From Notoacmeibacter marinus (GTDB taxonomy: Bacteria > Pseudomonadota > Alphaproteobacteria > Rhizobiales > Rhizobiaceae), in assembly GCF_002238045.1 (NCBI RefSeq), contig NZ_NBYO01000003.1:620001-684000 (forward strand): a DNA stretch of 64,000 nt, given 5' to 3'. Position 1 is the stretch's first letter. Every line of letters begins with the position of its first letter. Below are positions 1 through 64,000 of the stretch, in pieces. The notes beneath the pieces were generated by a model, which was not told where the DNA came from, did no database searches, and saw only the letters and a program-made list of their open reading frames with translations. Both the position numbers and the translations under genes were made by a program.

Positions 1-523
1 CCATAACAGCGCTGCGTTCGGGAACGGTCCCTTCCTTTCCATCTCGGCGATGCGGGAGCATGCGCGCGAGCGGATCGAGCAATACGACATCCGGCCGCCG
101 GACTGCCGCCTGAAGACGGCCAATTTTTCGGGCGGCAATCAGCAGAAGATCGTGCTCGCACGCGAGATGGAGCGCGACCCCGACGTCCTGCTGATCGGCC
201 AGCCGACACGCGGCGTGGATGTCGGCGCTATCGAATTCATCCACCGCCGCATCGTGGAGATGCGCGACGCCGGCAAAGCGATCCTTCTGGTCTCGGTCGA
301 ACTGGACGAGATCCGCGCCTTGTCGGACCGAATCCTCGTCATGTTCGACGGCAAGATCGTCGGCGAGCGCGGAGCCGAAGCAACGGAAGGCGAACTCGGT
401 CTTCTCATGGCCGGAGTGACCGACGCCGAAAGCGACCGGCCTGCCGCGCCAGACTTGTCCATGATCGACACCACACCCGGACAGGCGCCTGCCGAAACTC
501 AGATTCCGGGGGAGCGCCCATGA
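1..523 (+). CDS. Nucleoside/simple-sugar ABC transporter ATP-binding protein, C-terminal part (partial at window edge)
   Basis: The frame is open from the first bases of the window, so the 5' end lies outside. The visible piece is the end of the second nucleotide-binding domain of a tandem ATPase of the BmpA/YufO type. The ABC signature FSGGNQQK is followed by a Walker B region reading LLIGQPTRGVDVGA. The Gln where most ABC ATPases have the catalytic Glu is usual in this subfamily. A roughly 45-residue Asp/Pro/Ala-rich tail follows. Two permease genes and cytidine deaminase, deoC and deoA come next, so nucleosides are the likely cargo. The substrate-binding lipoprotein should lie upstream, beyond the window. 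Confidence 0.9.
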   Translation, partial: HNSAAFGNGPFLSISAMREHARERIEQYDIRPPDCRLKTANFSGGNQQKIVLAREMERDPDVLLIGQPTRGVDVGAIEFIHRRIVEMRDAGKAILLVSVELDEIRALSDRILVMFDGKIVGERGAEATEGELGLLMAGVTDAESDRPAAPDLSMIDTTPGQAPAETQIPGERP

Positions 524-569
524 TCGGCTCGAACGCACGAATGGCCGGCACGCCAACGGAGGCAGGCGC

Positions 570-1694
570 ATGAACAATACGCTGCCTCCCTGGGCCAATT
601 ATGTGCTGCTGCCGGCGATCAACCTGCTCGTCGCCTTCATCGTGTCGGGTCTGGTGGTCGTGGCCGTCGGCGAAAACCCCTTCAAGGCCGCCTGGCTGAT
701 GATAGACGGGGCTTTCGGCTCCGGCCGCGGCATCGGCTTCACCCTGTTCTACGCCACCAATTTCATCTTCACCGGCCTCTCGGTCGCCGTCGCCATTCAT
801 TGCGGCCTTTTCAATATCGGCTCTGAGGGTCAGGCGCTGGTCGGCGGGCTCGGCGTGGCGCTCGCCTGCCTCTGGCTCGGCGCTTACATTCCCTGGTGGA
901 TGGTGCTCCCGGTTGCGATCGTCATGGGCGCCAGTTTCGGCGCGGCATGGGGGTTTCTGCCTGGCTATCTGCAGGCCGTGCGCGGCAGCCATGTCGTCAT
1001 CACCACCATCATGTTCAACTTCATTGCGGCGGCCCTGATGAACTGGCTGCTGGTGGACTGGCTGCGCCCGGTCGGTCAGATGGGACCGGAAACCGCCGTC
1101 TTCGCCGAGGGCGGATGGCTGCCCAAACTGACCGGGCTCATGAACTTTCTGGGTGCCGATGTTCGGAGCACGCCGCTGAACCTGTCCTTCTTCGTCGCCC
1201 TTATCTGTTGCTTTCTGGTGTGGGTGCTGATCTGGCGGACCCGCTTCGGCTACGGTATCCGCACCATGGGCCTCTCTCCGTCGGCCGCGAAATATGCCGG
1301 CATCCGCCCGGCGCGCACCGTTATAATCGCGATGATGATTTCCGGCGGGCTGGCCGGACTTATGGCGCTCAACCCGGTGATGGGGGATCTTCACCGGCTG
1401 ACGCTCGATATCGTTCAGGGCGCCGGCTTCGTCGGCATCGCGGTCGCACTGATGGGCCGCAACCACCCAGTCGGCATCGTGCTGGCGGCGCTTCTGTTCG
1501 GCATGCTCTATCAGGGCGGCGCGGAAATGGCGTTCGACATGCCGACGATCACGCGCGACATGATCGTGGTCATTCAGGGCCTCGTGATCCTGTTTGCCGG
1601 CGCCCTGGAGAATATGTTCCGCCCGCAGCTGTCGCGCTTCTTTCTGGCCATGCACCGACGCGGCGTTGCACCGGAAGCGGAAGGAGCAGCGTGA
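570..1694 (+). CDS. Nucleoside ABC transporter permease (first of two)
   Basis: This inner-membrane permease of the BPD_transp_2 family has about ten hydrophobic segments over 374 residues. It contains the glycine-rich stretch NIGSEGQALVGGLGVALA that this family shares around residues 90-105. The ATG is preceded by a good ribosome site (ggagg, about 8 bases upstream). The gene lies 46 bases after the ATPase. Its stop codon overlaps the start of the second permease, which fits a heterodimeric channel made from coupled genes. Pairing with pyrimidine salvage genes suggests nucleoside import, but the sequence does not show the exact substrate. Confidence 0.9.
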   Translation: MNNTLPPWANYVLLPAINLLVAFIVSGLVVVAVGENPFKAAWLMIDGAFGSGRGIGFTLFYATNFIFTGLSVAVAIHCGLFNIGSEGQALVGGLGVALACLWLGAYIPWWMVLPVAIVMGASFGAAWGFLPGYLQAVRGSHVVITTIMFNFIAAALMNWLLVDWLRPVGQMGPETAVFAEGGWLPKLTGLMNFLGADVRSTPLNLSFFVALICCFLVWVLIWRTRFGYGIRTMGLSPSAAKYAGIRPARTVIIAMMISGGLAGLMALNPVMGDLHRLTLDIVQGAGFVGIAVALMGRNHPVGIVLAALLFGMLYQGGAEMAFDMPTITRDMIVVIQGLVILFAGALENMFRPQLSRFFLAMHRRGVAPEAEGAA

Positions 1695-2662
1695 TGGATT
1701 TCAACGCGACCCTCCTGATCCTCGACTCCACGCTACGCCTTTCGACACCGCTCCTTCTGGCCGCCCTCGCCGGGCTCTACTCCGAACGCGCCGGCATCTT
1801 CGACATCGGGCTGGAAGGCAAGATGCTGGCCGCGGCCTTTGCCGCGGGCGCCGGCGCGTCAGTTACGGGCTCGGCTTATGCCGGCCTTCTGCTCGGTGTT
1901 CTCGTCTCGGTGATCTTCGGGCTCGTCCACGGCTTCGCCTCCATCACGGCCCGCGGCAACCAGATCGTCTCCGGCGTGGCGCTGAACTTCGTTGCCGCCG
2001 GCGCGACCGTCCTGCTGGGTCAGGCGTGGTTCCGCCAAGGCGGGCGAACGCCGCAGCTTTCCACCGATCAGCGCTTTCTCGGCAGTGAACCGAATTTCGC
2101 TGCCGAGCTGCGCGATATTCCTATCGTCGGGTCGATTGTCTCGGAACTGGTCCTTGGCCATTCGCTGCTGGTCTATATCGCCTTCATCATGGTGCCTCTC
2201 ACCTGGTGGGTGCTGTTCCGCACCCGCTTCGGCCTGCGTCTGCGCGCTGTCGGCGAGAACCCGGCCGCCGTCGACACCGCCGGCATCTCCGTCACCGTGC
2301 TGCGCTATAAGGCAGTCATCATATGTGGCGCATTATGTGGCGTGGCCGGCACTTATCTGGCGATCAGCCAATCCGGCGGGTTCAACAACAATATGACGGC
2401 AGGCAAAGGCTATATCGCGCTGGCAGCGCTGATCTTCGCCAAGTGGAAGCCGGTGCCGGTGATGTTCGCCTGCCTGCTATTCGGCTTTCTCGACGCCGCC
2501 GCCATCCGCCTTCAGGGCGCGGAACTTCCGGTCATCGGACGGGTTCCGGTGCAGTTCATCCAGGCCCTGCCCTATGTGCTGACGGTGGTTCTTCTGGCGG
2601 GCTTCATCGGCCGTGCGGAACCACCCCGCGCGGGCGGCGTGCCCTATGTCAAGGAGCGGTGA
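1694..2662 (+). CDS. Nucleoside ABC transporter permease (second of two)
   Basis: This is the second BPD_transp_2 permease, 322 residues if started at the ATG that overlaps the previous stop (GTGATGG junction). A GTG one codon upstream is also possible. The segment FDIGLEGKMLAAAFAAG near residue 45 matches the NIGSEGQ region of the first permease, so the two are paralogues. The frame is open far upstream, but that part only antiparallels or shadows the first permease and is not coding here. Together with the ATPase it should form the membrane part of a BmpA-type importer. Confidence 0.9.
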   Translation: MDFNATLLILDSTLRLSTPLLLAALAGLYSERAGIFDIGLEGKMLAAAFAAGAGASVTGSAYAGLLLGVLVSVIFGLVHGFASITARGNQIVSGVALNFVAAGATVLLGQAWFRQGGRTPQLSTDQRFLGSEPNFAAELRDIPIVGSIVSELVLGHSLLVYIAFIMVPLTWWVLFRTRFGLRLRAVGENPAAVDTAGISVTVLRYKAVIICGALCGVAGTYLAISQSGGFNNNMTAGKGYIALAALIFAKWKPVPVMFACLLFGFLDAAAIRLQGAELPVIGRVPVQFIQALPYVLTVVLLAGFIGRAEPPRAGGVPYVKER

Positions 2663-2663
2663 G

Positions 2664-3071
2664 ATGAGTGCGGGCAACGATCTTTTTCGCCTCGCGCAGT
2701 CCGCGCTGGCCCATGCTCATGCGCCCTATTCCAAATTCGCGGTCGGCGCGGCGCTGCGCACCCGAGACGGCGCGACCTTTCAGGGTGCCAATATGGAGAA
2801 TGTCTCCTTTCCCGAAGGCTGGTGCGCCGAGACCTCGGCCCTTGCCCATATGGTGATGGCGGGTCACGCCGAACCCGGCTGCCTCGCCGAAGTTGCTGTG
2901 GTAGCGTCTAAAAAGGACCGCATCACTCCCTGCGGTGGATGCCGGCAACGCCTGGCCGAATTTGGGACGGCAGAAACGAAAATTCATCTTTGCGACCAGA
3001 CAGGAATCGTCGAGACCGTGACGCTCGGCGATCTTCTGCCCATGGCCTTTTCCGATTTGCCGAACACGTAA
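2664..3071 (+). CDS. cdd: Cytidine deaminase
   Basis: This homotetrameric-size enzyme (135 residues) converts cytidine and deoxycytidine to uridine and deoxyuridine. The zinc site is complete: Cys54-Ala-Glu56 (the Glu is the proton shuttle) and PCGGCRQ with Cys90 and Cys93. The ATG lies one base after the second permease stop, with ggagcgg just upstream. The position between transporter and deoC/deoA places it in a pyrimidine nucleoside catabolic operon, where it feeds uridine and deoxyuridine to the phosphorylase. Confidence 0.96.
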   Translation: MSAGNDLFRLAQSALAHAHAPYSKFAVGAALRTRDGATFQGANMENVSFPEGWCAETSALAHMVMAGHAEPGCLAEVAVVASKKDRITPCGGCRQRLAEFGTAETKIHLCDQTGIVETVTLGDLLPMAFSDLPNT

Positions 3072-3098
3072 ATTCATTTGCCGAAAGCGATACTATCC

Positions 3099-3863
3099 AT
3101 GACCGAATTATCCGATGCCGCCTATGCGAAACGTCTGATCGGCTGCCTCGACCTGACCGAACTCTCCGATGACAGGGCGGCCGACAAAGCCGATCGGCTT
3201 CTGGAAAAGGCGCGCACTCCTTTCGGCCCCGTCGCAGCCGTCTGTGTCTGGCCCGACCATGTCAAGCGCGCGGCCATAGCAGTCAGGGGCACGCCGATCC
3301 AGATCGCCACAGTGGTCAACTTCCCTGGCGGAGAGGAGCCGTGGGAGCAAACCCAGCACGATATTCGTCTGGCGCTTGCGAATGGCGCCACGGAGATCGA
3401 TGTGGTGGTCGATTACCGGCGCGGCGTCGAAGACCCGCATGCCGTGACCTTCTCGGTTCGACAGGTGAAGGACGCTGCTGGCGGCCTGCCGGTAAAAGCC
3501 ATTCTGGAAACCGGCATGCTAGACGATATCGACGATATGCAGCTTCTGGCAGGAGCGGCTCTGACCGGCGGGGCGGATTTCGTCAAGACGTCGACCGGCA
3601 AGGTGAAAACCGGGGCGACGATGGAAGCCGCCGAAGCACTACTAGACGCCATCGCGGCGGCTGGAACCGGTGGTCTGAAGGTCTCCGGCGGCGTTCGCGG
3701 TTTTGCTGAGGCGAAGGCTTATGCCGATCTCGCGGCGAGAAAAATGGGTGAAGCCTTCGTCGGCCCGAAGACTTTCAGGATTGGCGCATCGAGTCTTCTG
3801 ACCGATCTGGTGGCCGTGGCTGGTGGCGAGCAAAGCTCCGCTACAAGCGGATCGGGGTACTGA
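3099..3863 (+). CDS. deoC: Deoxyribose-phosphate aldolase
   Basis: The enzyme cleaves 2-deoxyribose 5-phosphate to glyceraldehyde 3-phosphate and acetaldehyde. The Schiff-base lysine sits in DFVKTSTGK, the conserved Asp in EIDVVVDY, and the second catalytic Lys region is LKVSGGVRGF. All are class I DeoC marks. I chose the ATG giving MTELSD (254 residues). An in-frame TTG at 3078 would add seven residues, and neither start has a strong ribosome site. The gene ends two bases before deoA and acts downstream of it. Confidence 0.94.
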   Translation: MTELSDAAYAKRLIGCLDLTELSDDRAADKADRLLEKARTPFGPVAAVCVWPDHVKRAAIAVRGTPIQIATVVNFPGGEEPWEQTQHDIRLALANGATEIDVVVDYRRGVEDPHAVTFSVRQVKDAAGGLPVKAILETGMLDDIDDMQLLAGAALTGGADFVKTSTGKVKTGATMEAAEALLDAIAAAGTGGLKVSGGVRGFAEAKAYADLAARKMGEAFVGPKTFRIGASSLLTDLVAVAGGEQSSATSGSGY

Positions 3864-3865
3864 AA

Positions 3866-5176
3866 ATGCTGCCACAGGAAATCGTCCGCGCAAAACGTGA
3901 CCGTCAGCCCCTCGATCCAGAAGACATCGGTGCGTTCGTTGCAGGTGTGATGGACAAAAGCGTTGCGAAGGAACAGATCGCCGCGCTCGCCATGGCAATC
4001 TATCTGAACGGCATGAGCCGCGAAGAAGCCGTAGCGCTGACGCTTGCCCTGCGCGATTCCGGCACGGTGCTCGACTGGTCCGATCTCGGTCCGGCGGTGG
4101 TCGACAAGCATTCGACCGGCGGCGTCGGCGACAATGTCAGCCTTGTTCTCGCGCCGATCATCGCCGCCTGCGGCGGTTATGTGCCGATGATTTCCGGGCG
4201 TGGCCTCGGCCATACGGGCGGCACGCTCGACAAATTCGAATCTATTCCCGGCTACGACGTCAAGCCGGACGATGAGACGTTCCGACGCGTCGTCAAGGAG
4301 GTCGGCTGCGCGATCATCGGCCAGACCGGCTCGCTCGCCCCGGCCGACAAGATCGTCTATGGCATCCGCGATGTGACGGCGACGGTCGAGAGCGTGCCCC
4401 TCATCACCGCCTCGATCCTTTCGAAGAAACTGGCGGCGGGCCTCAGAGGGCTGGTTCTGGATGTGAAAGTCGGGTCCGGCGCCTTCATGGCCGACGAAGC
4501 GGCAGCGCGCGAACTGGCGACAAGCCTCGTCGAAGTCGCCAATGGCGCGGGAATGCCGACCGTGGCGCTGCTGACCGATATGGATCACCCCCTCGCCAGC
4601 GCCGCGGGCAACGCGGTCGAAGTGCGCAGCGCGGTGAACCTGCTTCGCGGCGATGGTAGCGAGCCGCGTCTCCGCGAGATCACATTGGCGCTCGCCGCGG
4701 AAATGCTGGCCATTGTCGGCCTCGCAGACGATGCGGAACAAGGCTTGCGGAAGGCCGAGGATGCCCTGTCTTCCGGTGCCGGCGCCGAGCGATTCGGACA
4801 GATGGTCGCGGCTTTGGGCGGACCCTCCGATTTCATCGAACGGATGGACGAGTATCTGCCGTCGGCGTCGATCATCCGCGACCTGACACTGGACAATGAC
4901 GCGAAGCTTACCGGCAACCTCTCATTTAACACACGTGAACTGGGGCTCGCGGTGATCGAACTGGGCGGCGGGCGAACGCGCTCCGAAGACGATATCGACC
5001 ACGCTGTCGGGCTTAGCGATCTGGCGCCGCGCGATTGGGACGGCGCTTCGCCGCTCTGCCGCATTCACGCGCGTGACGAGGCAACCTTCGAACGCGCGGC
5101 CAAACGTATTCGCGCGGCCGTTCGACAGGGCGACGGCAAGACACCCCCGGCCGTCTCGGAACGGATCGCCCTCTAA
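3866..5176 (+). CDS. deoA: Thymidine (pyrimidine-nucleoside) phosphorylase
   Basis: The enzyme splits thymidine or deoxyuridine with phosphate into base and deoxyribose 1-phosphate. At 436 residues it has normal family length. The phosphate-binding signature is present as VDKHSTGGVGDNVSL, followed by SGRGLGHTGGTLDK, both hallmarks of the family. It is the last gene of the plus-strand block. A perfect inverted repeat lies about 50 bases after the stop. deoC handles the sugar and the convergent upp recovers uracil. Confidence 0.96.
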   Translation: MLPQEIVRAKRDRQPLDPEDIGAFVAGVMDKSVAKEQIAALAMAIYLNGMSREEAVALTLALRDSGTVLDWSDLGPAVVDKHSTGGVGDNVSLVLAPIIAACGGYVPMISGRGLGHTGGTLDKFESIPGYDVKPDDETFRRVVKEVGCAIIGQTGSLAPADKIVYGIRDVTATVESVPLITASILSKKLAAGLRGLVLDVKVGSGAFMADEAAARELATSLVEVANGAGMPTVALLTDMDHPLASAAGNAVEVRSAVNLLRGDGSEPRLREITLALAAEMLAIVGLADDAEQGLRKAEDALSSGAGAERFGQMVAALGGPSDFIERMDEYLPSASIIRDLTLDNDAKLTGNLSFNTRELGLAVIELGGGRTRSEDDIDHAVGLSDLAPRDWDGASPLCRIHARDEATFERAAKRIRAAVRQGDGKTPPAVSERIAL

Positions 5177-5225
5177 CGAACAAACCGCTGTTCTGCCCTC
5201 CCCGCTGCCGGTTCACAAAATGATT

Positions 5226-5256
5226 CAAGGCGTTGAAGGGATGATTCAACGCCTTG
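5226..5256. repeat. 12-bp perfect inverted repeat between convergent deoA and upp; possible bidirectional terminator
   Basis: The arms CAAGGCGTTGAA (5226-5237) and TTCAACGCCTTG (5245-5256) are exact complements around a 7-base loop. The sequence atgattcaa also occurs twice as a direct repeat (beginning at 5219 and 5241). It lies between two convergent genes. There is no T-run after it on the plus strand and only a short TTTT on the minus strand. A terminator or mRNA 3'-end stabiliser is therefore plausible but not certain. Confidence 0.5.
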
Positions 5257-5311
5257 CGTCCCTGATTCCGATGGGGGCGGATTTGCGATTCAATTCAGCG
5301 GGTTCGACAAC

Positions 5312-5959
5312 CTACTTCGTGCCGTACATCCGGTCTCCGGCGTCGCCCAGGCCAGGCAGGATGTAGCCCTTCTCGTTCAGCCGATCATCGATGGACGCGG
5401 TGAAGACCGGCACGTCCGGATGCGCCTGCGTGAACCGTTCGACGCCTTCGGGCGCGGCCAGAAGGCAGAGGAAACGGATATTCGTCGCGCCCTCTTCCTT
5501 CAGCTTGTCGATCGCCGCCACGGCCGAATTGGCGGTCGCCAGCATCGGGTCGACAACGATGACCAGGCGGTTGCCGAGATCGCTCGGCGCCTTGAAGAAG
5601 TAGTGCACCGGCTGAAGCGTTTCGTGGTCGCGGTATAGGCCGATATGCGCCACCCGCGCGGCGGGCACCAGATCGAGCATCCCTTCCAGAAGACCGTTCC
5701 CGGCGCGCAGAACCGAAGCGAAGACCAGCTTCTTGCCTTCCAGCATCGGCGCGTCCATCGGCTCCAGCGGCGTCTCGATACGCTCATAGGTGATCTCCAG
5801 TCCGCGGGTCACCTCGTAACAGAGCAGCAGGGAGATCTCGCGCAACAGACGCCTGAAGCCGGCCGTCGAGGTTTCCTTCTTGCGCATAATCGTCAGCTTG
5901 TGCTGAACCAGAGGATGGTCGACCACCGTCACCATCCCCGATCCGTTTTCCTGGTTCAT
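5312..5959 (-). CDS. upp: Uracil phosphoribosyltransferase
   Basis: The enzyme makes UMP from uracil and PRPP. The 215 residues are normal for bacterial Upp. The PRPP loop reads [16 protein letters not shown], and the C-terminal uracil-binding region has [14 protein letters not shown]. The start ATG has ggag seven bases upstream. It follows add by 29 bases on the same strand, so the two probably share a transcript. The convergent deoA block releases the uracil that Upp re-uses. Confidence 0.96.
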
Positions 5960-5988
5960 GATTTTCTCCGATTGCCTTTGAGCCGACG

Positions 5989-6960
5989 CTAGGCGGACTC
6001 GTCCAGCCGCTCAAGAAGGCGCGCACGTGTATCCCCATCGACGAAGGCGGCTTCGATGGCCGTACGGGTGCTTGCGCGCAGTTCGTTGTCCGACAGGCCG
6101 AAAGATTGGCGTCCGATCCGATATTCGTTCTCGAGGCTGGTCTGAAAATGGGGAGGGTCATCTGAATTGAGCGTGATCCGGCATCCGGCCGCGATCAGCT
6201 TTCGAAGCGGATGCGCATCCAGGCTTTCATAGACGCCGAGAGAGATGTTCGAGGCCGGGCAGACCTCCAGGACGATGTTCTCTTCGGCGATTCTCCGCAT
6301 CAGGTCGTCGCTTTCCGCAGCGCGTACACCGTGGCCGAGCCGCTCGACCTTCAATAGATCGAGCGTTTCCTCAATGCCGTCCGGCCCGACCCATTCGCCA
6401 GCGTGGCAGGTCAGACGAAGACCGCCGTCCCGCGCGATATCGAAGGCCTCTGCATAATCTCCGGGACGACCGACCATCTCATTGCCCGCCATGCCGAAAC
6501 CGGTCACGGAATCCAAGCCGCATTCGACGCCGATTTTCGCGGCCTCGCTGACGGCATCGGGGCCGAGATGGCGGACGCCCGTTACAATGATCCGTCCCTC
6601 GATTCCATGTTCGGCGCCGGCCCGTTCAATTCCATCGGCAAGCCCTTCCAGATAATCCTGCGGCGAAAGACCCACGGCCTCGGCATGGGCCGGCGAAGCG
6701 AAGATTTCGGCATAGAGGGCGTTCTGTCCGGCCAGCGCGCTGTAATGCTCATAGGCCAGACGCTCGAAGTCGGCGCGTTCGCGCAGGAGATTGGCGACGA
6801 TATCGTAGCTGGCGAGAAACCCGATGAAGTTCTGGCGTCGATAGCGGTCGCCGTCGAGAACCGGTTCGAGATCGACATTGTGGCGGCTTGCCATTTCGCG
6901 AGCGAACGTCGGGCTGACGGCGCCCTCGATATGACAGTGCAGTTCCGCCTTCGGGATCAT
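5989..6960 (-). CDS. add: Adenosine deaminase
   Basis: The enzyme deaminates adenosine and deoxyadenosine to inosine forms. The metal site is complete: ELHCHIEGA at the N terminus, TCHAGEW in the middle, and LNSDDPPHF near the C terminus, with LGHGVRA between. The 323 residues fit the family. Some close homologues act on adenine rather than adenosine, and the motifs alone do not exclude that. The start has ggagcg upstream. The upp gene follows directly, making a purine/pyrimidine salvage pair opposite the nucleoside operon. Confidence 0.9.
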
Positions 6961-7081
6961 TCGGTCGCTCCAAACTATCGGAAAGGCACGACCCTATCCT
7001 TCAAATCGCTTCGGGCATAGCCTCCGAAAGCGCTGGACAAGCTTACGCACAGCCAGGGCGGCTCGTGACTCTGTCGATGGG

Positions 7082-9487
7082 TCAGGCAACGTCGCGGGAT
7101 GACGGCGTCTGCTTATCCTCGACGCCGGGATTCATGCCGATCATTCGACGCAAATCATAGTCTGAGGCGGGCCGGGCGAACAGATAACCCTGGCCGTAAT
7201 CGCAGCCCAACCGCCGCAACTCCTCCGCCTGCCATTCTTCCTCGATGCCCTCTGCGGTCACCGGCAGGTTCAGCATCTGGGCCAGGCTGATCATGGCCCG
7301 AATGAGCGTATCCGACGTTGCACCACCCTCGACCGGCTTCTGCTGAAGGCTGGAGACGAATGAGCGGTCGATCTTGATCTTGTCGAACGCGAAGGATTGC
7401 AGATAGCTCAATGACGAGTAACCGGTGCCGAAATCGTCCAGAATGATCCGAACGCCATGCTCGCGCAGCTGCGCGATTGTTTCCAGCGCGAGATTTGCCT
7501 CTTCGAGAAAGACCGTCTCGGTCAGTTCGAGCTCCAGCCGCGATGCAGGGAAACCGGTTTCCTGCAAAATGGTGAGAACGCTTTGCCTGAAACCCGGACA
7601 TAGAATCTGCTTGGCCGATACATTCACGGAAAGCGAAACCTTCTCGTTCCAGTCTGTGGCCGCCCGACAGCCATTGAGAAGAACCCACTCGCCGATCTCA
7701 TGGATCAGCCCGCTTTCTTCGGCAATCGGAACGAAGACCTGGGGTGAAACGAAACCATGCTGGGCGCTGTTCCAGCGCAACAGGACTTCGACGCTGGAGA
7801 CGACGCCGCTGTCGAGTTCCACGATGGGCTGATAAACGAGACGAAGCTCATTCCTGTCGATCGCGTCGCGAAGACTGACCTCCAGTTTCTTGCGGTTCTG
7901 GGCCCGCCGATCCATGCCGGCAATATATCGTCTGAACTGGTTTCGACCTTCGCTCTTTGCACGATACAGCGCCAGGTCAGCCCGATTGGTCAGATCCGAG
8001 AGGGAGGCGGCATCTTCCGGGAACAGCGCATAGCCGACCGATCCGCCGATCGTCACGGTTCCGCCCTGCAGTTCGAACGGTTCGGCCAGGCAATCAACGA
8101 TGCTTCGTGTCAGGTCCTGGATAGGGGCCTCATCGGTCTTGTCATCGGCATCCTGCCGCAATGGCGCTGCGGCGAGAAACTCGTCGCCGCCAACCCTGGC
8201 GCAAATTGCGTTCGGCGCCGCGTCGCCGGCGCAGCGCCTCAGTCGCTTCGAAACCGCAATCAACAATTCGTCACCGGCAGCATGCCCGAGCGAATCATTG
8301 ACCAGTTTGAACCGGTCCAGATCGATATGCAGGCAGGCAAAGGGCCGGTCCTGTTCGATCCAGGGGTCGACCGTATCCGTGAAAAGCGTCCGATTGGGCA
8401 TTTCGGTCAGCGGATCGTGCGTCGCCAGGAACTTGATCTTTTCCTCCGCCAGCTTGGTTTCGGTGACATCGCTGATCAGTCCCCGATAGCCAAGAAAATC
8501 CCCGTTCGAGCCGAAGATCGGTTTGCCGCTTATCGCAAACCAAAGGCTCTCCTCGTCCGCGCGGGGAAAGGAGACGAGGTAGTCGTGGAACTTTCTGGGT
8601 CGTGACAGAACACCGCTCAGTTCGCTCCGTTCCTGCCGATTGTTCACGCCGGCCAGATCGCGAATGCTCCAGGACAATCCCTCCCGAGCCTGTCCAAGCA
8701 GTGTTTCGATCGCCTTGGGCATGCGCGTGATGCGACCGTAGCTGTCGCATTCCCAGGGCCATGTGCGAACGCCGTCCTCATACTCTTTCAGAAGCAGAGC
8801 GATCATATCCTGCTTTTCCTGCAGGGATTCGCGAATGATGAACTGACGCGTCATGTAGTCGGACTGCTTGATGCAGTTCACGCCGGCGACGAGCGTGAAG
8901 GCGATGTTCATGATGGCCGCGGCCACAAGATGTACATCGCCGAAAAGGAAGAATGCCACGGTGTTCAGCGAAGCGGTCGTGACCAGCCAGGCCAACGCCG
9001 CGGAAGGAACCGGATGCAGAACGGTCGGCCCGAGAATCACGCCGCCGACGGCCAGCCCGTTGATGATCAACTGGTCATGGCCGATCGAGACCGGCAAAAG
9101 ATAGAAGAAGATGATCGACCAGCAGGACGCCATCACGATGCTCTGATGCACGATCCGTCGGGTCGTCCTTTCGGACCCGGAATAGGGCCGCATACGATCC
9201 CGCCTCAGCCGCATGATCAACGCGACGGTCGATAGCGATATTTGAATCGCCACCCACACGAAGAGCACGGAATCCACTCCGTGATCGACAAACCAGTAAA
9301 CCATGAAGACGGCGGCGATGACGTTGAATACGGTGAAGGGCGTCAGATTGTTCATCAGCGCCGTCACGCGTTCGCTACGGAGCTGCCTTGCGGTCAGTTC
9401 ATCGAACTGATCGGCGCGAAGACGGCTGAGTATACTCCGTAGCTGCGCTTTTTGCCGGGCTAAAATGCGACGAAACCGTCTGAACAT
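7082..9487 (-). CDS. Membrane-bound PAS-GGDEF-EAL protein (c-di-GMP synthesis/breakdown)
   Basis: An 801-residue sensor enzyme. About six membrane segments occupy residues 45-210, a PAS-like domain follows to about 340, then GGDEF (about 345-520) and EAL (about 530-785). The GGDEF motif is intact (RVGGDEF). No RxxD inhibitory site is visible at the usual distance before it. EAL residues are all present: EVL in place of EAL (Glu kept), VNVSAKQ, ELTET, LDDFGTGYSS, KIDRSF, AEG and QGYLF. Both activities are therefore possible. The start is set by agagga upstream of an ATG; a longer frame upstream has no ribosome site. A perfect CtrA-type site lies 42 bases upstream. Confidence 0.9.
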   Translation of the reverse strand: MFRRFRRILARQKAQLRSILSRLRADQFDELTARQLRSERVTALMNNLTPFTVFNVIAAVFMVYWFVDHGVDSVLFVWVAIQISLSTVALIMRLRRDRMRPYSGSERTTRRIVHQSIVMASCWSIIFFYLLPVSIGHDQLIINGLAVGGVILGPTVLHPVPSAALAWLVTTASLNTVAFFLFGDVHLVAAAIMNIAFTLVAGVNCIKQSDYMTRQFIIRESLQEKQDMIALLLKEYEDGVRTWPWECDSYGRITRMPKAIETLLGQAREGLSWSIRDLAGVNNRQERSELSGVLSRPRKFHDYLVSFPRADEESLWFAISGKPIFGSNGDFLGYRGLISDVTETKLAEEKIKFLATHDPLTEMPNRTLFTDTVDPWIEQDRPFACLHIDLDRFKLVNDSLGHAAGDELLIAVSKRLRRCAGDAAPNAICARVGGDEFLAAAPLRQDADDKTDEAPIQDLTRSIVDCLAEPFELQGGTVTIGGSVGYALFPEDAASLSDLTNRADLALYRAKSEGRNQFRRYIAGMDRRAQNRKKLEVSLRDAIDRNELRLVYQPIVELDSGVVSSVEVLLRWNSAQHGFVSPQVFVPIAEESGLIHEIGEWVLLNGCRAATDWNEKVSLSVNVSAKQILCPGFRQSVLTILQETGFPASRLELELTETVFLEEANLALETIAQLREHGVRIILDDFGTGYSSLSYLQSFAFDKIKIDRSFVSSLQQKPVEGGATSDTLIRAMISLAQMLNLPVTAEGIEEEWQAEELRRLGCDYGQGYLFARPASDYDLRRMIGMNPGVEDKQTPSSRDVA

Positions 9488-9528
9488 TGCTGTGTCCTCT
9501 GCAATATCGAAAGCATCGCAGAGGCGCG

Positions 9529-9543
9529 TTAAATGCGGCTTAA
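9529..9543 (-). promoter_or_regulatory. Candidate CtrA binding site (TTAA-N7-TTAA)
   Basis: The sequence is a perfect full CtrA consensus: two TTAA half-sites separated by exactly seven bases (ATGCGGC). It lies 42 bases upstream of the GGDEF-EAL start codon, in a slightly AT-richer 257-base gap. I found no other perfect full site in the window. CtrA is the cell-cycle and motility regulator of alphaproteobacteria. Binding here is inferred from consensus and position only. Confidence 0.5.
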
Positions 9544-9744
9544 TGCCTTTGTGCCGGCCCAATAGTCGCATTCATTGCGTCAACAAATGGTTATTCTTCA
9601 AATCAGGCATGCCGAAATCTTGGTGAAACCTGGCGGAATCAATCGATTTAGCGTGCTGCGGTCGCGAAGTTTTCCGGAAACCAAGCAGCATCGCCGCCCA
9701 TAGTCGATCAAATCAAGCGCATTTGTGCCATGTCTGGAAAGTTC

Positions 9745-9819
9745 TGGCTGGGGCGGCAGGATTCGAACCTGCGAATGGCGGCACCAAAAGCCGCTGCCTT
9801 ACCGCTTGGCGACGCCCCA
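9745..9819 (-). tRNA. tRNA-Gln (anticodon UUG)
   Basis: Read on the minus strand, the sequence folds as a complete tRNA. The 7-base acceptor stem (TGGGGCG with CGCCCCA) has the U1-A72 pair typical of tRNA-Gln. The anticodon loop is TTTTGGT with anticodon TTG, the T arm contains GGTTCGAATCC, and CCA is encoded. The expected partner promoter would lie in 9820-9965. No clear terminator follows it. Confidence 0.97.
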
Positions 9820-9965
9820 GCAACGGGATGACGATTCATCCTTGGCGCGCTGCATTAGCAAAGGCGGTCCCTTCGAGCAACGCCGTTTTGATGTATAGGT
9901 TGGTAAGCCACATTTGTTTGCGGCTGCGGATCCGTCGATCCGGGCCAACATGCTGAAGGGGTTTC

Positions 9966-10871
9966 ATGAAATTCGATCGTGATTTCGAACCGTGCCATGG
10001 CGGCGGCGTCCGCGTCGCCGAAAACGTGCTGCGAGTGACATGCGCCAATATGTCGCCTTTCACTTTCCAGGGCACCAACTCCTACATCATCGGCGATAAA
10101 TCCGTCGTGGTGCTCGATCCCGGCCCCATGGATGAGAACCATCTGGAAACGCTTATCTCCGCCATCGGTGGCCGGCCCGTCAGCCATATTCTCGTCAGCC
10201 ATACCCATCGCGACCACTCGCCATTGGCACGGACCTTGCAGGCGCGGGTCGGTGGCGAAATCGTGGCCGAAGGTCCGCACCGCGCCGCCCGCGACCTCTC
10301 CGTGAACGAAGAAAACCGTCTGGACGCATCGGGCGACCATGATTTCAGGCCCGACCGGACAGTCGGCGATGGCGAGACGGTCGAAGCCGACGGATTCAGC
10401 TTCACTGCGCTACATACGCCCGGTCATACGACGAACCATCTGTGTTTCGCCCTCGACGACACGGGAATTCTGTTTTCGGCCGACCATGTCATGGCCTGGT
10501 CCACCACCATCGTGGCGCCACCGGACGGCAGCATGAGCGATTACATGGCCTCGCTCGATCATCTGATGGACCGTCGTGACGACCGCCTTTATCTTCCCGG
10601 CCACGGCGGACCGGTCGTCAAACCGGCTTCGTTCCTGCGCGGGTTGAAGACCCATCGCAGAATGCGCGAAGGGGCGATTCTGAAACGGCTATCGGTCGGC
10701 GACAGGACTATTCCGGGCATGGTGGGCGTGATCTATCGCGACATCGATCCGCGCCTGCACGGCGCTGCCGCCCTCAATGTCTTCGCGCATCTGGAGGCGC
10801 TGATCGAGAATGGCTCCGTTCGCTGCGACGACGACGCGCCGCGCCTCGAAAGCTATTATTATCCGGCCTGA
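9966..10871 (+). CDS. MBL-fold metallo-hydrolase (LACTB2/RNase-Z-like class)
   Basis: A 301-residue beta-lactamase-fold hydrolase. The binuclear metal site is complete: VSHTHRDHSPL (HxHxDH), HTPGHTTNH, and FSADHVM, with a final PGHGG. The C-terminal part from about residue 230 resembles the winged-helix domain seen in LACTB2-like proteins. The cellular substrate is unknown; family members cut RNA or hydrolyse thioesters. The start has aagggg just upstream. It stands alone between the tRNA and a convergent DUF1499 gene. Confidence 0.88.
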   Translation: MKFDRDFEPCHGGGVRVAENVLRVTCANMSPFTFQGTNSYIIGDKSVVVLDPGPMDENHLETLISAIGGRPVSHILVSHTHRDHSPLARTLQARVGGEIVAEGPHRAARDLSVNEENRLDASGDHDFRPDRTVGDGETVEADGFSFTALHTPGHTTNHLCFALDDTGILFSADHVMAWSTTIVAPPDGSMSDYMASLDHLMDRRDDRLYLPGHGGPVVKPASFLRGLKTHRRMREGAILKRLSVGDRTIPGMVGVIYRDIDPRLHGAAALNVFAHLEALIENGSVRCDDDAPRLESYYYPA

Positions 10872-10896
10872 CCGAGAGACGGTGGACGATGTTCCG

Positions 10897-11667
10897 TCAC
10901 TCCTGGACGCCCGCCTGCAGTTCGGCGGCCAGAGCATCGAAAAGTTTGGTGATCACTGCGCCATTGGCCCCCATATCGTGAGCACCCGCCAGGGTGCGGC
11001 TGCGAATATCGACGTAGCTGGTTTCGCCCTCTTCGGTGATCCGTACCGCGATGCGGGTCGGCAGAAGCAGAAGGCCGGCTCGGCCTTCGACGAGAAGGGT
11101 AACTTCTCCGTTCGTCTCCAAGGTGCCGAACTGGCCCCGAAAGAACCAGCTATTGTCGGCAATCACCCGCCGGAGCGCCTCCTCCACCTCCTCCGGCGAA
11201 GAGGCGTAGCGCCGGCCGGTCAGATCGGGCCAGGCTGCGATCTGGGCCTGAATGGCGGGCAGAGCAATCGGTTCCTCCTTTCGCGGCAGAAAGCGCGGCG
11301 GCTCTACCGGATCGGTCGATAGCTCGGTCAATGGCGGGTTGGCGACGATATGCACCGCACCGATGGCAAGCAGCACGATCACCGGCAAGGCCCACAGCAG
11401 TGCGCGCGCGAGGAGGCCAAGTCCGGCGCTGCCTTCCCGCCAGATATCACGAATGGCGACCACACCCGCCACCATCGCGACGAGCAGCATCAGAACGATG
11501 GCCCCGATGATCCAGAACAGGGACAAAGGCGCGATCAGCCCGAAAAAGTGGGCGGCCCCGGCCACGATCGCAACTATAGTCGCCAGCCGCGCCAGAAAAT
11601 GGCTGAACGCGACCGCCGGATGGGAGGGTGGGGAAAACGCCGCATTGGGCCGGCCAATCACCGTCAT
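10897..11667 (-). CDS. DUF1499 family membrane protein
   Basis: This is a 256-residue protein with three hydrophobic segments (about residues 25-45, 50-72 and 85-110) and a soluble C-terminal DUF1499 domain. The domain has the usual opening, with ELSTDP and PPRF. Conserved SRTLAGAHDMGANG lies near the end. No biochemical function is established for the family. It converges on the MBL-fold gene with a 25-base gap. The acyl-CoA ligase gene lies upstream on the same strand. Confidence 0.8.
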   Translation of the reverse strand: MTVIGRPNAAFSPPSHPAVAFSHFLARLATIVAIVAGAAHFFGLIAPLSLFWIIGAIVLMLLVAMVAGVVAIRDIWREGSAGLGLLARALLWALPVIVLLAIGAVHIVANPPLTELSTDPVEPPRFLPRKEEPIALPAIQAQIAAWPDLTGRRYASSPEEVEEALRRVIADNSWFFRGQFGTLETNGEVTLLVEGRAGLLLLPTRIAVRITEEGETSYVDIRSRTLAGAHDMGANGAVITKLFDALAAELQAGVQE

Positions 11668-11718
11668 GACCGGCCCCAGCCCGCCACTTGCCTGCCGCCG
11701 ATTAGAATCTGGGTGGCG

Positions 11719-13353
11719 TCACGCCTCGTCACGATCGGAGAAACTGTAGTCGGAGAATTGGTCACGAAGCGTCATCTTCTGGATCTTGCCCGTTGCCGTA
11801 TGCGGAATTTCATCGACGAAGACAACGTCGTTCGGCATCCACCATTTGGCGATCTTACCCTCCATGAAGGAAAGAATGTCATCGCGCTCGACCGATTGGC
11901 CGCTCTTTCGGACGATCACGAGAAGCGGTCGTTCGTCCCATTTCGGATGCGACACGCCGATCACCGCCGCCTCGGCAACGGCCGGATGGGCGACGGCGAG
12001 ATTCTCCAGATCGATGGTCGATATCCATTCGCCGCCCGATTTGATGACGTCCTTGGAGCGGTCGGTGATCTGCATGTAGCCGTCCGGGTCGATATGGGCG
12101 ACATCGCCAGTGTCGAACCAGCCATCGTCATCGAACTGTTCGGCGCCTGCGCCGCCATAATAGCCTTTGGCGACGGCCGGCCCGCGTACCTTCAGGCGGC
12201 CGAACGTCTTGCCGTCCCACGGCTTCTCCTCATTGTCGTCGCCGGTAATCTTCATCTCGACGCCGAACGGCGCAAAACCCTGCTTCTGTTTGATCGCGAG
12301 CTGTTCGTCCGGTGAAAGACCCCTGAACTTCGGCTTGAGCGGACCGAGCGAGCCGAGCGGGCTCATCTCCGTCATGCCCCAGGCGTGGATGACATCGACA
12401 TCGTAAAGGTCGCGGAATTTCTCGATCATCGAAGGCGGACAGGCCGACCCGCCAATCACGACATTGGTGAGATGGGGCAATTTCTTGCCGGTTTCGTCGA
12501 GATATTGCAGGAGCATCAGCCAGACGGTCGGAACCGCCGCGGAGAAAGTGACCTTCTCCGTATCGAGCAATTCATAGATGCTCTCACCATCCATCTTCGC
12601 GCCCGGCATGACCAGCTTTGCGCCGGTCATCGGCCCGGCTTGTCCGATACCCCAGGCATTGGCGTGAAACATCGGCACGACGGGTAGGATCACCGAGTTG
12701 GAACTCAGCGCCATCGCATCGGGCATCGCCGCCATCATGGCATGGATCACGTTGGAGCGATGCGAATAGAGAACGCCTTTCGGATCGCCCGTTGTGCCGG
12801 ATGTATAACACATGCCGGCCGCGGCGTTTTCGTCGATGTCGACCCAGGCGAAATCGCCGTCGGCCTCCGCGATCCAGTCTTCGTAGCAGATCAGATCGAT
12901 GGCGCTGTCCGGCATGTGATCGCTATCGGTCAACACGACGATCTTCTTCACCGTTTTCAACTGATCGGCGATCTTTTCCACAATCGGCACGAAGGTCAGA
13001 TCGACGAAGAGCGCTCGATCCTCCGCGTGGTTGACGATCCACGCGATCTGGTCCGGGAACAGTCGCGGATTGAGCGTATGATAGACGCCCCCCATACCCA
13101 TTGCGCCATACCAGACCTCCAGATGGCGACTCGTGTTCCAGGCCAGCGTGCCGATCCGGTCGCCATTGGCCATTCCGTCCGCCAGCAGTTTCTGAGCGAC
13201 CTTTCGTGCGCGTTCGTGAATGGCGCCATAGGTGGTGCGCACAATCGGCCCCTCCACGGAGCGTGAAACGATCTCCCTGTCAGCGAATTGTCGCGCGGCA
13301 TGGTCGATAATCTTGTCGCATGTCAGCGGCCAATCCTGCATCAAACCCAGCAT
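11719..13353 (-). CDS. Fatty-acid/3-methylmercaptopropionate-type acyl-CoA ligase (DmdB-like)
   Basis: This ANL-superfamily ligase activates a carboxylic acid as an acyl-adenylate and then a CoA thioester. The P-loop-like AMP motif is [12 protein letters not shown], with GMTEMSP (A5), [15 protein letters not shown] (A8) and the catalytic Lys in TATGKIQKM. The N-terminal wording (opening MLGLM, then TLAWN and [20 protein letters not shown]) recalls DmdB of the dimethylsulfoniopropionate demethylation route. The same subfamily also handles medium-chain fatty acids. I set the start at ATG 13353 because agggagag precedes it; an upstream TTG has no such site. 544 residues. Confidence 0.85.
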
Positions 13354-13473
13354 CGCTCTCTCCCTATTGTTTGTGTTCAATCTGGAACGCAGAGGTCTCC
13401 ACGTAAAGCGCAGAATGCTCTGGAACCGACCTCGCGGCGCGACGTTGGGGAAGCCAGTACGAAGGAGCAGACC

Positions 13474-13821
13474 ATGTCGAACAGCCCGTATATCCGTATC
13501 GATCCGTTGGGACGACCGATCACCGTCAAGTTCCGCGATGCGGTCGTTGCCTCATCGGAAAACGCACTTTCCCTGAAGGAAGGGGATTATCCAGCCGTCG
13601 TCTATATTCCCCGAGACGACGTCTATTTCGAACATCTGACGCGCGTGGATACGACCAGCCACTGTCCCCACAAGGGCGACGCAGTGTATTTCCGGCTATC
13701 GGCTGCCGGCGAAGCGGCAAACGAAGCCGCATGGAGCTATGAGACGCCAAAGGCCGAAGTCGGTCAGATCGCGGGGCACGTCGCCTTCTACCCGGATCAT
13801 GTGACCGTCGAGCAGGGCTGA
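13474..13821 (+). CDS. DUF427 family protein
   Basis: This is a 115-residue single-domain protein. It carries the DUF427 core with the TTSHCPHKGDAVYF signature and the C-terminal GHVAFYPDHVTVE. The family's function is not firmly known. The ATG has aaggag at ideal distance. The open frame extends farther upstream, but that part antiparallels the promoter side of the divergent acyl-CoA ligase gene and has no ribosome site. It ends 12 bases before the convergent ppdK. Confidence 0.85.
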   Translation: MSNSPYIRIDPLGRPITVKFRDAVVASSENALSLKEGDYPAVVYIPRDDVYFEHLTRVDTTSHCPHKGDAVYFRLSAAGEAANEAAWSYETPKAEVGQIAGHVAFYPDHVTVEQG

Positions 13822-13833
13822 CAGACGCTCTGA

Positions 13834-16536
13834 CTACGATGCGCCGTTCTTCACCCGCAGAGCCGCCTGCGCGGCAGCGAGCCGGGCGATGGGCACCCGA
13901 AATGGGGAACAGGACACGTAATCGAGGCCGGCTTCCTCGCAAAATTCGATCGATTTCGGATCGCCGGCATGTTCGCCGCAAATGCCCGTCAGCAGTTCGG
14001 GCTGAACCGCCCGGCCATTGACGCAGGCCATGTTGATAAGCTCTCCGACGCCTTCGACATCCAACGTGATGAAGGGATTCGCTTCCACGATACCGGCTTG
14101 GCGATAGGTTTCCAGAAACTGCGCTGCGTCGTCACGGCTGATACCGAACACAGTCTGCGTCAGATCGTTCGTGCCGAAAGAAAAGAAATCGCACGACTGG
14201 GCGATGAGACTGGCCCGGACAGCCGCGCGAGGCAGCTCGATCAGAATACCGACCGTATATTCGACGCTCTGACCGGTCTCCTTCATGACGTCCCGGGCGA
14301 CCCGGTCGATGATCTCGCGCACGAAGTCGACCTCGCGCTGCAGGCCGACCAGCGGCAACATGATCTCCGGTTTAACGGGGCGGCCGGTCCGCTGCCCGGC
14401 CTCGATCGCCGCTTCGAAAATCGCGCGGACCTGCATTTCAGGGATGGCCGGATAGGAAATCGCCACCCGCACGCCGCGATGACCGAGCATGGGGTTGGTC
14501 TCACGCAGCGTCTCGGCCCGAAACTCGATCTTTTCGACCGGCACACCAAGCGCGTCGGCCGTCTCCCGCATTTCCTCCTCGGTATGCGGGAGAAACTCAT
14601 GGAAGGGCGGATCGAGCAGGCGGATGGTCACCGGCAATCCCGCCATCTGCTCGAACAGTTCGACGAAATCCCGCCTTTGGCTCGGCAGCAATGTCAGAAG
14701 CGCCGATTCGCGGTCGTTATCCGTTTCGGCCAGAACGAGATGACGCATCGCCAAGATGCGCTCATCGCCGAAGAACATATGCTCGGTCCGGCACAGGCCG
14801 ATGCCTTCCGCGCCGAAATCGCGAGCCAGTTCGGCATCGCTCGCCACATCGATATTGGTGCGTACCTTCATGCGCCGCGTCGCGTCGGCCCATTCCAGTA
14901 TGGTGCGAAAATCGTCGGAGAGCTGCGGCTTGCGCATGGCGATGGCGCCGGCGAAAACCTCGCCGGTGGTGCCATCGATGGTGATGGTGTCGCCTTCGTC
15001 GAATGTGCGGCCCATCGTGGAGAGCGTTTTCGCATCATAATCGACACGTAGCGTGCCGGCCCCCGACACGCACGGCTTTCCCATGCCGCGGGCCACCACG
15101 GCAGCATGACTGGTGGTACCGCCACGGGTGGTCAGGATGCCTTCCGCAGCGCTCATGCCGTGAATGTCTTCGGGGCTCGTTTCGGTTCGCACCAGAATGA
15201 TCTTCTTGCCGCGTTCCGCCAGATCAGCGGCTTCATCCGGCGAAAAAACGATCTGGCCGGACGCAGCGCCGGGCGCCGCCGGCAGACCGCTGGCAATATG
15301 GTCGCGCTCGGCATCCGGGTCGATCGAAGCATGCAGCAGACTGACGAGCGACAGCGGATCGATCCGCAAAAGCGCGTCGTTTCGGGTGATAAGGTCGGCC
15401 TCGGCCATCTCCACCGCGATGCGAAGCGCCGCACCCGCCGAGCGTTTGGCCGTGCGCGTCTGGAGGATATAGAGCTTGCCGCTTTCCACGGTGAACTCGA
15501 TATCCTGCATGTCGCCATAATGCGCTTCGAGCCGCTCGGAAACACATTTCAGTTCGTCATAGACGTTCGGAAAGACGACCTGCATCGAGCGATCCGCATT
15601 GTCGACGCCGTGCCCGCTTGCCTGTCCGCTGGACAGCGGCAAGGGCGTGCGCATGCCGGACACGACATCTTCGCCCTGGGCGCGCGGAAGATATTCGCCA
15701 TAGAGCGTCTTCACGCCAGTGTTGGGCTCGCGCGTGAAACAGACACCCGTTGCGGAACGATCATCGCGATTGCCGAACACCATGGCCTGGATGGTGACGG
15801 CAGTTCCATCCTGATCCTGCAGGCCGTGAAGAGCCCGAAAGGCGATGGCGCGCGGGTTCATCCACGAACCGAGCACGGCGCGGATCGCACCGCGCAGCTG
15901 GGTTTCGACATCCTGTGGGAAAGGCTCACCCAGCTCCTCTTCGACAAAAGCGAGGTAGCGGGTGACGACAGCCTTCCAATCGCCGGCGGTCATTTCGGCG
16001 TCGCTGTCGCGACCGAGGCGCTCGCGCTCCTCTTCGATGATCTCCTCGAAAAACTCCAGATCGAGCCGCAGAACCGTGTCGGAATACATCTGAATGAAGC
16101 GACGATAACTGTCCCATGCAAACCGGCCGTCGCCCGTCTCTTCGGCCAAAGCCTCTACCGCGCTATCGTTAAGGCCGAGATTGAGGATCGTATCCATCAT
16201 ACCCGGCATGGATGCGCGAGCGCCCGAACGGACGGATAGCAAAAGACTGTTGTGGCCCGCGCCGAAATGGCGACCGGTCGTTTCTTCCAACCGGTTCATT
16301 GCGTCGCGGACCTGCCGCTCCACGCCATCCGGCACGACACGGTGCTGGCTGAAATGTCGGCAGACTTCGGTGGTTAGCGTGAAGCCGGGCGGCACTGACA
16401 GACCGAGCGCCGACATCTCGGCCAGATTGGCGCCTTTCCCTCCAAGGAAATCCGCCATCTCAGCCGAACCATCCGCCACGCCCGCCCCGAAACTGAAGAC
16501 GTAACGCTCAGGCGCTGTGTGCTCTTCGCCCACCAC
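13834..16536 (-). CDS. ppdK: Pyruvate, phosphate dikinase
   Basis: The enzyme interconverts pyruvate and phosphoenolpyruvate using ATP and phosphate. In order it shows the ATP-grasp region with GGKGANLAEM near the N terminus, the phospho-His domain GGTTSHAAVVARGMGKPC, and the C-terminal barrel with FGTNDLTQ and GICGEHAGDP (catalytic Cys). About 900 residues is normal length. The start is uncertain: I chose GTG 16536 because agga lies six bases upstream. A second GTG follows directly, and the frame extends to another GTG at 16575. Two related palindromes lie 50-90 bases upstream. Confidence 0.93.
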   Translation of the reverse strand: MVGEEHTAPERYVFSFGAGVADGSAEMADFLGGKGANLAEMSALGLSVPPGFTLTTEVCRHFSQHRVVPDGVERQVRDAMNRLEETTGRHFGAGHNSLLLSVRSGARASMPGMMDTILNLGLNDSAVEALAEETGDGRFAWDSYRRFIQMYSDTVLRLDLEFFEEIIEEERERLGRDSDAEMTAGDWKAVVTRYLAFVEEELGEPFPQDVETQLRGAIRAVLGSWMNPRAIAFRALHGLQDQDGTAVTIQAMVFGNRDDRSATGVCFTREPNTGVKTLYGEYLPRAQGEDVVSGMRTPLPLSSGQASGHGVDNADRSMQVVFPNVYDELKCVSERLEAHYGDMQDIEFTVESGKLYILQTRTAKRSAGAALRIAVEMAEADLITRNDALLRIDPLSLVSLLHASIDPDAERDHIASGLPAAPGAASGQIVFSPDEAADLAERGKKIILVRTETSPEDIHGMSAAEGILTTRGGTTSHAAVVARGMGKPCVSGAGTLRVDYDAKTLSTMGRTFDEGDTITIDGTTGEVFAGAIAMRKPQLSDDFRTILEWADATRRMKVRTNIDVASDAELARDFGAEGIGLCRTEHMFFGDERILAMRHLVLAETDNDRESALLTLLPSQRRDFVELFEQMAGLPVTIRLLDPPFHEFLPHTEEEMRETADALGVPVEKIEFRAETLRETNPMLGHRGVRVAISYPAIPEMQVRAIFEAAIEAGQRTGRPVKPEIMLPLVGLQREVDFVREIIDRVARDVMKETGQSVEYTVGILIELPRAAVRASLIAQSCDFFSFGTNDLTQTVFGISRDDAAQFLETYRQAGIVEANPFITLDVEGVGELINMACVNGRAVQPELLTGICGEHAGDPKSIEFCEEAGLDYVSCSPFRVPIARLAAAQAALRVKNGAS

Positions 16537-16584
16537 TATCGATCCTGTATTGGCCTCCCTGCCCGCAACCAACACGATTACGAA

Positions 16585-16623
16585 GCTTTTCGCAAATGCG
16601 AAAAGCCGCTTCGCGATGCGAAA
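16585..16623. promoter_or_regulatory. Tandem related palindromes upstream of ppdK, candidate operator pair
   Basis: The first palindrome has perfect 10-base arms (16585-16594 and 16597-16606) with core TTCGC-AAAT-GCGAA. The second is TTCGC-GAT-GCGAA at 16610-16622. The TTCGC half-sites start 21 bases apart, two turns of the helix. They lie 50-87 bases upstream of the ppdK start and just after the dsbA-like stop, so a terminator role for the latter is the alternative. There is no T-run, which favours an operator. The regulator is unknown. Confidence 0.4.
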
Positions 16624-16645
16624 CGGCCGAAATTGTCGCCGATGG

Positions 16646-17548
16646 TTACTGCGAAGCGGCCTGGTCGATCAATGCCGCCATCTGACCGGCCGACAGAGCG
16701 CCAGCATATTTCTTCCCGTCGATGAAGAATGTCGGCGTGGACTGAACGCCGAACTCTTCGCCTGCCTGCTTGCGCACGGAATTGATATTGTCCAGCAGAG
16801 CCTGATCCTTCAGACAGGCATCGAAGGATTCCTCGGTGAACCCAGCAATTTTGACTGTGTCGAAGAGCGACTTCGCTGCATTTTGAGGTTCGGCGCGTGC
16901 CCACACATCCTGTCGGTCGAACAAAACGTCAACCACAGGGAAATATTTGTCCTTGGAGCAGCGCGCCAGCATGAAGGCGGCGGTGGCGCGGGGATCGAGC
17001 GGAAATTCGCGAAGGATGAACCGCACCTTGCCGGATTGGATGAATTCTTCATTCACCTTTGGGAACGTCTCCTCATGAAACGTCCGGCAGTGGCCGCAAG
17101 TCATCGAGGCGTATTCGACAATTGTGACCGGCGCATCTTCGCTACCGAGCACCATTTCTGGCAAACTGCCGTTCTGCAGCAGCTTTTCCATATCGACCGT
17201 GCCTTCTGGCTCCGGCGCTTCAGCGCGCTCGATCGTGGCTCCAGTCGTGCCCGCCTCGCTCGCCGCAGCCGGCGTTCCGGCGTTTCCGGTCGTCTGATCG
17301 GCCGCTTCGGTTTCGGCCGCCGGCTCGTCTTTGGCGGCATCGTCGACCTGCGCCAGCTCGACGGTCTTGTCTGCCTTGCCTGCATCGGTCTCAGGCGAAG
17401 TTCCCGTCGAGGCCGTGATCTGCATGTCGGCGGCATCGGTGCTCGCCGTTTCGTTCGAGCTGTCGGAGCAGCCGGCAATACCGAGCGCCATGGCGCTTGC
17501 GGCGGAGATGGCGATAAAGCTCGAAGAGCGGAAGAAACGGAGATCCAT
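16646..17548 (-). CDS. DsbA-family thiol-disulfide oxidoreductase, predicted lipoprotein
   Basis: This 300-residue exported protein starts with a lipoprotein signal peptide (MDLRFFRSS, lipobox GIAGC near residue 27). About 95 residues of Ala/Thr/Glu-rich linker follow, then a DsbA/thioredoxin-like domain. The active site is CGHC in EYASMTCGHC, and the cis-Pro region is STPTFFIDGKKYAG. It probably acts tethered in the periplasm, oxidising or isomerising disulfides. The frame is open 20 codons further upstream, but the ATG chosen begins the signal peptide. DUF721 and mutY genes lie next to it. Confidence 0.88.
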   Translation of the reverse strand: MDLRFFRSSSFIAISAASAMALGIAGCSDSSNETASTDAADMQITASTGTSPETDAGKADKTVELAQVDDAAKDEPAAETEAADQTTGNAGTPAAASEAGTTGATIERAEAPEPEGTVDMEKLLQNGSLPEMVLGSEDAPVTIVEYASMTCGHCRTFHEETFPKVNEEFIQSGKVRFILREFPLDPRATAAFMLARCSKDKYFPVVDVLFDRQDVWARAEPQNAAKSLFDTVKIAGFTEESFDACLKDQALLDNINSVRKQAGEEFGVQSTPTFFIDGKKYAGALSAGQMAALIDQAASQ

Positions 17549-17696
17549 TACAGGCCTTTCCTGGGTCGCAGCGCCGGAGGGGCGGTGGCAATCATTCGCT
17601 TGCTCCATACGTTGCCGCTAAACGGGACGAGAGCATGACGACCAGATATGTTCGAACAGCGACAATTCCAGCGTCTGGAAGCGTTCTCCACTGTTT

Positions 17697-18227
17697 TCAG
17701 CGGCTTATCTCGCCCTTGACCGCACGGCCCAGTCTCTGGAGCGCCTGCCGCAAGGGGTCGCTGTCGATCTCGGCCAGGCTCTGGTTCAACTGTTCCTCCT
17801 CGTCGGGCCGCAGAGTTCGGAGGGCTGGTCTCACCTTACGACGTTCCGGCACGGCGACCGGCTTCTGAACCAACTTGATCCGTTCGATGGCGCCATATCC
17901 GAGGAAAGTGTTGACCCGCGCGATCAACTCTCCCGTCTCATGCTGAATCGCAAGCGCCGCATAGCCTTCCGCAGCGACGATCAGCGTCGCGGGTTTGAAG
18001 GGATCGTCGTCGGATATGCGACGTGGCCACACAATGCGCTCTGGCCGAGAGAGCCTGGCCAGCCGGCGCCCGGCTATTTCTTCCCAGCCCTGGATCAATT
18101 CCAGCGACACGCCCGTCCGTTTGCGCAAAACTGGATCGACGAGGCGCGAGACCAGATCGGCCACCGGCTGCGCATTGCGTTTGCGGGAGCGTTTGGCCAT
18201 ATCGTTTCGCTGCACCCTTCGCGGCAT
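17697..18227 (-). CDS. DUF721 protein, DciA-like
   Basis: A 176-residue basic protein with an N-terminal DUF721 domain (about residues 20-120), the family that includes DciA, the ancestral loader of the DnaB replicative helicase. The recognisable core is IQGWEEIAGRRLARLSRPERI. The C-terminal third is charged. I chose the ATG at 18227 because ggag lies eight bases before it; ATG 18200 is an alternative. It is divergent from mutY with a 42-base gap. A DciA role is inferred from family and from alphaproteobacteria lacking DnaC. Confidence 0.75.
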   Translation of the reverse strand: MPRRVQRNDMAKRSRKRNAQPVADLVSRLVDPVLRKRTGVSLELIQGWEEIAGRRLARLSRPERIVWPRRISDDDPFKPATLIVAAEGYAALAIQHETGELIARVNTFLGYGAIERIKLVQKPVAVPERRKVRPALRTLRPDEEEQLNQSLAEIDSDPLRQALQRLGRAVKGEISR

Positions 18228-18269
18228 TCCGTTCGCTCCGTTTCCTAGCACAGGGCCGAAACCGGCGAT

Positions 18270-19379
18270 ATGGCCTCATTCCAACGGCAACCCGCCGAAC
18301 GCCTTGTGAAGCCGAGCGCCATCGCACCGGCGCTTCTGGACTGGTACGACCGCCACGCCCGCACCCTACCCTGGCGCGTCGCCTCTTCCGATCTCGCAAA
18401 GGGCATCCGTCCCGACCCCTACCGGGTCTGGCTATCGGAAATCATGCTCCAGCAGACCACCGTCGCGGCTGTGAAGGGCTATTTCGAAAAGTTTGTCACG
18501 ACCTGGCCAACCGTCGGCGATCTTGCCGCCGCGACCGACGATAGCGTAATGGCGGCCTGGGCGGGGCTCGGCTATTATTCGCGGGCGCGCAATCTGCTCG
18601 CCGCGGCCCGGCAGGTGAACGAGGCGGGCGGCTTTCCGGCCGACGCGGCCGGGCTGAAAGCACTGCCAGGCGTCGGCGATTACACTTCTGCCGCCATTGC
18701 CGCCATCGCATTCGACGAGCCAGTCGCCGTTGTCGATGGAAATGTCGAGCGTGTCGCCAGCCGCCTCGCTGCTATCGAAGTGCCGGTCAAAACGGCGAAG
18801 AAACAGATTCAAACCGTCGTATCGTGCATCACGCCGGCCGTGCGGCCCGGCGATTTCGCACAGGCCATGATGGATCTCGGCGCGACGATCTGCACACCGA
18901 AGCGTCCGGCCTGCGCGCTCTGCCCCGTCAATGCCTATTGCGTCGCCTTCAAGGAAGGACCCGACCCCACGACCCTGCCGGTCAAGCTGCCGAGAAAGGC
19001 GCGACCGGCCCGGCTTGCCGGCGCCTATGTGGCCGAACGATCATCTGACGGTGCAATTATGCTCGTGCGCCGCCCGGCTAGCGGCCTTCTGGGCGGCATG
19101 GCCGGGCCTTACCTGACCGATTTTTCGTCGCGTCATGACGGAGCCACCGGCGAAGACGCCGCGCCCTTTGCCGGCGACTGGATCGATTGCGGTACGGCAG
19201 AGCATGGGTTCACGCATTTTCAGTTGACCCTGGAGGTGATGTCGGCGCGTATCGATGGCGAGCCGGCTCTGCCTGACGGAGCGTTCTGGTGCCCACGTGA
19301 CGAGCTGATTCACGCGGCGCTGCCGACTGTCATGAAAAAGGCAATTGCCGCCGCTATACCGAACGCCTTTCACGCGTGA
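18270..19379 (+). CDS. mutY: A/G-specific adenine DNA glycosylase
   Basis: The enzyme removes adenine mispaired with 8-oxoguanine. Catalytic Glu is in SEIMLQQTTV, the helix-hairpin-helix is LPGVGDYTSAAIAAIAF, and the catalytic Asp is in VVDGNVERV. The iron-sulfur cluster motif is complete with C-x6-C-x2-C-x5-C (CTPKRPACALCPVNAYC). The C-terminal NUDIX-like 8-oxoG recognition domain follows from about residue 235. At 369 residues it is normal length. Its end overlaps the open frame of the HAD gene by a few bases. Confidence 0.95.
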   Translation: MASFQRQPAERLVKPSAIAPALLDWYDRHARTLPWRVASSDLAKGIRPDPYRVWLSEIMLQQTTVAAVKGYFEKFVTTWPTVGDLAAATDDSVMAAWAGLGYYSRARNLLAAARQVNEAGGFPADAAGLKALPGVGDYTSAAIAAIAFDEPVAVVDGNVERVASRLAAIEVPVKTAKKQIQTVVSCITPAVRPGDFAQAMMDLGATICTPKRPACALCPVNAYCVAFKEGPDPTTLPVKLPRKARPARLAGAYVAERSSDGAIMLVRRPASGLLGGMAGPYLTDFSSRHDGATGEDAAPFAGDWIDCGTAEHGFTHFQLTLEVMSARIDGEPALPDGAFWCPRDELIHAALPTVMKKAIAAAIPNAFHA

Positions 19380-19393
19380 AGAGACCTGATCCG

Positions 19394-20002
19394 ATGAGTA
19401 TCCATCATATCGTTTTCGACATTGGTCGCGTTCTGATCCATTGGGATCACCACGCCGCCTATCTGGACGCCCTGCCGGACGAGGAAGCGCGTCTGCGCTT
19501 TTTCGAGGACGTGGACTTCCAAGGCTGGAATTTGCAGCAGGATGCAGGGCGAAGCTGGGCCGAAGGCGAAAAAGACCTTGCAGCGCGCTTTCCCCACTAC
19601 GAAGAACTGATCCGGCTCTTCCGCAAGAACTGGCATCTGACGGTGCCGCACGCCATCGAGGAGAGTGTGGCGATCATGCGCGATCTGATCGACCGCGGTT
19701 ATGACGTGACGCTGCTGACCAACTGGTCGGCGGACACCTATCCCATTGCAACGGAACGCTATGGCTTTCTCGCCGAACCGCGCGGCGTGACCGTCTCCGG
19801 CCAGATCGAGATGGTGAAGCCGGACCCGGCGATCTACGATCACCATCAGCGAACCTTCGAACTCGATCCGGCCCGAACGCTCTTCATTGACGATTCAGAA
19901 CGCAATGTGGAAGCGGCCCGCGCCCATGGCTGGCAGGCCGTCCAGTTCGAAACGCCCGACCGGCTCCGCGCCGATCTCCGAAATCACGGCATCAGGGTGT
20001 AA
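19394..20002 (+). CDS. HAD-superfamily phosphatase (YihX-type subclass)
   Basis: A 202-residue HAD-IA hydrolase. Motif I is FDIGRVLIHWD: the nucleophile Asp is present, but the usual second Asp is Gly, as in the YihX (glucose-1-phosphate phosphatase) subclass. Motif II is LTNWS, motif III the Lys in MVKPDPAIYD, and motif IV FIDDSERNVEAA. Substrate is not predictable beyond a small phosphate ester. The start ATG has gaagag upstream; a GTG six codons earlier overlaps the mutY stop. It probably shares the mutY transcript. Confidence 0.85.
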   Translation: MSIHHIVFDIGRVLIHWDHHAAYLDALPDEEARLRFFEDVDFQGWNLQQDAGRSWAEGEKDLAARFPHYEELIRLFRKNWHLTVPHAIEESVAIMRDLIDRGYDVTLLTNWSADTYPIATERYGFLAEPRGVTVSGQIEMVKPDPAIYDHHQRTFELDPARTLFIDDSERNVEAARAHGWQAVQFETPDRLRADLRNHGIRV

Positions 20003-20011
20003 GGCAACTGC

Positions 20012-21208
<1,197 letters not shown>

Positions 21209-21333
21209 TTACCCGACAGGATGAAGATTGCGTGAATGGTGTACCGAAACGGCGCAAGCGGGTTGAACGCGAGGCGGCCGAACCGATATAGGCCGCTGCA
21301 TTCGACCGCCCTTCTTGCAGAAAGCCATCTTCC

Positions 21334-22020
21334 ATGCCCGCTCCCGAATTCGTCATCTTCGATTGCGACGGCGTTCTCGTCGATTCCGAGGTGATCGCAT
21401 CCCGCGTCGACGCCAAGCTGCTTTCGTCGATCGGCTACGAGATCACACCAGAGGAGATGTCGGAGCGTTTTGCAGGCCTTACCTTCAAGGACATTCTGCT
21501 GGTGGTCGAAGCCGAGGCGAACATCCCGATTCCGGCATCGTTGCTTGGCGACGCAGACAAAGAGATCGACCGCCGACTGCGTCGCGAGATCAAGAGCATC
21601 GAAGGCGCTGCCTGGCTTTTGCAATCGGTCGGGCTGCCCTTTGCCGTCTGCTCCAATTCCGGTTATGGCCGGCTCGACATCACGCTTACGGCGACCGGCC
21701 TGAAACCACTGGTGAAGTTGCTCTACAGTGCAAAAGACGAAGAGGGCGTCATGGAGAAGCCCGCGCCGGACGTCTATCTCATGGCTGCCGAGAAGGCGGG
21801 CGCCAATCCCGACCGGACCTTCGTACTGGAGGATTCCACCCATGGCGTTCATGGTGCGAATCGGGCCGGGATGCGGGTGATCGGCTTTACCGGCGGCAGC
21901 CACACCTATCCCGGCCATGCCGACAAGCTGCTGGAAGCCGGTGCGGAAACCGTCATCACCAAATTGCGGGACTTTCCCGCGACCATGGAGGCGCTGGGCA
22001 GTTTCGGCCGTCTCGGTTAA
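21334..22020 (+). CDS. HAD-IA family hydrolase (phosphoglycolate phosphatase/beta-phosphoglucomutase-like)
   Basis: A 228-residue enzyme with canonical HAD motifs: FDCDGVLVDSE (both Asp), CSNSG (motif II), Lys in MEKPAPDVYL, and LEDSTHGVHGANRAGM (motif IV). The cap between residues 20 and 85 is helical, subclass IA. It would act on a sugar phosphate or related ester in the cytoplasm; substrate cannot be set from sequence. It is divergent from ccrM and unrelated in close sequence to the HAD gene at 19.4 kb. Confidence 0.86.
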   Translation: MPAPEFVIFDCDGVLVDSEVIASRVDAKLLSSIGYEITPEEMSERFAGLTFKDILLVVEAEANIPIPASLLGDADKEIDRRLRREIKSIEGAAWLLQSVGLPFAVCSNSGYGRLDITLTATGLKPLVKLLYSAKDEEGVMEKPAPDVYLMAAEKAGANPDRTFVLEDSTHGVHGANRAGMRVIGFTGGSHTYPGHADKLLEAGAETVITKLRDFPATMEALGSFGRLG

Positions 22021-22105
22021 GGGCTCTACGATGATACGAAACTGGTCATAGCCAGTTCGGCGCGCAATAATCATTCGGCACGACGCAAGAAAGCGGGAGG
22101 CCGGT

Positions 22106-22438
22106 ATGAGTAATGAAAGCCCGTTCGCAATCCTATCCGGCCTGCTGCGACCCTACGCGCCCCAAATGACGGTCAAAGCCGATACCGGCGAGACCTATCT
22201 GCTCGAAGAAGAGCGCTCCGAGCCAAAGCCGCAAATGTTCGGCAAGGCGCAGATCGGCAAGCGCTATACCAGTCTTCACCTTATGGGGGTGTACTGCCGT
22301 CCCGAACTGCTGGATGGCATGAGCGACGCGTTGCGTAAGCGCATGCAGGGCAAGTCATGCTTCAATTTCACGAAAGCGGAGCAGATACCGCGCGCTGAGT
22401 TGGAGCGCCTGATCCGCCGCTGCTACGAGAGCCTCTGA
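22106..22438 (+). CDS. Conserved small protein of unknown function (DUF1801-like)
   Basis: A 110-residue soluble protein with no signal or membrane segment. Visible features are an aromatic YTSLHLMGVY strand and a KRMQGKSCFNF motif before a C-terminal helix. This pattern recalls small DUF1801-like proteins of unknown role, but I am not certain of the assignment. The start is firm, with gggagg six bases upstream of ATG. It is convergent with the lipoprotein gene, eight bases away. Confidence 0.72.
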   Translation: MSNESPFAILSGLLRPYAPQMTVKADTGETYLLEEERSEPKPQMFGKAQIGKRYTSLHLMGVYCRPELLDGMSDALRKRMQGKSCFNFTKAEQIPRAELERLIRRCYESL

Positions 22439-22446
22439 CCGTTAGG

Positions 22447-22992
22447 TCAGTTCGTCGCTGCACCCTTCTTCGGCCCCTCATCGAAACCGGCGAAAATGAC
22501 GATGTTGCGCGCGTCGGGCTGATCGACGGCGATGTTTGGATCGGTATAGATGAACTGCGTCGCGCCAGCGGTGTTCACCTCGACCGAATAGGGTTTGATG
22601 TCCGAATAGACCACCGTGTCGCCTTTCAACGCCGCCACCCGGATCGGCAGTTGAATGGTGCCGCTGCTGCCTTTGGGACCAAGAAGAACACGGCCAGCCA
22701 CAGCAACAGTCATTGCCAGGCGACCATTCTCGTATTTGCACTGGCGCGACACATCGGTAATCGCCGCCTGATAGCGGACGTTCTGCGAGGTTTCCTCGCC
22801 CTCATAGGTATTGAAATAGGCTGTCCCGTCGCGCAGGCGGACCTTGGGACAATAGCCTCGCAGCTCCTCGAAGGTCACTTTTTCCAGATCGCTATTGTCC
22901 GTCTTCGACTGGGACACGTTCAGCCCATCCGTCGAACTCTGGCAGGCCGCCAAAGAAGCCCCGATCAGAATCACAGCGGCCGTTCGCAGCAT
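22447..22992 (-). CDS. Hypothetical lipoprotein
   Basis: A 181-residue protein with a short lipoprotein signal peptide (MLRTAAVILIGASLAAC; lipobox LAAC). The mature part is mostly beta-like, with a YCPKVRLRDGTAYFNTYEG segment and a paired Cys farther on. I do not recognise a characterised family. The start is set by aaggg seven bases before ATG 22992; longer in-frame starts up to 23016 would lengthen the signal n-region. It is divergent from thrC across 243 bases, in which I see no other feature. Confidence 0.7.
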   Translation of the reverse strand: MLRTAAVILIGASLAACQSSTDGLNVSQSKTDNSDLEKVTFEELRGYCPKVRLRDGTAYFNTYEGEETSQNVRYQAAITDVSRQCKYENGRLAMTVAVAGRVLLGPKGSSGTIQLPIRVAALKGDTVVYSDIKPYSVEVNTAGATQFIYTDPNIAVDQPDARNIVIFAGFDEGPKKGAATN

Positions 22993-23235
22993 CGCCCCGC
23001 CCTTGCCTTTGAACATCATCGCCACCAACCCCATACACCGATCCATTTGCCGGCCTGTCCTATCGTTTCTGAACGGTGATGAAAACCGTTTCGATTGGGC
23101 CAAAGAAAGGCGAGACCAAATCGAGCGGACATGACAGCCGTTTGCATCGCCGGCAGCATGGCCTATACCCACGTCGAAAACTCATCAATGCCTGCCGGAG
23201 GACTTCGGCCTCGGCGGTTCTGCCCGGACATCACG

Positions 23236-24630
23236 ATGGAATATGTTTCAACACGGGGCGAAGCACCGTCCCTTTCGTTCCGAAACGCTCTGCTGACAGG
23301 CCTTGCCCGCGATGGCGGCCTTTACGTGCCGAGGGATTGGCCGCAATTCAGTGCGGACGATATCCGCTCCATGGCGAACCTGCCCTACGCCGATCTTGCG
23401 GTGCGCGTGCTGTGGCCCTTCGTCGACGGCGAGATCGAACGCTCGGCCTTCGAAGAGATCGTTCATGAAGCCTATGGAACGTTTGCCCATGAAGCGGTCT
23501 GTCCACTGACGCAGACGGGCCATAACCGCTTCGTCCTCGAACTCTTTCACGGGCCGACGCTCGCCTTCAAGGACGTCGCCATGCAATTGCTGGCACGGCT
23601 GATGGACCATGTTCTGACCGAAAGGGATGAGCGGGCGACCATTGTCGGCGCGACGTCCGGCGATACCGGCGGGGCGGCCATCGACGGTTTCGGCGGGCGC
23701 GACCGGACCGACATCTTCATCCTCTTCCCGCATGGCAGGGTGTCGCCGGTTCAGCAGCGCCAGATGACGACCTCGCCGCACGCCAATGTTCACGCACTGG
23801 CGCTGGAGGGCAATTTCGACGATTGCCAGAACCTTGTGAAGGCGATGTTCAATCACCACGCCTTCCGCGATTCGACGCGTCTGTCCGGGGTCAATTCGAT
23901 CAACTGGGCCCGCATCATGGCCCAGATCGTCTACTATTTCTCCAGCGCGATCAGCCTCGGCGCGCCGGACCGGCCGGTCTCCTTCACGGTACCGACCGGC
24001 AATTTCGGCGATGTCTTCGCTGGCTATTGCGCCAAGCGGATGGGCCTGCCGATCGATCGGCTGGTCGTGGCAACCAACGCCAACGACATTCTGGCGCGGA
24101 CGGTCGAAAGCGGCACCTACGCCATGGAAGGTGTCGTCGCCACCACCTCTCCCTCCATGGACATTCAGATCTCCTCCAATTTCGAGCGTCTTCTTTTCGA
24201 AGCCGGTGGCCGCGATGCAGGCAAGGTGCGCCGGTCGATGAACCAGCTGGTGCAAAGCGGGAGCTTCACGCTGGAAGAGGAGGTGCTGTCGGCCATTCGC
24301 GGTGAATTCGACGCCGACCGCGCCAGTGAGGACGAGATCGCAGGCGAAATTGCGCAAAGCTGGTCGCAAAACGGTTATCTTCTGGATCCGCATTCGGCTG
24401 CCGCTCATGCCGTCGCCCGCCGCTATGCAGAATCCGGCGTGCCGATGGTGGTTCTGGCGACGGCCCATCCGGCAAAATTTCCAGATGCCGTCAGGGCTGC
24501 GAGCGGTGTCACGCCGGACCTTCCGAATCACCTCTCCGATCTGATGGAACGAACCGAACGCTACGAAGTCCTTTCCCCTCGGCTTGAAATGGTGGAGGAT
24601 CATATCAGGGAACGGAGCCGCGCTGGCTAA
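23236..24630 (+). CDS. thrC: Threonine synthase
   Basis: The PLP enzyme converts O-phosphohomoserine to threonine. It opens with MEYVSTRG, as usual for the long bacterial form, and carries the PLP lysine in LAFKDVAMQ and the phosphate-binding SGDTGGAAI stretch. 464 residues is normal. The frame is open 47 codons upstream, but the chosen ATG matches the family start and the extra part is not conserved-looking. Homoserine kinase thrB, which makes its substrate, lies about 8 kb away on the opposite strand. Confidence 0.95.
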   Translation: MEYVSTRGEAPSLSFRNALLTGLARDGGLYVPRDWPQFSADDIRSMANLPYADLAVRVLWPFVDGEIERSAFEEIVHEAYGTFAHEAVCPLTQTGHNRFVLELFHGPTLAFKDVAMQLLARLMDHVLTERDERATIVGATSGDTGGAAIDGFGGRDRTDIFILFPHGRVSPVQQRQMTTSPHANVHALALEGNFDDCQNLVKAMFNHHAFRDSTRLSGVNSINWARIMAQIVYYFSSAISLGAPDRPVSFTVPTGNFGDVFAGYCAKRMGLPIDRLVVATNANDILARTVESGTYAMEGVVATTSPSMDIQISSNFERLLFEAGGRDAGKVRRSMNQLVQSGSFTLEEEVLSAIRGEFDADRASEDEIAGEIAQSWSQNGYLLDPHSAAAHAVARRYAESGVPMVVLATAHPAKFPDAVRAASGVTPDLPNHLSDLMERTERYEVLSPRLEMVEDHIRERSRAG

Positions 24631-24683
24631 GCAGTGTTCAGCCTAGCGGTCCGCCGTAGAGTATCGAGTGAGTTGGAGGAACA

Positions 24684-25979
24684 ATGAGGGTTCAAACGAC
24701 AACGCTTTCGAACGGCCTGATCGTGGCCACCGAAACGCGGTCCCATGTGGAAAGCGTGGCGCTCGGTCTCTGGAACAATAGCGGTTCGCGCCACGAGCAT
24801 CCGGACGAGCACGGCATCGCGCATCTGCTCGAACATATGGCGTTCAAGGGCACGAGCCGCCGCAGCGCCGAGGACATCGCGGTCGAGATCGAGAATGTCG
24901 GCGGCGAGATCAACGCCTCGACTTCCGTCGAAACGACGTCTTTCTTCGCCCGCGTCCTGAAGGAGGATGTGGGCCTGGCGACCGACATTCTGTGCGACAT
25001 CCTTCGCGACTCGACCTTCGACGAGGACGAGTTGCAACGCGAGAAGCACGTCATCGTGCAGGAGATCGGCGCGGCGATGGACACGCCCGACGATATCGTC
25101 TTCGACCGGTTCGCCGAAGCCGCCTTTGACGGTCAGCCCGTCGGTCGTTCAGTTCTAGGAACACGGGAAACCATCGAGACGTTTTCGTCCGACCAGCTCC
25201 GGTCGTATCTTGCCCGCGAATATGGTGGCGACAGGATGATCGCGGTTGCGGTCGGCGCCGTCGAGCACGAAGATTTTCTGCGTGAGATCGAAAGTCGACT
25301 GGGCGATCTCGGCTCTCACACGGGCGACGATTCCTTGTCGGCCGCCATCTATACGGGCGGTGACTTTCGGGAAACGCGCGATCTTCTTGACGCCCAGATC
25401 CTGATCGGCTTCGAGGGAAAGGCGTTTCTCGCGCGCGATTTCTACGCCAGTCAGTTGCTGGCCACGGTTCTGGGCGGCGGGATGAGTTCGCGCCTGTTTC
25501 AGGAGGTGCGCGAGAAACGGGGGCTGTGCTACTCGGTCTCGGCCTTCCACTGGAGCTTTTCCGACACCGGCCTGTTCGGCATTCACGCCGCCACCGGCGA
25601 AGAGGACATTGCCGAACTCGTGCCGGTTCTCCTCGACGAGATGACCAATCTTGCCGGCAGCATTCGTCAGGACGAGGTCGACCGCGCCCGTGCCCAGCTG
25701 CGCGCCAGCCTGTTCATGAGCAATGAAAGCTCGATGAGCCGGGCCAGCCAGATCGCCCGCCAACTGCTCATTCACGGCCGGGTTCTGCCACGGCAGGAAA
25801 TCATGGACCGCCTCGGCGACATCTCCGTCGAACGGATCCGCGATCTGGCCTATCGCACCTTTGGCGGCAGCACGCCCACCGTGGCCGCAATCGGCCCGCT
25901 CAACCCGATGCTGTCCTATAACGACGTGCACGGCCGCCTTTCAGGGCCCTTGGAGATGCGGCGCGTCGCAGCTTCCTGA
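24684..25979 (+). CDS. M16-family zinc peptidase (processing-peptidase-like)
   Basis: A 431-residue member of the pitrilysin/MPP family. The inverted zinc motif HLLEHMAFKG (HxxEH) is near residue 50, and a downstream Glu lies in INASTSVETTSFFARV. A second, non-catalytic M16 domain occupies the C-terminal half, with GGGMSSRLFQEVREKRGLCY. Bacterial homologues degrade or process small proteins in the cytoplasm or periplasm; no signal peptide is visible. The start has ggagga. It follows thrC by 53 bases and precedes a GNAT gene by 14. Confidence 0.9.
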   Translation: MRVQTTTLSNGLIVATETRSHVESVALGLWNNSGSRHEHPDEHGIAHLLEHMAFKGTSRRSAEDIAVEIENVGGEINASTSVETTSFFARVLKEDVGLATDILCDILRDSTFDEDELQREKHVIVQEIGAAMDTPDDIVFDRFAEAAFDGQPVGRSVLGTRETIETFSSDQLRSYLAREYGGDRMIAVAVGAVEHEDFLREIESRLGDLGSHTGDDSLSAAIYTGGDFRETRDLLDAQILIGFEGKAFLARDFYASQLLATVLGGGMSSRLFQEVREKRGLCYSVSAFHWSFSDTGLFGIHAATGEEDIAELVPVLLDEMTNLAGSIRQDEVDRARAQLRASLFMSNESSMSRASQIARQLLIHGRVLPRQEIMDRLGDISVERIRDLAYRTFGGSTPTVAAIGPLNPMLSYNDVHGRLSGPLEMRRVAAS

Positions 25980-25993
25980 GGCGCAGACGCGCA

Positions 25994-26578
25994 ATGCTGA
26001 ACCGGCTGCTTCAACCGCCGCTCAGACTCAAGGGACGCGAGGTTACGCTGCGCCTGCCGCAGCCGAGCGATTTCAGCGACTGGGCCAATTTGCGGATCCA
26101 AAGTCGCGCTTTTCTGGAGCCATGGGAGCCCGCCTGGCCGAACCCGCCCTTTTCGCGGCGCGAGTTCACCAAGACCGTCCGCCGGCAGATTGGCGAAGCG
26201 CGCGCCAAAAAGTCCTATACGTTCTTCATTCTATCGCCGGACGAGACCCTGATGGGTGGAATCACGCTTTCCAACATCCGTTACGGCGTCTGCCAGAATG
26301 GCGAAATCGGCTACTGGATGGGCGAGCCCTTTGCGGGCAAGGGCTATATGCACGACGCGATCGACACGCTTTGCGAGTTCGGTTTCGGTCGGCTGCGTTT
26401 GCATCGCATTCAGGCAGCCTGTATCCCCGGCAATGAACGTTCCGAACGCCTGCTCAAAAAAGCCGGATTTGAGCGCGAAGGGCTTTTGCGATCGTATCTG
26501 CTGATAGGCGGCGCGTGGCGGGACCATCATCTTTACGCCCGGCTGAGCGGCGAAGATGGCGGGCTGGGGACGTTGTAA
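25994..26578 (+). CDS. GNAT N-acetyltransferase (RimJ/RimL type)
   Basis: A 194-residue acetyltransferase using acetyl-CoA. The family core is seen in GEIGYWMGEPFAGKGYM (CoA-binding turn) and HRIQAACIPGNERSERLLKKAGF (motif B). The RimJ/RimL subclass modifies N-terminal amino groups of ribosomal or other proteins, or small molecules. The substrate is unknown here. It is closely spaced with the M16 gene before it and the c-di-GMP gene after it, so it probably sits in the same transcript. Confidence 0.88.
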   Translation: MLNRLLQPPLRLKGREVTLRLPQPSDFSDWANLRIQSRAFLEPWEPAWPNPPFSRREFTKTVRRQIGEARAKKSYTFFILSPDETLMGGITLSNIRYGVCQNGEIGYWMGEPFAGKGYMHDAIDTLCEFGFGRLRLHRIQAACIPGNERSERLLKKAGFEREGLLRSYLLIGGAWRDHHLYARLSGEDGGLGTL

Positions 26579-26590
26579 AGGGAGCGGGAT

Positions 26591-29497
26591 GTGACGCGCA
26601 ACGAAGCGCAGACTGACATATGGCGCTGGCTGGCAGCATCTCTGGTGTTGCTTGCCGGACTTCTTCTGCCAGGCGCTGGACTTCTTCACGCGCAGGATGA
26701 AACCATTCGAGTGGAAGCCGACGATCTGGCGCTCGATCTTTCGCGCGCAGTCGCCATCACCTCCAACGGATCGCGGACGTTCCAGGTTTCTGCGACGCCG
26801 GGTGAAGACGGCATCGTTCGGCGGATCGAAGTGGAGGCCCTCGGCAGCCCGCCTACTGGTCACTGGGCCGTCCTGTCCCTAGCCAATGCCAGCGGCCAGC
26901 AGATCGACAGGCTGATCGTCGCGCCGCATTACCGGCTGGTGGGTTCTGGCCTGTGGAAGCCCGATCTCGGTGCCCAGCGCATCGTGAACATCACCCCTTC
27001 GGAAGGTTTCGCGCTTGACCGCCAGCCCAGCGACGATGCGGACATCTTCAACCTAACGCTCAACCCGAACAGTGTCGTGACGCTCGTGCTGGAACTGGCG
27101 ACGCCGGAATTGCCGCAGCTCTACATCTGGGAACCGGAAGCCTATAAGGACACGATCAATGCCTACACGCTGTTCCGAGGCATCGTGATCGGCATCTCCG
27201 GGCTGCTGGCCCTTTTCCTGACCATTCTCTTCGTGGTGCGCGGCACGGTAATGTTTCCCGCCGCCGCCGCCCTCGCCTGGGCCGTCCTGTTCTACATTTC
27301 CGTGGATTTCGGCTTTTTGGGTCGTCTTGTCGGAATCACGATCGGCAGCGAGCCGGTCTGGCGGGCAACGGCGGAGATCGCACTGGCCGGAACGCTTGTT
27401 ATTTTCCTGTTCGCCTATCTGAACCTGTCGCGCTGGCACAAGCATTTCAGTCACGCCGCGCTTGTCTGGCTGACGGCACTGGGCTGTCTTGTCGCGCTCG
27501 CCGTCTTCTACCCCAATTTCTCCGCTGGCGTGGCGCGCATTTCCCTGGCGCTGACGGCCGTTGTCGGTCTCGGCGTCATTATCTGGCAGGCCACGCACCG
27601 CTACGACCGGGCGATCATGCTGGTGCCAAGCTGGGCGGCGGTCGTCGCCTGGGTGGTCGCCATGGGCATGACGGTGGCCGGCGCGATAGACAATGATGTC
27701 GTTCAGCCGGCGCTTGGCGGTGGGCTGGTGCTCATCGTGCTTCTGATCGGCTTTACCGTGATGCAGCATGCCTTTTCCGGCGGCGCGGTCCGGCAGGGCC
27801 TGTTCTCCGACGTCGAACGCCAGGCGCTGGCCATGTCGGGATCGGGCGATGTGGTGTTTGACTGGGACGTTCTGAGCGACCGGGTAGTGACCCGGCCGGA
27901 TGTCGCGCCGATGATCGGACTACAGCGCAACGCCCTGCGCGGCCCGGCGCGCAATTGGGTCGAAGCGATGCATATCGACGATCGCGACCATTTCCGCACC
28001 ACGCTCGACATGATCCTCGAGCATCGGCGCGGTCGCATTCGCCAGGATTTCCGCCTGCGCGGCGAAGACGGCCATCACCACTGGTACAGCCTGAAGGCAC
28101 GGCCTGTTGTCGGCGCCGATGGCGAGGTGGTTCGCTGCGTCGGAACCATGAGCGAGATCACCGAACAGAAGAAGGCGGAAGAGCGCCTACTCTACGATTC
28201 GGTGCACGACCATATGACAGGACTGCCGAACCGCGAGCTTTTCATGGACCGGTTAAGCGCGCTCATCGCCGCGGCGAAGGATGACGATCGGGTCAGGCCG
28301 ACGATTCTTGCCATCGATATCGACCGCTTCAAGACGGTCAATGAATCGCTCGGCATCTCGGTCGGCGACACGATCCTGTTGACAGTGGCGCGCCGTCTTG
28401 CCCGCATCTGCCGCAGCGAGGATACGCTGTCGCGCTTTTCGGGCGATCACTTCATGATTTCACTGGCCGGGCGACCCGATCCGTCCGAGGTTAAAACCTT
28501 TACCGCTCAGGTGAAGAAGACGATTTCTGCTCCAATCAACTTCGCCAATCAGGAAATCGTCCTGACGCCCTCCATTGGCGTCGCAGGCTGGACGCAGCAG
28601 CATGGCAGCGCCCAGGATCTGGTCAAGGATGCGGAACTGGCGCTGCATCAGGCCAAACGCTTCGGCGGCGACAGGATCGAACCCTTCCGCCCCGCTTTCC
28701 GGACGCTCGGCTCGGATCATCTGCACATCGAGGCGGATCTGCATCGCGCGCTCGATAATGGCGAACTGCATGTCCTCTACCAGCCGATCATCAGTGTCGG
28801 CACGATGAGCGTGGCCGGTTTCGAAGCGCTGATCCGCTGGAACCATCCCAAGCGCGGCCCGATCGCACCGTCCGACTTCGTGCCGATCGCCGAGAATTCG
28901 GGGCTGATCGCCCGGCTCGGCCTGTTCGTCATGCAGCGTGCCGCCGACGACATTGCAATGATCTCCCGCAATAGCGGGCGCGACGACATCTATGTCGCGG
29001 TCAATCTGTCGTCGAGCCAGTTCCTTCGCCAAGACCTCGTATCCGACGTGAAGTCCGTCCTGACCCGCACGGGCGTGAAGCCTCAGACCTTCCGTCTCGA
29101 ACTGACCGAATCGATGGTGATGAGCAACCCGGAACAGAATGCGCGTGTGCTGGAGCGGCTCGACGCGCTCGGGATCGGTCTTTCCATCGACGATTTCGGC
29201 ACAGGCTATTCGGCGCTGTCCTATCTGACACGCTTCCCCTTCGACTGCATCAAGATCGACCGTTCCTTCGTCATCGATCGGTCCGAGCGCTCACATGCTC
29301 TTCTGCGATCCCTCATTCAACTCGGCCATGACATCGGCATGACTATCGTCGTCGAAGGCGTCGACGACGACGAAACGCTGGCGCTTTTGCAGGAAGTGGG
29401 CTGCGACTACGTGCAGAGCTTCATGTTCGGCAAACCGGTCGATGTTCATACGGCTCAGGATTACTGCGCGCAGGAGCCTTCGGCTGCGGCGCAGTAG
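26591..29497 (+). CDS. 7TM sensor PAS-GGDEF-EAL protein with degenerate GGDEF (likely c-di-GMP phosphodiesterase)
   Basis: A 968-residue protein. A signal segment (residues 12-35) precedes a periplasmic beta domain (about 38-175), seven membrane helices (about 185-395) resembling the 7TMR-DISM arrangement, a PAS/PAC domain (about 415-535), GGDEF (540-705) and EAL (715-960). The GGDEF motif is degenerate (RFSGDHF), so cyclase activity is unlikely. The EAL site is complete: FEALIRW, VNLSSSQ, ELTES, IDDFGTGYSA, KIDRSF, VEG, QSFMF. The start is GTG with ggagcggg upstream. Confidence 0.9.
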   Translation: MTRNEAQTDIWRWLAASLVLLAGLLLPGAGLLHAQDETIRVEADDLALDLSRAVAITSNGSRTFQVSATPGEDGIVRRIEVEALGSPPTGHWAVLSLANASGQQIDRLIVAPHYRLVGSGLWKPDLGAQRIVNITPSEGFALDRQPSDDADIFNLTLNPNSVVTLVLELATPELPQLYIWEPEAYKDTINAYTLFRGIVIGISGLLALFLTILFVVRGTVMFPAAAALAWAVLFYISVDFGFLGRLVGITIGSEPVWRATAEIALAGTLVIFLFAYLNLSRWHKHFSHAALVWLTALGCLVALAVFYPNFSAGVARISLALTAVVGLGVIIWQATHRYDRAIMLVPSWAAVVAWVVAMGMTVAGAIDNDVVQPALGGGLVLIVLLIGFTVMQHAFSGGAVRQGLFSDVERQALAMSGSGDVVFDWDVLSDRVVTRPDVAPMIGLQRNALRGPARNWVEAMHIDDRDHFRTTLDMILEHRRGRIRQDFRLRGEDGHHHWYSLKARPVVGADGEVVRCVGTMSEITEQKKAEERLLYDSVHDHMTGLPNRELFMDRLSALIAAAKDDDRVRPTILAIDIDRFKTVNESLGISVGDTILLTVARRLARICRSEDTLSRFSGDHFMISLAGRPDPSEVKTFTAQVKKTISAPINFANQEIVLTPSIGVAGWTQQHGSAQDLVKDAELALHQAKRFGGDRIEPFRPAFRTLGSDHLHIEADLHRALDNGELHVLYQPIISVGTMSVAGFEALIRWNHPKRGPIAPSDFVPIAENSGLIARLGLFVMQRAADDIAMISRNSGRDDIYVAVNLSSSQFLRQDLVSDVKSVLTRTGVKPQTFRLELTESMVMSNPEQNARVLERLDALGIGLSIDDFGTGYSALSYLTRFPFDCIKIDRSFVIDRSERSHALLRSLIQLGHDIGMTIVVEGVDDDETLALLQEVGCDYVQSFMFGKPVDVHTAQDYCAQEPSAAAQ

Positions 29498-29522
29498 CCA
29501 AACACGGCACGGGAAAACCGCT

Positions 29523-30098
29523 TCAGGCGTTTCCCGCGACCGTACTGAGATTGACCGGATTGATGCCGAGGAGGTTGAGCGCGCCCGGCCATATGTCATC
29601 GAGGGGGCTGTCGAAAATCAGGTCCGAAGGCGCATCGGCAACGAGCCAGCCATTCTGGGCGATTTCCTCTTCGAGCTGCCCGGCGTCCCAACCAGCATAG
29701 CCGAGCGCCATGATCGCCTTTTGCGGCCCCGATCCATCACTGATGGCGCGAAGAATATCGACCGTCGCGGTCAGGCGCAGGCCGTCCGAAACATCGAGCG
29801 AAGACGACAGGGCGTAGTCGTCGCTGTGCAAAACGAAGCCGCGGCTGCGATCGACCGGGCCGCCATCGCGCACGATCATTTCACGCGCCTCGCGCGGCAG
29901 GTGAATCGGCTCGTCTTCGTCCAGAAGGCCGATCTGCATCAGGAGATCGGCGAAACCCAGTTCCTGGCCCCGATTGATAACGATACCCATAGCGCCTTCG
30001 TCGGAATGGGCGCACAGCAGTATCACCGCACGCGCAAAGCGCTCATCCGGCATGTCTGGCATTGCGATCAGGCATTTTCCTTCAAGAAAACCGCGCAT
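29523..30098 (-). CDS. YqgE/AlgH family protein (UPF0301)
   Basis: A 191-residue cytoplasmic protein of the YqgE/AlgH family. Typical features are GKCLIAMPDMPDERFARAVI at the N terminus, HSDEGAMGIVIN, and GYAGWDAGQLEEEI later. The biochemical role is unsettled; AlgH was linked to alginate regulation in Pseudomonas. The start has aagga upstream. It converges with the large c-di-GMP gene 25 bases away, and its 3' end lies within a weak hairpin at 29510-29536. Confidence 0.9.
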   Translation of the reverse strand: MRGFLEGKCLIAMPDMPDERFARAVILLCAHSDEGAMGIVINRGQELGFADLLMQIGLLDEDEPIHLPREAREMIVRDGGPVDRSRGFVLHSDDYALSSSLDVSDGLRLTATVDILRAISDGSGPQKAIMALGYAGWDAGQLEEEIAQNGWLVADAPSDLIFDSPLDDIWPGALNLLGINPVNLSTVAGNA

Positions 30099-30241
30099 CG
30101 TTCCAATCCTTCAACTGGTCCAGCCTAGCGGGAGATTGATCGCTGTAAAGCGAAACATTGTCATGGAACCATGCCCCGATGCGGCCCATATTCTCGGTAT
30201 GCTGGCCGTTCAAGGCCGATATGAAAGCAATGGAGTGACAA

Positions 30242-31066
30242 ATGCGGGCCAGCTTCAGCGCCTCTACGATCGGGCTTGTAGCAAGCGTTGTTTTCGTTAC
30301 GGGCGCAATGGCCGGCGTTGGCCCATGGGCCGAGTTCGATGGGGGCCGCGCGCGCCTTCTTTCCGATACCAACGTCAACGAAGCCACCGGTCAGGCCTGG
30401 CTCGAAATCGAACTGCAAGCCGGCTGGAAAACCTACTGGCTTGAGCCAGGCGACGGTGGCGTGCCGCCTTCCATTACCCTGCAGACCGGTGGCCAGACCA
30501 TCGAACCGGATCTTACCATGCCGGCCCCGACCCGGTTCCGCGACCCGAACACCGTATGGGCCGGCTACACGGACCGGACCTATATCTCGATGACCTATCC
30601 GGTCTCCGCCTCGTCGCCCCCTGCCCGGCTCCAAGCCTCGGCGTTTCTCGGTATCTGCCGCGAAATCTGCATTCCGGTGAAGCTCGACCTTACCGCACCG
30701 CCAACCGACGAGCCGACAGTTGCGACCGCGACCGAGCGGATGCGTGAGGCAGGCGAACTGCCAGCGGCCTTTTCGCCCGGCGGCGTAGCGCCGACGATCG
30801 AACAGCACGGAGATACGCTGACGGTGACCTTCGAAGGAAACGAGCTGAAGGGCGCCGAGGGGGCGGAACTTTTCGTTGCATCCACACCGCGCGGACTGCG
30901 CCTTGCCACGCCATCGTCGGCCTCGGACTATGGCGAAGGGAAGCTGCAGTTCCAGGTTCCGATTCTGAAGCAGAAGAGTGCGATCGAAGATGGCAATCTC
31001 GGCCTTCTGCTCAGCCTGGCTACAGGCAGCTATCAGGGCGAAGCGCCACTTCCCCATCTGAAATGA
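30242..31066 (+). CDS. Exported stand-alone DsbD alpha-domain-like protein
   Basis: A 274-residue protein with a cleavable signal peptide (about 24 residues) and one domain resembling the periplasmic N-terminal domain of the thiol reductant transporter DsbD. The likely redox pair is in LGICREICIPV, spaced C-x3-C rather than the C-x5-C of E. coli DsbD. No membrane domain or thioredoxin domain is attached. It may carry electrons for another periplasmic partner, or have lost redox function. A peroxiredoxin gene follows after 71 bases. Confidence 0.78.
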   Translation: MRASFSASTIGLVASVVFVTGAMAGVGPWAEFDGGRARLLSDTNVNEATGQAWLEIELQAGWKTYWLEPGDGGVPPSITLQTGGQTIEPDLTMPAPTRFRDPNTVWAGYTDRTYISMTYPVSASSPPARLQASAFLGICREICIPVKLDLTAPPTDEPTVATATERMREAGELPAAFSPGGVAPTIEQHGDTLTVTFEGNELKGAEGAELFVASTPRGLRLATPSSASDYGEGKLQFQVPILKQKSAIEDGNLGLLLSLATGSYQGEAPLPHLK

Positions 31067-31137
31067 AAGCCTTGTTTTCGGGGTGACCGCTCTAGCTTTC
31101 CCGCCGGGCGGCACTTTCTGCCGCCTTCGAAAAGGAA

Positions 31138-31626
31138 ATGACGATGACAATCGCCCAGGGCCAGAGACTGCCATTCGGTTCATTCATGACGCCCGGGCCG
31201 GATGGCCCGCAGAAGATCGCCACCGACGCGCTGTTTCAGGACAAGACCGCTGTTCTGATCGGGGTGCCGGGTGCTTTCACGCCGACCTGTTCGCTCAACC
31301 ACTTGCCGACCTTCATCGAAAAGAACGATGCGTTGCGCGCCAAGGGCATCGACGAGATCGCCGTCGTTTCCGTCAATGATCCGTTCGTTGTCAAAGCCTG
31401 GCGCGATGCGACCGGCGGCGAAGGCAAGGTAACCTACCTGGCCGATCCGCAGGGCGAATATATCAAGTCGCTCGGTCTCGACATGGACATGCCGGGCCTC
31501 GGCGGCCTTCGATCCAAGCGCTTCTGCATGCTGGTGAAGAACAATGTGCTGGAAGAACTGCTGGTGGAGGATAGCCCCGGCGAAAGCGGGCTGACAGATG
31601 CGGATGCACTTCTCGCAAAGCTCTGA
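31138..31626 (+). CDS. Peroxiredoxin (Prx5-like)
   Basis: A 162-residue thiol peroxidase. The peroxidatic Cys is in GVPGAFTPTCSLNHLP, the pattern of the Prx5/AhpE-like class. A second Cys lies in SKRFCMLV. It reduces hydrogen peroxide and organic peroxides using thioredoxin or glutaredoxin. The start ATG-ACG-ATG has aaagga upstream. It converges with rnhA, separated by 11 bases. Placement next to rnhA, thrB and ispH is common in related genomes, from memory. Confidence 0.93.
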   Translation: MTMTIAQGQRLPFGSFMTPGPDGPQKIATDALFQDKTAVLIGVPGAFTPTCSLNHLPTFIEKNDALRAKGIDEIAVVSVNDPFVVKAWRDATGGEGKVTYLADPQGEYIKSLGLDMDMPGLGGLRSKRFCMLVKNNVLEELLVEDSPGESGLTDADALLAKL

Positions 31627-31637
31627 GAAACTCCGGA

Positions 31638-32081
31638 TCAGCCCTTCTTCTTGAAGGGCTCCATCCCCTTGCGCGCCAGTTCGTCGGCGCGTTCGTTCTC
31701 GGGGTGGCCGGCGTGGCCCTTGACCCAGTGCCACGTGACATCATGGCGGGAGCGGACCTCGTCCAGCGCCCGCCATAACTCCTCGTTCTTGACCGGCTTC
31801 TTCGCGGCGGTCTTCCAGCCGTTCCGCTTCCAGCCATCGATCCAACGGCGGATGCCGTCGCGCACATAGACGCTGTCGGTGTGCAGATCGACCCGGCACG
31901 ATCCCTTCAGCGCGCCCAGCGCCTCGATCGCGGCGGTCAGCTCCATGCGATTATTGGTCGTCTGCGCTTCGCCGCCCGACAGTTCCTTCTCCGCCTTGCC
32001 ATGGCGAAGGATCGCGCCCCAGCCCCCCGGTCCGGGATTGCCCGAACAGGCGCCGTCGGTGAAGATTTCCACGTGCTTCAT
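31638..32081 (-). CDS. rnhA: Ribonuclease HI
   Basis: The enzyme cuts RNA in RNA-DNA hybrids. The four carboxylates are visible: [11 protein letters not shown] (Asp), [12 protein letters not shown] (Glu), LHTDSVYV (Asp) and the C-terminal [12 protein letters not shown] (Asp). 147 residues is normal for type HI. The ATG overlaps the thrB stop as ATGA, so the two are translationally coupled. The open frame runs on upstream inside thrB but is not coding there. Confidence 0.96.
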
Positions 32082-33043
32082 TCGGAAAGTCCGTAAGCGC
32101 CCGGATCGGAAACGCCGGCATGATGGCGCATCCAGGCCAGCGGCTGAGCGGGGTCCTTTTTCGTCACGGTCGCGCCGTCCGGCGTATGGATCCAGTCGTA
32201 AAGGCGCGTCAGCATGAAGCGTGTGGCAGCACCGCGGCACAGCGCGGGCAGCGCCGCCTTTTCCGCATCGGACAGGGCTCGCGCACGCTGATAGCCAGCC
32301 AGCAGGGCCGCGCCCTTCTGGCGATCGAAACGGTGATCGGCATCGAAGCACCAGGCGTTCAGCGCGATGGCCACGTCGTAGGCGAACAGGTCGTTGCAGG
32401 CGAAGTAGAAGTCGATCATCCCGGAGAACCGGTCGCCGAGAAAGAACACATTGTCGGGGAAGGCATCGGCATGAATGACGCCGGAGGGCAGATCCTGCGG
32501 CCATTCCTCTTCGAGCCGGTCCAGCATGGCCCGGCTCTCCGCCGCGAGACCCGCAATCACGTCATCGGCCCGCTCGCCGACCTGTTCGAACAGCGGCCGC
32601 CAGTCGCAGAGCGACAGGCCGTTGCGGCGCCGACCGGCAAAGTCGCCGACATCGCAATGCATGCGCGCCAGGGCTTCGCCGACGCCTTCGCAATGGGCGG
32701 GCAATGGCTCGCGCGGCCAGACGCCTTCCAGAAACGTCACCATTGCAGCGGGACGACCCGCAAGATGGCCGATCGCGCCGCCATCGCGCCGCTGAACCGG
32801 CCGCGGACAGGAAAAACCCTTTCCGGCCAGATGATCCATCAATCCGACGAAGAAGGGTAGTTCCCGTTCGTTCACCCGCTTCTCGTAAAGCGTCAGGATG
32901 AATTCGCCGCCATCGAGATGCACAATGAAGTTGGAATTCTCCACGCCTTCCGCGATGCCACGATAGGAGAGCAGTTCGCCAAGATCATAATCCGACAGGA
33001 AGGCGCGCAACTGGCCTTCCGTGATGTCCGTATAAACCGCCAT
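32078..33043 (-). CDS. thrB: Homoserine kinase (APH-fold, ThrB-II type)
   Basis: The enzyme phosphorylates homoserine for threonine synthesis. This 321-residue form belongs to the aminoglycoside-phosphotransferase fold used by alpha- and some gammaproteobacteria, not the GHMP kinase of E. coli. The catalytic loop is [13 protein letters not shown], followed by the metal Asp in [11 protein letters not shown]. It begins with [12 protein letters not shown], typical of the group. It lies 7 bases after ispH and overlaps rnhA by four bases. Product is used by thrC at 23.2 kb. Confidence 0.94.
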
Positions 33044-33050
33044 GGACCGT

Positions 33051-34055
33051 TCAGGCCGTACCGTTGACGAAAGCCATGTCCGCAGGCGTCAGTTCGACGT
33101 CGCGCAGCGCCCGCATGACCGGGAAGGTTTCGTTCTCTTCCATTGCAAGCGCAATATCGACGGTGACGTCAAAGCGTTCGCGGAACGCTTCGATAATCGC
33201 ATCGACGATGATCTCCGGTGCCGATGCTCCTGCCGAGAGGCCTACCAGTGCGCCATCGCCCAGCCGATCCCACCATTCGATTTCATCGGCCTGCTGAACC
33301 AGTTTGGCCAGTTTTGCGCCGCTGCGCTCCGCCACCTCAACCAGCCGGCGCGAATTGGAGGAGTTCGGCGCACCGACGATCAGAAACAGATCGCAGCCCT
33401 CGGCGGCCTGCTTCACCGCATCCTGCCGATTGGTGGTCGCATAGCAGATGCTCTCGGCAGCAGGTGCCTGCATCTGCGGAAAACGTTGCTCCAGGCGGGC
33501 GATGATGCCTGCCGTATCGTCTACGGACAGGGTCGTTTGGGTAACGAAGCCGAGCGCGATCTCGTCGCTGAAAGTCAGCGCGTCGGCATCCTCTTCGGTC
33601 TCGACGAGCGTTACCTCGCCCTCCGGCAACTGTCCCATCGTGCCGATCACTTCGGGATGGCCGGCATGACCGATCAGCAGCACATGGCGGCCGAGACGGC
33701 GATGGCGCATCGCCTGTTTGTGAACCTTTGAGACAAGCGGACAGGTGGCGTCGAGATAAAAAAGGTTACGCTCCCGCGCGTCGGCCGGCACACTTTTCGG
33801 CACGCCATGAGCCGAGAAGACGACGGGCCGGTCGCGGTGCTCTGGCGGGATCTCCGACAGTTCCTCGATGAAGATCGCGCCCCTGTCGCGCAGCCCTTCG
33901 ACCACGTATCGGTTGTGCACGATTTCATGACGGACATAGACCGGAGCGCCATGTTTCTTGATGGCCAGAACGACGATCTGAATGGCACGGTCGACGCCGG
34001 CGCAAAAGCCGCGCGGCTCGCAGAGGCGGAGCGTCAGCTTCGGTCGTACGGTCAT
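33051..34055 (-). CDS. ispH: 4-hydroxy-3-methylbut-2-enyl diphosphate reductase
   Basis: This last enzyme of the MEP isoprenoid pathway makes IPP and DMAPP. The three cluster cysteines are in [21 protein letters not shown] and [11 protein letters not shown]. The proton-relay Glu is in the nearby [11 protein letters not shown] to EELSEIPP region. I began the gene at ATG 34055 (334 residues); the longer frame upstream has no support. The cognate first enzyme, dxs, is not found in the window. Gene order surf1-ispH-thrB-rnhA suggests one transcript. Confidence 0.95.
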
Positions 34056-34116
34056 GAAAATCCTCGATTCCGGTGCGGTGCGCTGAACCTCAACTGGGGT
34101 TTCATGCCCTACCCTG

Positions 34117-34911
34117 TCAAGCGTTGCGGACAGTTCGCCGAGACTGCCAGAACGCGTAGGCGACCACGCCGAGCAGAACCACCGCGAGGCCATACCATGT
34201 CAGCGCGTAGGACAAATGATTGTTCGGCAGATTGACCTGCGTGACACCAGGGCGAGGCGTTGTGCTGGGCATACCCTCTTCGCCCGGTCGGCCGAGATCG
34301 ACGAAAAGCGGGACGATCCGGCCCGTTTCGATACCGAGCGCGCGGGCCATGGCGCCGCCGTCCTTCCAGAAGAACGACCCATCCTCCGGCTCATTGTCCG
34401 GCATGAGCGAAGTCGGTTTCTCCGCCGGTATTTCGCGGGCGATGCCTTCGATGGAGATAATGCCGGTCGGTGCGCCTTTGCCTTCAGCGTAGTCGTCCCG
34501 CCGGTCGTACGGAATGAAACCGCGATTGATGAGCAACGTATCCTCGCCCTCCTGCGGCCACTGACCGGGCTGCAGCGTGAACGGCTGGTAGACATACCAG
34601 CCGGACTGGCCCCCGAAAGTTGCGAGGTAGAACACGGCCGATCCGGCCTTGAACGACCCAGAGACTTCGACGGGGGTGAACTCGACACTGCCGGCGCTCG
34701 AAACCTTGTCGGCGAGGGCGGAAAGCGCCAAAGCCGGCTGGTGGATACGCGAATCGATCGTCGCCAGCAGGCCTTCTTTCCAAGCCAGCCGCTTCATTTG
34801 CCAGGTGCCAAGTCCGACCAGGACGATGAAGGCGCCGGCGATGAGAATGCCAGTGGTAACGAAACCTGCGCGCCCCATCCGAACTGGCGATCGATCCTGG
34901 ACAGAACTCAT
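34117..34911 (-). CDS. SURF1-family cytochrome oxidase assembly protein
   Basis: A 264-residue inner-membrane protein that helps insert haem a into cytochrome oxidase subunit I. Two membrane helices flank a periplasmic domain: one near residues 15-35 (followed by [13 protein letters not shown], the SURF1 signature) and one near the C terminus ([20 protein letters not shown]). The middle contains VNRGFIPYD-like [10 protein letters not shown]. The ATG has ggaggg at good distance. A clear terminator separates it from coxC, so it probably has its own promoter with ispH following. Confidence 0.92.
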
Positions 34912-34944
34912 CTCTACCCTCCACGACTGGTCCGCGCGTTTACG

Positions 34945-34975
34945 CAAAGAAAAAGGCGGGACGAGCCCGCCTTTT
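34945..34975 (-). terminator. Rho-independent terminator of the cox operon
   Basis: Read on the minus strand, a perfect GGCGGG/CCCGCC stem (34955-34971, extended by four A-T pairs each side) with a 5-base loop is followed by TTTTTCTTT. It lies 34 bases after the coxC stop and before surf1. It should end the oxidase transcript, and separates structural from surf1-ispH genes. Confidence 0.78.
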
Positions 34976-35008
34976 CGATATTCAGATAGGTCTGCGTTCA
35001 AGCGGTTC

Positions 35009-35887
35009 CTAGTGATGGGCGATGGGAGCGCCCCAGCTGGCCCATACATAGATGCAGAAGAAGAGGAACAGCCAGACCACATCGACGAAGTGCCAATACC
35101 AGGCGGCCGCCTCGAATCCGAAATGCTTCTGCGGGGTAAAGTGGCCGCGCATCGCCCGGATCAGACAGACAATCAGGAAAATCGTGCCGACAAAGACGTG
35201 GAAGCCATGAAAGCCCGTCGCCATGAAGAACGTCGCGCCGTAAATGCTGTTTTTGAACTCGAACGGCGCGATGACATATTCGTAGACCTGCACGGCAGAG
35301 AAGAGAATACCAAGCGCCACGGTCAGGGCCAGGCCCCAGATGAGCCCCTTGCGGTCGTTGTGGATCAATGCGTGGTGCGCCCAGGTGACAGTGGTGCCGG
35401 ACAGCAGCAGAATAACCGTATTGTAAAGCGGCAGATGGAGCGGGTCGACAACCTCGATGCCCGCCGGCGGCCATTGGCCACCCGTATATTCGGACCGCGT
35501 GACCTGAACGGCTTCGCCCGGGAAAAGGCTGGCATCGAAGAATGCCCAGAACCAAGCCACGAAGAACATCACTTCGGAGGCGATGAACATGATCATGCCG
35601 TAACGCAGATGCAGCTGCACCACGCGCGTATGGAAGCCCTGATGGCTCTCCTTCACCGTATCGGCCCACCAGCCGAACATGCAGTAGAGCACCAGTACGA
35701 GGCCGATGAAGAACAGCCAGGGATTGGCAAGGTCCAAACCGAGGAACGGCAGGGGCGAGCCGGCCGCATAACGCATCCACGCAATCGTGCCGAGGGCCAT
35801 GACAAGGGCGCCTAGCGCCGACAGAACCGGCCAGGGGCTCGGATCGATGATGTGGTAGTCGTGCTTCTTTGCGTGGGCGTCCGCCAT
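35009..35887 (-). CDS. coxC: Cytochrome c oxidase subunit III
   Basis: The third core subunit of the aa3-type oxidase, with seven membrane helices in 292 residues. Hallmarks are YGMIMFIASEVMFFVAWFWA, WAHHALIHNDRKG and the C-terminal AAWYWHFVDVVWLFLF. It begins MADAHAKKHDYHI at ATG 35887, one base after the ctaG stop. It is the last gene of the cox block, followed by a strong terminator. No DUF983 gene stands between it and surf1, where many relatives have one (from memory). Confidence 0.96.
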   Translation of the reverse strand: MADAHAKKHDYHIIDPSPWPVLSALGALVMALGTIAWMRYAAGSPLPFLGLDLANPWLFFIGLVLVLYCMFGWWADTVKESHQGFHTRVVQLHLRYGMIMFIASEVMFFVAWFWAFFDASLFPGEAVQVTRSEYTGGQWPPAGIEVVDPLHLPLYNTVILLLSGTTVTWAHHALIHNDRKGLIWGLALTVALGILFSAVQVYEYVIAPFEFKNSIYGATFFMATGFHGFHVFVGTIFLIVCLIRAMRGHFTPQKHFGFEAAAWYWHFVDVVWLFLFFCIYVWASWGAPIAHH

Positions 35888-35888
35888 A

Positions 35889-36515
35889 TCAATCCCCGGT
35901 TGTCTCGCGCGCAATGGAGCGCGTGGTCACATTATCCGTCCTCTCAGCGGATGCCACTGCATCGCTGTCCCGGTCAAGTGGGAACATGGTGTAGGACAGG
36001 GTTATGGTCTGCAGGTCGGCCAGTTCCGGCACCTCCAGAATGTCAGGATCGACGTAAAAGGTGATCCCCATATCAACCTTCTCGCCCGGCTGAAGCGTCT
36101 GCTCGGTGAAGCAGAAACAGTCGATCTTGTTAAAATACGCGCCCGCCATCTCCGGCGTTACGTTGAAGCTGGCCTGACCGGAACTGGGCTGATCGATCAA
36201 ATTCTTCGCCGTATAATTGACGATGGCGGATTCGCCGAGACGCACAGTCACCGGCGCCGCGGGCCTGAAGTCCCAGGGTACGCCCGGTGCATTGGCATCG
36301 AACCGGACGGTAATCGCACGGTCGACGACGCGATCCGAGGCCGTATCGACCCGCTGGGTCGTGCCGCCAAATCCCGTCACCTGGCAGAAAATCTCGTAAA
36401 GGGGGACGGCAGCGTAGGAGAGCGCGCCCATGGCTGCCACCAGCGAAAAGGCCATGCCGGCCGTACGGACATTGCGCCAGTTCGCCCTTTTGGTCTCGCC
36501 GCTTTTCCCGCTCAC
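35889..36515 (-). CDS. ctaG: Cytochrome c oxidase assembly protein CtaG (Cox11, CuB delivery)
   Basis: A 208-residue protein with one N-terminal membrane helix (about residues 20-40) and a periplasmic copper-binding domain. The Cu(I) motif is FNKIDCFCFTEQ with two Cys, and a third conserved Cys is in LYEIFCQVTGFGG. It delivers copper to the CuB centre of subunit I. The start is GTG, overlapping the coxF stop as GTGA, so translation is coupled. It sits immediately before coxC. Confidence 0.95.
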   Translation of the reverse strand: MSGKSGETKRANWRNVRTAGMAFSLVAAMGALSYAAVPLYEIFCQVTGFGGTTQRVDTASDRVVDRAITVRFDANAPGVPWDFRPAAPVTVRLGESAIVNYTAKNLIDQPSSGQASFNVTPEMAGAYFNKIDCFCFTEQTLQPGEKVDMGITFYVDPDILEVPELADLQTITLSYTMFPLDRDSDAVASAERTDNVTTRSIARETTGD

Positions 36516-36670
36516 TGACCGATCCCTCCGAAATAGCGAATCGTATAGGCGTAAAAGAGAACAACCAGCCCACCCAGCACCAGAGCGATTGCAATCGACC
36601 GCTTGCGGCGCGCCTTCTGTTGCTGCGGCGTCAGCTGGATGCGCTCCGGCTCCTTGTCCGTGTCGGCCAT
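36512..36670 (-). CDS. coxF: Small CoxF-like membrane protein
   Basis: A 52-residue protein with a charged N-terminal part (QLTPQQQKARRKRS) and one membrane helix (IAIALVLGGLVVLFYAYTI). Position between ctaB and ctaG and this layout match the small CoxF proteins of rhizobial cox operons. The function is unknown, probably assembly. Reading frame is supported by the 4-base overlap with ctaG and a 2-base gap after ctaB. It is easily missed because it lies inside a longer open frame. Confidence 0.8.
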   Translation of the reverse strand: MADTDKEPERIQLTPQQQKARRKRSIAIALVLGGLVVLFYAYTIRYFGGIGQ

Positions 36671-36672
36671 CG

Positions 36673-37602
36673 TCAGCCTCCCAATACAGGGTAGAAGGGC
36701 GCGGCGATATGATCGATCAACAAGCCGGCGAAGATGGCGAACAGGTACAAGATCGAAAACGCGAACAGCCGCTTGGCCGGCGTCATCTGCTCGTCGCCAT
36801 CGGCCATGCGCAGCGTGTTCCAGGCATGGCGCAGGAAGTTCAGACCGAGGATCGCAGCAAGGACGCCGTAGACGGGGCTGGCAAAGCCAAGCAGCGCCGG
36901 AACCACGCCGAGCGGCGCCAGAAGCAGCGAGTATCCGAAGATCTGCCGCTTTGTGGAGGCTTCGCCGGCAACATTCGGCATCATGGGGATGCCGGCTGCG
37001 CCGTAATCCTTGCAGGCAAAAAGAGCCAGCGCCCAGAAATGCGGCGGCGTCCAGATGAAGATGATCAGGAAAAGGATGACCGGTTCGATACCGACCGTGC
37101 CCGTTGCGCAGGCCCAGCCCAGCAACGGCGGAAAAGAGCCCGCAGCCCCGCCGATAACGATGTTCTGCGGCGTCGCACGCTTCAGATACATCGAATAGAT
37201 CACGGCGTAAAAGAAGATCGTGAACGCCAGAATGGCCGCCGACAGCCAGTTGACCATCACGCCGAGCGTGGCGACCGAGAAGCCGGCGAGAACGAGACCG
37301 AAAGCAAGCGCTTCGCCCGGCTGGATGCGCCCGGCTGGAATTGGCCGCTTGGCAGTCCGCCGCATGATAGCGTCGATATCGGCATCGAACCACATGTTCA
37401 ACGCGCCAGATGCACCTGCACCGATGGCGATGCACAGAATCGAAATGAAGCCGGTGAAGGGATCGATACTGCCCGGCGCGACGACGAGACCGACCAGCGC
37501 GGTGAAGACGACGAGGCTCATGACACGCGGCTTGAGCAATGCGAGGAAATCGCCCGGCGTTGCTTCCGAAACAGTGCTATCGACAGTCGGCGTCACGCTC
37601 AT
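36673..37602 (-). CDS. ctaB: Haem O synthase (protohaem IX farnesyltransferase)
   Basis: A 309-residue UbiA-fold prenyltransferase with about nine membrane helices that makes haem O for the oxidase. The prenyl-diphosphate site is [17 protein letters not shown], with [13 protein letters not shown] at the N terminus and a second Asp-rich region [15 protein letters not shown]. The ATG overlaps the stop of the 131-residue membrane protein gene as ATGA. It probably supplies haem for the ctaD product. Confidence 0.95.
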
Positions 37603-37994
37603 CGGATCGCTCCCCAAATGGCCAGTCCGGCGACCGGCAAGAACAGAACCCATTGCGGCAGCATTGCCGCTGGCAGGCGCTTCAGAACAGTGACCACGAC
37701 CGCCAGAATGCCGAAGGCTGCGGCCATGACGCCGTTGGCCCAGGCGATCGCCTCGAACTCCGGCCGGAACGCCGCCAGAAAGAAGATCAAGGTCGCAAAG
37801 GCGAGCCAGATGCTGACGACGTGCCATGCGTAATATAGCGTCATTCTCGCATCGAGCGGCACGGTACCGCTGTCCGCGAGAAGCGGGCGGACGGCCTGAC
37901 GCCCTCCCGCGACGAGATGGATGAAGAAGGTGGCGCCCATCAGAATGGCCGCCAAGGCGAACGGCCATTTCTCACCGATATCGAAACCAGCCAT
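37599..37994 (-). CDS. Hypothetical four-helix membrane protein in the cox operon
   Basis: A 131-residue protein with about four predicted membrane segments (around 10-30, 52-72, 83-103, 108-128). There are no recognisable catalytic motifs, though His-26 and His-58 lie in or near helices (FFIHLVAGG and YAWHVVS). It starts 15 bases after ctaD and overlaps ctaB by four bases, so it is translated with the oxidase genes. It is not part of the usual gene set I recall for this cluster; an assembly role is inference. Confidence 0.8.
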
Positions 37995-38009
37995 GAACGC
38001 TTTCTTCCG

Positions 38010-39668
<1,659 letters not shown>

Positions 39669-40580
39669 TTACTCCGTCATCGTCGTGGTGGCGCCGGCGG
39701 TTGCGTCGGCGAGTTTCTTGTTCTTGTCCGCTTCGATGGAAGCGACCAGATCGCCGAACGCGTTCCGAAGGTCCGATCCGGCTGACTGAATGAAAGTGTT
39801 GTACTGGTCCTTGCTGACCACACGCACCGCGATGGGCATATAGGCGTGGTCCTTGCCACAAATCTCCGAGCACTGGCCGTAATAGATGCCTTCCTTCTCG
39901 GCGCGGAACCAGGCCTCGTTGATACGGCCGGGAACACCGTCATGCTTCAGGCCGAAAGCCGGCATGGCGAAGGCATGGATCACGTCAGCACCCGTTACGA
40001 GCAGCCGAACGGTCGTATCGACCGGAACCACCATCTCGTTGTCGACGGCCAGAAGGCGGGGATACTCGTTCATATCCGTCTTGCCGGCAGATTCGCGATC
40101 GCCTTCCTTCAGCATGATGGAATCGTAGGAGACTGCTTCGACGCCTTCTTCAGCACCCTCGGCAGGCTGGTATTCGTACCCCCAGTACCACTGGTAGCCG
40201 GTCGCCTTGACCGTCAGTTCCGGCTCTTCGTCCGGTGTGTATTGCGCGGTGAGCAAGTTGAAGGACGGAATCGCAAGAAGAAGGAGAATCAGAATCGGCG
40301 CAGCCGTCCAGATCACCTCGATCACCGTGTTGTGGCTGGTGCGCGAAGGCGTCTTGTTGGCGCTCTCGCGGAAGCGGAACGCGACATAAAGCAACAGAGC
40401 CAGAACGAACAGGACGATCGGAATGATGAACCAGAACGTATAGGTCTCAAACCAGATGATTTGTTCCATAATGGGCGTTGCCGCCGGTTGCAGTGTGAAC
40501 TGCCACGGCTCCGGTTTCGCCGCATGGGCCGCACCGCCGCCAAGCAAAATAGTCAAAAGGCTGGCAGAGATTCTCTTCAT
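39669..40580 (-). CDS. coxB: Cytochrome c oxidase subunit II
   Basis: A 303-residue subunit carrying the CuA centre. A signal peptide (about residues 1-20) is followed by two membrane helices (about 45-70 and 90-110) and a periplasmic cupredoxin domain. The CuA motif is complete: DVIHAFAMPAFG (His) and YGQCSEICGKDHAYMP (two Cys, Glu, His, Met). It accepts electrons from cytochrome c. It is the first gene of the minus-strand cox block, and its promoter should lie in 40581-40902. Confidence 0.96.
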   Translation of the reverse strand: MKRISASLLTILLGGGAAHAAKPEPWQFTLQPAATPIMEQIIWFETYTFWFIIPIVLFVLALLLYVAFRFRESANKTPSRTSHNTVIEVIWTAAPILILLLLAIPSFNLLTAQYTPDEEPELTVKATGYQWYWGYEYQPAEGAEEGVEAVSYDSIMLKEGDRESAGKTDMNEYPRLLAVDNEMVVPVDTTVRLLVTGADVIHAFAMPAFGLKHDGVPGRINEAWFRAEKEGIYYGQCSEICGKDHAYMPIAVRVVSKDQYNTFIQSAGSDLRNAFGDLVASIEADKNKKLADATAGATTTMTE

Positions 40581-40902
40581 CGCCGTACCGTCTCCTCGAT
40601 CGGATTGCCCCGATGGCGGCCTGCGCTACGCGTCAACGCCGCCTGTGATCCGCGTTCTCAAACCACACTCCATGCGAGTGTGCAACATACAGTTTGGTCG
40701 CAAGACCCGATCCTACGGGGCAGTAAGAATAACCTTCTTCTAATGCGCCGGGCCGCGTTCGAAAAGGGCCGGTAGCACGAAAATGCCTCCTCCTTTTGGA
40801 CGTATTGCGGTGACAGGGGAAGGACATCGCCGCCCTTTGGCTGGCAAAATGTCAACGAACGCGCCATGTTGGCGTCAAGACGAATCGTTCGGAGATCGAC
40901 CC
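40581..40902. other. Intergenic region between divergent coxB and ialB-like genes
   Basis: This 322-base gap carries no convincing gene on either strand. It must hold the divergent promoters of the cox operon and the IalB-like gene. A short imperfectly useful hairpin (CACACT/AGTGTG, 40664-40682) is present without a T-run. I saw no recognisable Fnr, RegA or CtrA consensus. Confidence 0.6.
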
Positions 40903-41427
40903 GTGAAGCTTTCCCTCTGCCGGTTCCAGACCGCTTTTGCAGCGCTCTTCTGCCTTTTCGCCTTCGGAACATCGACGCCAGCCCAGGCGCAGGACGGTGT
41001 GGTCAAGGAAACATTCGGCGAATGGAAGCTCGTTTGCGATACGCCTGCCGGCGCATCGTCCGAGCAGTGCGCGATCATCCAGCTGGTGCTGGACGAAGAG
41101 GCCGATATCGGTCTTTCGGCCATCGTTCTGCGAACGGCGGATGGCAAGGCGGAACTGCTTCGTGTGGTCGTGCCGCTCGGCGTGGTCCTGCCCAACGGCC
41201 TTGGCCTTCTGGTGGACGAACAGAATATCGGCAATGCGCAGTTCACCTCGTGCCTGGCCGATGGTTGCTATGCGCAGGTCGTTCTGAACGAGCAGCTTCT
41301 GGAAACGATGAAGAACGGCAAGAACGCGACCTTCGTGGTCTTCAAGACGCCCGAAGAGGGCATCGGCGTTCCGATCGAGCTGGGCAATTTCGCCAAGGCC
41401 TATGAGGCGCTCGGCCAGTCCAACTGA
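40903..41427 (+). CDS. Invasion-associated locus B (IalB) family protein
   Basis: A 174-residue exported protein. The signal peptide ends around residue 30 (TPAQAQ) and the mature protein opens with KETFGEWKLVCDT, the standard IalB opening. Two further Cys are in FTSCLADGCYAQ. IalB was named in Bartonella for red-cell invasion, but the family is widespread in free-living Rhizobiales, so virulence should not be assumed. The GTG start is set by ggag eight bases upstream; an upstream ATG lacks this and lies before the signal peptide. Confidence 0.85.
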   Translation: MKLSLCRFQTAFAALFCLFAFGTSTPAQAQDGVVKETFGEWKLVCDTPAGASSEQCAIIQLVLDEEADIGLSAIVLRTADGKAELLRVVVPLGVVLPNGLGLLVDEQNIGNAQFTSCLADGCYAQVVLNEQLLETMKNGKNATFVVFKTPEEGIGVPIELGNFAKAYEALGQSN

Positions 41428-41521
41428 TCGATTTCGACCTTCGCAACCGGTGGTGACGGAGCGGGTGCGCGTTCCTATATGGTTTCTCACGCGCCCGATC
41501 GAGCCATAGAGGAACAGCCGC

Positions 41522-42946
41522 ATGACCGACAGCCTGGTCGAACAGTTCGATGTTTCGCCGGAGGAGGTCCGCACCATCGTGGCCGACGCCGTGGGCCAGG
41601 GCGACGATGGCGAGCTTTTCATCGAATATACCGAAAGCGAAGCGCTCGCCTTCGACGACGGCAAGCTGAAGACCGGCAGTTTTTCCACAGATCGTGGCTT
41701 CGGCCTGCGCGCGGTTGCCGGCGAAGCGACCGGCTACGCCCACTCCTCCGACCTGTCCGCCCGCAGCCTGCGACATGCGGCCTCCGCGGTCAAAGCCGTG
41801 ACCGCCGGCCATTCCGGCACAATGGCCGACGCGCCAGCCGGCACCAACAAGAGGCTCTATGGCGATACCAATCCGATCCTCTCGCCAAGCTTCGATAAAA
41901 AAGCGCAGCTTCTGCAGACTATCGACGCTTATCTGCGAAACCGTGATCCCCGGGTCCGTCAGGTCAGCGCCTCGCTTGTCGGCTCCTGGCAGCATGTGGA
42001 AATCCTGCGCGCCGACGGACGGCTCGTTCGCGATGTGCGTCCGCTGGTGCGCGTCAACATTTCGGTAATCGTTGGCGAAGGCGACCGGCAGGAGACCGGA
42101 AGCGCCGGGATGGGGGGGCGCTCCGGCTTCGGCGACTTCATTGCCGAACAGAGCTGGCAGGCGACCGCCGAAGACGCGCTTCGGCAGGCCCTCGTCAATC
42201 TGGAAGCGCGGCCGGCGCCCGCTGGCAGTTTCGACGTGGTGCTCGGCGCAGGCTGGCCCGGCGTCATGCTGCACGAGGCAGTCGGCCACGGCCTCGAAGG
42301 CGATTTTAACCGCAAGAAGACCAGCGCCTTTTCCGACCTGATGGGCCAGCGTGTCGCTGCACCCGGTGTAACCGTGGTGGATGACGGTTCGATCGCGGAG
42401 CGGCGCGGCTCGCTCACCGTGGATGATGAAGGCACGCCGACCCAGCGTACGGTGTTGATCGAGGACGGTATTCTCGTCGGCTATATGCAGGACCGGCTGA
42501 ACGGTCGGCTGATGAAGGGGGGATCGACGGGCAATGGACGGCGCGAAAGCTACGCCCATTCGCCCATGCCGCGCATGACAAATACGATCATGGAAAGCGG
42601 CGAACACGATCCGGCGGAGATCATCGCCTCGGTCAAGGACGGCATTTATGCGGTCTCCTTCGGCGGCGGACAGGTCGACATCACGTCCGGCAAGTTCGTC
42701 TTCGGCTGTACCGAAGCCTACCGGATCGAAGACGGGAAGGTCACCTATCCGGTTCGTGGCGCCATGTTGATCGGCAACGGCCCGGAAGCGATGCGGCGAA
42801 TCGACATAATCGGCAATGATTCCAAGCTCGACCGTGGCATCGGCATGTGCGGCAAGGCCGGACAGGGCGTGCCCGTCGGCGTTGGGCAGCCGCATCTTCT
42901 GATGCGCGACATGACCATTGGCGGGACCGAAGCGAAGGCCGCCTGA
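41522..42946 (+). CDS. tldD: Metalloprotease TldD
   Basis: A 474-residue subunit of the TldD/TldE zinc protease, which trims unfolded peptides. The metal motif HEAVGHGLEGD (HExxxH) is intact near residue 255, and a downstream Cys lies in FVFGCTEAYRI. The C-terminal half carries the usual GQVDITSGKFVFG. The start has gagga 9 bases upstream. tldE (pmbA) is not in the window. The gene is placed near the cox cluster, as in relatives. Confidence 0.94.
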   Translation: MTDSLVEQFDVSPEEVRTIVADAVGQGDDGELFIEYTESEALAFDDGKLKTGSFSTDRGFGLRAVAGEATGYAHSSDLSARSLRHAASAVKAVTAGHSGTMADAPAGTNKRLYGDTNPILSPSFDKKAQLLQTIDAYLRNRDPRVRQVSASLVGSWQHVEILRADGRLVRDVRPLVRVNISVIVGEGDRQETGSAGMGGRSGFGDFIAEQSWQATAEDALRQALVNLEARPAPAGSFDVVLGAGWPGVMLHEAVGHGLEGDFNRKKTSAFSDLMGQRVAAPGVTVVDDGSIAERRGSLTVDDEGTPTQRTVLIEDGILVGYMQDRLNGRLMKGGSTGNGRRESYAHSPMPRMTNTIMESGEHDPAEIIASVKDGIYAVSFGGGQVDITSGKFVFGCTEAYRIEDGKVTYPVRGAMLIGNGPEAMRRIDIIGNDSKLDRGIGMCGKAGQGVPVGVGQPHLLMRDMTIGGTEAKAA

Positions 42947-43047
42947 GCAGAAACGGTTGCCGCAGCGTTCACCACAGAGGCGTCGTGGTAGCGGAACGCG
43001 CTCCGTCCCTCGACGTTTGTCATCCCAAATCTCTAAGGGAGACATTC

Positions 43048-43620
43048 ATGAAACTGCAAGGCAAGAAAATCGCCATCCTCATCGCACCGCGCGGCACCGA
43101 AGAGCCGGAATTCGTCCAGCCGAAAAACGTGGTCGAAACGGAAGGCGCCGATGTAACCGTCATCGGCCTGAAAAGCGGCACGGCGAAAACCGTCAACAAT
43201 GATCTCGACCCCGGCGGAGACTATGCGGTCGACAAAACGTTCAACGATGTTTCCGCAGACGATTTCGACGGGCTCATCATTCCGGGCGGCACGGCGGGAG
43301 CCGACAAGCTGCGCGCGGACGACACTGCAGTCGCCTTCATCCGGGCGTTCTTCGAGCAGAAGAAGCCGGTCGCGGCGATCTGCCATGCGCCGTGGACCCT
43401 TGCCGAGGCCGATGTGTTGAAGGGCCGCAAGGTCACGTCCTTTCATTCCATCAAGACCGATCTGCGCAATGCCGGTGCAAACTGGGTCGATGAAGAGGTG
43501 GTCGTCGACGAGGGCCTCGTCACTTCGCGCAATCCGGACGATCTGGATGCGTTCTGCGCCAGGGCGGTGGAAGAATTCTGCGAAGGCAAACATGAAGAAC
43601 AGAGCCGCAGCGTGGCCTGA
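43048..43620 (+). CDS. DJ-1/PfpI family protein (class I glutamine amidotransferase-like)
   Basis: A 190-residue protein with the PfpI fold. The nucleophile elbow is AAICHAPWTLAEA (Cys-His pair). A Glu near the N terminus is in RGTEEPEF, as expected for the triad. Members are deglycases or proteases in bacteria, and the substrate here is unknown. The start has aaggga six to seven bases upstream. It stands alone before the sirtuin gene. Confidence 0.88.
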   Translation: MKLQGKKIAILIAPRGTEEPEFVQPKNVVETEGADVTVIGLKSGTAKTVNNDLDPGGDYAVDKTFNDVSADDFDGLIIPGGTAGADKLRADDTAVAFIRAFFEQKKPVAAICHAPWTLAEADVLKGRKVTSFHSIKTDLRNAGANWVDEEVVVDEGLVTSRNPDDLDAFCARAVEEFCEGKHEEQSRSVA

Positions 43621-43701
43621 CGGCCAAGGCGGTTGATCTCTGAGGCGGGGCAGCGCATGGCTGTCCCGCTTCATCTCCGCCCGAGTCGCAAAGAGTTCCG
43701 A

Positions 43702-44419
43702 ATGGCTGTCACCTCCAACATCGTCATTCTGACCGGCGCGGGGATTTCTGCCGAAAGCGGCGTCAACACGTTTCGCGATCGGAACGGAATATGGAGCCGC
43801 GTCCGACTGGAGGACGTTGCGACACCCGAGGCCTTTGCCGCCCATCCCGGCCGCGTCCAGAAGTTCTACAATCAACGCCGGGCGCAACTGCCCAGCGTGA
43901 AGCCAAACCCGGCTCATCATGCTCTTGTCCGGCTGGAGCAAAGCCATGCCGGTTCTGTCACCATCGTCACGCAGAATGTCGACGATCTGCACGAACGGGC
44001 TGGCTCGCAGAACATCATTCACATGCACGGCGAATTGAACCGATCGCTCTGCGCGGCCTGCGGTGCCTCCGCCCTGCATCGTGGCGATCTTTCTATCGAC
44101 AGTGAATGTGCGTCATGCGGCGCGATCGGCCGGTTGCGACCCGATATCGTATGGTTCGGCGAGATGCCCTACCAGATGGATCGGATCTACGATCTCTTGC
44201 GTGATTGCGACCCTTTTTCTCTCCGTCGGTACGAGCGGCAATGTCTATCCGGCGGCGCAATTCGTTCAGGAAGCAGACCGGCATGGCGCTCATACGGTGG
44301 AGATCAACCTGGAACCCTCGCTCGGCGTTTCCGACTTCGCCGACACGCGGCACGGCAAGGCCGGCACACTCCTCCCCACTTTCGTCGACGAAGTTCTGTC
44401 GGGGCAGTACCGGTTCTAA
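43702..44419 (+). pseudogene. NAD-dependent deacylase (sirtuin, CobB-like) broken by a one-base frameshift
   Basis: The N-terminal two thirds read as a normal sirtuin: LTGAGISAESGVNTFRD (NAD site), TQNVDDLHERAG, catalytic His in HMHGEL and the zinc pairs CAAC and CASC. After DCD at about 44211 the frame is lost. Skipping one C in the ccc run (44211-44213) restores SVGTSGNVYPAAQFV and VEINLEPSLG through a normal C terminus ending at TAA 44417-44419. In the unshifted frame translation runs on into meaningless sequence to 44490. It is either a real pseudogene or a sequencing error at a C/T homopolymer. Confidence 0.9.
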
Positions 44420-45687
44420 CGCAGCGAGCGTCGGCGCGGCCTGCCAGGCTTTTCAAGAAGCGCGACGGCCTCGAGGTGAGGAGACCATAGAAACTGGTCG
44501 ACCGGCATGACGGATTTCAGCCGATAGCCGCCCTCGATCAGTATGGCGAGATCGCGCGCCAGTGTGGTGGGGTTACACGACACCGCGGCGACCTTCGGCA
44601 CATCGCTTTTCGCCAGTTGCCGGCACTGCGCCTCCGCGCCGGCGCGCGGCGGATCGAAAACGACGCCATCGAAGGCTTTCAGTTCTTTCCATGTGAGCGG
44701 CCTTTCGAACAGATCGCGCTTTTCTGTCGTCACGCGCTTCAATTTGTCGCCGAACCGGAAACCCCGATCCAGCGCGGCGAGCGACGGGGCGTCGCCTTCC
44801 ACGGCATGAACGGTTGCGAACCGCGCAAGGCGTAGCGCAAAGGTGCCGCAGCCCGCAAAGAGATCGGCCACGTTCTTTGCACCGCGCAGATGTTCGGTGA
44901 CTACGGTTGCCATCGTCTCTTCCGCTTCCGTTGTAGCCTGAAGGAAACCGCCCGGCGGCGGCGTAACCTCGACCGCACCGAAGGCGACAATCGGCTTTTG
45001 CGGCTCAATCAGGATTTCGCCGTCAACCGATAGCCGGGCGAATCGCGCTTTCAACGTAAAGTCGGCAGCAGCCTGACGTCTGGCACCCGACAGTGCCGGC
45101 AAGCCTGAAATGGCGATATCGAGACCGGTCCGCGATGCCGTCACCACCAGGGAGAACGGCTTGCTGTCCTGCGCGAGCAATAATACCAATTGCCGCAGAT
45201 GCGGCAGGGCATCAACAATCGCCCGATCCGCGATGACGCAGCTTTCGATGGGGACGATCCGGTTCGACAACGCGGCATGGTAGCCGAGGAGCAGGCCGGC
45301 TTCCGTCCGCCGCGCGCTCAACGTCACGCGCCGCCGCGCATGTTCAGCCGAGGGGACGAGAGGCCCGACCTCAGCTTCGATGCCGCGCGCAGCCAACACA
45401 TCGATCAGTTTTTGCCGTTTCCAGCTTTCATAGGCAGGCTTTTGCCAGTGCTGCAGGGCGCAGCCGCCGCAATCGGTAAAATGCGGACAGGGCGGCGCAA
45501 CGCGCTCATCGGACTTTTCAAGAATAGCAATGGGCTCGCCGCGCCCGTTCGACACGGCAGCGTTGACTGTCTCACCGGGTAGCGTGAAGGGAATGAAGGC
45601 CCTGTTGCCGGAAGTGTCGCGAGCAAGTCCGTCGCCTTTGTCACCCATATCATGGATCGACCAGCGGGTCGCGGACATCGCTATCAC
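44416..45687 (-). CDS. TrmA/RlmD-family class I SAM-dependent RNA (uracil-5) methyltransferase
   Basis: A 423-residue enzyme. An N-terminal TRAM-like domain is followed by an iron-sulfur motif (CPHFTDCGGCALQHW) and a Rossmann methyltransferase. The SAM site is DLFAGCGTFALRLA and the catalytic Cys lies in VSCNPTTLARD. RlmD methylates U1939 of 23S rRNA; RlmC or TrmA cannot be excluded. The start is GTG, set by gagga seven bases upstream and a GTGA overlap with tlyA. The stop overlaps the sirtuin stop on the other strand. Confidence 0.9.
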   Translation of the reverse strand: MIAMSATRWSIHDMGDKGDGLARDTSGNRAFIPFTLPGETVNAAVSNGRGEPIAILEKSDERVAPPCPHFTDCGGCALQHWQKPAYESWKRQKLIDVLAARGIEAEVGPLVPSAEHARRRVTLSARRTEAGLLLGYHAALSNRIVPIESCVIADRAIVDALPHLRQLVLLLAQDSKPFSLVVTASRTGLDIAISGLPALSGARRQAAADFTLKARFARLSVDGEILIEPQKPIVAFGAVEVTPPPGGFLQATTEAEETMATVVTEHLRGAKNVADLFAGCGTFALRLARFATVHAVEGDAPSLAALDRGFRFGDKLKRVTTEKRDLFERPLTWKELKAFDGVVFDPPRAGAEAQCRQLAKSDVPKVAAVSCNPTTLARDLAILIEGGYRLKSVMPVDQFLWSPHLEAVALLEKPGRPRRRSLR

Positions 45688-46439
45688 TCGGTGTTCCTCA
45701 CACCGGCCAGCAGAAATTCGCGATTGCCCTCACCACCAAGAATCGGGCTCGGCACGACGCCTAGCGAACGCCAGCCACGCTGACGATCCAGCCACATGCG
45801 GATATCGTGCGCCACTGCCTCTGCGACCGCGACGGATTTCACGATTCCCCCTTTGCCGATCTGCGCGGGCGACAGTTCGAATTGCGGTTTGACGAGCAGG
45901 ACGCAGCGCGCACCGAACGGCGCGATTTCGAGCGCTGGCGGCAGAGCCAGGCGCAGCGAGATGAACGAGACGTCTGAGACAATCAGATCGGGCCGGTAGG
46001 GCAGATCGTCCGCCGTCAGCGCCCGCGCATTGAACCCTTCCATGACGGTGACGCGCGCATCGTTGCGCAGGCTCTCATGGAGCTGATCACGTCCGACATC
46101 GAGCGCAACGACACGTTCGGCCCCTTCATTCAGAAGGACCTGCGTGAACCCGCCGGTCGACGCGCCTACATCGAGCGCCTTTGCGCCCTGTACGTTCAGC
46201 CCGAAGGATTCGATGGCGTGGTCGAGCTTCAGCGCCGCGCGCGAAACGAACCGCAGCGCCGGATCGTCGACCATGATCTCGCAGGCCGTCGAGACCGATT
46301 GGCCGGGCTTTTCGACATGGCGACCGTCGACCCGGACCGTGCCGCGCAGAATGGCGTCGCGTGCGCGCGAACGCGTATCGAACATGCCGCGTTCGACAAG
46401 CAGTTGATCCAGTCTCTTGCGTTGTTCCACCCAGCCCAT
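45684..46439 (-). CDS. tlyA: TlyA-family rRNA methyltransferase (16S/23S 2'-O)
   Basis: A 251-residue protein with an N-terminal S4 RNA-binding domain (about residues 6-60, KRLDQLLVERG) and an FtsJ-like methyltransferase. The SAM motif is ALDVGASTGGFTQVLL, and DVSFISLRLALP follows. It was once called haemolysin. The ATG giving MGWVEQ is chosen; a GTG five codons upstream lacks a ribosome site. The next gene upstream is xseB, without dxs between them. Confidence 0.9.
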   Translation of the reverse strand: MGWVEQRKRLDQLLVERGMFDTRSRARDAILRGTVRVDGRHVEKPGQSVSTACEIMVDDPALRFVSRAALKLDHAIESFGLNVQGAKALDVGASTGGFTQVLLNEGAERVVALDVGRDQLHESLRNDARVTVMEGFNARALTADDLPYRPDLIVSDVSFISLRLALPPALEIAPFGARCVLLVKPQFELSPAQIGKGGIVKSVAVAEAVAHDIRMWLDRQRGWRSLGVVPSPILGGEGNREFLLAGVRNTE

Positions 46440-46546
46440 GGCCGATGGGTGCACCGAACGGCCGCGCCGATCAAGTAGCAGATCGCGTCGGGCAGTCCGT
46501 TTGCATGGGGAAATCCGTGCTGCCGCTGATCATAAATGCGATACGC

Positions 46547-46801
46547 CTATCTAGGATCGAGCGGTTCCGTACCAACCGGCTCGCCATCCCGTGACAGGCG
46601 GATCTTCTCGACCTTGTCCTCGGCACTCTTCAACAGCGTGTCGCAACGCGCCTTCAAAGCCTCGCCGCGCTCGTAGAGCGCAATGGAACGCTCCAGCGCG
46701 ACATTGCCCTCCTCGAGCGCCGTGACGATCTTCTCCAGTTCCGCCATCGCCGATTCGAAAGACAGTGTCTCGACTGGGGGACGCTCGGCCTCCGCCACCA
46801 T
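46547..46801 (-). CDS. xseB: Exodeoxyribonuclease VII small subunit
   Basis: An 84-residue subunit that forms the ExoVII nuclease with XseA. The conserved core is FESAMAELEKIVTALEEGNVALERSIALYERGE, which is a helical pair. The XseA gene is not in the window. Its ATG directly follows the stop of the deacetylase gene (TGA-ATG on the minus strand). A 107-base gap to tlyA contains no gene or dxs remnant that I can see. Confidence 0.94.
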   Translation of the reverse strand: MVAEAERPPVETLSFESAMAELEKIVTALEEGNVALERSIALYERGEALKARCDTLLKSAEDKVEKIRLSRDGEPVGTEPLDPR

Positions 46802-47740
46802 TCAGCCCTCCATCATGCGGCGAATATGCGTGGCGGTGCCCGCCGCCAGTCCGATCAGATCGTAGCCGCCTTCGAGGAAGCTTACCACGCGATGGCCGCA
46901 GACCGCTCCCGACACATCGAGCAACTTGCCGGTCGCCCAGTCGAAATCCTCTTCCACCAGATTGATGTTGGAGAGCGGGTCACGGTGATGGGCGTCGAAC
47001 CCGGCCGAAATGATCATGAGATCGGGTTTGAAATCGACAAGTGCCGGCAGCACCCGCTCATTGAATGCGGCGCGAAAGGCATCGCCATCGTCGCCAGCCG
47101 ACAGAGGCGCATTGACGATATTGCCATGCGCGCCGGTTTCATTCTTCGCGCCGGTGCCAGGATAAAGCGGCATTTCATGGGTCGAGCAATATAGGAAATT
47201 CGGATTGTCCCAGGCGATGTCCTGGGTGCCGTTGCCGTGATGCACGTCGAAATCGATAACGGCGACACGGCCAGCACTATGCTTGTCCAGAGCATGTAAT
47301 GCTGCGATGGCCGCCGTGTTGAAGAAGCAGAACCCCATGGCCTTGGTTCGTTCGGCGTGATGGCCGGGCGGGCGGGCCGCGATGAAGGAGTTGTCCATTT
47401 CGCCGTTCATCACCGCATCCACCGCCGAAACGCCGGCGCCGACGGCCCGCATGGCCGCTTCCCAGCTCTTTGCGCTGGCCACCGTGTCCTCGTCGAAACG
47501 GTAGAGTTCCTCGCTGCCATCGCGTGGGATCGCCGCGCGTACGGCCTCCAGATGCACTTCCGGATGGGCCCTCAGTATCGCCTCTTCCGGCCCGATGGGC
47601 GCTTCGATCCGAATGAGATTCTGGAACGCCTCGTGGGTCAGCGCCTGATCGACGGCCGCCAGACGGTCCGGCCGTTCGGGATGCCCCGGACCGGTCAAGT
47701 GTTCCTGAAAGATCGGATGGTGGTAAAGGTGCGTGGTCAT
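46802..47740 (-). CDS. Histone-deacetylase-family amidohydrolase
   Basis: A 312-residue zinc deacetylase of the class II/AcuC-like type. The catalytic His pair is in RPPGHHAER, zinc ligands in DFDVHHGNGTQ and SAGFDAHHRDP, and the C-terminal FLEGGYDL region is present. In bacteria these enzymes act on acetyl-polyamines or acetylated proteins. The start has agga upstream. It is adjacent to xseB, its usual partner in related genomes as I recall them. Confidence 0.93.
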   Translation of the reverse strand: MTTHLYHHPIFQEHLTGPGHPERPDRLAAVDQALTHEAFQNLIRIEAPIGPEEAILRAHPEVHLEAVRAAIPRDGSEELYRFDEDTVASAKSWEAAMRAVGAGVSAVDAVMNGEMDNSFIAARPPGHHAERTKAMGFCFFNTAAIAALHALDKHSAGRVAVIDFDVHHGNGTQDIAWDNPNFLYCSTHEMPLYPGTGAKNETGAHGNIVNAPLSAGDDGDAFRAAFNERVLPALVDFKPDLMIISAGFDAHHRDPLSNINLVEEDFDWATGKLLDVSGAVCGHRVVSFLEGGYDLIGLAAGTATHIRRMMEG

Positions 47741-47782
47741 AATCCTGTTGTAACGCCTTCCCGCAAAACGGCAATGTGTTCG

Positions 47783-48778
47783 TCAGGGAAGACGCACCGC
47801 ATAGAGCTTTCCTGTAGCCGATCGCATCACGACGGCGTTGCCGACAATCGCCATATCGTCGGCGACTGTGAAATTGAGCGGCAGACGAAAGAGAATTTCG
47901 TCGTTTCTGCCGACGATCAGCGCGCGTCGTTCGCGTTCGGGCACCGCCCAGATGGTCTCATTACGAACCGATGTCGATAGATCACGGCTGCCGATGGCAT
48001 GATTGGAAAAGAGCGTTTCGCCACCAAGCCGAAGCGGTTCAGACAAAGCGTCATTCTCGAACCGCCATTGCAGAAGCGGGCCGCCCAGATGCGGCGTGAT
48101 CACGGCCATGACCGGCGCATCGTCGCGTACCGGCAGCGGATTGAGCCAGCGGTTCGCGCGACCTATGGGCTCGCCCGCGGCGCGCTCGGCCAGCGCGCCC
48201 TCGACGATTCCCCATATCGAAAGGCGCGCGCCGGATGCCGCGTTGCTGACAATCGTGACGACCTCTATCGTTCCGTCACCGTCCAGATCGGCCAGGCGTG
48301 GCGTCAGATCCTCGAACACCTCGTCGGTCGGAAGATCCGCCTTGTAGGTCTGGCCGTCGGCGGTTCGCGCAACCAGGCTTCCCGCCTCGAATTCGTCGCC
48401 AAGGACGCCGTGCGGATAGCGGCGGGTCGGCATCGCGTACCAGGCTTCGCGAATATCGCCGTCATCCCGCTCGGCGACGGTTCCGTCAGGCAGTCCGCCC
48501 GGCGGCGTCGGCGTCGGCTGCTCGACCCGGCCCGTTTTCAAAGCGCAGACCAGCGTCGCGGCGCAGGGTTCCAGCCGGGCATAACCCTCATCGGTACGGA
48601 TGAAAGCGCCCGCCTTTAGAAGCATCACATCCTTTACGGGCGCGGGCGTCGCTATTTCCACGACTTTATGATCGTCCGCCGTCTCCTCGGTCGGATCGGC
48701 GCTGACACCGCCAGCGACCGAAAGCATCGCGAGAAGGGCAACCAGGGGGGAGCAGGCTTTGACGGTTCGTATTCTCAC
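47783..48778 (-). CDS. Exported protein with FG-GAP/VCBS-like repeat, function unknown
   Basis: A 331-residue secreted protein. A signal peptide (about 27 residues, SVAGGVSA) is followed by a repetitive beta-rich body. One Ca-binding-like loop DLDGDGTIEVVTIV suggests an FG-GAP/VCBS-type propeller blade. Two Cys in EPCAATLVCALKTG may form a disulfide. No catalytic motif is seen. The GTG start overlaps the upstream gene's stop (GTGA), so it is co-translated with the pyridoxamine-oxidase-like gene. Confidence 0.75.
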   Translation of the reverse strand: MRIRTVKACSPLVALLAMLSVAGGVSADPTEETADDHKVVEIATPAPVKDVMLLKAGAFIRTDEGYARLEPCAATLVCALKTGRVEQPTPTPPGGLPDGTVAERDDGDIREAWYAMPTRRYPHGVLGDEFEAGSLVARTADGQTYKADLPTDEVFEDLTPRLADLDGDGTIEVVTIVSNAASGARLSIWGIVEGALAERAAGEPIGRANRWLNPLPVRDDAPVMAVITPHLGGPLLQWRFENDALSEPLRLGGETLFSNHAIGSRDLSTSVRNETIWAVPERERRALIVGRNDEILFRLPLNFTVADDMAIVGNAVVMRSATGKLYAVRLP

Positions 48779-49206
48779 GCTTTCGTCCCGTCCAGAACGA
48801 GTTCGCCATCGCCGTCGCCGCCCCAATAGGCGATTCGCTCGGCCGCCACTTCCAGCAGCACGAGGCCTTCTGTCTCCACGCCATCGGCGAACCAGCGATC
48901 GAGATCGTCGACCCAATGCTCGCGGAACGCGGCCTTTTCCTGAACGACCTTCGCCTTGCCTTCCATCGCCAGCGAGAACCAGTCCTCACCCTGGAATGTG
49001 AGGCAGACCTGCGGATCGTTCTCGATATCCGTCACCATGCGGGTGTCGTCGAGCGTGAAGAAATAGGAGGTGCCGTCGTAATCGACATCGGAATTGTTGC
49101 TCATCGGCCGGGCGCCGATGCGGTTTCCGGCGGTCTTGCTGCACAGCATGCAGATGTCGATCTTCGCCATTCGTTCGGCGAGGTCTCTCAATGTCTTTTC
49201 GGTCAT
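48775..49206 (-). CDS. Pyridoxamine 5'-phosphate oxidase-like flavoprotein (general stress protein 26 type)
   Basis: A 143-residue split-barrel protein. Typical features are the N-terminal MAKIDICMLCSK, NSDVDYDGTSYFFTL and the C-terminal RIAYWGGDGDGELV. The family binds FMN or F420, but activity is unproven for most members. It is much shorter than true PdxH (found at 53.6 kb). The ATG has ggag upstream. It overlaps the start of the downstream exported protein gene. Confidence 0.84.
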   Translation of the reverse strand: MTEKTLRDLAERMAKIDICMLCSKTAGNRIGARPMSNNSDVDYDGTSYFFTLDDTRMVTDIENDPQVCLTFQGEDWFSLAMEGKAKVVQEKAAFREHWVDDLDRWFADGVETEGLVLLEVAAERIAYWGGDGDGELVLDGTKA

Positions 49207-49277
49207 GATCGATCGCTCCGTTTCGTTCCAGCGGTAACGTCCGGCGCGCGCGACGGTTCAGCCGGCCCGGAACGAAT

Positions 49278-50384
49278 TCATATCCGCCCGGTCTGGCCGC
49301 GATGCATGAGATAGGCGTCGGCGATGGCGCAGGCCACCATGGCTTCGCCGATCGGTACGGCGCGGATGCCGACGCAAGGATCGTGGCGTCCCTTCGTCAC
49401 AATATCGACTTCCTGGCCCTGCCGGTCGACGCTGCGCCGCGGCGTCAGGATGGACGAGGTCGGTTTGACCGCGAAACGCGAGACGATGGGCTCGCCGGTT
49501 GCTATACCGCCGAGAACGCCGCCCGCCTTGTTGGAGAGAAAAACGGGCCGGCCATCGTCTCCGGTCCGCATCTCGTCAGCATTTTCCACGCCGGTCAGGC
49601 GGGCGGCGTTGAAACCTTCGCCGATTTCCACGCCCTTGACCGCATTGATGCTCATCAGCCCGGCCGCGATCTCGGTGTCCAGCTTGGCGTAGACAGGCGC
49701 GCCGAGACCGGCCGGGACGCCCTCGGCGACGATCTCGATGATCGCGCCGACGCTGTCATGGGCCTTGCGGACTTCATCGAGATAGGTTTCGAAAACCGGA
49801 ATGGAGGCCGCGTCCGGGGTGAAGAACGGATTGTCCTCGCGCTCGACGACAGACCAGTCCCAGTTGGAGCGGTCGATATCCTTTTCGCCCATAGCAACAA
49901 GCGCGCCACGCACCTTGAGACCAGGTACGATCTTGCGGGCGAGCGCGCCGGCAGCAACACGGGCGGCCGTTTCGCGGGCCGAGGAACGGCCGCCGCCACG
50001 ATGGTCGCGCAGACCGTATTTAACGTCGTAAGTGTAATCGGCATGGCCGGGACGGTACTGCTCGGCGATCTTGCCGTAGTCCTTCGAACGCTGATCGGTG
50101 TTCTCGATCATCATCGCGATGGGCGTGCCGGTCGTCACCACTGTCTCCTCACCGCCGTCCGGATCGTCCATCACGCCGGAGAGGATCTGCACCGCATCGG
50201 GCTCGCGCCGCTGCGTGACGAAGCGGTTCTGCCCCGGCTTGCGGCGGTCCAGCTCATGCTGGATGTCGGCGCGCGAGAAGCGGATGCCGGGCGGGCAGCC
50301 ATCGACGACGCAGCCCAGGGCCGGCCCGTGGCTTTCGCCCCAGGTCGTGACCCGGAAGAGATGGCCGAAACTGTTGTAGCTCAT
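49278..50384 (-). CDS. aroC: Chorismate synthase
   Basis: The last enzyme of the common aromatic pathway, making chorismate from EPSP with FMN. Signature regions are present: [37 protein letters not shown] and the C-terminal [13 protein letters not shown]. 368 residues is normal for the group. It follows the phosphatase gene by 79 bases and is in the order fabI-phosphatase-aroC seen in relatives as I recall. The start has aaggg upstream. Confidence 0.96.
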
Positions 50385-50463
50385 GACGAAACGCCCTTTC
50401 GCTGCGCCGGACTGGAAGGGCCTCTCCTAAACGCAAAGCGAGTGAGGCGGCAAGGCGCGCTGG

Positions 50464-51069
50464 CTAGAGCCAGCGTATGGCGCCGTCTTCCAGAACCGCG
50501 ATGCGGTCCTGCGGCACCGCCATCTCGGCGGCTTCTTCCTGCGAATGGTTGCCGAAAAGCCGGAAGGCGCAGCGAAGGATGCCGCCATGGCTGACGCATA
50601 TTGCTGATTTTTCGCTATCCATCATCTCGTCGAACCAGGGGCGCACGCGCTGCAGCAGCATCTCGTAGCTTTCGGCGCCCTCGCCCGGCGGCACGAAGTT
50701 CCACTTATCGGCTTCGCGCCGCTGCGAGACGCCTGGATCGTTCCGTTCCAGCTCGGCGAAAGTGTGGCTCTCCCAGTCTCCGAAGCTCAGCTCCTTCAGC
50801 CTTTCATCGGTCTGGAAGCTCTCTTCGGGCAGGCCAAGGCCGCGCCGGACCAGACCCATCGTCTGCCGTGTCCGCAGCATGGGCGAAGCGACAAAATCGA
50901 AATCGCTTATCGGTTCGGAAAGGTTGGCGCGCAGAAACGCGCCATTGCTCAGCGCCTGCGCCTCGCCGGTCTCGTTGAGCGGCCGGTCGGTCTGGCCCTG
51001 CAAGCGGTTCTCGGCGTTCCAGTCGGTCTGGCCGTGGCGAATGAGGTAGATCGGCTGGGTCTGCGGCAC
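50464..51069 (-). CDS. Histidine phosphatase superfamily protein (phosphoglycerate-mutase-like)
   Basis: A 201-residue enzyme with the RHG motif LIRHGQTDWN and the second His in ICVSHGGILRC. The conserved LQGQTDRPLNETG follows the first motif. It hydrolyses or transfers phosphate of a small molecule, but the substrate is not evident. The GTG start lies 35 bases after the fabI stop. Position between fabI and aroC suggests co-transcription but not function. Confidence 0.88.
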   Translation of the reverse strand: MPQTQPIYLIRHGQTDWNAENRLQGQTDRPLNETGEAQALSNGAFLRANLSEPISDFDFVASPMLRTRQTMGLVRRGLGLPEESFQTDERLKELSFGDWESHTFAELERNDPGVSQRREADKWNFVPPGEGAESYEMLLQRVRPWFDEMMDSEKSAICVSHGGILRCAFRLFGNHSQEEAAEMAVPQDRIAVLEDGAIRWL

Positions 51070-51104
51070 GGTCGTGTCGTCTTCCGCCTTTGAGGTTGCC
51101 TCGG

Positions 51105-51929
51105 TCAGCTATCGCCGGTGACAACGGCGATATCGGGCGCGTCGACCGCCTTCATGCCGACGACATGATAGCCGCTATCCACATGCAGGACCTCGCCCGT
51201 CATGCCGCGGCCGAGATCGGACAGCAGATAAAGTGCCGAATCGCCGACCTCCTCGATAGTCGTGTTGCGCTTCATCGGTGAGTTCAGCTCGTTCCACTTC
51301 AGAATATAGCGGAAGTCGCCGATGCCGGAAGCCGCGAGCGTGCGGATCGGACCGGCGGAAATGGCGTTGCAGCGGATGCCGCGATCGCCGAGATCGACGG
51401 CGAGATAGCGGACGGATGCCTCCAGCGCGGCCTTGGCGACACCCATTACATTGTAATGGGGCATGACCTTCTCGGCACCGTAATAGGTGAGCGTCAGCAT
51501 CGAGCCGCCATCGTTCATGATCGCTTCGGCGCGGCGCGCCACCGCCGTAAAGGAATAGACCGAAACATCCATAGTGCGCAGGAAATTGTCGCGGCTCGTT
51601 TGCAGATATTTGCCGTCGAGTTCGCTCTTGTCGGAAAAGGCGATGGCATGGACGACGAAGTCGATCTTGCCCCATTCCTCTTCCAGCTTGTCGAACGCGC
51701 TATCGATCGAATCCGGATCGGTCACATCGCAATCGCTGACCAGAAGCGCGTCGAGTTCCTCGCCCAGCGGGCCGACCCGCTTCTTCAACGCTTCGCCCTG
51801 CCATGTCAGTGCGATTTCCGCGCCGGCCTCACGCAGTGCTTTGGCAATGCCCCAGGCAATGGATTTCTTATTGGCAAGACCCATGATCAGGCCCTTCTTG
51901 CCTGCCATGAGCCCGGATGTATCGGCCAT
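51105..51929 (-). CDS. fabI: Enoyl-[acyl-carrier-protein] reductase (NADH)
   Basis: The enzyme completes each fatty-acid elongation cycle. A short-chain-dehydrogenase fold has KGLIMGLANKKSIAWGIAKAL at the NAD site (Gly-rich variant of FabI) and the catalytic Tyr-x6-Lys in HYNVMGVAKAALEASV. C-terminal HVDSGYHVVGM is typical. 274 residues. The ATG at 51929 is chosen; the longer frame upstream has no support. It begins a minus-strand block with the phosphatase and aroC. Confidence 0.95.
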   Translation of the reverse strand: MADTSGLMAGKKGLIMGLANKKSIAWGIAKALREAGAEIALTWQGEALKKRVGPLGEELDALLVSDCDVTDPDSIDSAFDKLEEEWGKIDFVVHAIAFSDKSELDGKYLQTSRDNFLRTMDVSVYSFTAVARRAEAIMNDGGSMLTLTYYGAEKVMPHYNVMGVAKAALEASVRYLAVDLGDRGIRCNAISAGPIRTLAASGIGDFRYILKWNELNSPMKRNTTIEEVGDSALYLLSDLGRGMTGEVLHVDSGYHVVGMKAVDAPDIAVVTGDS

Positions 51930-52015
51930 GTTACGGACTCTCCAAACGCGTGCGCTGAGCGGAAGCACTCTTCCGTCGCTATCGCACAAGCCTTGGAGGC
52001 GTTCAAGTTCGCCGG

Positions 52016-52978
52016 TCAGCCCTGATTTGCGGTTTCGTGGCGAAGAAACTGTTCCAGTGCGGCGTCGCCACCTTCCGGCAACATGATCCGCAGGTGGACC
52101 AGAAGGTCGCCAGCGCCACCGTTTTTACGGGGCAGCCCTTTGCCGGGAATGCGCAACACCTTATCCGAAGACGACCATTTGGGCACAGTTACCGCGACAC
52201 GGCCGCCCTTCGGCAAATCCACAGCAACTTTGCCGCCGAACACCGCCTGCCGCAGGTCAATCGGAAGGTCGACATGCAGGTTGACGCCGTCCAGCCGGAA
52301 TCTGGGGTGCGGCGCAAAACGAATCGTGATCAGCGCATCGCCGGCCTCCCCGCCCATGGGCGAAGGGGCCCCCTGCCCGCGAAGGCGAATGGTCTGACCG
52401 TCCTCGATATGCTCGGGCAGCTTGACCGCAAGCTTTCGGCCGTCAGGGAAAATGGCCGTCGCCTTTTCAGCACCGAGGATCTGTTCCAACGTCACATCGA
52501 GAGTCGCCTTGACGTCCTGCCCCTTGGACGAGAAGCCCGAAGCCGACTGCCGCCGCGCTCCACCACCACGATCTTGAGCGCCGCCACGGGCAGCACGGCC
52601 GAACAGTTCGGAAAAGATGTCGTCGGTAAAACCGCCGCCCATGCCGCCCGGGCCGCCGCTTCGAAACTCGAAATGCTCGCCGCCGGGTCCGCGCTGCCCC
52701 CGGCGGAATCCGGCGAACGGATCCTCGCCGCCCGAGAAGCTTGCGAAGGCAGGCTTGCCTTCGGCGTCGATCTCGCCGGCATCGTACTGCTTGCGCTTGG
52801 CAGCATCGCCGATCACATCGTAGGCCTGACTGACTTCGGAAAACCGGTCGCGCATCTTCGGATCGTCCTGATTCGCATCCGGATGATACTTCTTGGCCAG
52901 TTTGCGAAAGGCGCTTTTGATCTCTTTATCCGACGCCGTCTTGCCGACGCCGAGAACGGTGTAGGGGTCGCGTGCCAT
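52016..52978 (-). CDS. DnaJ-type co-chaperone without zinc finger (CbpA-like)
   Basis: A 320-residue class II J-protein. The J domain (residues 1-70) has the HPD motif in [13 protein letters not shown] Gly/Phe-rich region follows (about 75-140), then two substrate-binding beta domains. The C-terminal part holds [23 protein letters not shown]. No Cys-rich zinc region is present, which separates it from DnaJ. It assists DnaK in folding. It is separate from the dnaK locus. Confidence 0.92.
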
Positions 52979-53074
52979 CGTGTCAGACTGTGTCCATCGT
53001 CGAAAAAGGAAATTCAGTTATCTGAAATATGGGGTTCAACCCACTGGATTTCCAGATTTTCGTTCCTGAAACGG

Positions 53075-53560
53075 TCAGACTTTCTGAAAGCTCGTGACCG
53101 TCCAGTCATCGCCTGGGCGGCGGCAAACCTCGGCCGTCCAAAGCGCCACGCCCTGATAGGTCTGGCGATTGACCGTGAACTGGCGGCAGGTCACACCGAG
53201 ACTGGTCGTTTCGCGAATGCCCTGCACCATGCCCGAAGCCCCCGTCGTGACGTTGCGCCAAGCCAGAGCTTCGCCGTCATAGGCCTTCAGATCGGTCGCG
53301 ACGACGAGGCCGACGACCGTATCGCGGTCGCTGTTCAATTCGTCCTCGATGGCATTGCCAAAAGCGCCAGGAACAGCAGGTTCGACAGTGTTCGACTCAA
53401 TCGATCCGGTGATGAGCGAGGGGTCATCGTCGATGGCAGCCAGATTGACGCCGCCGCCGCATCCGGCCAGCAGCGATGCCAGCAGCAGAAGCGATGTCAC
53501 CACGACAAACCGCGACTGGCACTTTCTATTCTGCTGCCTTAATTGATGGCTAGCGGCCAA
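53075..53560 (-). CDS. RT0821/Lpp0805-family surface lipoprotein
   Basis: A 161-residue lipoprotein. The signal segment has [18 protein letters not shown] and the lipobox LAGC. The mature C-terminal domain has [14 protein letters not shown] and [10 protein letters not shown], matching the RT0821/Lpp0805 surface-antigen family; role unknown. No ATG suits: I favour TTG 53560, with ggag eight bases upstream. The next in-frame ATG upstream, 53584, lacks a ribosome site. It is divergent from pdxH, which also starts with TTG. Confidence 0.75.
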
Positions 53561-53597
53561 TTCAGGCTCTCCAAACGCAACCATAGGACGTGCCATT

Positions 53598-54212
53598 TTG
53601 AAACCGACAGAGTTAACGGCTGGTGACTTCGCCACGTATTCCGACCCCTATGAGTTGTTCGGACTGTGGCTCACCGATGCCGAAGGCAGCGAAATCAACG
53701 ATCCGAACGCCATGTCGCTGGCCACCGTCGACCAGGACGGAATGCCCGATATTCGCGTTGTCCTGTTGAAGGGATTCGATCGCGACGGCCTTGTCTTCTA
53801 CACCAATTTCGAAAGCGACAAGGGCCGGCAATTGCTCGGTCAGCCTCGCGCAGCTCTCTGTTTTCATTGGAAATCGCTCCGGCGTCAGGTCCGTATTCGC
53901 GGTACCGTCGAACCGGTGTCCAGTGCAGAGGCCGACGAATATTACGCCACGCGTCCGCGCGGCAGCCGAATCGGCGCATGGGCCAGCCGGCAATCGCGGC
54001 CCCTGCCCGATCGCGCCACGCTGGAAAAGGCCGTTGCGGATTATGAAGAGAAATTCGAAGGCGAAGAGCCGCCGCGCCCGGACCATTGGTCGGGCTTTCG
54101 GATCAAGCCGGTCCAGATGGAGTTCTGGCACGATCGGCCCTTCCGCCTGCACGACCGCGTTCGCTTCGATAGTGAAGGCGGTGACTGGCGCAAGAGCCGG
54201 CTCTATCCGTGA
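53598..54212 (+). CDS. pdxH: Pyridoxamine 5'-phosphate oxidase
   Basis: The FMN enzyme forms pyridoxal 5'-phosphate. Signature blocks are seen: [25 protein letters not shown] (FMN), [13 protein letters not shown], and the C-terminal WRKSRLYP. At 204 residues it is normal. The start is TTG, with agga about nine bases upstream; no ATG nearby fits. It is divergent from the lipoprotein gene with about 37 bases between likely starts. The next gene, on the other strand, is an enoyl-CoA hydratase. Confidence 0.92.
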
Positions 54213-54221
54213 GCTTCCCGG

Positions 54222-54980
54222 TCAGCCCTTCGAGGCCTTCCGGTTCATAAACGACTGGAAGGCCTGGCGCGCCTCATCGCTTCTGAGGCGTTCGCCGAAC
54301 AAGCGCGCTTCCCGCATGCAGAGGTTCATTCTCTCATCGCGATCTCCCATCAGAAGATCGCGGGCGATGGCCAGCGCCTCCGGCGGTTTCTGAGCGAGGC
54401 GTTCGGCCGTCGCCATCGCTTCGCTTTCCAATTGCCCAGGCTCGACGATCTTCCAGACAAGGCCGGCCTCGCGCGCCTCTTCGCCACTCAGCGCCTCACC
54501 GAGCGCCAGAAGGGCGAAGGCGCGCTGATGGCCCATCATGATGGGAGCGACGACCGAGGACGCAAATTCCGGCGTCAGACCGAGATCCAGAAACGGCGTG
54601 GTGAAGCTCGATCGCGCAGTCGCGATCGTCAGATCGCAGTTGAAATGAATGGTCGTGCCAATCCCCACAGCGATGCCGTCAACACCGGTCACGACCGGCT
54701 TTCTGGCGCGGATCATCGCATCCATGAATTCGAAGACCTCGTTGCCATGTTCACCGCCCATCGCGATGGCCATGAAGTCGCCGAGATCGTTGCCGGCCGA
54801 GAACACGCCCTCGCCGCCCAGCAGCAGATGAACGCGCACTTCGTCATCGACATCGGCGGTGCGGATGGCGTCAGCCATCGCGGCGTACATGGCGCGGGTC
54901 AGCGCATTCTTTTTCTCCATCCGGTTCATACGGACGATGTTGACCGCGCCCTTGCGGCTGACTTCGATATGTTCGCTCAT
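54222..54980 (-). CDS. Enoyl-CoA hydratase/isomerase family protein (crotonase fold)
   Basis: A 252-residue crotonase-fold enzyme. Oxyanion-hole residues are in FSAGNDLGDF and the TGVDGIAVGIGTTI segment, and FTTPFLDLGLTPEFASS carries the usual catalytic region. Substrate is an unsaturated acyl-CoA. It is 15 bases downstream of the acyl-CoA dehydrogenase on the same strand, so they probably act in turn. A methylthioacryloyl-CoA role (DmdD-like) is possible but not shown. The ATG has aaggag eleven bases upstream. Confidence 0.88.
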   Translation of the reverse strand: MSEHIEVSRKGAVNIVRMNRMEKKNALTRAMYAAMADAIRTADVDDEVRVHLLLGGEGVFSAGNDLGDFMAIAMGGEHGNEVFEFMDAMIRARKPVVTGVDGIAVGIGTTIHFNCDLTIATARSSFTTPFLDLGLTPEFASSVVAPIMMGHQRAFALLALGEALSGEEAREAGLVWKIVEPGQLESEAMATAERLAQKPPEALAIARDLLMGDRDERMNLCMREARLFGERLRSDEARQAFQSFMNRKASKG

Positions 54981-54995
54981 GCGTACTCGTTCTCC

Positions 54996-56819
54996 TTACG
55001 CGACAACAAGGGCGCGTTCCGCCGCAGCTTCAAGACTGTCTGCCCCGGCCATGACCCGGTCCTTAAGCGTTGATGTTTCACCCAGCAGGTTCTCGGCGAA
55101 GAAACGGGCCAACGCTGTCCGCGCCTCATCGTCGCCATTGCCCGCGCCTCGCGCGAGATAGCAGCCCCCAGCCGTCAGGCCGAACTGGCGCAGATAGGGC
55201 GTAGCGCCCGCGAGCGCGGTTTCGGCTTCGCCGGCCTGCAGGCGCTCCTGCAACCATTCTGTGCTTTCGGTCAGGTCTTCAAGCGCTCTGGCCAGTCGCT
55301 CGCCAGTCCTGCCGAAGGCCTCAGCATTCGACTGGGCGACCTCGTCGGCCATCCGGCGAAGATCCGCGATATAGTCGTGAACGGCCCGGCCATCGGCCAG
55401 CGGCAGCTTGCGCATGACGAGATCGATAGCCTGAATGCCGTTCGTGCCCTCATAGATCGGGGCGATCCGCGCGTCGCGTAGCAGACGAGCCGCGCCTGTT
55501 TCCTCGACATAGCCCATGCCGCCATGCACCTGAATACCGGTATTGGCAACATCGACGCCGATATCCGTCGAGAAGGCCTTGGCGATCGGCGTCAGCAGAT
55601 TGGCGCGCGCGGACCATTTGCCTGTCTCGTCGGCCTGCCCTTCGGCGCCCGATGCCGCGCCGCGCGCCGACACCCCATGCGGATCGTGGCTCATATCGAT
55701 AGCGAAGCCGCAGGCGTAGCAGATTGCGCGAGCCGCGGCGGTCATCGCCTTCATGGTCAGCAGATCCCGCTGCACATCCGGGTGATAGACGATCGGCGCC
55801 ATGCCTTCGCCTTTCCAGCCGGCCGCCTTGCCCTGACGGCGCTCCTGCGCATATTCCAGCGCTTTCTGAAAGGCGGCCTCCGCGACGGCGACGCCCTGCA
55901 AACCAACGAGAAGCCGCGCATTGTTCATCATCGTGAACATGCAGTTGAGGCCGCGATTCTCTTCGCCGATCAGCCAGCCGATGGCGCCAGGTTCGTCACC
56001 GAACTTGCCGTCGCCATAGATCATCGTACAGGTGGGCGAGCCGTGAATGCCGAGCTTGTGCTCGACGCTGTGGCAGATCACGTCGTTGCGCGCGCCGGGC
56101 GTGCCATCCTCTTTCGGAATGAATTTCGGCACCAGAAAGAGCGATATGCCGCGTGTGCCGGCGGGTGCGTCCGGCAGACGCGCCAGAACCAGGTGAACGA
56201 TGTTGTCGGTGAAATCATGCTCGCCGAAGGTAATGTAAATCTTCTGGCCGAAGATGCGGTAGGTGCCGTCGCCCACCGATTCGGCCTTGGCCTTCAACGC
56301 CGCGAGGTCCGAGCCGGCCTGCGGTTCGGTCAGGTTCATCGTGCCGGTCCACTCACCGGAGACGAGCTTTTCCAGATAGGTCGCCTTGAGCTCTTCGGAG
56401 CCATGCGCCTCAAGCGCCTCGACCGCACCCATCGTCAGGGTCGGACAAAGAGAAAAGCCGATGGACGCACTGTTCCACATTTCGGATACCGCCAGACCCA
56501 GAGAAAGCGGCAAGCCCTGACCGCCGAACTCTTCCGGCCCGGTGATCGCGTTCCAGCCGCCCTCGGTCCAGCGCCGGTAGAGGTCGGCCCAGCCTTCCGC
56601 CGTGGTCGCTTCGCCATCCTTCAGCGTCACCCCGTCACGGTCGCCGTGCCAGCCGATGGGCACCATCTCCTCATTGGCGAAGCGGGCCGCTTCGTCGAGG
56701 ATCGCATCGACGAGGTCGTCGGACATCTCTTCGCCGAACCGTCCATCTTCGAGGGCGGTGGCGAAGCCGACCGTGTGTTTGAGCGTGTGAGCGATATCTG
56801 AAACCGGGGCGCGATACAT
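54996..56819 (-). CDS. Acyl-CoA dehydrogenase with C-terminal extension (DmdC/FadE-like)
   Basis: A 607-residue flavoenzyme longer than classic acyl-CoA dehydrogenases by a C-terminal domain. Features in order: WTGTMNLTEPQAGSDLA (FAD), FGQKIYITFGEHD, and the catalytic-region IYEGTNGIQAIDLVM. It oxidises an acyl-CoA to the enoyl-CoA, passed to the adjacent hydratase. The overall wording resembles DmdC of the DMSP pathway as well as long-chain FadE. The start ATG 56819 is chosen. A large 263-base gap follows upstream, with no gene seen. Confidence 0.86.
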   Translation of the reverse strand: MYRAPVSDIAHTLKHTVGFATALEDGRFGEEMSDDLVDAILDEAARFANEEMVPIGWHGDRDGVTLKDGEATTAEGWADLYRRWTEGGWNAITGPEEFGGQGLPLSLGLAVSEMWNSASIGFSLCPTLTMGAVEALEAHGSEELKATYLEKLVSGEWTGTMNLTEPQAGSDLAALKAKAESVGDGTYRIFGQKIYITFGEHDFTDNIVHLVLARLPDAPAGTRGISLFLVPKFIPKEDGTPGARNDVICHSVEHKLGIHGSPTCTMIYGDGKFGDEPGAIGWLIGEENRGLNCMFTMMNNARLLVGLQGVAVAEAAFQKALEYAQERRQGKAAGWKGEGMAPIVYHPDVQRDLLTMKAMTAAARAICYACGFAIDMSHDPHGVSARGAASGAEGQADETGKWSARANLLTPIAKAFSTDIGVDVANTGIQVHGGMGYVEETGAARLLRDARIAPIYEGTNGIQAIDLVMRKLPLADGRAVHDYIADLRRMADEVAQSNAEAFGRTGERLARALEDLTESTEWLQERLQAGEAETALAGATPYLRQFGLTAGGCYLARGAGNGDDEARTALARFFAENLLGETSTLKDRVMAGADSLEAAAERALVVA

Positions 56820-57082
56820 GCCGGGGCCTCCCATTTACTGTTTTGCAGGCTGTCTTCTGCTCATATGGGCCGCACAACTGCGTCAGCCATGGGGGTCCTG
56901 TCCAGTTCGTCGCGCCATCCACAACCGGACGTATGGCCGGCGCGATGCGACAAATGTGGCGGTTGTGGGCCTATTTCCGTCAAACCACAGCCCCATTGGT
57001 AGGCCAAAAGATGCCGCAAGGGTGCTTCGTCGGCGGGATGGCGCGAGCAGAACACGGCAAAGACATCTAGAGGGGACACTGC

Positions 57083-58663
57083 GTGCGGGACGGCATAAAG
57101 AAACTCACTCTGCGTTTAAGCGGTGCGGTACTGGCCGCGCTGATTTGCATACCGGCAATGGCCGATACGGCGAACGAACCATGGAAGCGGGACGACCTCG
57201 CTCTGGTTATCGACGCCTATGAGTACAATCCAATCGACTGGCAGGCGCTGGCCTCCGACAAGCGGATCGCCGGGTTCATCAATAAGGGTTCGGACGGTCT
57301 GCCGCCGAAATATCGCTGCAAGGGCGAGGGGATGGAATACGACCATTGCCGGCTGGCCTGGAAGCGGTATTCCGTCACGAAAGAACTCTACCATACACGC
57401 CGGATGATGGCGAAGGAGCTGGGGCTCGTTTGGGGCGCCTATCATCTCGGACGTCCCGGCAATCCGGAAGATCAGGCCGACCATTTCCTCGAATTCGCCG
57501 ATCCGCAGGATGACGAACTGATCGCCATCGATATCGAGGACAACGATCCCGAAAAATTCATGAGCCTTGAGGACGCCGAGATCTTCGCGCGGCGTATCAA
57601 GTCTCGGACAGGCCGGTGGCCGGTGCTTTACACCAATGGCAGCACGTCGAAATTCATCGCCCAGCGCGCCCATGATTATCCGATTCTGTCGCGCCTGCCG
57701 ATCTGGTACGCGCGCTATCGCAACGAGATCGAAGGCGTATTCCCGCTCGGCAATTGGGAAGATTATGCGCTCTGGCAGTTCGCCAGCCACATCAACTGCA
57801 AGGGCAAGTCGACCTGCCCCTATCGCCCGCTGGGCACCGCCGAAGATATCGACGTCAATGTCGCGCCGATGAGCAAGGCTGCGCTGAAGAAGGTGTGGCC
57901 GTTCGGTGAACTGGTGCCGAAGATCGTGCCGGACGAGCCGGAAATGCTGGTTGCAAAAAGCAATGTTACCCCGGCCAAGGACGATGCGGGGAAGATGGTG
58001 CAGGTGGCGACGGCAGATGGCGGCTCGCTGGCGATACCCATGCCAATGCGCTCGCCGCGCGACCCGAAACCGGTTGGCGATGCCATTGCTGTTGCTTCTG
58101 TCGCCAAGCCGAAGGCCGAAACCGCCGCACCGATCGAACTCGCAACGGTCACCACTCCGATCGAGAAAGGCGCGTCACCCGCTTTGGCCTTCTCCGCACA
58201 GCCGGCCGCCCGACAGACCGCCACTCAGGCGCTCGCCAGCTTCGCCGCCGGCAAAAGCGTCAGCCCGGCCTTCAAAAAGAAGGTCGAGAAGGAGCCAGCC
58301 GACCAGCCGGCAGCGCGCGCCCCGGAAAAGAAGGTCGCTGCCATTGCCGTCGATAAGGCAAAGAGCGATCTGTCGCACAGAGCAGTTCTGAAAAAGGCCG
58401 AACCGAAGGCGATTCGTGCGGCGGAAAAACCGAAGGCTCAAACGACCCAGAACGTGGCCGTGACGAAAAAGGTCGCCGCGCCGAAAGTGCCGGTCGTGAA
58501 GGCTTCCATCGAGATGGAAGCCGGTGAGAAGGACACCAAGGGCCCGACCGTTCTGGAGCGCATCCAGTCTATCGTGGACAACACGCCCGACGAGCCTCTT
58601 GCGCCCTTGTTCGGTTTGAACGCCGCTTCCGTGGCTGACACCGAAACGCGGCGTTTCCGCTAA
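57083..58663 (+). CDS. Exported GH25-family muramidase with long disordered tail
   Basis: A 526-residue protein. A signal peptide (about 27 residues) precedes a GH25 lysozyme domain (about 35-270). The opening VIDAYEYNPIDW and the acidic motif IAIDIEDNDPE fit the catalytic Asp/Glu of GH25. The domain ends near GTAEDIDVNV. The remaining roughly 250 residues are Lys/Ala/Pro/Thr-rich and low complexity. It should cut peptidoglycan in the periplasm or outside. The start is GTG with aggggac upstream. Confidence 0.86.
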   Translation: MRDGIKKLTLRLSGAVLAALICIPAMADTANEPWKRDDLALVIDAYEYNPIDWQALASDKRIAGFINKGSDGLPPKYRCKGEGMEYDHCRLAWKRYSVTKELYHTRRMMAKELGLVWGAYHLGRPGNPEDQADHFLEFADPQDDELIAIDIEDNDPEKFMSLEDAEIFARRIKSRTGRWPVLYTNGSTSKFIAQRAHDYPILSRLPIWYARYRNEIEGVFPLGNWEDYALWQFASHINCKGKSTCPYRPLGTAEDIDVNVAPMSKAALKKVWPFGELVPKIVPDEPEMLVAKSNVTPAKDDAGKMVQVATADGGSLAIPMPMRSPRDPKPVGDAIAVASVAKPKAETAAPIELATVTTPIEKGASPALAFSAQPAARQTATQALASFAAGKSVSPAFKKKVEKEPADQPAARAPEKKVAAIAVDKAKSDLSHRAVLKKAEPKAIRAAEKPKAQTTQNVAVTKKVAAPKVPVVKASIEMEAGEKDTKGPTVLERIQSIVDNTPDEPLAPLFGLNAASVADTETRRFR

Positions 58664-58675
58664 AGCACGCGGGGT

Positions 58676-59959
58676 CTACACTCCGCGTTCCAGCGCGCGC
58701 CATGCGATGTCGGTGCGGTAGAAGCCGTCAGCCCACTGGATGCGGTCAATTGCCGCGTAGGCCTTCTCACGGGCGGCGCTCAAGCTATGCGCCATTGCGG
58801 TCACGTTCAGCACCCGACCGCCATTGGCGACGATTTTGCCGTCCTTTTCGGCGGTTCCGGCATGGAAAACTGTGACGCTCTCGTCCGAAATCGTATCGAG
58901 GCCGGCAATCTCGCTCCCCTTTTGCGGCGTCCCGGGATAGCCCTTCGCCGCCATCACCACCGTGAGCGCAGGATCGCCCGACCATTGCAGCGGCTTGCAT
59001 TCATCCAACCGTCCCTGTGCCGCCGCAAGAAGCACCGGTAGCAGATCGCTTTTCAGGCGCATCATCAGTACCTGGCATTCCGGGTCGCCGAAGCGGACAT
59101 TGTATTCGATCAGTTGTGGGCCTTTGTCTCCGATCATCAGCCCGGCATAAAGGACGCCGGTGAAAGGCGAGCCGCGCTCGGCCATCCCGTCCAGCGTCGG
59201 CTGGACGATCCGCGACATGACCGTGGCGATATGCTCGTCGGTGAGAACCGGCGCGGGCGAGTAAGCGCCCATGCCGCCGGTGTTCGGGCCGGTATCGCCA
59301 TCGCCGACGCGCTTGTGGTCCTGCGCGCCGGCCAGCGGCAGCGCGATCTTGCCATCGCAGAGACAGAAAAAGGAGGCTTCCTCGCCGGTGAGGAAATCCT
59401 CGATCACGACCTCTGCGCCAGCGTCTCCGAACACGCCTTCGAAGCAATCGTCGATGGCCGCGCAGGCCTGTTCGACAGTTTCTGCCACGGTGACGCCCTT
59501 GCCGGCGGCCAGCCCGTCCGCCTTGACGACGATGGGCGCGCCGGCCTGCCGCACATAGGCCTTGGCCTTCGGGGCATTATTGAAGCGCGCCCAGCCGGCG
59601 GTCGGAACATCCTTCAGATCGCAGATTTCCTTGGTGAAAGCTTTGGAGCCTTCCAACCGCGCCGCTTCCCTGGACGCGCCGAAACAGGCGATGCCCGCAT
59701 CGCGCAGATCGTCGGCCAGGCCGGCGACGAGCGGCGCTTCGGGACCGACCACCACCAGATCGATGGCTTCGCTCCGGCAGAATTCGACGATGGCCATATG
59801 ACCCGAGACGTCCAGCGTCACGCATTCGGCATGGTCGGCGATACCGGGATTACCGGGCGTGGCGAAAAACCGTCCGAGCCGGTCCGACTGGGCGATCTTC
59901 CAGGCCAGCGCGTGTTCGCGGCCACCGGAGCCGATAAGGAGCGTGTTGATGGCGGTCAT
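58676..59959 (-). CDS. purD: Phosphoribosylamine-glycine ligase
   Basis: The second committed step of purine synthesis, an ATP-grasp ligase of 427 residues. [18 protein letters not shown] at the N terminus, [18 protein letters not shown] (ATP), [11 protein letters not shown] and [13 protein letters not shown] are all typical. It lies alone on the minus strand, convergent with the GH25 gene. The opposite gene ubiA starts about 135 bases away. Confidence 0.96.
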
Positions 59960-60093
59960 GAGCGGTTTGTTCCGGCGTTTGTCGGATGGTTCGCCGATTG
60001 CCTATGGCGAGCGTCAGCTCGAATCAAGTTCGAACCTCTCCTTTCACTTGTCGATCACTTGACCGTTTCGCCCGGCGCTGCAATCTGCCGCTT

Positions 60094-61173
60094 ATGGAGA
60101 AGGTTCAGGATCTTGGCCAGCAGGGTCGCGTGGCGGATGCGCCATCGGGCCATTGGGTTTATCGGCTGCTGCCGCGCTCGGCCTGGCCCTATGCGCAACT
60201 GGCCCGTTGGGACCGACCCATCGGCTGGTGGCTTCTGCTCTGGCCGTGCTGGTGGAGTCTGGCCATGGCGGCGAGCCTGACGGTGCAGTCCATGGCCGGC
60301 AGCGGTACGGCGGGCGGACGCGCGGCGGGCGAATTGTCCGGCACGAGCGGACCTCTCCTGCTGACCGCGCTCTTTATCGCTGAACTGGCGCTTTTCATGA
60401 TCGGCGCCATCGCAATGCGCGGCGCAGGGTGCACCTGGAACGATTTCGTCGACAGGAAGATCGACGCGCAGGTTGCGCGGACCCGCTCGCGCCCCCTGCC
60501 CTCCGGCCAGGTCAGCACCAAGCAGGCGGCGGGCTTTCTCGTCACGCAAGCGTTGATCGGCCTTGCCGTTCTGATCGCGCTCTCCTCGCTTCCCGTACTG
60601 CTTGACATCCACACCCTGCGGAACGGTCTTGCCACTTTCGGCCTTGGGGTTGCCTCTCTTGCTATTGTCGCCGTCTATCCCTTTGCCAAGCGCTTCACCA
60701 ACTGGCCACAAAGTGTGCTCGGTCTCGCTTTCTCGTGGGGCGCGCTGATGGGCTGGCAGGCCTGGTTCGGCACGCTCGGCTGGCCGCCGCTCGCCCTCTA
60801 TGCCGGCGCGATCCTGTGGACCATCGGCTACGATACGATCTACGCGCATCAGGACAAGGAGGACGACGCTCTGGTCGGCGTCCGCTCCACCGCCAGGCTT
60901 TTCGGCGAGCGGACAGGCCGCGCGCTGATCTGGATCTACGCCGCCGCGCTTCTGTTTATGGCGCTAGCCTTTGCCCTCGCTGAGGTGCCCCTTCCCGCCT
61001 TTGCCGGGCTGATCGCTGCCGGGTTCCACATGGCCGGTCAGATCCGCGCGCTCGACATCGACGATGCCGACCAGTGCCTGGCGCTTTTCAAGAGCAACAA
61101 GCGCGTCGGCTGGCTGATCTTTCTCGGCCTTCTCGGTGGCGCGGCCTGGGCGGCGCTGTCGCCGCAAATCTGA
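60094..61173 (+). CDS. ubiA: 4-hydroxybenzoate polyprenyltransferase
   Basis: A membrane prenyltransferase for ubiquinone synthesis, 359 residues if started at ATG 60094. The prenyl site is NDFVDRKIDAQVARTRSRPLPSGQ, and the second Asp-rich motif is YDTIYAHQDKEDD. About eight membrane segments are seen. Upstream in-frame sequence to 59986 has no ribosome site; a downstream GTG also fits, so the start is uncertain. A strong hairpin terminator follows the stop. Confidence 0.92.
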   Translation: MEKVQDLGQQGRVADAPSGHWVYRLLPRSAWPYAQLARWDRPIGWWLLLWPCWWSLAMAASLTVQSMAGSGTAGGRAAGELSGTSGPLLLTALFIAELALFMIGAIAMRGAGCTWNDFVDRKIDAQVARTRSRPLPSGQVSTKQAAGFLVTQALIGLAVLIALSSLPVLLDIHTLRNGLATFGLGVASLAIVAVYPFAKRFTNWPQSVLGLAFSWGALMGWQAWFGTLGWPPLALYAGAILWTIGYDTIYAHQDKEDDALVGVRSTARLFGERTGRALIWIYAAALLFMALAFALAEVPLPAFAGLIAAGFHMAGQIRALDIDDADQCLALFKSNKRVGWLIFLGLLGGAAWAALSPQI

Positions 61174-61188
61174 TCCGCAACGAAAAAA

Positions 61189-61212
61189 CGGCCCGTTGTC
61201 GGGCCGCTTTTC
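61189..61212 (+). terminator. Rho-independent terminator after ubiA (possibly bidirectional)
   Basis: A CGGCCC/GGGCCG stem (61189-61194, 61201-61206) with a 6-base loop is followed by CTTTTCCT. On the left side lies AAAAAA, so the minus-strand DUF6101 gene could also end here. It begins 15 bases after the ubiA stop, and the convergent gene ends 25 bases after it. Confidence 0.72.
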
Positions 61213-61236
61213 CTGCTTCTCAAGGCATTGTCGTTG

Positions 61237-61812
61237 TTACTGACGTGCGATGATCTCCTGACCATCGACGATCAGCCGCATCCCCATCGAACCCGTCCGC
61301 CGACGGGCGAGGAAACGGGGACGGCGCGCACGGGTGGGACGTCCCGCACGGCGCTCGCTCGGCTGCGACTTCTTCACCGCGCCAAGGCTTTCTTCCAGCG
61401 TGCGGGCCACGCCGTCCGATTCGATCAGCAGCATCTGGAGGCCGAGCTTCTCGGACCAGAGATGCCAGTCGGCGGCGATGTCGTCGAGATTGTCGGCGAC
61501 AAGAAGCGGCACGGTGAGGTTCGGGTCGTCGTGCAGAAGCGAAAGAGTGACGTCGATCCGCCCGTCTTCCAGTTCCTTGGCTTCGGCGGCAACGCCGCGA
61601 TAGGCGGTCAGGCCGACCATCATGGATAGCGGCAGGCCGCTCTTTTCCAGGACACGGCGGGCGACGACGCCCTTTTCGTGAACGGTGAAACTGACCGGCT
61701 CCCCGTTCTCGTCATAGCCGCAGCTGACGGTTTGAGGCAGATGAAAGGGATCGAGCCGGAGGCTGGTGATCTCTTCTCTTCGTGCGATCATGCGATCGGC
61801 AATGTTCTTCAT
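61237..61812 (-). CDS. DUF6101 family protein
   Basis: A 191-residue protein. The N-terminal three quarters look like a folded domain (TVHEKGVVARRVLEKSGLPL, VDVTLSLLHDDPNL-like segments). The C-terminal 50 residues are Arg-rich (RRAGRPTRARRPRFLARRRTG). This layout fits the rhizobial DUF6101 family of unknown function. The ATG 61812 has aggga nine bases upstream; the frame extends farther but without support. It is downstream of the FAD-oxidase gene on the same strand, with 219 bases of unannotated gap. Confidence 0.8.
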   Translation of the reverse strand: MKNIADRMIARREEITSLRLDPFHLPQTVSCGYDENGEPVSFTVHEKGVVARRVLEKSGLPLSMMVGLTAYRGVAAEAKELEDGRIDVTLSLLHDDPNLTVPLLVADNLDDIAADWHLWSEKLGLQMLLIESDGVARTLEESLGAVKKSQPSERRAGRPTRARRPRFLARRRTGSMGMRLIVDGQEIIARQ

Positions 61813-62031
61813 ATCTGGCGTTCCCTGTAAGACTTCCGATCCAAGTCGCTGGGCGGTTGCCCGGAAGTTCGTCCGCGCCGTCTTTTGCGGCGTCGATAAG
61901 GGCACATTATGCGAGGGGACGCCGAAAACGCCTTAAGAGGCAGGGTGAACGAAACCTAAGCGATTCCGAGGGTTACGGAAAAGCGAACGGAACAGTCCGT
62001 GGAAAGGTCGCCTTAACGATAGTCCGGCCCG

Positions 62032-63444
62032 TCAGATTACCTTGCCGGGGTTCATGATACCGGAGGGGTCGAGCGTCTGCTTGATGCGCCGCATCAGATC
62101 GATGGCGACCGGCGGCTTCGTCGCAATCAACTCGTCGCGCTTCAGCGCGCCGATGCCATGTTCTGCGGCGAAGGAGCCGCCATAGCGGCGGACGACATCG
62201 TGCACCGCTGCGTTGAGCGGCTTCCATTTGGCCAGGAACGCGTCGGCTGCGCCAGGCGGGCCCTGCACATTAAAGTGCAGATTGCCGTCGCCCATATGGC
62301 CGAAACAGACAAGCCGACCCTCGGGTGTGACCCGTTCGACAACAGCCCCGGCCTCGACGATGAAATCCGGAATGGACGAAACCGGCACAGACACGTCGTG
62401 CTTTATGGAAGCACTCTCGATCCGCTGGGCTTCGGGAATCGATTCGCGCACCTTCCAGAAGCTGTCACCCTGCGCGATGGAAGCGGCCAGAACGGCGTCA
62501 GTCACGGCGCCCTCTTCCAGCGCCCTACTGAGGATCTCTTCGGCCAGAGCGCGCGCCTCGTCTTCACCCCGTCCGGACGATAGTTCCATCAGCACATGCC
62601 AGGCGGTTTCGTTCTGGATCGGGACACGGACGTCGGGGACATGCGCTTCGGCCAGCCGCGCCGCGTCGCCAGCCATCAGTTCGAACGCGGTGAGCGCGCT
62701 GCCAGCGGCAGAGGATGCCAGCCGATAGAGCCTCAAGGCGTCCGCTGGATCGTTCAGCGTGGCCCAGGCGACTTGACGCCCCTTCGGCTGCGGCACGAGC
62801 TTCAGCACCGCCGCTGTGACGATGCCGAGTGTTCCTTCCGCGCCGATGAAGAGGTTTCTCAGATCGTAGCCGGTATTGTCCTTCCGTAGCTTGCGCAGAT
62901 CGTCCAGCACCTCGCCCGATGGCAGCACCACTTCAAGGCCCAGGCAAAGATCGCGGGCATTGCCATAGGCCAGAACGTTCACGCCGCCGGCATTGGTCGC
63001 CAGAATGCCGCCGATCTGCGCGGTGCCCTGGCTGGCGATGGATAACGGGAACATCAGGTCGCGATCCGCCGCGGCCTCGCGCACGGCCTGCAGGGAAACG
63101 CCCGCCTCGACCGTCATCGTGCCGGCATCGGCGTCGATTTCACGGATCGCATCCAGCCGCGACAGCGACAGGACGATCTGGTCGCCGGAGCCGTCCGGCA
63201 CCTGCCCGCCAACGAGCCCCGTATTGCCGCCCTGCGGGACGATGGGCGTGCCGGTTTCGCTTGCCAACCGCAGAATCGCCGCCACTTCGTCGGTCGAACC
63301 GGGCCGCAGCACCAGCGGCGTCAGGCCATGGAAGAGTTTGCGCAATTCGTGACGGTAGGCGGCGGTGTCAGCCTCCGCCTGCAGTGCATATTTCTCGCCG
63401 ACGATGGCAGTGAAGCGCTCGATCAGTTCCGGGGTGATCGTCAT
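62032..63444 (-). CDS. FAD-binding 2-hydroxyacid oxidase/dehydrogenase (GlcD/D-lactate/D-2-hydroxyglutarate type)
   Basis: A 470-residue flavoprotein with a FAD_binding_4 domain (VPQGGNTGLVGGQVPD; SIASQGTAQIGGILATNAGG) and a C-terminal FAD-oxidase C domain containing LVCFGHMGDGNLHFNVQ and AEHGIGALKRD. It oxidises a D-2-hydroxy acid; which one cannot be told. The ATG overlaps the stop of the TsaC-like gene as ATGA. The trio with the Sua5 and DUF6101 genes is familiar from relatives. Confidence 0.9.
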   Translation of the reverse strand: MTITPELIERFTAIVGEKYALQAEADTAAYRHELRKLFHGLTPLVLRPGSTDEVAAILRLASETGTPIVPQGGNTGLVGGQVPDGSGDQIVLSLSRLDAIREIDADAGTMTVEAGVSLQAVREAAADRDLMFPLSIASQGTAQIGGILATNAGGVNVLAYGNARDLCLGLEVVLPSGEVLDDLRKLRKDNTGYDLRNLFIGAEGTLGIVTAAVLKLVPQPKGRQVAWATLNDPADALRLYRLASSAAGSALTAFELMAGDAARLAEAHVPDVRVPIQNETAWHVLMELSSGRGEDEARALAEEILSRALEEGAVTDAVLAASIAQGDSFWKVRESIPEAQRIESASIKHDVSVPVSSIPDFIVEAGAVVERVTPEGRLVCFGHMGDGNLHFNVQGPPGAADAFLAKWKPLNAAVHDVVRRYGGSFAAEHGIGALKRDELIATKPPVAIDLMRRIKQTLDPSGIMNPGKVI

Positions 63445-64000
63445 GCGATTCCATCTCCATCTCGCGGAGCGGCGGCACGAGACAGGCGGTCGCGAATGGC
63501 TTCGCCCAGACCTTCGGCAGGGATCGGTTCAACCGCAATTGCTGTTGCTCCATAGCCATCCAATGCTCGCATCGCCGCGAAAAGCCGCGCTGCCGCCTGT
63601 CGCAGATCGCCGGCCTCGCTCAGATTTTCGACTGCGACGGCGCGTTCGAAACCGCTGGCGCGATCCGGGCCGAATGCCAGAAGCGCCTCGCCTTCGCGCA
63701 CTTCATCGATATCGAGGCGGATAGCCGCATTGGGCGCGTAGTGCGAGGCCAGCATGCCCGGCGCCTGAATGGCGGCGCCACCGCCGGCGCGACCCACCGC
63801 GCCAAAATTGGCCAGTTCCTCGGCTGTTACCCCGCCCGGTCGCAGAATGGTGATGACGCCATCCTCCACCTTTACGATCGTCGATTCCACGCCGATCGCC
63901 GGCGCACCGCCATCGACGATCAGCGCGACCGATCCACCCAGATCGTCGGCCACGGCCTGCGCATCGGTTCCGGTGATCCGCCCGGAACGATTGGCGCTGG
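63441..64000 (-). CDS. L-threonylcarbamoyladenylate synthase (TsaC/Sua5 family), C-terminal part (partial at window edge)
   Basis: The gene runs off the right edge, so the start is missing. The visible part begins within the TsaC fold (SANRSGRITGTDAQAVADDLG) and includes IGVESTIVKVE, ILRPGGVTAEEL and a linker GMLASHYAPN. A Sua5-specific C-terminal domain follows. The enzyme makes threonylcarbamoyl-AMP for tRNA t6A modification. It overlaps the FAD-oxidase gene by four bases. Confidence 0.9.
   Translation of the reverse strand, partial: SANRSGRITGTDAQAVADDLGGSVALIVDGGAPAIGVESTIVKVEDGVITILRPGGVTAEELANFGAVGRAGGGAAIQAPGMLASHYAPNAAIRLDIDEVREGEALLAFGPDRASGFERAVAVENLSEAGDLRQAAARLFAAMRALDGYGATAIAVEPIPAEGLGEAIRDRLSRAAAPRDGDGIA

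Follow-up and report, generated by a model that had tools for sequence, protein, structure and literature searches.

Does a perfect TTAA-N7-TTAA motif ahead of a gene for a bifunctional GGDEF-EAL protein place that gene under the cell-cycle regulator CtrA? The question arises from a 64-kb stretch of the Notoacmeibacter marinus genome (the window; positions 620001-684000 of contig C3 in the assembly labelled G000), which was compared with two other Notoacmeibacter genomes, G001 and G002. From the promoter, its conservation and a set of companion loci, we predict that the gene is under direct CtrA control, by activation or repression, with a probability of roughly 0.78. Regulation of c-di-GMP genes by CtrA has been described before, and the GGDEF-EAL gene would be one more case.

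A single full site in the window

A pattern scan of the whole window returned one perfect full site, at 9529-9543 (TTAAATGCGGCTTAA on the forward strand and TTAAGCCGCATTTAAC on the gene strand). The initial annotation had described a full consensus 42 bases ahead of the start codon and no other in 64 kb, and both statements agree with the scan and with recounted coordinates: 42 positions lead from 9529 to the A of the ATG at 9487, with 41 bases in between, and the 5' end of the motif lies 56 bases from that ATG. The features of the promoter region are collected in Table 1.

Table 1. Features of the GGDEF-EAL gene and its upstream region (window coordinates).
Feature	Position	Strand	Basis or remark
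GGDEF-EAL gene, 801-aa protein	7082..9487	-	PAS, GGDEF and EAL domains
Probable RBS AGAGG, common to three genomes	9496..9500	-	Alignment; assignment presumptive
Perfect full CtrA box, TTAA-GCCGCAT-TTAA then C	9529..9543	-	Pattern, alignment, matrix
Weaker CtrA-like box, tentative, ATAACCATTTGTTGA	9580..9594	-	Matrix, 10.2 bits
tRNA-Gln(TTG), neighbour upstream of the GGDEF-EAL gene	9745..9819	- (same strand)	

The annotation's further estimate, that chance would give well under one such site per window, stands against shuffled versions of the window (mean 0.05 perfect sites, at least one in 5 of 100 shuffles) but not against the genome itself, where 23 perfect sites in 3,292,184 bases amount to about 0.45 per 64 kb. 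Because G000 holds these 23 sites and 15 of the reversed control pattern AATT-N7-AATT, a single site per window is ordinary for this genome, and rarity in the window was dropped as the main argument despite the low count in the shuffles. Placement and conservation stand out, while the count alone is weak evidence. The genomic density also speaks for the reading, which we consider quite improbable, that the motif arose by chance or is kept for another reason, such as a longer coding frame or a different DNA-binding protein.

When one mismatch was allowed, the scan gave no additional match in the window, against 2.10 expected in all, and TTAA itself occurs in 18 copies, compared with 102 of AATT, 45 of TATA and 137 of ATAT. 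The scarcity of TTAA and the absence of one-mismatch sites are consistent with avoidance of stray sites.

The gene, its product and its start codon

The encoded protein contains a GGDEF domain (PF00990, 117.5 bits), an EAL domain (PF00563, 235.2 bits) and a PAS domain, and a crude hydropathy profile shows about six membrane-spanning-like stretches. The sequences GGDEF, EVLLR, NVSAKQ, ELTE, DDFG, KID and EGIE are all present, which we take to be intact GGDEF and EAL catalytic motifs; no RxxD motif was found ahead of GGDEF. Matches to the protein within the genus stand at 76% (a Notoacmeibacter record) and at 77% and 64% (two genomes). G000 as a whole yields 20 GGDEF and 14 EAL matches, and a tblastn search with the 801-aa protein found no further GGDEF/EAL gene at the loci of the other 22 perfect sites.

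Three further GGDEF-EAL genes were observed. The window carries a second one at 26591-29497 on the forward strand, with 7TMR-DISM and PAS domains; among the 16 highest-scoring matrix hits listed across the window, none precedes it. A paralogue at C2:239151-241424 of G000 is 35% identical; a degenerate CtrA-like box lies upstream of it (locus L204), oppositely oriented and scoring 11.6 bits. In G001, one lies near a perfect site at a locus (L075) with no partner in the other two genomes.

The longest open frame of the gene begins at an ATG at 9571 and would enclose the site within coding sequence. In G000 and G002 no stop codon interrupts the frame across the site, as retention of the motif for coding reasons would have it. 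Against this, differences between G000 and G002 spread evenly over the codon positions before ATG 9487 (10/8/8) and unevenly after it (5/2/11), and in G001 the frame opens no earlier than -45, downstream of the site at -60. Since the substitutions upstream of ATG 9487 are even and the G001 frame is closed at the site, the surrounding stretch is taken to be non-coding, and the coding reading from ATG 9571 was excluded.

Conservation of the promoter within and beyond the genus

Conservation in orthologous promoters, which the initial annotation had named as a check on the site, holds within the genus: the perfect site is at the same place in all three Notoacmeibacter genomes, 56, 56 and 60 bases from the start of the protein match. 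Sequences were trimmed around the site before alignment, with the register confirmed by the distances to the gene, and strain MSK16QG-6, whose sequence at the site equals that of G002, was not counted separately. In the three-way alignment, all 8 positions of the TTAA halves are invariant, as are 4 of 7 in the N7 that separates them. The stretch from the site to the ATG has 17 invariant columns out of 41, and the non-coding spacer reaching from the tRNA to the site has 38 of 200. At the spacer's own conservation rate, the probability that all eight bases would be kept is roughly 1.7e-6, which weighs against chance; in favour of chance, the comparison comprises three genomes only.

Beyond the genus, a search over 81 genomes was followed by examination of nine full-length matches from other genera (33-39% identical along most of the protein), and none had a perfect site within 700 bases upstream; a one-mismatch site was present within that distance in 3/9 (L023, L025 and L026) and was not counted. 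Among the matches listed outside the genus, full-length identity reaches at most 39% and domain-only identity at most 46%. A search of 61 genomes for the adjacent MBL-fold gene listed 30 loci, 27 of them from other genera. The GGDEF-EAL gene occupies this place in three of the 30, all Notoacmeibacter, and tRNA-Gln lies within the fetched flank in 7 of the 27, nine of which were read further out. At L181/L195, a frame following tRNA-Gln matches the GGDEF part only (35% over 188 aa). Given that the gene stands at this place only inside the genus among the 30 listed loci, the case for conservation rests on the three genomes together with the companion loci.

Companion loci across the genus

The three genomes carry 23, 21 and 25 perfect sites, and the surroundings of every one were compared by the proteins they encode. 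For 13 of 21 G000 loci (15 of 23 sites), each of the two sister species has a perfect site at its orthologous locus, and the flanks of these 13 are recognisably related across the genomes; matches of the chemotaxis-receptor loci L056 and L063 of G000 to L081 in G001 (42% and 35% identity) were taken as those of paralogues and dropped before this count. For the control pattern, from which protein matches of 26-32% identity were likewise excluded, none of 14 loci was conserved in both sisters, while G001 alone shares one and G002 alone two (Fisher P = 1.9e-4 for 13/21 against 0/14); the control pools coding and intergenic sites, some of its flanks measure 1.5 kb against about 2 kb, and one double site in its G002 set is counted twice.

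The conserved loci comprise ftsE with a response regulator; rpoD; an Hpt-domain protein; a 115-aa frame without a family; a 242-aa frame opposite threonylcarbamoyl-AMP synthase; O-acetylhomoserine aminocarboxypropyltransferase; a BTLCP peptidase; hemE; an FtsK/SpoIIIE-family gene; a CarD-family gene; rcdA; a single locus with two outer-membrane beta-barrel genes; and, as the thirteenth, the GGDEF-EAL gene of the window. The response regulator beside ftsE scored 93.2 as CpdR against a cut-off of 180, and the name was withheld; the ftsK call is based on Pfam, its NCBIfam match falling below the cut-off with a fetched stretch that covers part of the gene.

Several of these loci are known CtrA promoters in other species, which further argues against a motif kept by chance or for another reason. 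In Brucella, CtrA is reported to bind the rpoD and ftsE promoters (PMC2877005); in Sinorhizobium meliloti, CtrA motifs are reported at rpoD, ftsE, rcdA and ftsK (PMC3616915); and in Caulobacter, ftsK and rcdA are listed among promoters with both CtrA motif and binding (PMC4287350). Notoacmeibacter resembles Brucella and Sinorhizobium in the conserved boxes at rpoD, ftsE, rcdA and ftsK (PMC2877005, PMC3616915, PMC4433202) and differs from them in the GGDEF-EAL gene beside tRNA-Gln, found only in Notoacmeibacter among the 30 MBL-fold loci listed.

Other perfect-site loci were also observed. An M23 peptidase (EnvC-like) locus and two methyl-accepting chemotaxis receptor loci (L062, L063 and L056) share a perfect site with G002 only. 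At L057 (C1:915100-919200 of G000), a RuvC_III/HNH (Cas9-like) protein and Cas1 are encoded next to each other, and a perfect TTAA-N7-TTAA separates the two frames; the perfect-site loci found in the sister genomes include no partner for it.

Matrix scoring and the regulator

A matrix trained on 42 sites from the other 12 loci, with the GGDEF-EAL locus left out, scores the site at 9529-9543 highest of all places in the window, at 18.5 bits in the orientation of the gene; the best hit outside this promoter reaches 8.6 bits, at 40729. Each training site was turned to end in C where possible, so that the orientation preference is partly built in: of the 42 training sites, 30 carry a following C on one side or both (both in 6 of them), and 12 on neither.

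This bears on whether the box might serve something else, such as a forward-strand transcript or tRNA-Gln. The core is palindromic and binding would have no direction by itself, and the following C is, on the above counts, a weak pointer. Nevertheless, we regard such a target as highly improbable: the motif lies beyond the 3' end of tRNA-Gln, the nearest likely forward-strand gene starts at 9966, past the tRNA, the box keeps its 56-60 bases to the protein match in all three genomes, and C follows the motif on the strand of the GGDEF-EAL gene.

The second-best matrix place in the window is the weaker box at 9580, 51 bases upstream of the perfect site. The spacing of 51 bases is kept in G002 (7.4 bits), the box is missing from G001, and its 10.2 bits were equalled in 52 of 2000 shuffled spacers; as a second CtrA box it is only suggestive.

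The regulator itself is encoded in G000 at C2:559075-559752. The product is a CtrA orthologue by NCBIfam NF045991, where its 418.7 bits exceed the cut-off of 350, and is 81% identical to C. crescentus CtrA; among PDB entries it is closest to 4qpj_C, 'Cell cycle response regulator CtrA', which it matches over the receiver part, residues 1-118. Taken with conservation in the genus and the companion loci ftsE, rpoD, ftsK and rcdA, the presence of CtrA supports, as a prediction, the link to the bifunctional enzyme that the initial annotation had drawn.

The ccrM gene in the same window

The same annotation had pointed to ccrM in the window, and an N6/N4 methylase with a RAMA domain is indeed encoded at 20012-21169, at a distance of 10.5 kb. 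A TTAA-type box is missing from its promoter. A degenerate TTCA-N7-TTCA at -66/-67 scores 6.2-7.5 bits and is identical in the three genomes; the box at -67, with 7.5 bits on the opposite strand and 6.5 on the gene strand, is among the top ten matrix hits of the window. It is possibly a degenerate CtrA box or the site of another regulator. Reports from S. meliloti (PMC4433202) and Brucella (PMC2877005) describe CtrA binding at ccrM, and the box, suggestive at most, was counted neither for nor against a CtrA circuit. The promoter stretch at 21170-21270 (L255-L257) forms a strongly conserved block in the three genomes, which holds the TTCA box and a TAACCAT.

Sign of control and comparison with known systems

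Under the preferred reading, phosphorylated CtrA would bind the box at the GGDEF-EAL promoter and thereby tie transcription of the gene to the cell cycle. The sign of this control is the less secure part. Activation, to which we give close to an even chance, appears somewhat likelier than repression, since full TTAA-N7-TTAA motifs in Caulobacter lie mostly near -35 and mark activation (PMC4287350). Repression, which would keep the enzyme low while CtrA is active and which falls within the overall probability given above, seems rather unlikely on the same Caulobacter evidence, and it has arguments of its own. In Agrobacterium tumefaciens, the dgcB promoter was derepressed when TTAA was changed to AATT in a CtrA motif lying 52 bases ahead of the start codon (PMC7003649), and the distance here, from the 5' end of the motif to the ATG, is similar. 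Moreover, a simple sigma-70 scan of the promoter region found no -35/-10 pair, so that the site could overlap the start region. Binding need not equal control at all, given that CtrA occupies rcdA and cpdR1 of S. meliloti in ChIP-seq and its depletion is reported to leave them without significant change (PMC4433202).

The predicted arrangement has parallels in several species. As here, A. tumefaciens dgcB (Atu1691) is a c-di-GMP gene of a Rhizobiales species, and a CtrA motif precedes its start codon by about 50 bases; unlike the gene described here, it is listed as a GGDEF family protein, and its motif represses, as established by mutation (PMC7003649). In Hyphomonas neptunium, ChIP-seq gives the CtrA consensus TTAA-N7-TTAAC and six c-di-GMP genes are reported as direct CtrA targets (PMC7200025), although this is a stalked budding species. 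The full-motif promoters of Caulobacter likewise place TTAA-N7-TTAA upstream of the gene, ftsK and rcdA included (PMC4287350).

Once produced, the enzyme would change c-di-GMP, with any direction of its activity presumptive, and c-di-GMP may in turn feed back on CckA and hence on CtrA, as it does in other alphaproteobacteria; such feedback to CckA and CtrA has been described in other species (PMC9756655, PMC7200025).

Conserved boxes at the probable origin of replication

Among the 13 conserved loci, one falls between maf and hemE (L059, C1:1035300-1039400 of G000; L084 and L096 in the comparison; L225-L227). GC skew was calculated over twenty 20-kb blocks around it, and is negative in 10 of 11 blocks below 1,035 kb (the 830-kb block being slightly positive) and positive in all nine above 1,039 kb. 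Because the sign changes around the locus, it is the probable origin of replication; DnaA boxes in the region are one-mismatch matches only. A second CtrA-type box stands 240-241 bases further upstream in the three genomes, at 11.2-12.4 bits with a matrix made without the maf-hemE locus.

The hemE gene was matched in 60 of 61 genomes, and 30 loci chosen by hemE alone were listed, 27 of them from other genera. Two of these 27 have a perfect site upstream of hemE; nine, the two included, have a box of at least 9 bits within 900 bases of the gene, and 18 have none. The origin of S. meliloti is described as free of CtrA motifs or binding (PMC4433202), and Brucella CtrA is stated not to bind the origin (PMC2877005).

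A wider, lineage-specific circuit can be proposed, tentatively and with more doubt than confidence, in which CtrA would drive the GGDEF-EAL gene, the resulting c-di-GMP would act on CckA and CtrA, and CtrA would also gate replication through the origin boxes. If bound, these boxes would form a Caulobacter-like arrangement of the kind that the two reports above describe as absent from S. meliloti and Brucella.

Implications

CtrA was not seen in the titles or abstract openings of 12 papers listed for the genus name Notoacmeibacter. With the present comparison, the predicted CtrA regulon of this little-studied genus gains one well-supported c-di-GMP enzyme, and a short list of 13 conserved CtrA-type loci becomes available for it. 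Furthermore, the conserved boxes at the probable origin make direct CtrA control of replication in some Rhizobiales a testable proposition.
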